From positions 1 through 20,175 of IMG/VR virus record IMGVR_UViG_3300042691_008255: a stretch of 20,175 nucleotides of DNA. The stretch is one strand, 5' to 3'. Source of the DNA: a virus. Positions 1 to 20,175 of the stretch are shown piece after piece (position 1 is the first letter of the stretch; every line of letters begins with the position of its first letter). The notes under the pieces are model-generated. The model saw nothing but the letters and a program-made list of their open reading frames with translations. It was not told the DNA's origin and searched no databases. The position numbers and the translations under genes were made by a program.

Positions 1-3000
1 AATGTCCGATGTTTAGACGGCACAAAGGTGCACGAAGTCTACCCACTCTATAATCAGGAGCAGTCCAAGATGCAAGATAGTTTAATTTACGCCATACTGC
101 CGCTTGTTCATCCCGCGATCCGATGTGAACTGTAAATCCGAAACTAACATCTCTCTCGTAAGATCCATACAAGTAAACAGGATTTCCAGAACCCATATAC
201 ATTTGAGGATTCCAACTTGGTTTATGGTTATCAGTTATACTATCAAATGTTGCTCTAAATACTATTGCTTCAGCTGCATTGGATCCATTAGCAGCACCCC
301 CACCATTCAAATTTACGGTTTGAAAATAAAATGTTATTAAATCTTTTGTTCCCGGTAAATCATTATTTGAATTTGGTCCGGTTTCATAAACAAAATCTTC
401 TGTTATTCTTCCAGATTTCAAACGTTTGAAATCAACTATATTTATTCTATCACCCCTAAACTCGTATTCATCACCTTGTTTTTTTACAGCTTTACCATCA
501 GAATACTTTATATTACTTTTATATGGTTTACTTCTATCCACCCCAACTTTTCCAGGATTACCAAAACCAAATTTCTTTTCAAGATTGTTAGCTTTGTAAT
601 CTGCAATAGTTGGATCAGTAGAGAATTTTTTATATTTTTCACCTTCAATATCAGAACGGAAATCATTGTAGTCGTGTGAACGAGCGCCATCTCCTCTTGC
701 AACTTTTTTCAACTTATTATAGGCAAGAGTTGAATACTGTTTTATTGGATTTGCAATGGCATCATCTTCTCCTGCAGGTGGTTCTGAAACAATAGATTTT
801 GTTTTAACTGGTTGAGTTGTTGGTTGACCAGTTCCATCAATATCACCAGCAACATTAGCACGACCTCTATCTAAAATAGAAATGTAATTTGGATCAAAAG
901 TAGTTCTACTGTTAAGCAAATTAACAACTTTTGGCTGAACATACGGTCCGGATGAACCACTCGGAACTGTTTGTGATTCCTTTCCAGAAAATTTTGGACC
1001 GTTTTCTATTAGATAAGATAGTGCAGTTAGAACACCGTCAAATGTATTTCCAGAACTATTATAGTTTTCGTTTAATTTCGATCCGTATGTATTATCAACT
1101 ACTTCATCGCCACTTATAGTAGTTTTTGGTCCAAACCATGTTTCAAATTTTGCTGTTGATGGATAGTTTGGTCTAAAACTCACACCAGATGTATCATAAA
1201 ATTTCATAAATGGATGTGATGCCCTGCGTATAGTAGTTGTTCCAGCAGAAGTAGTTCCGGAATTTGGTCCACCCTTTCCAGATAATCTGTATATTTTTCC
1301 ATCTTCACGTTTTTTTTCTATTCCACTTCTTACAGTTGAATCAATCGATTCATTCATTGGTATAAATGAACCAGGTAACATTTCTGCCATTAAAGCAATC
1401 AATCTGTTATATTTGTATGCAGAATATATGTTAGCTACATTTTTTATTACCGATGAGTATAGACCATCGCCATTTGCAGCCCGTCTCGGAAATGACATAA
1501 CACTTTCTTTATCGCCTGTATCAGCTGTATTCATTCTATTAACAACATATTCATAGGCATCAAATGGTGCTTTATTATCAAGAACATCAACTGAATCACC
1601 ATGGCGTATACGAAGTTCTGATCTATTTCTGTTTGTATTATCTTCTATTGATTTAAGCAAAGAAGACTGATTATACATACGAGTTTTTGCTTGAGGTGCA
1701 TCTAAACCACTTGGTGTGTCCCAACCATTTAATGTATCAACCAATGGGTTGTTTCCATATAATTGATCTTGCAGTTTAACCCATCTTTGACCTTTACCGG
1801 ATTCCAACCAAGTTTTTATTCTTTGCTCATCTGCTTTGTTTATTTCCGAGAATTGATCCGAGAATCCACCGCCTGCATTAAAAGTTATAGCAGAGCCAGA
1901 TACAGCAAGTATATTACCCCACAAGTTGTTTTTGGCGGAATCTTTGACCTGTATACCCCTTAATATAAATGGATCTATTCTTAAACCACTACCCTGTGTT
2001 GAGCCAGGAACTATTTGTAATTTTTTATATTGTAAATCTAATTGTTTATTGTTTATAGAATATGATGCAAGATAACTACCATCAAGTTGATTATCTTTCA
2101 TTGTTCTTTCATATTTTTTATTGTATGCACCTGCAGTCTTTGGTAGAGTAGTTCTATATTGACCGTATGTATCATTCAATGTTATATTTGGAACTTGATT
2201 TTCTAACGAAGCAAGTGTTCCATTTCTCGCCCAAGGACGTTTTCCTAGAGACAATGGTGCAAATTCTTCTCCTCTAACCGTATTTACACCAGAAGATGCA
2301 CGAGTGGTTGCAAGTGTAAGTCTTCCAGATAAATCCAAATTGTAAGTTAATGTTGGGTTTATTATTGGATAAAGTGTTCCATCATTCAATGTCATGCTTG
2401 GCATAAAACCAGCTCTTTGAATTGGTGTAAATCCAAAAAAGTTTGTAACTGGTTTATCAGATGCCCCAATTACTGATAATTTATTTTGTCCACTTTCGGT
2501 AGAAAGTATAGAATATCCGGTAGCATAATTTGTTACAGTTTTGTCTGTGTAGAATGTTTGAAATCCTCTACCCGCTTGTGTTGTATTATTTTTTTGTTGA
2601 ACATCAAGATATTGTTTACCGGTTGGAGTTCTATACAAACCAAAATAATTATTACTTGGTGCATCTGCACGTTTTCCATTCCAATCAAATGTAGAAGATT
2701 CTGTTGAGTATTCCGTCTGTGGTCTACTACTACCTTTACGCATTATATCTATTGTAAATCCGGCTTGGTTATCATCTGGAAAATAATTTATACCAGTTGG
2801 TCTTAATCCGATAAAACCAAATCGTGATGTTTCATTGATATATTCTGTTTGTGGATTTCCAGCACCTTTTGGCATAATATCCAAAGTAAAACCGGTTTGG
2901 TTATCATTTGGAAAATAATCCAATTTTGGTGGTCTTGAATTTGCCTTAAAGCCATATTCTGATGAATCCGTTTCATATTCTGTTCCAGGTCTACTGCTTC

Positions 3001-6000
3001 CCTTTGCCATAATATCCAAAGTGAAACCAGTTTGGTTATCATCTGGAAAGAAACTTTGTAAACCAGGTCTACCGCCTTTGAAAACAAATATAGATGATTC
3101 AGTAGCGTATTCTGTTCCCGGTAAACCTTCATTTCTTTTAATATCCATCGTAAAACCGGTCTGGTTTGTATCTTGGAAGAAATTGATTACCGATTCAATA
3201 GGTTCACCTGGACGCCCACCTTTGAATGTATAAAAAGAACTCTCGTGAAAATACTCTGTTCCAGCAGGTTTACTTGTTCCCTTTGGTTGTATATTGAGTG
3301 TAAATCCTGTTTGATTTAATTTTTCTTTATCAAAGTAATCCGTTCCTGCTTTGGGGAATTTTCCAGGAAAAGTAAACTCTGATGAGTCTTCTACATATTT
3401 ACTATCGTATATTTCAGCAAGACGATGGAAACCAATCGTTGTAAATTTACCCCTCAAATCAAAATAGTTTACTTGTGGGGATTCATCACGACTACCATCC
3501 CAATCAAATATAGATATTTCTTCTACATATTTACTATCGTATATTTCAGCAAGACGATGGAAACCTGCACTCGTTACTTTCTTGTTAATATCAAAAAAGT
3601 TTACTTCTGGAGAATCACCACGTTTTCCGTTCCAATCAAATTCGGAAGATTCTGGAATATATTTTGTATCACGAATTTGTGCGAATGTATGGAATCCTGT
3701 GTTTGTAAAGTTTGCAGGTAAGTCAAAATAATTTACAGCAGGTGCACTTTGTCTTCCCCCATCCCAATCAAAACGAGAAGATTCTTTTACATATTTTGAA
3801 TCATATTCTTGAGCAAATGTGTGAAATCCAGTAGTTGTATGTGTCTTTTGTAAATCAAAATAATTGATTGCAGGAGATTCTGACCTTGCACCATCCCAAT
3901 CAAATTCAGAAGAATCTTTGATATATTTTGATTCTTTGAATACTGGAAATGTATGGAATCCTACTGATGTAAATTTATTCAGCAAATCAAAATAATTTAC
4001 AGCAGGTGCCTGTTGTTTATTTCCATCAAAATCAAATCGCGATGAATCTTTGATATACTTTGAATCATTCAATGCATGAAATGTATGAAAACCGACTGTT
4101 GTAAATTGATTTTGTAAATCGAAGTAATTTGTTGCTGGTGAATCTTGTTTTACTGTATTCCATGTGAATACTGATGATTCTTTTTTATATTTCGATTCCA
4201 AAAATGGAACGAATGTATCAAATCCAGATAATACATTTTGTGTTGATATATCCAAATAATTTACAAACGGAGCATCTTCTTTGACACCAACCCAAGTAAA
4301 TCTTGATGAATCTGTGACATACTTTGTATCATATAGTTCGGCAAATGAATGAAATCCATCGGTAGAGTTTATAGTTGTTACCAAATCAAAATAGTTTATA
4401 GTTTTAGCATTAACTCTGTTTCCTGACCAAACAAATTGTGATGAATTTTTTATGTATTTTGTATCAAATTTTTGTGCAAAAGGATGAAATCCCTCAGATG
4501 TAAATTGTTTGAATTGATCCAGATAATTAACCGATGGTGCATTTTCAATAGAATTTCCAACAAAAGTAAATCTAGATGCATCCAAAACATATTTTGAATC
4601 CATGAATCCTGCAAAATTATGAAAACCTGCAGTAGATACCGTGCCGGATTGATCAAAATAATTTACAAAAGGTGCCTGTTGTTTATTACCATCATAATCA
4701 AATATAGAAGAATCTGGAATATATTTTGATTGTCCTTGTGAAGCAAACTTTGTAAAACCAGATGTTGTATTTAAGAATCCAACATCGAAATAGTTTACAG
4801 TTGGTGCACCCAATCTATTTCCTTGCCATCCTAAAAATGATGTTTCTGTTTTATATTCTGTTATTTGTGGTTGTGTAAAAATTGTAAAACCACCAAGAGT
4901 GTTGTTGTTATTTCCATCAAAGAAATTTACACCCGTTATTTTGGAAAAATCAAATTGTGACGTATTTGGCTGGAACAACGATTCTGCTGGATCAACAAAT
5001 GTTTGGAATCCTCTACCATTTGTATCTGCAAATGCATTCGTAAATGGACCATCATCAGAACCTCCTGTCCATACAAATTGAGAGAATCCAATATATTTAC
5101 TATCACCAAGTTGTTGTCTTTGATTGAATCCCAAAGCAAACTGATTTGAAAAGAAATTTACTTCCTGTAAACCCAAGGCAGAATACAAAGAATCTTCTGG
5201 ATTTTCAAGTCTTCCACCAGGAATGGTTGGTGTTATACCATCTAAATTTAATTGACTTCTATCCACATCATGTATGGTTTGACCAGAATAACGAATTGGA
5301 CCTTTGTCATCAGTTTCAATCATTGTTGCCAATTCAGAAGTTCCAACGAATCGTATTGGGGTAGAATCTATATTAAATTCGCTAATACCTTCCGAGTGAA
5401 TAGTTCCTTGATCAATTCTTAAAACAGTTGTATCTGGATTTACAACTATACCCTCTTGAATTGTATCGGTAATTATGTTTGGCGATTGTTCAACTCTGCT
5501 AAAACTAAGCGGTGGTATTATAGGTTCAATATCTGGAATTGTTATATTATCAACCGCATCATTTACATTCTTCGATATATTTACTGTATTTTCAGTTCTA
5601 TCAAAAAATTGTTGAGGTCTTGTTATTACTATCTGTGGATTTGTTATATTGCCAATAGGTGACAATATATTTTTATTTATTGCAACCGCTTGATCCTCTC
5701 TGTTAAAAGATTGTTCAGGAACATTTATATCAATATCAGGATTTACAATGTTGTCTGATGAATCATTTGTATTTTTGAATATATCAGGAGAAGTATCTTC
5801 TCTTTCAAATGTCTGTTGTGGTATGTTTATTTCTGTATCGGATCTGTTATTATTTTCACCAGGATTAGTTGGATTTATAGGTGTATCTGATTCATTAAGT
5901 CTACTTGTAAATCTTGTTTGATTTATATTTGAAAATCTAGATTCAATTTGATCCAGTCCTATTCCAGAAGCAAGTGGCGAGATTGCTTCGCCAATAGAAG

Positions 6001-6457
6001 GCGATAATTCTGATATACTGTTTACCAAAACACTTTCGATTGGTAATTGAACTATATCATCGAATTTGGTTAAAGGCAATCTATCCTCTAACTGAACTCT
6101 TTTGTCTGATGGTATTACTATATCATCAAGATTTGATGATTCCAATTTACTAACAAGATCTATACTGTTCGGTTTTTTTGTGTTATCAAGATTAGTTGTC
6201 CCCAATCGTTTTGTGACATCACTTGGTTTTGGGTTTTTTATATCATCAAGTTTTGTTTTTGATAATTGACTTGTAAGACTTACAACTTTTGGTTTTTTTA
6301 TTTTTGGAACGTCTTTGTATAGTTCATCTGTAATTGGTTGTTGTGTGGCAAAATTTTTGTCACTAGTAGCAGATGAGGCATCGGGAGTATTTTTACCTTC
6401 CTTTGAAACCTCACTTCTATATTTCGATAAATCAGATTTTAAGTCTACTAATGACAT
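1..6457 (-). CDS. Giant repeat-rich baseplate/tail structural protein (partial, 3' end beyond window)
   Basis: The frame is open for 2152 codons from an ATG at 6457 and reaches base 2 with no stop, so the C-terminus lies outside the window. An AGGA Shine-Dalgarno-like site sits 10 nt upstream. Domains in order: residues 53-134, four 20-residue repeats around a LDDIxxP motif; about 202-338, four 34-residue repeats (NPxIxIxxPxQxFxRxE); about 453-1305, roughly nineteen 44-residue repeats (SKYxxxSSxFxWxG, NYFD, GFHTF); 1305 to about 2040, non-repetitive and of unknown role. From about 2040, a region with W-x-P, a YxYGSYER-type turn, VSFGFTV, a WRKLNYL helix and RLxIG resembles the tube-like module of T4-type baseplate proteins such as gp48/gp54 (family recognition from memory). 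The gene follows the tape measure directly, where baseplate hub and tube-initiation genes sit in T4-like phages. A virion role is likely; the exact gp48/gp54 assignment is uncertain, and the repeat domains match nothing I recognise. Confidence 0.72.
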   Translation of the reverse strand, partial: MSLVDLKSDLSKYRSEVSKEGKNTPDASSATSDKNFATQQPITDELYKDVPKIKKPKVVSLTSQLSKTKLDDIKNPKPSDVTKRLGTTNLDNTKKPNSIDLVSKLESSNLDDIVIPSDKRVQLEDRLPLTKFDDIVQLPIESVLVNSISELSPSIGEAISPLASGIGLDQIESRFSNINQTRFTSRLNESDTPINPTNPGENNNRSDTEINIPQQTFEREDTSPDIFKNTNDSSDNIVNPDIDINVPEQSFNREDQAVAINKNILSPIGNITNPQIVITRPQQFFDRTENTVNISKNVNDAVDNITIPDIEPIIPPLSFSRVEQSPNIITDTIQEGIVVNPDTTVLRIDQGTIHSEGISEFNIDSTPIRFVGTSELATMIETDDKGPIRYSGQTIHDVDRSQLNLDGITPTIPGGRLENPEDSLYSALGLQEVNFFSNQFALGFNQRQQLGDSKYIGFSQFVWTGGSDDGPFTNAFADTNGRGFQTFVDPAESLFQPNTSQFDFSKITGVNFFDGNNNNTLGGFTIFTQPQITEYKTETSFLGWQGNRLGAPTVNYFDVGFLNTTSGFTKFASQGQSKYIPDSSIFDYDGNKQQAPFVNYFDQSGTVSTAGFHNFAGFMDSKYVLDASRFTFVGNSIENAPSVNYLDQFKQFTSEGFHPFAQKFDTKYIKNSSQFVWSGNRVNAKTINYFDLVTTINSTDGFHSFAELYDTKYVTDSSRFTWVGVKEDAPFVNYLDISTQNVLSGFDTFVPFLESKYKKESSVFTWNTVKQDSPATNYFDLQNQFTTVGFHTFHALNDSKYIKDSSRFDFDGNKQQAPAVNYFDLLNKFTSVGFHTFPVFKESKYIKDSSEFDWDGARSESPAINYFDLQKTHTTTGFHTFAQEYDSKYVKESSRFDWDGGRQSAPAVNYFDLPANFTNTGFHTFAQIRDTKYIPESSEFDWNGKRGDSPEVNFFDINKKVTSAGFHRLAEIYDSKYVEEISIFDWDGSRDESPQVNYFDLRGKFTTIGFHRLAEIYDSKYVEDSSEFTFPGKFPKAGTDYFDKEKLNQTGFTLNIQPKGTSKPAGTEYFHESSFYTFKGGRPGEPIESVINFFQDTNQTGFTMDIKRNEGLPGTEYATESSIFVFKGGRPGLQSFFPDDNQTGFTLDIMAKGSSRPGTEYETDSSEYGFKANSRPPKLDYFPNDNQTGFTLDIMPKGAGNPQTEYINETSRFGFIGLRPTGINYFPDDNQAGFTIDIMRKGSSRPQTEYSTESSTFDWNGKRADAPSNNYFGLYRTPTGKQYLDVQQKNNTTQAGRGFQTFYTDKTVTNYATGYSILSTESGQNKLSVIGASDKPVTNFFGFTPIQRAGFMPSMTLNDGTLYPIINPTLTYNLDLSGRLTLATTRASSGVNTVRGEEFAPLSLGKRPWARNGTLASLENQVPNITLNDTYGQYRTTLPKTAGAYNKKYERTMKDNQLDGSYLASYSINNKQLDLQYKKLQIVPGSTQGSGLRIDPFILRGIQVKDSAKNNLWGNILAVSGSAITFNAGGGFSDQFSEINKADEQRIKTWLESGKGQRWVKLQDQLYGNNPLVDTLNGWDTPSGLDAPQAKTRMYNQSSLLKSIEDNTNRNRSELRIRHGDSVDVLDNKAPFDAYEYVVNRMNTADTGDKESVMSFPRRAANGDGLYSSVIKNVANIYSAYKYNRLIALMAEMLPGSFIPMNESIDSTVRSGIEKKREDGKIYRLSGKGGPNSGTTSAGTTTIRRASHPFMKFYDTSGVSFRPNYPSTAKFETWFGPKTTISGDEVVDNTYGSKLNENYNSSGNTFDGVLTALSYLIENGPKFSGKESQTVPSGSSGPYVQPKVVNLLNSRTTFDPNYISILDRGRANVAGDIDGTGQPTTQPVKTKSIVSEPPAGEDDAIANPIKQYSTLAYNKLKKVARGDGARSHDYNDFRSDIEGEKYKKFSTDPTIADYKANNLEKKFGFGNPGKVGVDRSKPYKSNIKYSDGKAVKKQGDEYEFRGDRINIVDFKRLKSGRITEDFVYETGPNSNNDLPGTKDLITFYFQTVNLNGGGAANGSNAAEAIVFRATFDSITDNHKPSWNPQMYMGSGNPVYLYGSYERDVSFGFTVHIGSRDEQAAVWRKLNYLASWTAPDYRVGRLRAPLCRLNIGH
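2544..5101 (-). repeat. About 19 tandem 132-nt (44-residue) coding repeats
   Basis: The NYFD-coding segment recurs at nearly constant 132-nt spacing (for example around 3722, 3854, 3986 and 4118). The unit reads roughly SKYxxDSSxFDWxGxR, then about three residues, PxVNYFDL, a five-residue spacer, TxxGFHTFAxxxD. Units near 2700-3370 are a subfamily with TEYxTESS, FPDDNQTGFT and DIMxKG in place of the SKY and GFHTF forms. The outermost units are the most diverged. The frame is kept throughout, so the array is under coding selection. Confidence 0.85.
3387..3565 (-). repeat. Perfect 47-nt direct repeat within the 44-residue array
   Basis: Bases 3387-3433 and 3519-3565 are identical over 47 nt and are spaced by exactly one 132-nt unit. 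They encode the segment around GFHRLAEIYDSKYVE in two neighbouring units. Other adjacent units differ at many synonymous positions, so this pair looks recently duplicated or gene-converted. Confidence 0.85.
5446..5854 (-). repeat. Four tandem 102-nt (34-residue) coding repeats
   Basis: Consecutive units start at 5752, 5650 and 5548, exactly 102 nt apart, with a partly diverged unit before them. The shared pattern is NIxNPxIxI, two residues, PxQxFxRxE, then a variable IxKN segment. These lie in the N-terminal third of the giant protein and do not resemble its 44-residue repeats. Confidence 0.75.
6056..6301 (-). repeat. Four short N-terminal 60-nt (20-residue) coding repeats
   Basis: Units begin at 6301, 6241, 6181 and 6121. 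The first three are exactly 20 residues and the fourth 22. Each contains a K/I-P near its start, an L-x-x-x-L stretch, then T/S-x-L-D-D(N). They may form short amphipathic helices near the N-terminus of the giant protein; that structural reading is inference. Confidence 0.7.
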
Positions 6458-6483
6458 TTTTCACATATCCTGTTAATACACCA

Positions 6484-6491
6484 ATAAATAT
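6484..6491 (-). promoter_or_regulatory. Intergenic ATATTTAT motif before the giant baseplate gene
   Basis: Coding-strand ATATTTAT in the 50-nt gap after the tape measure gene, 27 nt upstream of the ATG at 6457. It is one of six exact copies, one in each intergenic gap longer than 10 nt. A promoter or RNA-processing role is inferred from position only. Confidence 0.45.
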
Positions 6492-6507
6492 CGTTATGCC
6501 TTTTTTA

Positions 6508-9500
6508 TTAAGCAGTTCTACCAAAACTTTGATCCGCTTGATAAGTTTTCTTAATGTTTAGCGTTGTTCTAATTTCTTCAATGAATCTATCACCAAACTT
6601 AATAACAGTTGGTTGATTTGCCGCAGATGACATTATGCTTATGAGTTGATCGAGTTTTGATTCAACACCACTCATATTAGCACCGGCACCACCACCGGCA
6701 CCTGCTGATGGTCCACCAGCTCCTCCCATAGCAGCGGCTGCCATTGCGGGAGAAAATGGTGTAGACTGCATACCAACCGGAGAAACTGCGGTTGCTGCTG
6801 GTGTTGATACATTTCCACCAGAAGATTTCTGTTCTCCTTCTTTTTCTTCCCCACCACCAAACATTGATGTTATTCCACCAACTATTGAATCCATTACTTT
6901 TGAAGCTTTGGATTCACCACTTGATTGATTTATTTTTTCAAATACTTGACCTAATTTTTCTACATCCATACCGGCGATTGTATCTGCAAGCATTTTTAGT
7001 GATGTTGATATTTCAAGTAAACTCTTTGCAACAGCAGAAAGTTTTTCAGGTTCTAATGATGATATAAGTTTTTGCATTGTAGATAATGGGCTTTCACCAC
7101 CGAGAAGACTACCAATGCCTTCCATGATTGCACCACCACCCAAACTTTGCATTAAGTTTCCAAGTGATTCCTTGAATTGATCGAGTTTTGATGTGTCTAT
7201 CGTTTGTAGACTAGCGCCTATCATAGCAAGTCCGGCTGATAATAGTGTTACACCAGTTGCAATACCCATCAATCCAGATGGATCAACTTCCTTTACAAGA
7301 GTCATTAGTTGATCAAAAGGACTATCACCACCGAATAAACTACCCAATCCCTCTAACGCGGCACCAACCCCACTTCCACCACCAAACGCGGCAAGTGCAC
7401 CAGCGAGAGCAGTTATACCACCTGCGATTGAAAATAACTGTTCTGGATCCATTTCACCCAATTTTAACAATCTATCTATGAATCCATATATTGCACCAGC
7501 GATTGCATTGATAATATCAACAATTACTTGTCCAACACTCATTATTACACCACTTAACCCTTCAAAAAACGCCTGCATTAAAGGAGTAACTTGTTGTGCA
7601 GCTGCACCCATGACAAGCATTGCCGCTGAGAAAACAAGAAGTGCAACACCCAATACTGCAAGAACACCTGCACCTACTAATATAATTGGAGCAAAAGTTC
7701 CCAATAATGCCGCCATAAGTGCTAAACCGAGTATAGCAACAGCGGCTTTACCCATTGATTCCCAACTGATTGACATGAATAATTGTAAAGCTGCACCAAT
7801 TACATAAAGAGCGGCACCAAGAATCAACATTGCAACTGCACCTTTTATCATTTCGGTGCTTGCCTTACCCATTAAATATGCTATTGCAGCAAGTCCTAAA
7901 AGAGCAACGCCTGCCTTTGCCATAGCACCCCAATCAACTTTCATAAATTCTTGAACTGCCTTTGCAGTAACCCACAATGCAGCAGCAAGAATTAGTATAG
8001 CGGCTGCTCCTTGCATCATTTTTTTGGTGTCCATTTTATTAACGGCATCTACTATCCCATCCATAAATCCACCGCCACCTTTTCCACCTTTTGGCATTTT
8101 TGCCTTTTTAGATTTACCACCCAATGCACCAGCTTTATCGGCTGCCATATCTTTCATTTTTGAACCCAATGCACCGGCTTTTTCACTAACCTTTCCGAAA
8201 GCACCACCTAATTTATCAGTAACTCCACCAGCAAGTTTACCTATACTATCACCAAGTGGACCCTTTACCATATCAAACAGTCCCATTGCCCCTTTACCGG
8301 CAAGTTTGAAACCAGCTGCAATACCACCGGGACCGGCAACTTTAAGAGCCATTGCACCAATACCTGCAACTGACGGATTTATGAATCCAAGTATTCCACC
8401 AACTGCACCACCTGCACTTGCAAACCCACCAACTATTTTACTAACAAATTCTATTATTTGTGGTAATCTTTTAATAAGTGTTTGAACGGCCTCCATCAAT
8501 TTAGGTAATGCCTCCTTTACACCAGCAGCAATAGCTTCCATATCTATTTCATCAATCATCTTCTGAAATACTGATACACCGTCATTACCTTCTTCCAATC
8601 CACCGACTATATCCAATACGGCATCAATAACAGGTGCAAATTTTTGTTTTAATTTTTCAACAGCATCTGACATTGCCTCTTGTAAACTGGCAGAACGTTT
8701 TTGTGCAGCAAGTTCTTCTATGTATGCCTTTTGTTTATCATTAGCAGCTTTACCAGCTGCAGCTGCCAATTCTTTCGCATTCATTTTAGAAAGTTCTTCT
8801 GCCATTGTTGCATCAATCTTTGCATCTGCCATTTTTTCTGCGTTTGTAAGCATTGATGTCATTTCATCAACAGACATACCCATTGCCTTTGCGAACGCTT
8901 CTTGTTGAATTGCATTCATTCCTTGAAAATCTTCAAGTGAACCGGCTTGATTCAAAATTTCTTCTTGTAAATTGTAAATATCACCTTCCATTGCATATCT
9001 TCTGGCGGCATCTAAATTCAAAGTTTTACCGGTAAGTGCCTGTGCTTCAAACTGTGCAGTCAATGATGATTCCAATTCGAGCATACCTCTACCAATATCT
9101 TTTACTTTTTTAAGATCAGTTCCCAACATTTTTGCCTTTATAGCGGCAGCAGCAAGTTCTTTTGTTGATCCCTTAAATGCAACTGCAACTTCTTTTGGAA
9201 CACTGGCAAGTGTTTTCATTGCTTCTTTTGCATTCATAACACCTTTACCAACACCAACTGCATCTTGCACAAGACCATCCATTGATTTACCAGTCATAAC
9301 TGATAAGTCTTTTAGATTAGCAATTTCCTGCCCTGATAGTCCAAATTGTTTTGTAAGAATTGTTGCCTGTTTAGCAAACGCCTCCATTTCTTTGTTACCA
9401 GCATTTATCATCGAAGCAACATCCATTCCACCCATTGCTTGTGATGCTGCATCTATACCAACTGCTATTTCTTTTGAATTGATACCAGTTATTTTCATTT

Positions 9501-10740
9501 CATTAGCCATTCTTGACGTATTTTTATACAGTTCACCGGCTTCTTTTTTACTCATGGCAAAGTCTTTACCCATTTGAGCAATTTCACCATCTACTTCCAT
9601 CAATACATTGAACAGACCTTTTGCTCCTTTTGCCAATAAACCAAAACCACCAGCCAATGCACCCAAACCCAATCCCGCAGCAAGTTTTGGTCCCATAGCA
9701 ATCATACTACCAAGACCTTTTACTCCGTCTGCAAATGCAGCTTTGAAATTACCACTAAGACCATTTTGAATGGCTGATGTAAATGACTTATTCATCTTTT
9801 CAGCGGTTTTATCTATACCGAGAGTTTTGTATATCATTTCACCACCAGGAAGATTTTTAACCCAAGATGACATAGAATCACCCATCTTGGTTCCCATATT
9901 ATTTATCATTCCATATTTTGCGGTTTGTTTTTCTATAACTGCATTCTGTTGTTCTATCGCATCAAGTCTTGCTTCTTCAAGGGAAAGTCCTTTTAATAAT
10001 GTCTGTTGATCTGCCGCACTTAATCCAGAACCTTTTGCCTCTATCTCATATCTAGCCATTGCTATCGCTTCTCGTGCTTTATCCGTGTCTACTAATTTTG
10101 CGGAACCCTTTTCAATTTCCTTTGTTTGAGCAGCAGATTCACTTATTAACCCTGTTATATCACCACTTATCGCCCTCACTTCATTAAAATTAGATCCAAA
10201 TGCCGTGCTTGTATTATACCCATCTTTTATTGAACTTCCAATTTTATTCCAAAAATCTACTGATTCAGAACTTGCATTGTTTGCATTTACCAATGCATCT
10301 GAATAACTTTTGGTTTTATCCCCCATTAAGCTGAGTTTAGCATTTGTTTCTATTATAGATTTTTTTTGCTGTTCTGCTAATCCAATACTTCTATCTGCAA
10401 TATCAGCCCTTTTTTCTTCTAATTCCTTTTTTTTCTTTTCTGATTCTTCTTGTTTTTTACTTCTATCTGCCGTATCTTTTTGATGTTTCTCTGATTTCTT
10501 TTGTCTATCTTCTGTATCTTTATCTAACTTTTCAAGTTTTTTGCGCACTTCTTCTTCCTTCTCCACGGAATCCATACGAAGTGCTTCTAATGTTACCAAT
10601 TTTTTGATATTTTCTATTGATTTTTTTTCGGCGGATTCCATTTTGCTCTTTTGTTCAACGATTTGTTTTTCCAAATCAACTCGTTGTTGAGTTAGAGCTT
10701 TTAGTTCTGCCGCGAGTTTTACGTCTTCTTTTGATGCCAC
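6508..10740 (-). CDS. Tail tape measure protein
   Basis: This 1410-residue protein should set tail length and span the tail lumen before DNA ejection. Residues 1 to about 140 are highly charged, K/E-rich coiled coil. A GLGALAGGFGLL-type hydrophobic stretch lies near 355. A cluster of hydrophobic segments runs from about 905 to 1047 and contains a 56-residue duplication; a 77-residue repeat (EGxGSLxGGxSP) follows near 1130-1285. A Gly/Ala/Pro-rich linker at about 1294-1357 leads to a short C-terminal domain (KFGDRFIEEIRTTLNIKKTY). Size, composition and place between tube/chaperone and baseplate genes are typical of tape measures. At the usual 0.15 nm per residue the tail would be near 210 nm (inference). 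The start is GTG, with an in-frame TAG just upstream and only a weak AGAAA ribosome site. No peptidase or lysozyme domain was recognised. Confidence 0.88.
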   Translation of the reverse strand: MASKEDVKLAAELKALTQQRVDLEKQIVEQKSKMESAEKKSIENIKKLVTLEALRMDSVEKEEEVRKKLEKLDKDTEDRQKKSEKHQKDTADRSKKQEESEKKKKELEEKRADIADRSIGLAEQQKKSIIETNAKLSLMGDKTKSYSDALVNANNASSESVDFWNKIGSSIKDGYNTSTAFGSNFNEVRAISGDITGLISESAAQTKEIEKGSAKLVDTDKAREAIAMARYEIEAKGSGLSAADQQTLLKGLSLEEARLDAIEQQNAVIEKQTAKYGMINNMGTKMGDSMSSWVKNLPGGEMIYKTLGIDKTAEKMNKSFTSAIQNGLSGNFKAAFADGVKGLGSMIAMGPKLAAGLGLGALAGGFGLLAKGAKGLFNVLMEVDGEIAQMGKDFAMSKKEAGELYKNTSRMANEMKITGINSKEIAVGIDAASQAMGGMDVASMINAGNKEMEAFAKQATILTKQFGLSGQEIANLKDLSVMTGKSMDGLVQDAVGVGKGVMNAKEAMKTLASVPKEVAVAFKGSTKELAAAAIKAKMLGTDLKKVKDIGRGMLELESSLTAQFEAQALTGKTLNLDAARRYAMEGDIYNLQEEILNQAGSLEDFQGMNAIQQEAFAKAMGMSVDEMTSMLTNAEKMADAKIDATMAEELSKMNAKELAAAAGKAANDKQKAYIEELAAQKRSASLQEAMSDAVEKLKQKFAPVIDAVLDIVGGLEEGNDGVSVFQKMIDEIDMEAIAAGVKEALPKLMEAVQTLIKRLPQIIEFVSKIVGGFASAGGAVGGILGFINPSVAGIGAMALKVAGPGGIAAGFKLAGKGAMGLFDMVKGPLGDSIGKLAGGVTDKLGGAFGKVSEKAGALGSKMKDMAADKAGALGGKSKKAKMPKGGKGGGGFMDGIVDAVNKMDTKKMMQGAAAILILAAALWVTAKAVQEFMKVDWGAMAKAGVALLGLAAIAYLMGKASTEMIKGAVAMLILGAALYVIGAALQLFMSISWESMGKAAVAILGLALMAALLGTFAPIILVGAGVLAVLGVALLVFSAAMLVMGAAAQQVTPLMQAFFEGLSGVIMSVGQVIVDIINAIAGAIYGFIDRLLKLGEMDPEQLFSIAGGITALAGALAAFGGGSGVGAALEGLGSLFGGDSPFDQLMTLVKEVDPSGLMGIATGVTLLSAGLAMIGASLQTIDTSKLDQFKESLGNLMQSLGGGAIMEGIGSLLGGESPLSTMQKLISSLEPEKLSAVAKSLLEISTSLKMLADTIAGMDVEKLGQVFEKINQSSGESKASKVMDSIVGGITSMFGGGEEKEGEQKSSGGNVSTPAATAVSPVGMQSTPFSPAMAAAAMGGAGGPSAGAGGGAGANMSGVESKLDQLISIMSSAANQPTVIKFGDRFIEEIRTTLNIKKTYQADQSFGRTA
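6892..7353 (-). repeat. Tandem 77-residue repeat in the tape measure
   Basis: Copies start at 7353 and 7122, 231 nt apart. Both open with E-G-x-G-S-L-x-G-G-x-S-P and continue with a D/E-P-x-x-L segment and a Leu/Ser-rich helix. A more diverged related segment (MDPEQLFSIAGG) precedes the first copy. Confidence 0.6.
7684..8019 (-). repeat. Tandem 56-residue hydrophobic duplication in the tape measure
   Basis: Copy 1 starts at 8019 (residue 908) and copy 2 at 7851 (residue 964), exactly 168 nt apart. Each has G-A-x-A-x-L-I-L-x-A-A-L near its start, F-M-x-x-x-W-x-x-M in the middle and K-A-x-V-A-x-L-G-L-A towards its end. Each copy could supply two membrane-spanning helices. Confidence 0.75.
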
Positions 10741-10760
10741 TTGTTTCTACGAATACTCAT

Positions 10761-10804
10761 AAAATAAAAAACGGTTTACATATCTGATATAAATATGTAA
10801 ACCG
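10761..10804 (-). terminator. Rho-independent terminator between the chaperone extension and the tape measure
   Basis: A perfect 12-bp inverted repeat (arms 10772-10783 and 10793-10804, 9-nt loop) is followed on the minus strand by TTTTTTATTTT. It starts 5 nt after the stop codon at 10810-10812. It could reduce tape-measure transcription relative to the genes upstream. Confidence 0.7.
10789..10796 (-). promoter_or_regulatory. Intergenic ATATTTAT motif before the tape measure gene
   Basis: Exact copy of the intergenic 8-mer, 49 nt upstream of the GTG at 10740. It overlaps the loop and the adjoining arm of the terminator hairpin, so transcription start and stop signals may be superimposed here. 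Confidence 0.45.
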
Positions 10805-10809
10805 CAAAA

Positions 10810-11025
10810 TTATCTTCTTGTTGCCGGTGGTTTTGAGAATGTAGGCATATTAACTTTGTTTTTTGATACTTCAGCTTGTTCTGCCTTATTTTTTTCTTCA
10901 ACTGCCTTTTTCACTTGATTGATATAGAATCTTCTCAAATGTATTGGTAAGTTATAGACTTCTTCCCAAGTAAATCCACCATTTCCATAATAACACAAAG
11001 AAAAAATTTCTTCATGCAATCCCAA
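10810..11025 (-). CDS. Small downstream partner of the gp26-like gene, probably a frameshift extension
   Basis: As a separate gene this would start with TTG at 11025 and encode 71 residues. Its conserved-looking part, H-E-E-I-F then C-Y-Y-G-N-G-G-F-T-W-E-E-V-Y-N-L-P-I-H-L-R-R-F-Y, has no ATG before it; the first internal Met is near the end (N-M-P-T-F). The frame is open upstream to 11055 and so overlaps the end of the 288-codon gene by 23 nt. Read through a frameshift it would add 78 residues (G-L-E-A-N-Y-R-L and onward) to that protein. The position just before the tape measure matches the G/GT chaperone arrangement of many tailed phages. A GGAAG 11 nt before the TTG leaves independent initiation possible. 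The C-terminal half is charged and lysine-rich, probably helical. Real coding is likely; the mode of expression is inferred. Confidence 0.7.
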   Translation of the reverse strand: MGLHEEIFSLCYYGNGGFTWEEVYNLPIHLRRFYINQVKKAVEEKNKAEQAEVSKNKVNMPTFSKPPATRR

Positions 11026-11032
11026 ACGGTAA

Positions 11033-11055
11033 TTAGCTTCCAGGCCAAAAAAATG
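11033..11055 (-). other. Candidate programmed ribosomal frameshift site (T7 run)
   Basis: The upstream frame ends at TAA (11033-11035), and the downstream frame is open only from 11055. The 23-nt overlap contains seven consecutive T on the coding strand (11047-11053). In the upstream frame it reads ACA TTT TTT TGG; in the downstream frame TTT TTT GGC. The change needed is +1 or -2, not -1. A Phe-tRNA could re-pair with TTT after either slip. No clear stimulatory stem-loop or pseudoknot was found by eye. Confidence 0.55.
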
Positions 11056-11899
11056 TTACCTCAACGGGTATATCTATCTCCTTTACCTCACCAGTTATGT
11101 CTGAAACAAATGTAAATGTCATATCTAGATCGGGTGAGATTGCCTTCATATATGACCTCAATGCTCTTGAATCGGATGCAAATAATTCATTATCAACGAA
11201 ATTGTTTATTGCAGCTCTTCCGGATTCACCATCAACTGATGTAATAATATGTTTGAGTCTCGTTGTTAATTCCTTATCAATACCAGTTTTAACGAGGGTT
11301 TTATTCATAGACTTTATTTCACTTTGTATTTCTTTTTCCAAACCATGTGTCATAAGTCTGAATGTAACAGTTCTCTTTGATATTGGCAATTCAAAATCAA
11401 ATTCATTTTTGCCGTTCTGAAATAAGCTATAATCGACCTCCTTGTGCTCAATTTCAGTTAAATCTATTGTTACTTTTTGTTTATCTCCTGGTGAGAAGGG
11501 ATCATCAATTTGAACTGTATAATCTTTACCATATCCTAAAATTCTGGCAGCAACCATAATTGCATTTTTGTCACCAACGTATAAATCCGAATAATTGATT
11601 GGGGTAACAATCAGAGACTCAAACAATTTGTCTAAAACAACACCTTGCTTAATAAGGTTTTGTGAAGTTAAAATATCTTCTTCTCTTGCAGTCATATATT
11701 TCATTTCAATAACGCCTTCCTTCAAGGGATGTCCTTCTGGATACAATAATCCTTTTGAAGGCAAAGGTATAATTTCTGTTGGGAAATTTGTCTTCTTAAC
11801 GTTAGTCTGTTTATGTTCTGCAAGAAGTTGTGCCTTAATATCGGCATCCGAAATGGTTTCTTCATTTGCTACATTGTAGCCGGTTGGAATTTTTGTCAT
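11033..11899 (-). CDS. gp26-like baseplate hub assembly / tail assembly chaperone protein
   Basis: This 288-residue protein has the pattern of the T4 gp26 family: an N-terminal acidic leader, then I-P-L-P-S-K-G-L-L-Y-P and E-M-K-Y-M-T-A-R-E-E-D-I-L-T near residues 45-80. These are followed by a V-A-A-R-I-L-G-Y-G segment, a beta-rich middle with L-P-I-S-K-R-T-V-T-F-R-L, and a helical C-terminus. T4 gp26 is somewhat shorter (about 208 residues). The family acts in hub or tail assembly and probably does not remain in the virion. The ATG is supported by an ATAGGATT ribosome site 8 nt away. It sits between tube and tape measure genes, where tape-measure chaperones are encoded. Its last codons, ending F-F-W-P-G-S, overlap the downstream open frame at a T7 run. 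The gp26 assignment comes from remembered family motifs, not a search. Confidence 0.68.
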   Translation of the reverse strand: MTKIPTGYNVANEETISDADIKAQLLAEHKQTNVKKTNFPTEIIPLPSKGLLYPEGHPLKEGVIEMKYMTAREEDILTSQNLIKQGVVLDKLFESLIVTPINYSDLYVGDKNAIMVAARILGYGKDYTVQIDDPFSPGDKQKVTIDLTEIEHKEVDYSLFQNGKNEFDFELPISKRTVTFRLMTHGLEKEIQSEIKSMNKTLVKTGIDKELTTRLKHIITSVDGESGRAAINNFVDNELFASDSRALRSYMKAISPDLDMTFTFVSDITGEVKEIDIPVEVTFFWPGS

Positions 11900-11949
11900 A
11901 ACTTAAATCCTATAACAATGTTTGTAATAAAACGTTTTAATATACACAA

Positions 11950-11957
11950 ATAAATAT
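11950..11957 (-). promoter_or_regulatory. Intergenic ATATTTAT motif before the gp26-like gene
   Basis: Exact copy of the intergenic 8-mer, 51 nt upstream of the ATG at 11899 and directly next to the hairpin at 11958-11984. Confidence 0.45.
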
Positions 11958-11984
11958 GGGTATACCGAAAAAATCAGTATACCC
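11958..11984. terminator. Hairpin between the tube and gp26-like genes
   Basis: An 8-bp perfect inverted repeat (GGGTATAC / GTATACCC, 11-nt loop). On the plus strand it is followed by GTTTTTTATTT, the stronger terminator form. On the minus strand, the gene direction, it is followed by the weaker ATATTTATTT. It could stop antisense transcription, act weakly after the tube gene, or stabilise the tube mRNA 3' end. Confidence 0.5.
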
Positions 11985-12023
11985 GTTTTTTATTTCAATC
12001 TCAATATGATAATACAAATTGTA

Positions 12024-12512
12024 TTAGTATTGGAGGATAGCATAATCATAGGCGAGTGTGAGAGAAATCTCAACAAACGCATCATTTGCCCAATCCATTT
12101 CACCGAATGTTGTTGCAGTAATGAAAGCACCTTTAAGTGTCCATTCTTCAACTTTATCACCAACAGGACCGAGAACATGAAGTGTTATGTCTTTCTTATA
12201 GAAGTCAGAATAACCATCACGACCTGTTACGGATTCGTGTGAAAGACGCACCCATTCCATTGTTGCCTGAGCAGCGGAAGGCACGATAGGATCATACAAT
12301 TTGATTGTAATATCTTGCCATTCACCCTTTCCCTTTACCTTACGTTTGACGTTGATGTGGTCAAGTGTGATTGGATTGAAACTGATGTTTGGTCTACCAG
12401 CACCTTTTACCAAATATGCAGGAACCCCCTCAATATACATAATAAATCGGTTCTGTAATTTTGGCTCAAACGGTGTGAAAAAAATTTCATTGGGATCGAG
12501 TAATTCAGCCAT
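12024..12512 (-). CDS. 19: Tail tube protein (gp19-like)
   Basis: At 162 residues this is almost the length of T4 gp19 (163). The tube protein forms stacked hexameric rings lining the DNA channel inside the sheath. Visible features are an N-terminal M-A-E-L-L-D-P segment, F-M-Y-I-E-G-V-P-A-Y-L-V-K as first strand, a long basic hairpin (I-N-V-K-R-K-V-K-G-K-G-E-W), and a W-x-x-L-K-G-A-F-I turn. A C-terminal strand ends E-I-S-L-T-L-A-Y-D-Y-A, typical of this family. The ATG is preceded by GGAG with 6-nt spacing, a strong ribosome site fitting high expression. It lies directly downstream of the sheath gene, the T4 18-19 order. Confidence 0.9.
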   Translation of the reverse strand: MAELLDPNEIFFTPFEPKLQNRFIMYIEGVPAYLVKGAGRPNISFNPITLDHINVKRKVKGKGEWQDITIKLYDPIVPSAAQATMEWVRLSHESVTGRDGYSDFYKKDITLHVLGPVGDKVEEWTLKGAFITATTFGEMDWANDAFVEISLTLAYDYAILQY

Positions 12513-12543
12513 TTATATCTCCAAATTAAAAATATCTTCGTAA

Positions 12544-12551
12544 ATAAATAT
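12544..12551 (-). promoter_or_regulatory. Intergenic ATATTTAT motif before the tube gene
   Basis: Exact copy of the intergenic 8-mer, 32 nt upstream of the ATG at 12512, between the post-sheath hairpin and the tube ribosome site. Confidence 0.45.
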
Positions 12552-12561
12552 ACAACTTTGA

Positions 12562-12592
12562 AAAATTATGGGGAGTATATTTCAACTCCCCA
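12562..12592 (-). terminator. Terminator after the tail sheath gene
   Basis: An 8-bp stem (TGGGGAGT / ACTCCCCA on the minus strand, 8-nt loop; arms 12585-12592 and 12569-12576) is followed by TAATTTTTC. It lies about 10 nt past the sheath stop codon. Readthrough or the adjacent ATATTTAT motif would then supply the tube gene. Confidence 0.65.
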
Positions 12593-12602
12593 CTTACATC
12601 AA

Positions 12603-15041
12603 TTAAGCACCAGGAAACGCAGCACCAGTAGACTGAATGTTGAAATCAAGAATGATAAATTCAGCAGTCTTGGCAGGTTGTAAGAACAACTGACCATAAA
12701 GGATGTTGCGGTCAATAATATCCGGAGTATTGTTACTTTCATCCATGATAACACGGAAGGCATAAAGACCTTGACGTTGTTGGATGGATTCAAGATATGG
12801 AGTAACAATGTTCAAGAATCTTGAGCGAGTTTGTGAAGTGTTTTGTTCAAACACAAGGTATCTTGTGGAAGAAGCAATAAACTTCTTAGCAGCAATCAAG
12901 AGACGGCGAACATTGATACGGTCAAGAGCAGATGGACGACCTTGAAGTGTCTTCTGACCCCATACACATACTCCTGTTGATGGGAATACTGCAATCGGAT
13001 TTATTCTTGCCTCATAGAGAGTATCACGTTCTGCATGAGTCAATCTGGATTTAACTTCAACAACTTCTGTTAAACCACCACGATTCAAACCAGCAGGAGC
13101 GAACCATTCAGCGGCAACACGGTCATTGAAAGCAATAACACCAGGAAGAACAACAGATGGTGGAACCCATATAGGTTTGTTTCTATCGAAATCAAGAATC
13201 TTAACCCAAGGATAATAAGTAGCAGCATAGTTACTGTCAAATCCTTCTGTTGTTGCAACAGCAGTTGCGATGTTATCATTTATACCAACAGAATCCATTA
13301 CATAGAATGCATCACCGCGATCCTCACAAACATCTTTAGCATAATTTGTTATTGCAGAATGTAATGAGTGAAGAACACCAGGTGTTGCAATCATGTTAAT
13401 ATCAAATTCATCTGCATTTGAAATTGTGTCAAGTGCCTTCTTGTAAGAAGTATATCCATCAGCTGTTGAATTTGATATATCAAATCCTTGTGTGTTACCA
13501 GCTTCAATGTATGTTCCCAATTTCTTTTGAAGATGTGGTTTGTGACCATCAAATCCACCTTGAAGCGGGATCATAAATTTACGAGAATCGAGTGCAGTGT
13601 TTGTAGTTAAATCTATTGATGAACTGTAAGCAGTTGCACTTGATGGGAAACTTGCACCAGGATTTTGTTGATAATCGCCCAAATAGAAATCTGCATTAGA
13701 TCCAGTTGTTTGATTTGCAGTTATAGGTAATGGACGCAAATAATTAAAGTTATCAGTATTGTTGAAATCATAACTGAATCCCCAATATACTCGTCTATTA
13801 TATGCACCACCGGCTGTTTGGTCTGTCACAAATGTAGCAGCAGCAGGTTGTGTGAAATCTTTTGGTATCGGTGACTGTAAAGCACGGAATCCAAAAGGAA
13901 CGAGATTTGGAGATACACCACCGTTTGTAACGGCTTCTGTTACTTCAACACGAACATATTTTGATTTATTAGAATAATCACCGTTTACAACAACTTTGCC
14001 TTCATCTGTAATTGTGATAAATCTATCGCCGATTACTCTTGCAATAAATTTAGGTGAATTTGGATCCAAATTACACTTAAATGATTCAATCACATTTGGA
14101 CGCAAATCTTCATCTTCATATGTGAAAGGTGTTGTTGGTAATTTAGATTGATCAACAAATCTAACAACAACATCGAAATCACCATATTCAGAACCTGCGA
14201 TTGTTCCAGCAGGACGAATGTTTGCAATACCAACTTTTACTTCATAGTTTGAATGAATACCATGAGAAATTGTATGGAACTTAAACAAATTAGTTGTTTG
14301 TGCACCAACTCGTTGTGATGTTATCCAAGGAGTAGAAGCAGCCAAATAATCTGTTGTAAAATCCCAAGGAGAACCAGCAGAGCCAGTTTCAATTAAAATT
14401 GAAGTTGCTGCATCAAGTGCAAGTGAAGCAGATGCCTCTTTCTTAAAGTTTACATAATTGTAAACAGCGTGTGTTCCGTATGGGTTGTAACCATACAAAT
14501 CACCAATATATGCAGAAGATTCTGGATTGATAGATGAACTGAAAGCAGTTCCGTTTTCACTAATAGCATTTGTAAATGAAGAAACATCAGTTGTGAAAGA
14601 ACCCGAAATGGTAATTACAAAACTACCACTATTGTTAGAATTAACTGTTGTTTTTTCAAACAAAGATGTTGCATCAGAATTAGTTACAACGAATGTAGGA
14701 TGTAAGAATGAAATCAATTTCTTACCCCATGAACCAGTTGCAACAAGAGCAATAGGATGTTTTAGTGAATATCCACCGGATCCAAGAACACGAACTATTG
14801 TTGCACTTCCAGCATTGTTAAGATAATTCTTTGCTGTATATGGTAAATATGACTGTTCGTATGTGTTACCGAAATGGGTGACGAAATCACCAAAACTATT
14901 AACTACCGTTGGGACAAATGCAGGTCCCTTTAACGTGGGTCCTAAAAGAGCAGCACCAATGTTACCTATTCCTTGTGGAAGGAATGACAGGTCCATCTCA
15001 TTAGTAAACACTCCAGGACTTACAATTCTTTCATTAGCCAC
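12603..15041 (-). CDS. 18: Tail sheath protein (gp18-like)
   Basis: The contractile sheath subunit, 812 residues against about 659 in T4. The N-terminus (S-P-G-V-F-T-N-E-M-D, then I-G-A-A-L-L-G-P-T-L-K-G-P and a F-G-D-F-V-T-H-F-G segment) is the sheath linker/strand-exchange region. The C-terminal domain from about residue 680 has G-V-C-V-W-G-Q-K-T-L, R-I-N-V-R-R-L-L, L-E-S-I-Q-Q-R-Q-G-L-Y-A-F and a final Q-P-A-K-T-A-E-F-I strand, all hallmark sheath segments that form the inner conserved core. The long, serine- and asparagine-rich middle (about residues 130-530) is larger than in T4 and probably forms surface-exposed domains. The start is GTG with GGAG 7 nt upstream. A hairpin terminator follows the stop. 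Assignment is secure from motifs and from the tube gene next door. Confidence 0.93.
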   Translation of the reverse strand: MANERIVSPGVFTNEMDLSFLPQGIGNIGAALLGPTLKGPAFVPTVVNSFGDFVTHFGNTYEQSYLPYTAKNYLNNAGSATIVRVLGSGGYSLKHPIALVATGSWGKKLISFLHPTFVVTNSDATSLFEKTTVNSNNSGSFVITISGSFTTDVSSFTNAISENGTAFSSSINPESSAYIGDLYGYNPYGTHAVYNYVNFKKEASASLALDAATSILIETGSAGSPWDFTTDYLAASTPWITSQRVGAQTTNLFKFHTISHGIHSNYEVKVGIANIRPAGTIAGSEYGDFDVVVRFVDQSKLPTTPFTYEDEDLRPNVIESFKCNLDPNSPKFIARVIGDRFITITDEGKVVVNGDYSNKSKYVRVEVTEAVTNGGVSPNLVPFGFRALQSPIPKDFTQPAAATFVTDQTAGGAYNRRVYWGFSYDFNNTDNFNYLRPLPITANQTTGSNADFYLGDYQQNPGASFPSSATAYSSSIDLTTNTALDSRKFMIPLQGGFDGHKPHLQKKLGTYIEAGNTQGFDISNSTADGYTSYKKALDTISNADEFDINMIATPGVLHSLHSAITNYAKDVCEDRGDAFYVMDSVGINDNIATAVATTEGFDSNYAATYYPWVKILDFDRNKPIWVPPSVVLPGVIAFNDRVAAEWFAPAGLNRGGLTEVVEVKSRLTHAERDTLYEARINPIAVFPSTGVCVWGQKTLQGRPSALDRINVRRLLIAAKKFIASSTRYLVFEQNTSQTRSRFLNIVTPYLESIQQRQGLYAFRVIMDESNNTPDIIDRNILYGQLFLQPAKTAEFIILDFNIQSTGAAFPGA

Positions 15042-15083
15042 TTATTATCTCCATAAAATTATAGAATGTAATGTATTCTGCAT

Positions 15084-15091
15084 ATAAATAT
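15084..15091 (-). promoter_or_regulatory. Intergenic ATATTTAT motif before the sheath gene
   Basis: Exact copy of the intergenic 8-mer, 43 nt upstream of the GTG at 15041. Here the plus strand also reads TATAAATA, the T4 late-promoter consensus, but in the direction away from the genes. Confidence 0.45.
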
Positions 15092-15108
15092 GAAACAAAA
15101 AATCCAAA

Positions 15109-15408
15109 TTATGATTTTGATGGAATAAATTTACCAGAGTCCAAATCCAATACACCGTCACCGTATTTCTCATTTAGTGTTTTAACTAAATCACTTTCTT
15201 GTGTCTGGAGATTGTTATACTCTGTAAATAATTTTTCTCTCAATTCTTGCATTTGGTTTAATCGTTTGTTCAAAAGATGTAATTCTATTTCGACTTGACC
15301 AATTTGTGCAGTTACTCTAGCATAACTTGTTTGTAACCCTTTAACTGTTCCAATGTCTTCTTGTTCAAAATCTTTTTCAACAATCGCGTTTTCAGTATTC
15401 TCTGCCAT
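15109..15408 (-). CDS. Small coiled-coil protein of unknown function
   Basis: 99 residues counted from the ATG at 15408, which has GTGAGG 6 nt upstream. A GTG four codons earlier (15420) overlaps that ribosome site and is less likely. Residues about 30-85 are a continuous heptad-like helix with regularly spaced Leu, Ile and Gln (for example Q-I-G-Q-V-E-I-E-L-H-L-L-N-K-R-L, then L-R-E-K-L-F). A short C-terminal tail follows, with G-D-G-V-L-D-L-D-S-G-K-F. The acidic N-terminus is probably disordered. It lies between the tail terminator and sheath genes, so a tail assembly or small structural role is plausible. I do not recognise a family. Confidence 0.72.
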   Translation of the reverse strand: MAENTENAIVEKDFEQEDIGTVKGLQTSYARVTAQIGQVEIELHLLNKRLNQMQELREKLFTEYNNLQTQESDLVKTLNEKYGDGVLDLDSGKFIPSKS

Positions 15409-15443
15409 ATAAAACCTCACTTAAAATAAAAAATATAACATAG

Positions 15444-15451
15444 ATAAATAT
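15444..15451 (-). promoter_or_regulatory. Intergenic ATATTTAT motif before the coiled-coil gene
   Basis: Exact copy of the intergenic 8-mer, 36 nt upstream of the ATG at 15408. It is flanked by ACATA/TATGT, a weak 5-bp stem, and followed by a T-rich run. Confidence 0.45.
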
Positions 15452-15475
15452 GTATCAAAATTTCGTAAATCAAAT

Positions 15476-16540
15476 TTAATCAGTTTCGTCTATTTCAAAT
15501 GTATAAACATCGGGAGACCTAGATAGTGATATATCTACCATCTGAGCAACTCTGCGTCTAAATGCCGCCAATGAATCAGATCCATCATCATTCTGATTTC
15601 GGAATCTACCTCTATCTGCATCAGCTTGATCAGTGCCTCTTAATCTTGCATTCAACTCATTAGTGGTTCCATAATAGTTTACTTCATCGGGATTCATCAT
15701 AGAGTTAATATCACCAAACATCTCGGAAACAAATCTGATTTTATTTGCACTAATAACTCTCTTTGTTGTTGTATCGGCACCAACATCCTTTGGTATCAGA
15801 TAACCATGAACTGTTAATTGAAATGAAGAACGAACAACACGGTCTTGACCGGTTGTATTATTATCTTCTATACCCATTGAATCCATGTATGTTGAAAATT
15901 TGTAATAATTCTTATCACCAAATGCCTGCCCATTGAAATGAACGAATTGTTCGAGAATATGGTTTAGTTGATTTTGATATTCGCACCAAACTATAAAGTC
16001 ATACGTAATATCAACAAAATCTGGCATAGGAGTTAGATAATACTCATACGATGGTTTTCTTTCATATTGAGTTGTAAATCTATCATAAGGTGTCATTCTG
16101 TTATATCTATGTTGCATTACATAATAAAGTTGTTTTGTTGTTGCAACTTTATTTCTACGCATTTCTTGTTTTATAGCAACATTAGATCTTCTAAACGTTA
16201 TCAATGGTATTATTGTTTTTCCTTTTTTATCTTTCAAGAATCCATCTTTTTGTATAGATGCCCACTTTTCAGAATTTGCATATATCACCGGAACAACAAT
16301 AGCTTCACCATTGTCTTCTACACGAAGCATCATTTTTTGATCAATAAAAGATTTTACAGAAAAATCTATATCGTAAAGTGTAATGGAAACGCTACGTGTT
16401 TTATCTTTATCTCTACGAGTTTGTAATTGTCTTCCTTTACCTAAATCTTGTCTTTGATTTTGTTCTGAACGAACATCGTCAATAAAAGAATCACGAGTTC
16501 TTCTTATTGGCGGTTTTCTATATTTTGCAGAATTAACCAT
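15476..16540 (-). CDS. 15: Tail terminator / sheath stabilising protein (gp15-like)
   Basis: 354 residues against about 272 in T4 gp15, which caps the tail tube and sheath and provides the head-binding surface. Matching features are V-P-V-I-Y-A-N-S-E-K-W near residue 85, I-I-P-L-I-T-F-R-R-S and then P-Y-D-R-F-T-T. These are followed by T-P-M-P-D-F-V-D-I-T-Y-D-F-I-V-W-C-E-Y, the Q-L-N-H-I-L-E-Q-F helix and Q-L-T-V-H-G-Y-L-I-P-K. This order of segments parallels gp15. The basic N-terminal 50 residues and an Asp/Arg-rich C-terminus are extensions of unknown role. The ATG overlaps the upstream stop by one base (TAATG), implying translational coupling; no strong ribosome site is seen. Assignment is by remembered motifs plus position after the neck genes. 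Confidence 0.72.
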   Translation of the reverse strand: MVNSAKYRKPPIRRTRDSFIDDVRSEQNQRQDLGKGRQLQTRRDKDKTRSVSITLYDIDFSVKSFIDQKMMLRVEDNGEAIVVPVIYANSEKWASIQKDGFLKDKKGKTIIPLITFRRSNVAIKQEMRRNKVATTKQLYYVMQHRYNRMTPYDRFTTQYERKPSYEYYLTPMPDFVDITYDFIVWCEYQNQLNHILEQFVHFNGQAFGDKNYYKFSTYMDSMGIEDNNTTGQDRVVRSSFQLTVHGYLIPKDVGADTTTKRVISANKIRFVSEMFGDINSMMNPDEVNYYGTTNELNARLRGTDQADADRGRFRNQNDDGSDSLAAFRRRVAQMVDISLSRSPDVYTFEIDETD

Positions 16541-17064
16541 TATATGTTACTCGGAATATCATTATGATCAGTTGTTATTGCTGGTCTAAATTCTTCTATA
16601 TGTATTCTTGAACGTCTTGTTAAGTGCGTTGTTGCAACTATGGAAACATTGTGACCCCATCTTTCAGTAGCAAAAGAATAGTCAGGATTCTTTCCACCAA
16701 AGAATTGATTTTCTTGAACACCATCTATTTCCCACCACTCACCATTGTATTCTATAACATCACCCACTTCAACAAAAATTTCAACATCTTTCAAAAATTC
16801 TCTAATAAAGGCAAATGTGGCTGCCTGTTGATAATCTTGACCAAATTCAGTTCCTTCGTAAGTTTGTGCCTGATAGTCTATGAGTGCAGGAACTTTGACT
16901 GGACTATGATATACTTTCTTATCAGATTCATTATACAAATTTGTTTTTGTATTTTCCAAAGAAAGTTTATAGACAGCAACTTCTGTATCTATTATATCTG
17001 CCACCAATTCCATATTGAACTTGTGAACAAGATTTGCGTCTCTCTGTCCGTGAAATAATGGCAT
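16540..17064 (-). CDS. 14: Neck / head-tail connector protein (gp14-like)
   Basis: 174 residues, shorter than T4 gp14 (256). The start M-P-L-F-H-G-Q-R-D-A-N-L-V is followed by a helix and a strand-rich core. That core has A-T-F-A-F-I-R-E-F-L, V-E-V-G-D-V-I-E-Y-N-G-E-W-W-E-I-D and then E-N-Q-F-F-G-G-K-N-P-D-Y-S-F. This GDxIxY...EID...GKxPxY layout is one I associate with neck proteins of T4-type phages. Such proteins join the DNA-filled head to the tail terminator. The ATG has AGGATA just upstream, and the gap to the gp13-like gene is 4 nt. Its stop overlaps the start of the gp15-like gene. The 13-14-15 order is the T4 order, which supports the call; motif support alone is moderate. Confidence 0.6.
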   Translation of the reverse strand: MPLFHGQRDANLVHKFNMELVADIIDTEVAVYKLSLENTKTNLYNESDKKVYHSPVKVPALIDYQAQTYEGTEFGQDYQQAATFAFIREFLKDVEIFVEVGDVIEYNGEWWEIDGVQENQFFGGKNPDYSFATERWGHNVSIVATTHLTRRSRIHIEEFRPAITTDHNDIPSNI

Positions 17065-17068
17065 ATTA

Positions 17069-19726
17069 TTATCCTATAAATACTGCTAAAGGTGTTCCGT
17101 TGAGACTTACCGATAATGCCTCCGTTTCCATTCTTTTTGCTTCTAATAATTTAGCACGAGTCATTGTATCTAACATGGTTCTTAATTGATCAACTAATAC
17201 TTGTTTTTCCGTTCCTGCGGCTGAAATTAAATCTGCAGAGTTTAGGGTTGCTTCTGAATTACCGATTGGCATTGAACCATATTTACCTCTGACATATCCC
17301 AACATTTCTTTTACAAGTGCAAGACCGAAAGAATATATCCAAGTTCTTCCGGCAGAATTTATATTTGAATATACCATGTGATCGTATGGAGCATTTGACA
17401 TATCAGACACAGTTCCATTTGCGTATTTCAATGGATTACTTCTTTCTTCTTTTACAATATATTCAATCCATAGTTTGAAATCTCTTGTTGGGACTGGAAA
17501 TATACGGAGTTCATTATTTATCAATTCAAAACTAAAAGCAGACTTACGCATCATATCGTTAAATTCTATTGCCTGAACTCGGAGTAAATCGGCATACATG
17601 GGCATCAACATAAATGATACACCGGTTGAATATGCTCCAAATCCGAAGGTGTCTAACATTGCCTGATTACCTAAATATGGATCATAAAAACGCATTGAAG
17701 CCGGTGGTGAATAATGATGAACTCTTTTTATTTCTATTGAACCACTTGGAGCTTTTATATCACGAATGAGTGTATCTAAATCATATTTTTGTTTACCAAC
17801 ATTTATATCTATTGATGACGAATAGAAATTTATATTACCGTTTGTAAATGTCTCGCTACCATATTCGGTTGCAAGTTGAATTAGAGGTCCCATACCGGTG
17901 GATATATTTCTATGTGTAAGATTTGAACCAGTTGATGATCCGATTATACTTAATAAATTTTGTTGGATGTTAAATTGATTTACATGGTAAGAATACTCGT
18001 ATATTGCTTCCTCAAAACAAGTATAGAAATTAACATCTTTCAATTCTACCGTTACCATTGGATAACCTAATCTTTTTGCACACCAATCTGCAAAAGCATC
18101 TGCATCTGATTGAAATTCTGGATCATTATCAAATGTTCCAAATGGCGTGCTTCCGGTTGTAAAACTTGAAGAACCCGGCCAAATAGGAAACTTTGTCATC
18201 AATATCTTTGAACGAATCATGGTATCTACTATGCGTTTCAAATCTTCAATTAGTGCCTGTTTTTCCGTAGAAGCCGCACTTAATAGATCCGCCGAGTTCA
18301 ATGTTGTTTCTGCCGCACCAATAGGCATACTTCCATATTTACCCCTAATATACCCAAGTTTTTCTTTGGATAATGCTAATGTATATTTGAATATCCATTG
18401 TCTACCAACAGAATTTATATCGGAATAGTCTATTCTACTACCACTATTGCTAACTTCATGGATATTATATTGAACATTATATTGATCAACATAGTTGGAG
18501 TATTCCATCACAGACTGTTCAAATAGAGCATAGAATGTAGATGGTTGGATTTCAACCGATTGCATTGGATAACCCAATTCTCTGGAGCACCAGTCTGCAA
18601 CATTATCTGCATCAGTTTGGAAATCGGTATCACTATCGTAATAACCGAATGGAGTGCTACCGGTGGCAAAACTTGAAGAACCTGGCCAATTTGGAAAGTT
18701 TTTCATAAGAATTTTGGAACGAATCATTATGTCTACTAATCGTTTTAATTCTTCCATCAATGCCTGTTTCTCGGTTGTTCCGGCAGAAATCAAATCCGCA
18801 GAATTTAATGATGTCTCGGCAAGACCGATTGGCATGGATGGGAATTTTCCTCTGATATATCCAAGTTTTTCTTTTGCAGATGCCAGTGTATATTTGAATA
18901 CCCATTGACGACCAACTGTATTTATATCTGTATATTGTATTCTATTACTACTGTTATCTATTAAGTCATAGATATTGTTTTCATTGTTATACTGATCAAC
19001 ATAATTGGAGTATTCCATCACTGCATTTTCAAATAGGGCATAAAATGTTGTTGCTTGCATTTCAACTTTTTGTAATGGATAACCCAATTCTTTTGCACAC
19101 CAGTCTGCAACATTATCGGCATCAGCTCGAAAATCAGTATCATTATCATAGTAACCAAACGGAGTGCTACCAGTAGCAAAACTACTTGAACCAGGCCATA
19201 TTGGAAAATTAGTCATAAGAATTTTTGAACGTATCATAATATCAACGATGCGTTTCAGTTCTTCGATTAGTGCCTGTTTTTCAGTAGTTGCTGCTGAAAG
19301 TAAATCTGCAGCATTAAGAGTAGTTTCACCATTTGGAATTGGGATAGAACCATATTTCCCTCTGATATATCCTAAATTTTCTTTGGCCAATGCTAAAGTG
19401 TATTTGAATACCCATTGTCTACCAACAGGATTTATATCAGCATATTCTATTCTTCCATCTGGATCTTGTGTTAAAGCATGAACATCATTTTGAGCATTGT
19501 ATTGATCAACATGATTTGAGTATTCCATTACAGCTTCTTCAAAACACGCATAAAAATTTGATGCCTGTAATTCTACATCCATGAGTGGATAACCAAGTCT
19601 TCTAGCACACCAATCCGCAACATTATCAGCATCAGTTTGAAAACTTGCTTCAGAATCGTAAAATCCGAATGGAGTGCTACCTGTTGTAAAACTACTTGAA
19701 CCAGGCCATATTGGAATGTCTGTCAT
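17069..19726 (-). CDS. 13: Neck protein (gp13-like) with four tandem modules
   Basis: An 885-residue protein built from four in-frame copies of one module starting at residues 1, 171, 341 and 510. Each copy opens M-T/K-x-x-P-x-W-P-G-S-S-S-F, continues with a helical part (A-D-x-x-A-D-W-C and E-Y-S-x-x-V), and copies 1-3 end in G-R-Q-W-x-F-K-Y-T-L-A, L-G-Y-I-R-G-K and M-I-R-S-K-I-L. Only the last copy (376 residues) carries a central domain of about 190 residues (I-E-I-K-R-V-H-H-Y, F-M-L-M-P-M-Y-A-D-L, R-I-F-P-V-P), the arrangement expected of a complete neck protein. T4 gp13 is about 309 residues. The gene starts directly after the phoH stop (TAAATG), with GAGAAG as probable ribosome site. 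No convincing ribosome sites precede the internal Met codons, so one long chain is expected. The gp13 call relies on motif recall and T4-like synteny. Confidence 0.68.
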   Translation of the reverse strand: MTDIPIWPGSSSFTTGSTPFGFYDSEASFQTDADNVADWCARRLGYPLMDVELQASNFYACFEEAVMEYSNHVDQYNAQNDVHALTQDPDGRIEYADINPVGRQWVFKYTLALAKENLGYIRGKYGSIPIPNGETTLNAADLLSAATTEKQALIEELKRIVDIMIRSKILMTNFPIWPGSSSFATGSTPFGYYDNDTDFRADADNVADWCAKELGYPLQKVEMQATTFYALFENAVMEYSNYVDQYNNENNIYDLIDNSSNRIQYTDINTVGRQWVFKYTLASAKEKLGYIRGKFPSMPIGLAETSLNSADLISAGTTEKQALMEELKRLVDIMIRSKILMKNFPNWPGSSSFATGSTPFGYYDSDTDFQTDADNVADWCSRELGYPMQSVEIQPSTFYALFEQSVMEYSNYVDQYNVQYNIHEVSNSGSRIDYSDINSVGRQWIFKYTLALSKEKLGYIRGKYGSMPIGAAETTLNSADLLSAASTEKQALIEDLKRIVDTMIRSKILMTKFPIWPGSSSFTTGSTPFGTFDNDPEFQSDADAFADWCAKRLGYPMVTVELKDVNFYTCFEEAIYEYSYHVNQFNIQQNLLSIIGSSTGSNLTHRNISTGMGPLIQLATEYGSETFTNGNINFYSSSIDINVGKQKYDLDTLIRDIKAPSGSIEIKRVHHYSPPASMRFYDPYLGNQAMLDTFGFGAYSTGVSFMLMPMYADLLRVQAIEFNDMMRKSAFSFELINNELRIFPVPTRDFKLWIEYIVKEERSNPLKYANGTVSDMSNAPYDHMVYSNINSAGRTWIYSFGLALVKEMLGYVRGKYGSMPIGNSEATLNSADLISAAGTEKQVLVDQLRTMLDTMTRAKLLEAKRMETEALSVSLNGTPLAVFIG
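18200..19726 (-). repeat. Three 507-510-nt tandem neck-module repeats
   Basis: Units begin at 19726, 19216 and 18706 (510 nt apart); the fourth, longer unit begins at 18199 after 507 nt. The Met codon and P-x-W-P-G-S-S-S motif recur at every junction, consistent with whole-gene duplications fused by loss of the stop and C-terminal tail. Residue identity between the first three units is high by eye. Confidence 0.9.
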
Positions 19727-20175
19727 TTACTTCTCGGTTTTATTTTCTTCAAAATACTTTAATATATCATCAACAATAGGATGACGATGGTTTGTTTTTA
19801 ATTCGTAAACCCCCAATCCTTGTATCTTATCTCTCATATTAAATAAATATGGCAAACCAGAATCTTTTTTCTGTTTTAGGTCAATTTGTGATATATCACC
19901 AGTTAGCATCATCTTTGAATTGATACCAAGACGAGATAATATCATTTCCATTTGTGCCTTAGTTACATTCTGTGATTCATCAACTACTACACATGCATTC
20001 ACAAATGTTCTACCACGAAGAAAACTTATAGGAGCAATTTCTATCTTATCTTCCGCCATTAACTTTTCAATTTTCTCTTTACTATAAAGCATACACATAT
20101 TTGCGTGTATAGGAGCTACCCAAGGATCCATTTTTTCTTTTATATTACCAGGCAAAAATCCCAAGTCTTCGTTTG
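19727..20175 (-). CDS. phoH: PhoH-like ATPase, C-terminal part (5' end beyond window)
   Basis: 149 codons are visible; the frame is open to the window edge (N-E-D-L-G-F-L-P-G-N), so the gene is cut and the TTG at 20164 is not its start. Family features present are D-L-G-F-L-P-G-N-I-K-E-K-M-D-P-W, P-I-S-F-L-R-G-R-T-F, the Walker B-type strand V-V-V-D-E-S-Q-N, T-G-D-I-S-Q-I-D-L and the final N-H-R-H-P-I-V-D-D-I-L. The Walker A loop would lie upstream and is not seen. PhoH proteins are P-loop ATPases common in phages, often in marine T4-like genomes. Their role in infection is unsettled; RNA metabolism has been suggested. The stop abuts the neck gene ATG, so the two are probably cotranscribed. 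Another copy of ATATTTAT occurs inside this gene at 19843-19850, 117 nt before the neck start. Confidence 0.92.
   Translation of the reverse strand, partial: NEDLGFLPGNIKEKMDPWVAPIHANMCMLYSKEKIEKLMAEDKIEIAPISFLRGRTFVNACVVVDESQNVTKAQMEMILSRLGINSKMMLTGDISQIDLKQKKDSGLPYLFNMRDKIQGLGVYELKTNHRHPIVDDILKYFEENKTEK

Follow-up and report, generated by a model that had tools for sequence, protein, structure and literature searches.

A selected, in-frame chain of four T4 gp13-type neck modules in a T4-like virus of bacteria

The window analyzed here, i.e., the whole 20,175-base record of a T4-like virus of bacteria with its structural genes on the minus strand, encodes a known type of neck protein in an unusual form that is real and under selection: three short modules precede one complete module in a single reading frame (Table 1). 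The neck adaptor belongs to the conserved symmetry-matching rings of tailed phages, and its subunits normally carry one module each. The modules described here appear to derive from two neck lineages, as judged from their sequences, and the neck of this virus is probably decorated or rebuilt in a previously undescribed way.

Table 1. Positions of the neck protein gene, its parts and the adjoining genes in the window
Feature	Position	Strand	Basis or remark
Four-module T4 gp13-type neck protein (head-tail adaptor Ad2) gene, 885 codons	17069..19726	-	frame open from 19726 to 17069
Module 1, 170 aa, bundle-only, residues 1-170	19217..19726	-	nearest type-B single-copy neck proteins
Module 2, 170 aa, bundle-only, residues 171-340	18707..19216	-	in the tree pairs with L002 module 2 (100/98)
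Module 3, 169 aa, bundle-only, residues 341-509	18200..18706	-	in the tree pairs with L002 module 3 (97/71)
Module 4, complete 376-aa neck protein and stop codon, residues 510-885	17069..18199	-	type-A lineage
Central region (~180 aa), module 4 only, about module residues 91-272	17384..17929	-	short/complete alignment; limits approximate
C-terminal arm, module 4 only, ends TPLAVFIG	17072..17143	-	compare T4 gp13 end PPFGILVG
Adaptor loop, module 1	19310..19354	-	T4 gp13 alignment; limits inferred
Adaptor loop, module 2	18800..18844	-	T4 gp13 alignment; limits inferred
Adaptor loop, module 3	18293..18337	-	T4 gp13 alignment; limits inferred
Adaptor loop, module 4 (complete)	17237..17281	-	T4 gp13 match; limits inferred
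PhoH-like gene, directly upstream (C-terminal part listed)	19727..20164	-	Pfam PF02562, E=2e-42
174-aa protein in gp14 (head closure) position, downstream	16540..17064	-	gene order as in T4 and Mel-JY01

Identity and surroundings of the chain

The gene repeats in register with spacings of 507, 510 and 510 nt, and every junction in the chain reads K-I-L-M-x-[NK]-F-P-x-W-P-G-S-S-S, so that the Met codon and the PxWPGSSS motif are present at each junction, as the initial annotation had claimed. The DNA pattern of the junction was found three times in the window and never in 100 shuffles. The DNA identity among the module copies was 65-79% and the between-module dS was 1.3-1.6, with frames and lengths intact, which points to old, diverged copies and not to a loop made by the assembler. 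The junctions also recurred in independent contigs: L003 (dataset 3300032050) spans those between modules 2 and 3 and between modules 3 and 4, and differs from the window by one base and no gaps over 4,189 nt (99.976% identity), and L002 (3300042691) is colinear with the window along its whole 7,286 nt at 88.9% identity and carries the same four modules. The assembly artefact that the initial annotation had named as a possible refutation was therefore rejected.

The whole chain matched phrog_211 'head-tail adaptor Ad2' in four stretches (E=3e-42), and in a PDB search T4 gp13 was the sole convincing match for the chain, for the short modules and for the complete module (E~1e-6). A profile of the complete module aligned with T4 gp13 by hhalign over 254 columns (E=1.9e-6), and Foldseek on the poor AlphaFold model of this module (mean pLDDT 50) ranked T4 gp13 first (E=6e-6), with a low TM-score. 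The assignment to the T4-type neck proteins was thus sustained. The AlphaFold model of the 885-aa chain (mean pLDDT 33) was unusable for placing the modules; helices recurred in it four per short module, at low confidence. The phrog_211 profile is 976 positions long and the window-type neck proteins match only about positions 690-969 of it; some members of this family may carry long N-terminal extensions.

The T4 gp13 subunit comprises a four-helix bundle (domain I, residues 3-51 and 239-300), which constitutes the ring-forming core, a swing domain (domain II) and a fibritin-binding domain (domain III); gp14 is bound by the loop 266-279, and the portal by the C-terminal arm 301-308 (PMC12270204). 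The T4 gp13 matches of the short modules were confined to T4 residues 10-67 and 244-297, and on this alignment the short modules are devoid of the swing domain, of the fibritin-binding domain and of the portal-binding arm, so that in essence they would correspond to domain I, adaptor loop included. The central region found only in module 4 sits where T4 gp13 has its swing and fibritin-binding domains, in agreement with the proposal that the short copies lack a central domain. Window protein and T4 gp13 are homologous by sequence and share a split bundle with a central insertion and a similar C-terminal end, although the latter is a short resemblance only, and it is missing in the short modules. 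T4 gp13 is one 309-aa module, whereas the window chain adds three bundle-only modules ahead of the complete one; in addition, the window protein has a conserved N-terminal arm of ~25 aa, which carries the PxWPGSSS motif and was not seen in T4 gp13.

The order of genes on the minus strand is PhoH, neck, 174 aa, 354 aa (gp15 position), 103 aa, sheath and tube, and the T4 gp13 gene likewise precedes genes in the gp14 and gp15 positions. The Microcystis phage Mel-JY01 has the same order (PhoH, neck, 174-aa, gp15-position, 103-aa, sheath, tube), and PhoH also adjoins the neck gene in the single-copy relatives. Compared by profile, the 174-aa protein and T4 gp14 did not match. The neck protein of Mel-JY01 is 60% identical to that of the window, and those of the single-copy relatives on IMG/VR contigs are 76-87% identical; Mel-JY01 and many of these contigs have one neck module, mostly of 376-388 aa, versus four in the window. 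The window also encodes a baseplate protein, a tape-measure-like protein and an open protein of 2,152 aa (2-6457, minus strand). The latter contains tandem repeats of ~44 aa at about 2721-4130 (F-D-[WF]-[DN]-G-x-[RK]...N-Y-F-D, units of 132-135 nt, 70-80% alike), which indicates that tandem module growth in this virus is not confined to the neck gene. The tail sheath (12603-15041, minus strand) is 812 aa long, as is that of Mel-JY01, and matches the 496-position phrog_23 end to end, so that it contains a large insertion.

Module number, origin and selection

The initial annotation had proposed a survey of homologues for module number, and this survey revealed real variation, with 1, 4 and at least 7 modules seen. 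In L004 (3300047545) seven modules are visible, six short and one complete, and the contig starts with the codons K-I-L before a Met, which is the ending of a module elsewhere, so that, on this sequence, the array very probably has at least eight modules. Nearly all other relatives, among the loci fetched, have a single copy, mostly of 376-388 aa. Scans of IMG/VR with three junction DNA patterns, together with an alignment-based scan and a scan with the L004 modules, found arrays only in L002, L003 and L004 (for the first scan and the alignment-based one, in the best 80 matches, among the matches listed). No neck match was found in L164 and L166, L167 proved to be a divergent single-copy neck gene, and the search of genome contigs gave a distant sole match, in a Prochlorococcus record. 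Apparent relic modules upstream of the gene in single-copy relatives were only the end of PhoH, and in Flavobacterium phage immuto a gene located before the neck gene, considered as a possible stand-alone short module, encodes an unrelated protein. In L133 (1795-2935) and L135 (241-1390) the single-copy neck gene lies in two frames with a break near residue 180 in both, i.e., a shared frameshift or error.

A tree built on the bundle region placed all of the 12 short modules together in a single clade (100/100). The complete modules from the three genotypes (window, L002 and L004) made up a second clade (100/99), which lies inside the type-A single-copy proteins. The short clade joined the type-B single-copy proteins, with a support of 85/80 in the careful tree and 93 in the quick tree. 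The N-terminal half of module 1 showed 92% aa identity to L094 versus 68% to the complete module at the end of its own chain, and module 4 showed 76-87% aa identity to single-copy relatives of 376-386 aa and 93-100% to its counterparts at the end of the L002 and L003 chains. Constraining short and complete modules into one clade cost 36 log-likelihood units, with a borderline p-AU of 0.050. The in-frame quadruplication that had been proposed thus holds insofar as four in-register modules share one frame, but not as a simple copying of one gene, since short and complete modules appear to belong to different neck lineages. In the simplest history, the array would have arisen once, by the joining of a neck gene of the divergent lineage, deprived of its central domain and amplified, in frame ahead of the resident complete gene, and its length would then have been altered by recombination between the ~510-nt repeats; modules 1-5 of L004 would represent a later local expansion, if the events followed this order.

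When the window was compared with L002, the dN/dS values were 0.081, 0.090, 0.051 and 0.070 for modules 1 to 4. This purifying selection on each module suggests that the short modules are expressed and used, and, together with the absence of Shine-Dalgarno-like sequences ahead of the internal ATGs, it contradicts the idea that only the last module matters. The dS values for the same modules were uneven (0.20, 0.68, 1.79 and 0.56), as might be expected if single modules had been exchanged, which suggests module-wise recombination between viruses.

We then compared the placement of the changes along the tree in the short modules with that in the complete and single proteins, with the regions taken from the T4 structure. 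Changes in the gp14-binding loop accounted for 22 of 159 in the short modules and for 26 of 462 in the complete and single proteins, a normalised ratio of 2.46 (Fisher p=0.0017, which is a guide only, given that the test was devised after the alignment had been seen); in a sliding-block control, 4 of 157 positions, the true loop included, were at least as enriched as the loop. Changes in the short modules were also enriched at the end of helix 6 (2.05) and in helix 2 (1.88), and depleted in helices 1, 5 and 6 (0.47-0.57). The positions that separate almost all short modules from almost all single proteins lie mostly at the ends of helices 2 and 6 (74, 158, 159, 161 and 165), which in T4 gp13 form the portal-facing end (PMC12270204). 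These results suggest that the axial contact surfaces have been relaxed and the helices held. The T4 gp14-contact residues I262, L271 and I277 (module I121, I130 and L137) are, nevertheless, invariant in 12 of 12 short modules, although about half of all columns are invariant, so that counts of T4 contact residues are uninformative.

Possible arrangements of the modules in the neck

The gene product would be one chain of ~98 kDa, with three bundle-only copies followed by the complete copy. Of the two possibilities that the initial annotation had raised, an altered subunit stoichiometry or a collar/whisker-like decoration, our evidence is closer to the second: we lean towards a normal ring of complete modules with the extra bundles as a collar, an arrangement to which we assign about an even chance. 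The complete module would build the usual 12-fold ring between the portal and gp14, docked via its C-terminal arm, and the short bundles would be tethered helical beads that pack laterally about the neck or next to it; each subunit would contribute three of them to a protein belt or collar, which for a dodecameric ring would give about 36 extra bundles per virion. Bundles that keep their fold and side surfaces and lose the axial contacts to gp14 and the portal fit such a peripheral position. Moreover, the gp14-position protein, which is 89-95% identical between multi-module and nearer single-module viruses (93-94% to the nearest single-module viruses and 93-95% to the other multi-module ones), has undergone no special change in the multi-module viruses, as expected for a protein whose partner ring has stayed the same. 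Against a collar stand the three invariant gp14-contact positions and the borderline AU test, and the two AlphaFold models give the placement no structural support.

In a different arrangement, which we consider rather unlikely, each module would occupy one of the 12 positions of a pseudo-symmetric ring, so that three four-module chains would complete it (4 x 3 = 12), with covalent tethers in place of the lost swing-domain contacts and only three portal-docking arms left. The constant module spacing of 169-170 aa, the occurrence of four modules in the same order in two diverged viruses, the ring-forming role of the bundle in T4 gp13 (PMC12270204) and the precedent of T5 pb6, which forms a trimeric pseudo-hexameric ring (PMC5717097), are in favor of this, and the relaxation of the loop could alternatively come from modules specialised for positions in such a ring. 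However, the short modules are relatively relaxed in the gp14-binding loop and the portal-facing ends, the portal arm would be missing from 9 of the 12 positions, the gp14-position protein is unaltered, and the swing domain that the short modules lack is the main contact between neighbouring gp13 subunits in T4 (PMC12270204). L004 would be compatible with it only if its array had exactly 12 modules. It is a long shot that the number of modules is matched to the 12-fold symmetry of the neck, with three chains of four here and one chain of twelve in an L004-like virus; if true, a single polypeptide would build a whole virus ring. Processing, or an internal start at the junction Met, could instead release a free complete module for the ring and leave the short modules separate. 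An ATG is indeed available at every junction, but this is improbable, because the short modules are under selection as strong as that on the complete one, the codons ahead of each ATG are conserved helix coding sequence, and the internal ATGs lack a Shine-Dalgarno-like sequence such as the GGAGATA of the sheath and tube genes, although this last argument is weak, as the start of the neck gene itself also lacks one. The copy number does vary between relatives, and the array contigs other than the window start within the array or at its border, as might be predicted for an assembly artefact or for a tandem expansion that is selectively neutral and short-lived; such an origin is contradicted by between-module dS values above 1 with intact frames, by the dN/dS of 0.05-0.09, by the module order common to two viruses and by the same junctions in other contigs, and we regard it as highly implausible.

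Full-text searches of open-access literature retrieved no description of a neck adaptor with tandem modules. The T5 tail tube protein pb6 is a phage ring protein in which a module has likewise been duplicated and fused in one chain; its fold is unrelated, the domain that forms the ring is retained in both copies, and for pb6 the effect on stoichiometry has been proven (PMC5717097). The T4-type neck of the Agrobacterium phage Milano lacks whiskers and is surrounded by a large protein collar, as the neck of the present virus might be, but the Milano collar consists of a separate beta-rich protein in four 15-subunit rings and not of copies of the neck adaptor (PMC10491603). The array described here suggests that a collar could be built from the ring protein's own copies, and the variant has a testable structural consequence. 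Selected chains of 1, 4 and very probably at least 8 modules would represent a natural experiment on the evolution of ring stoichiometry, symmetry mismatch and neck decoration.
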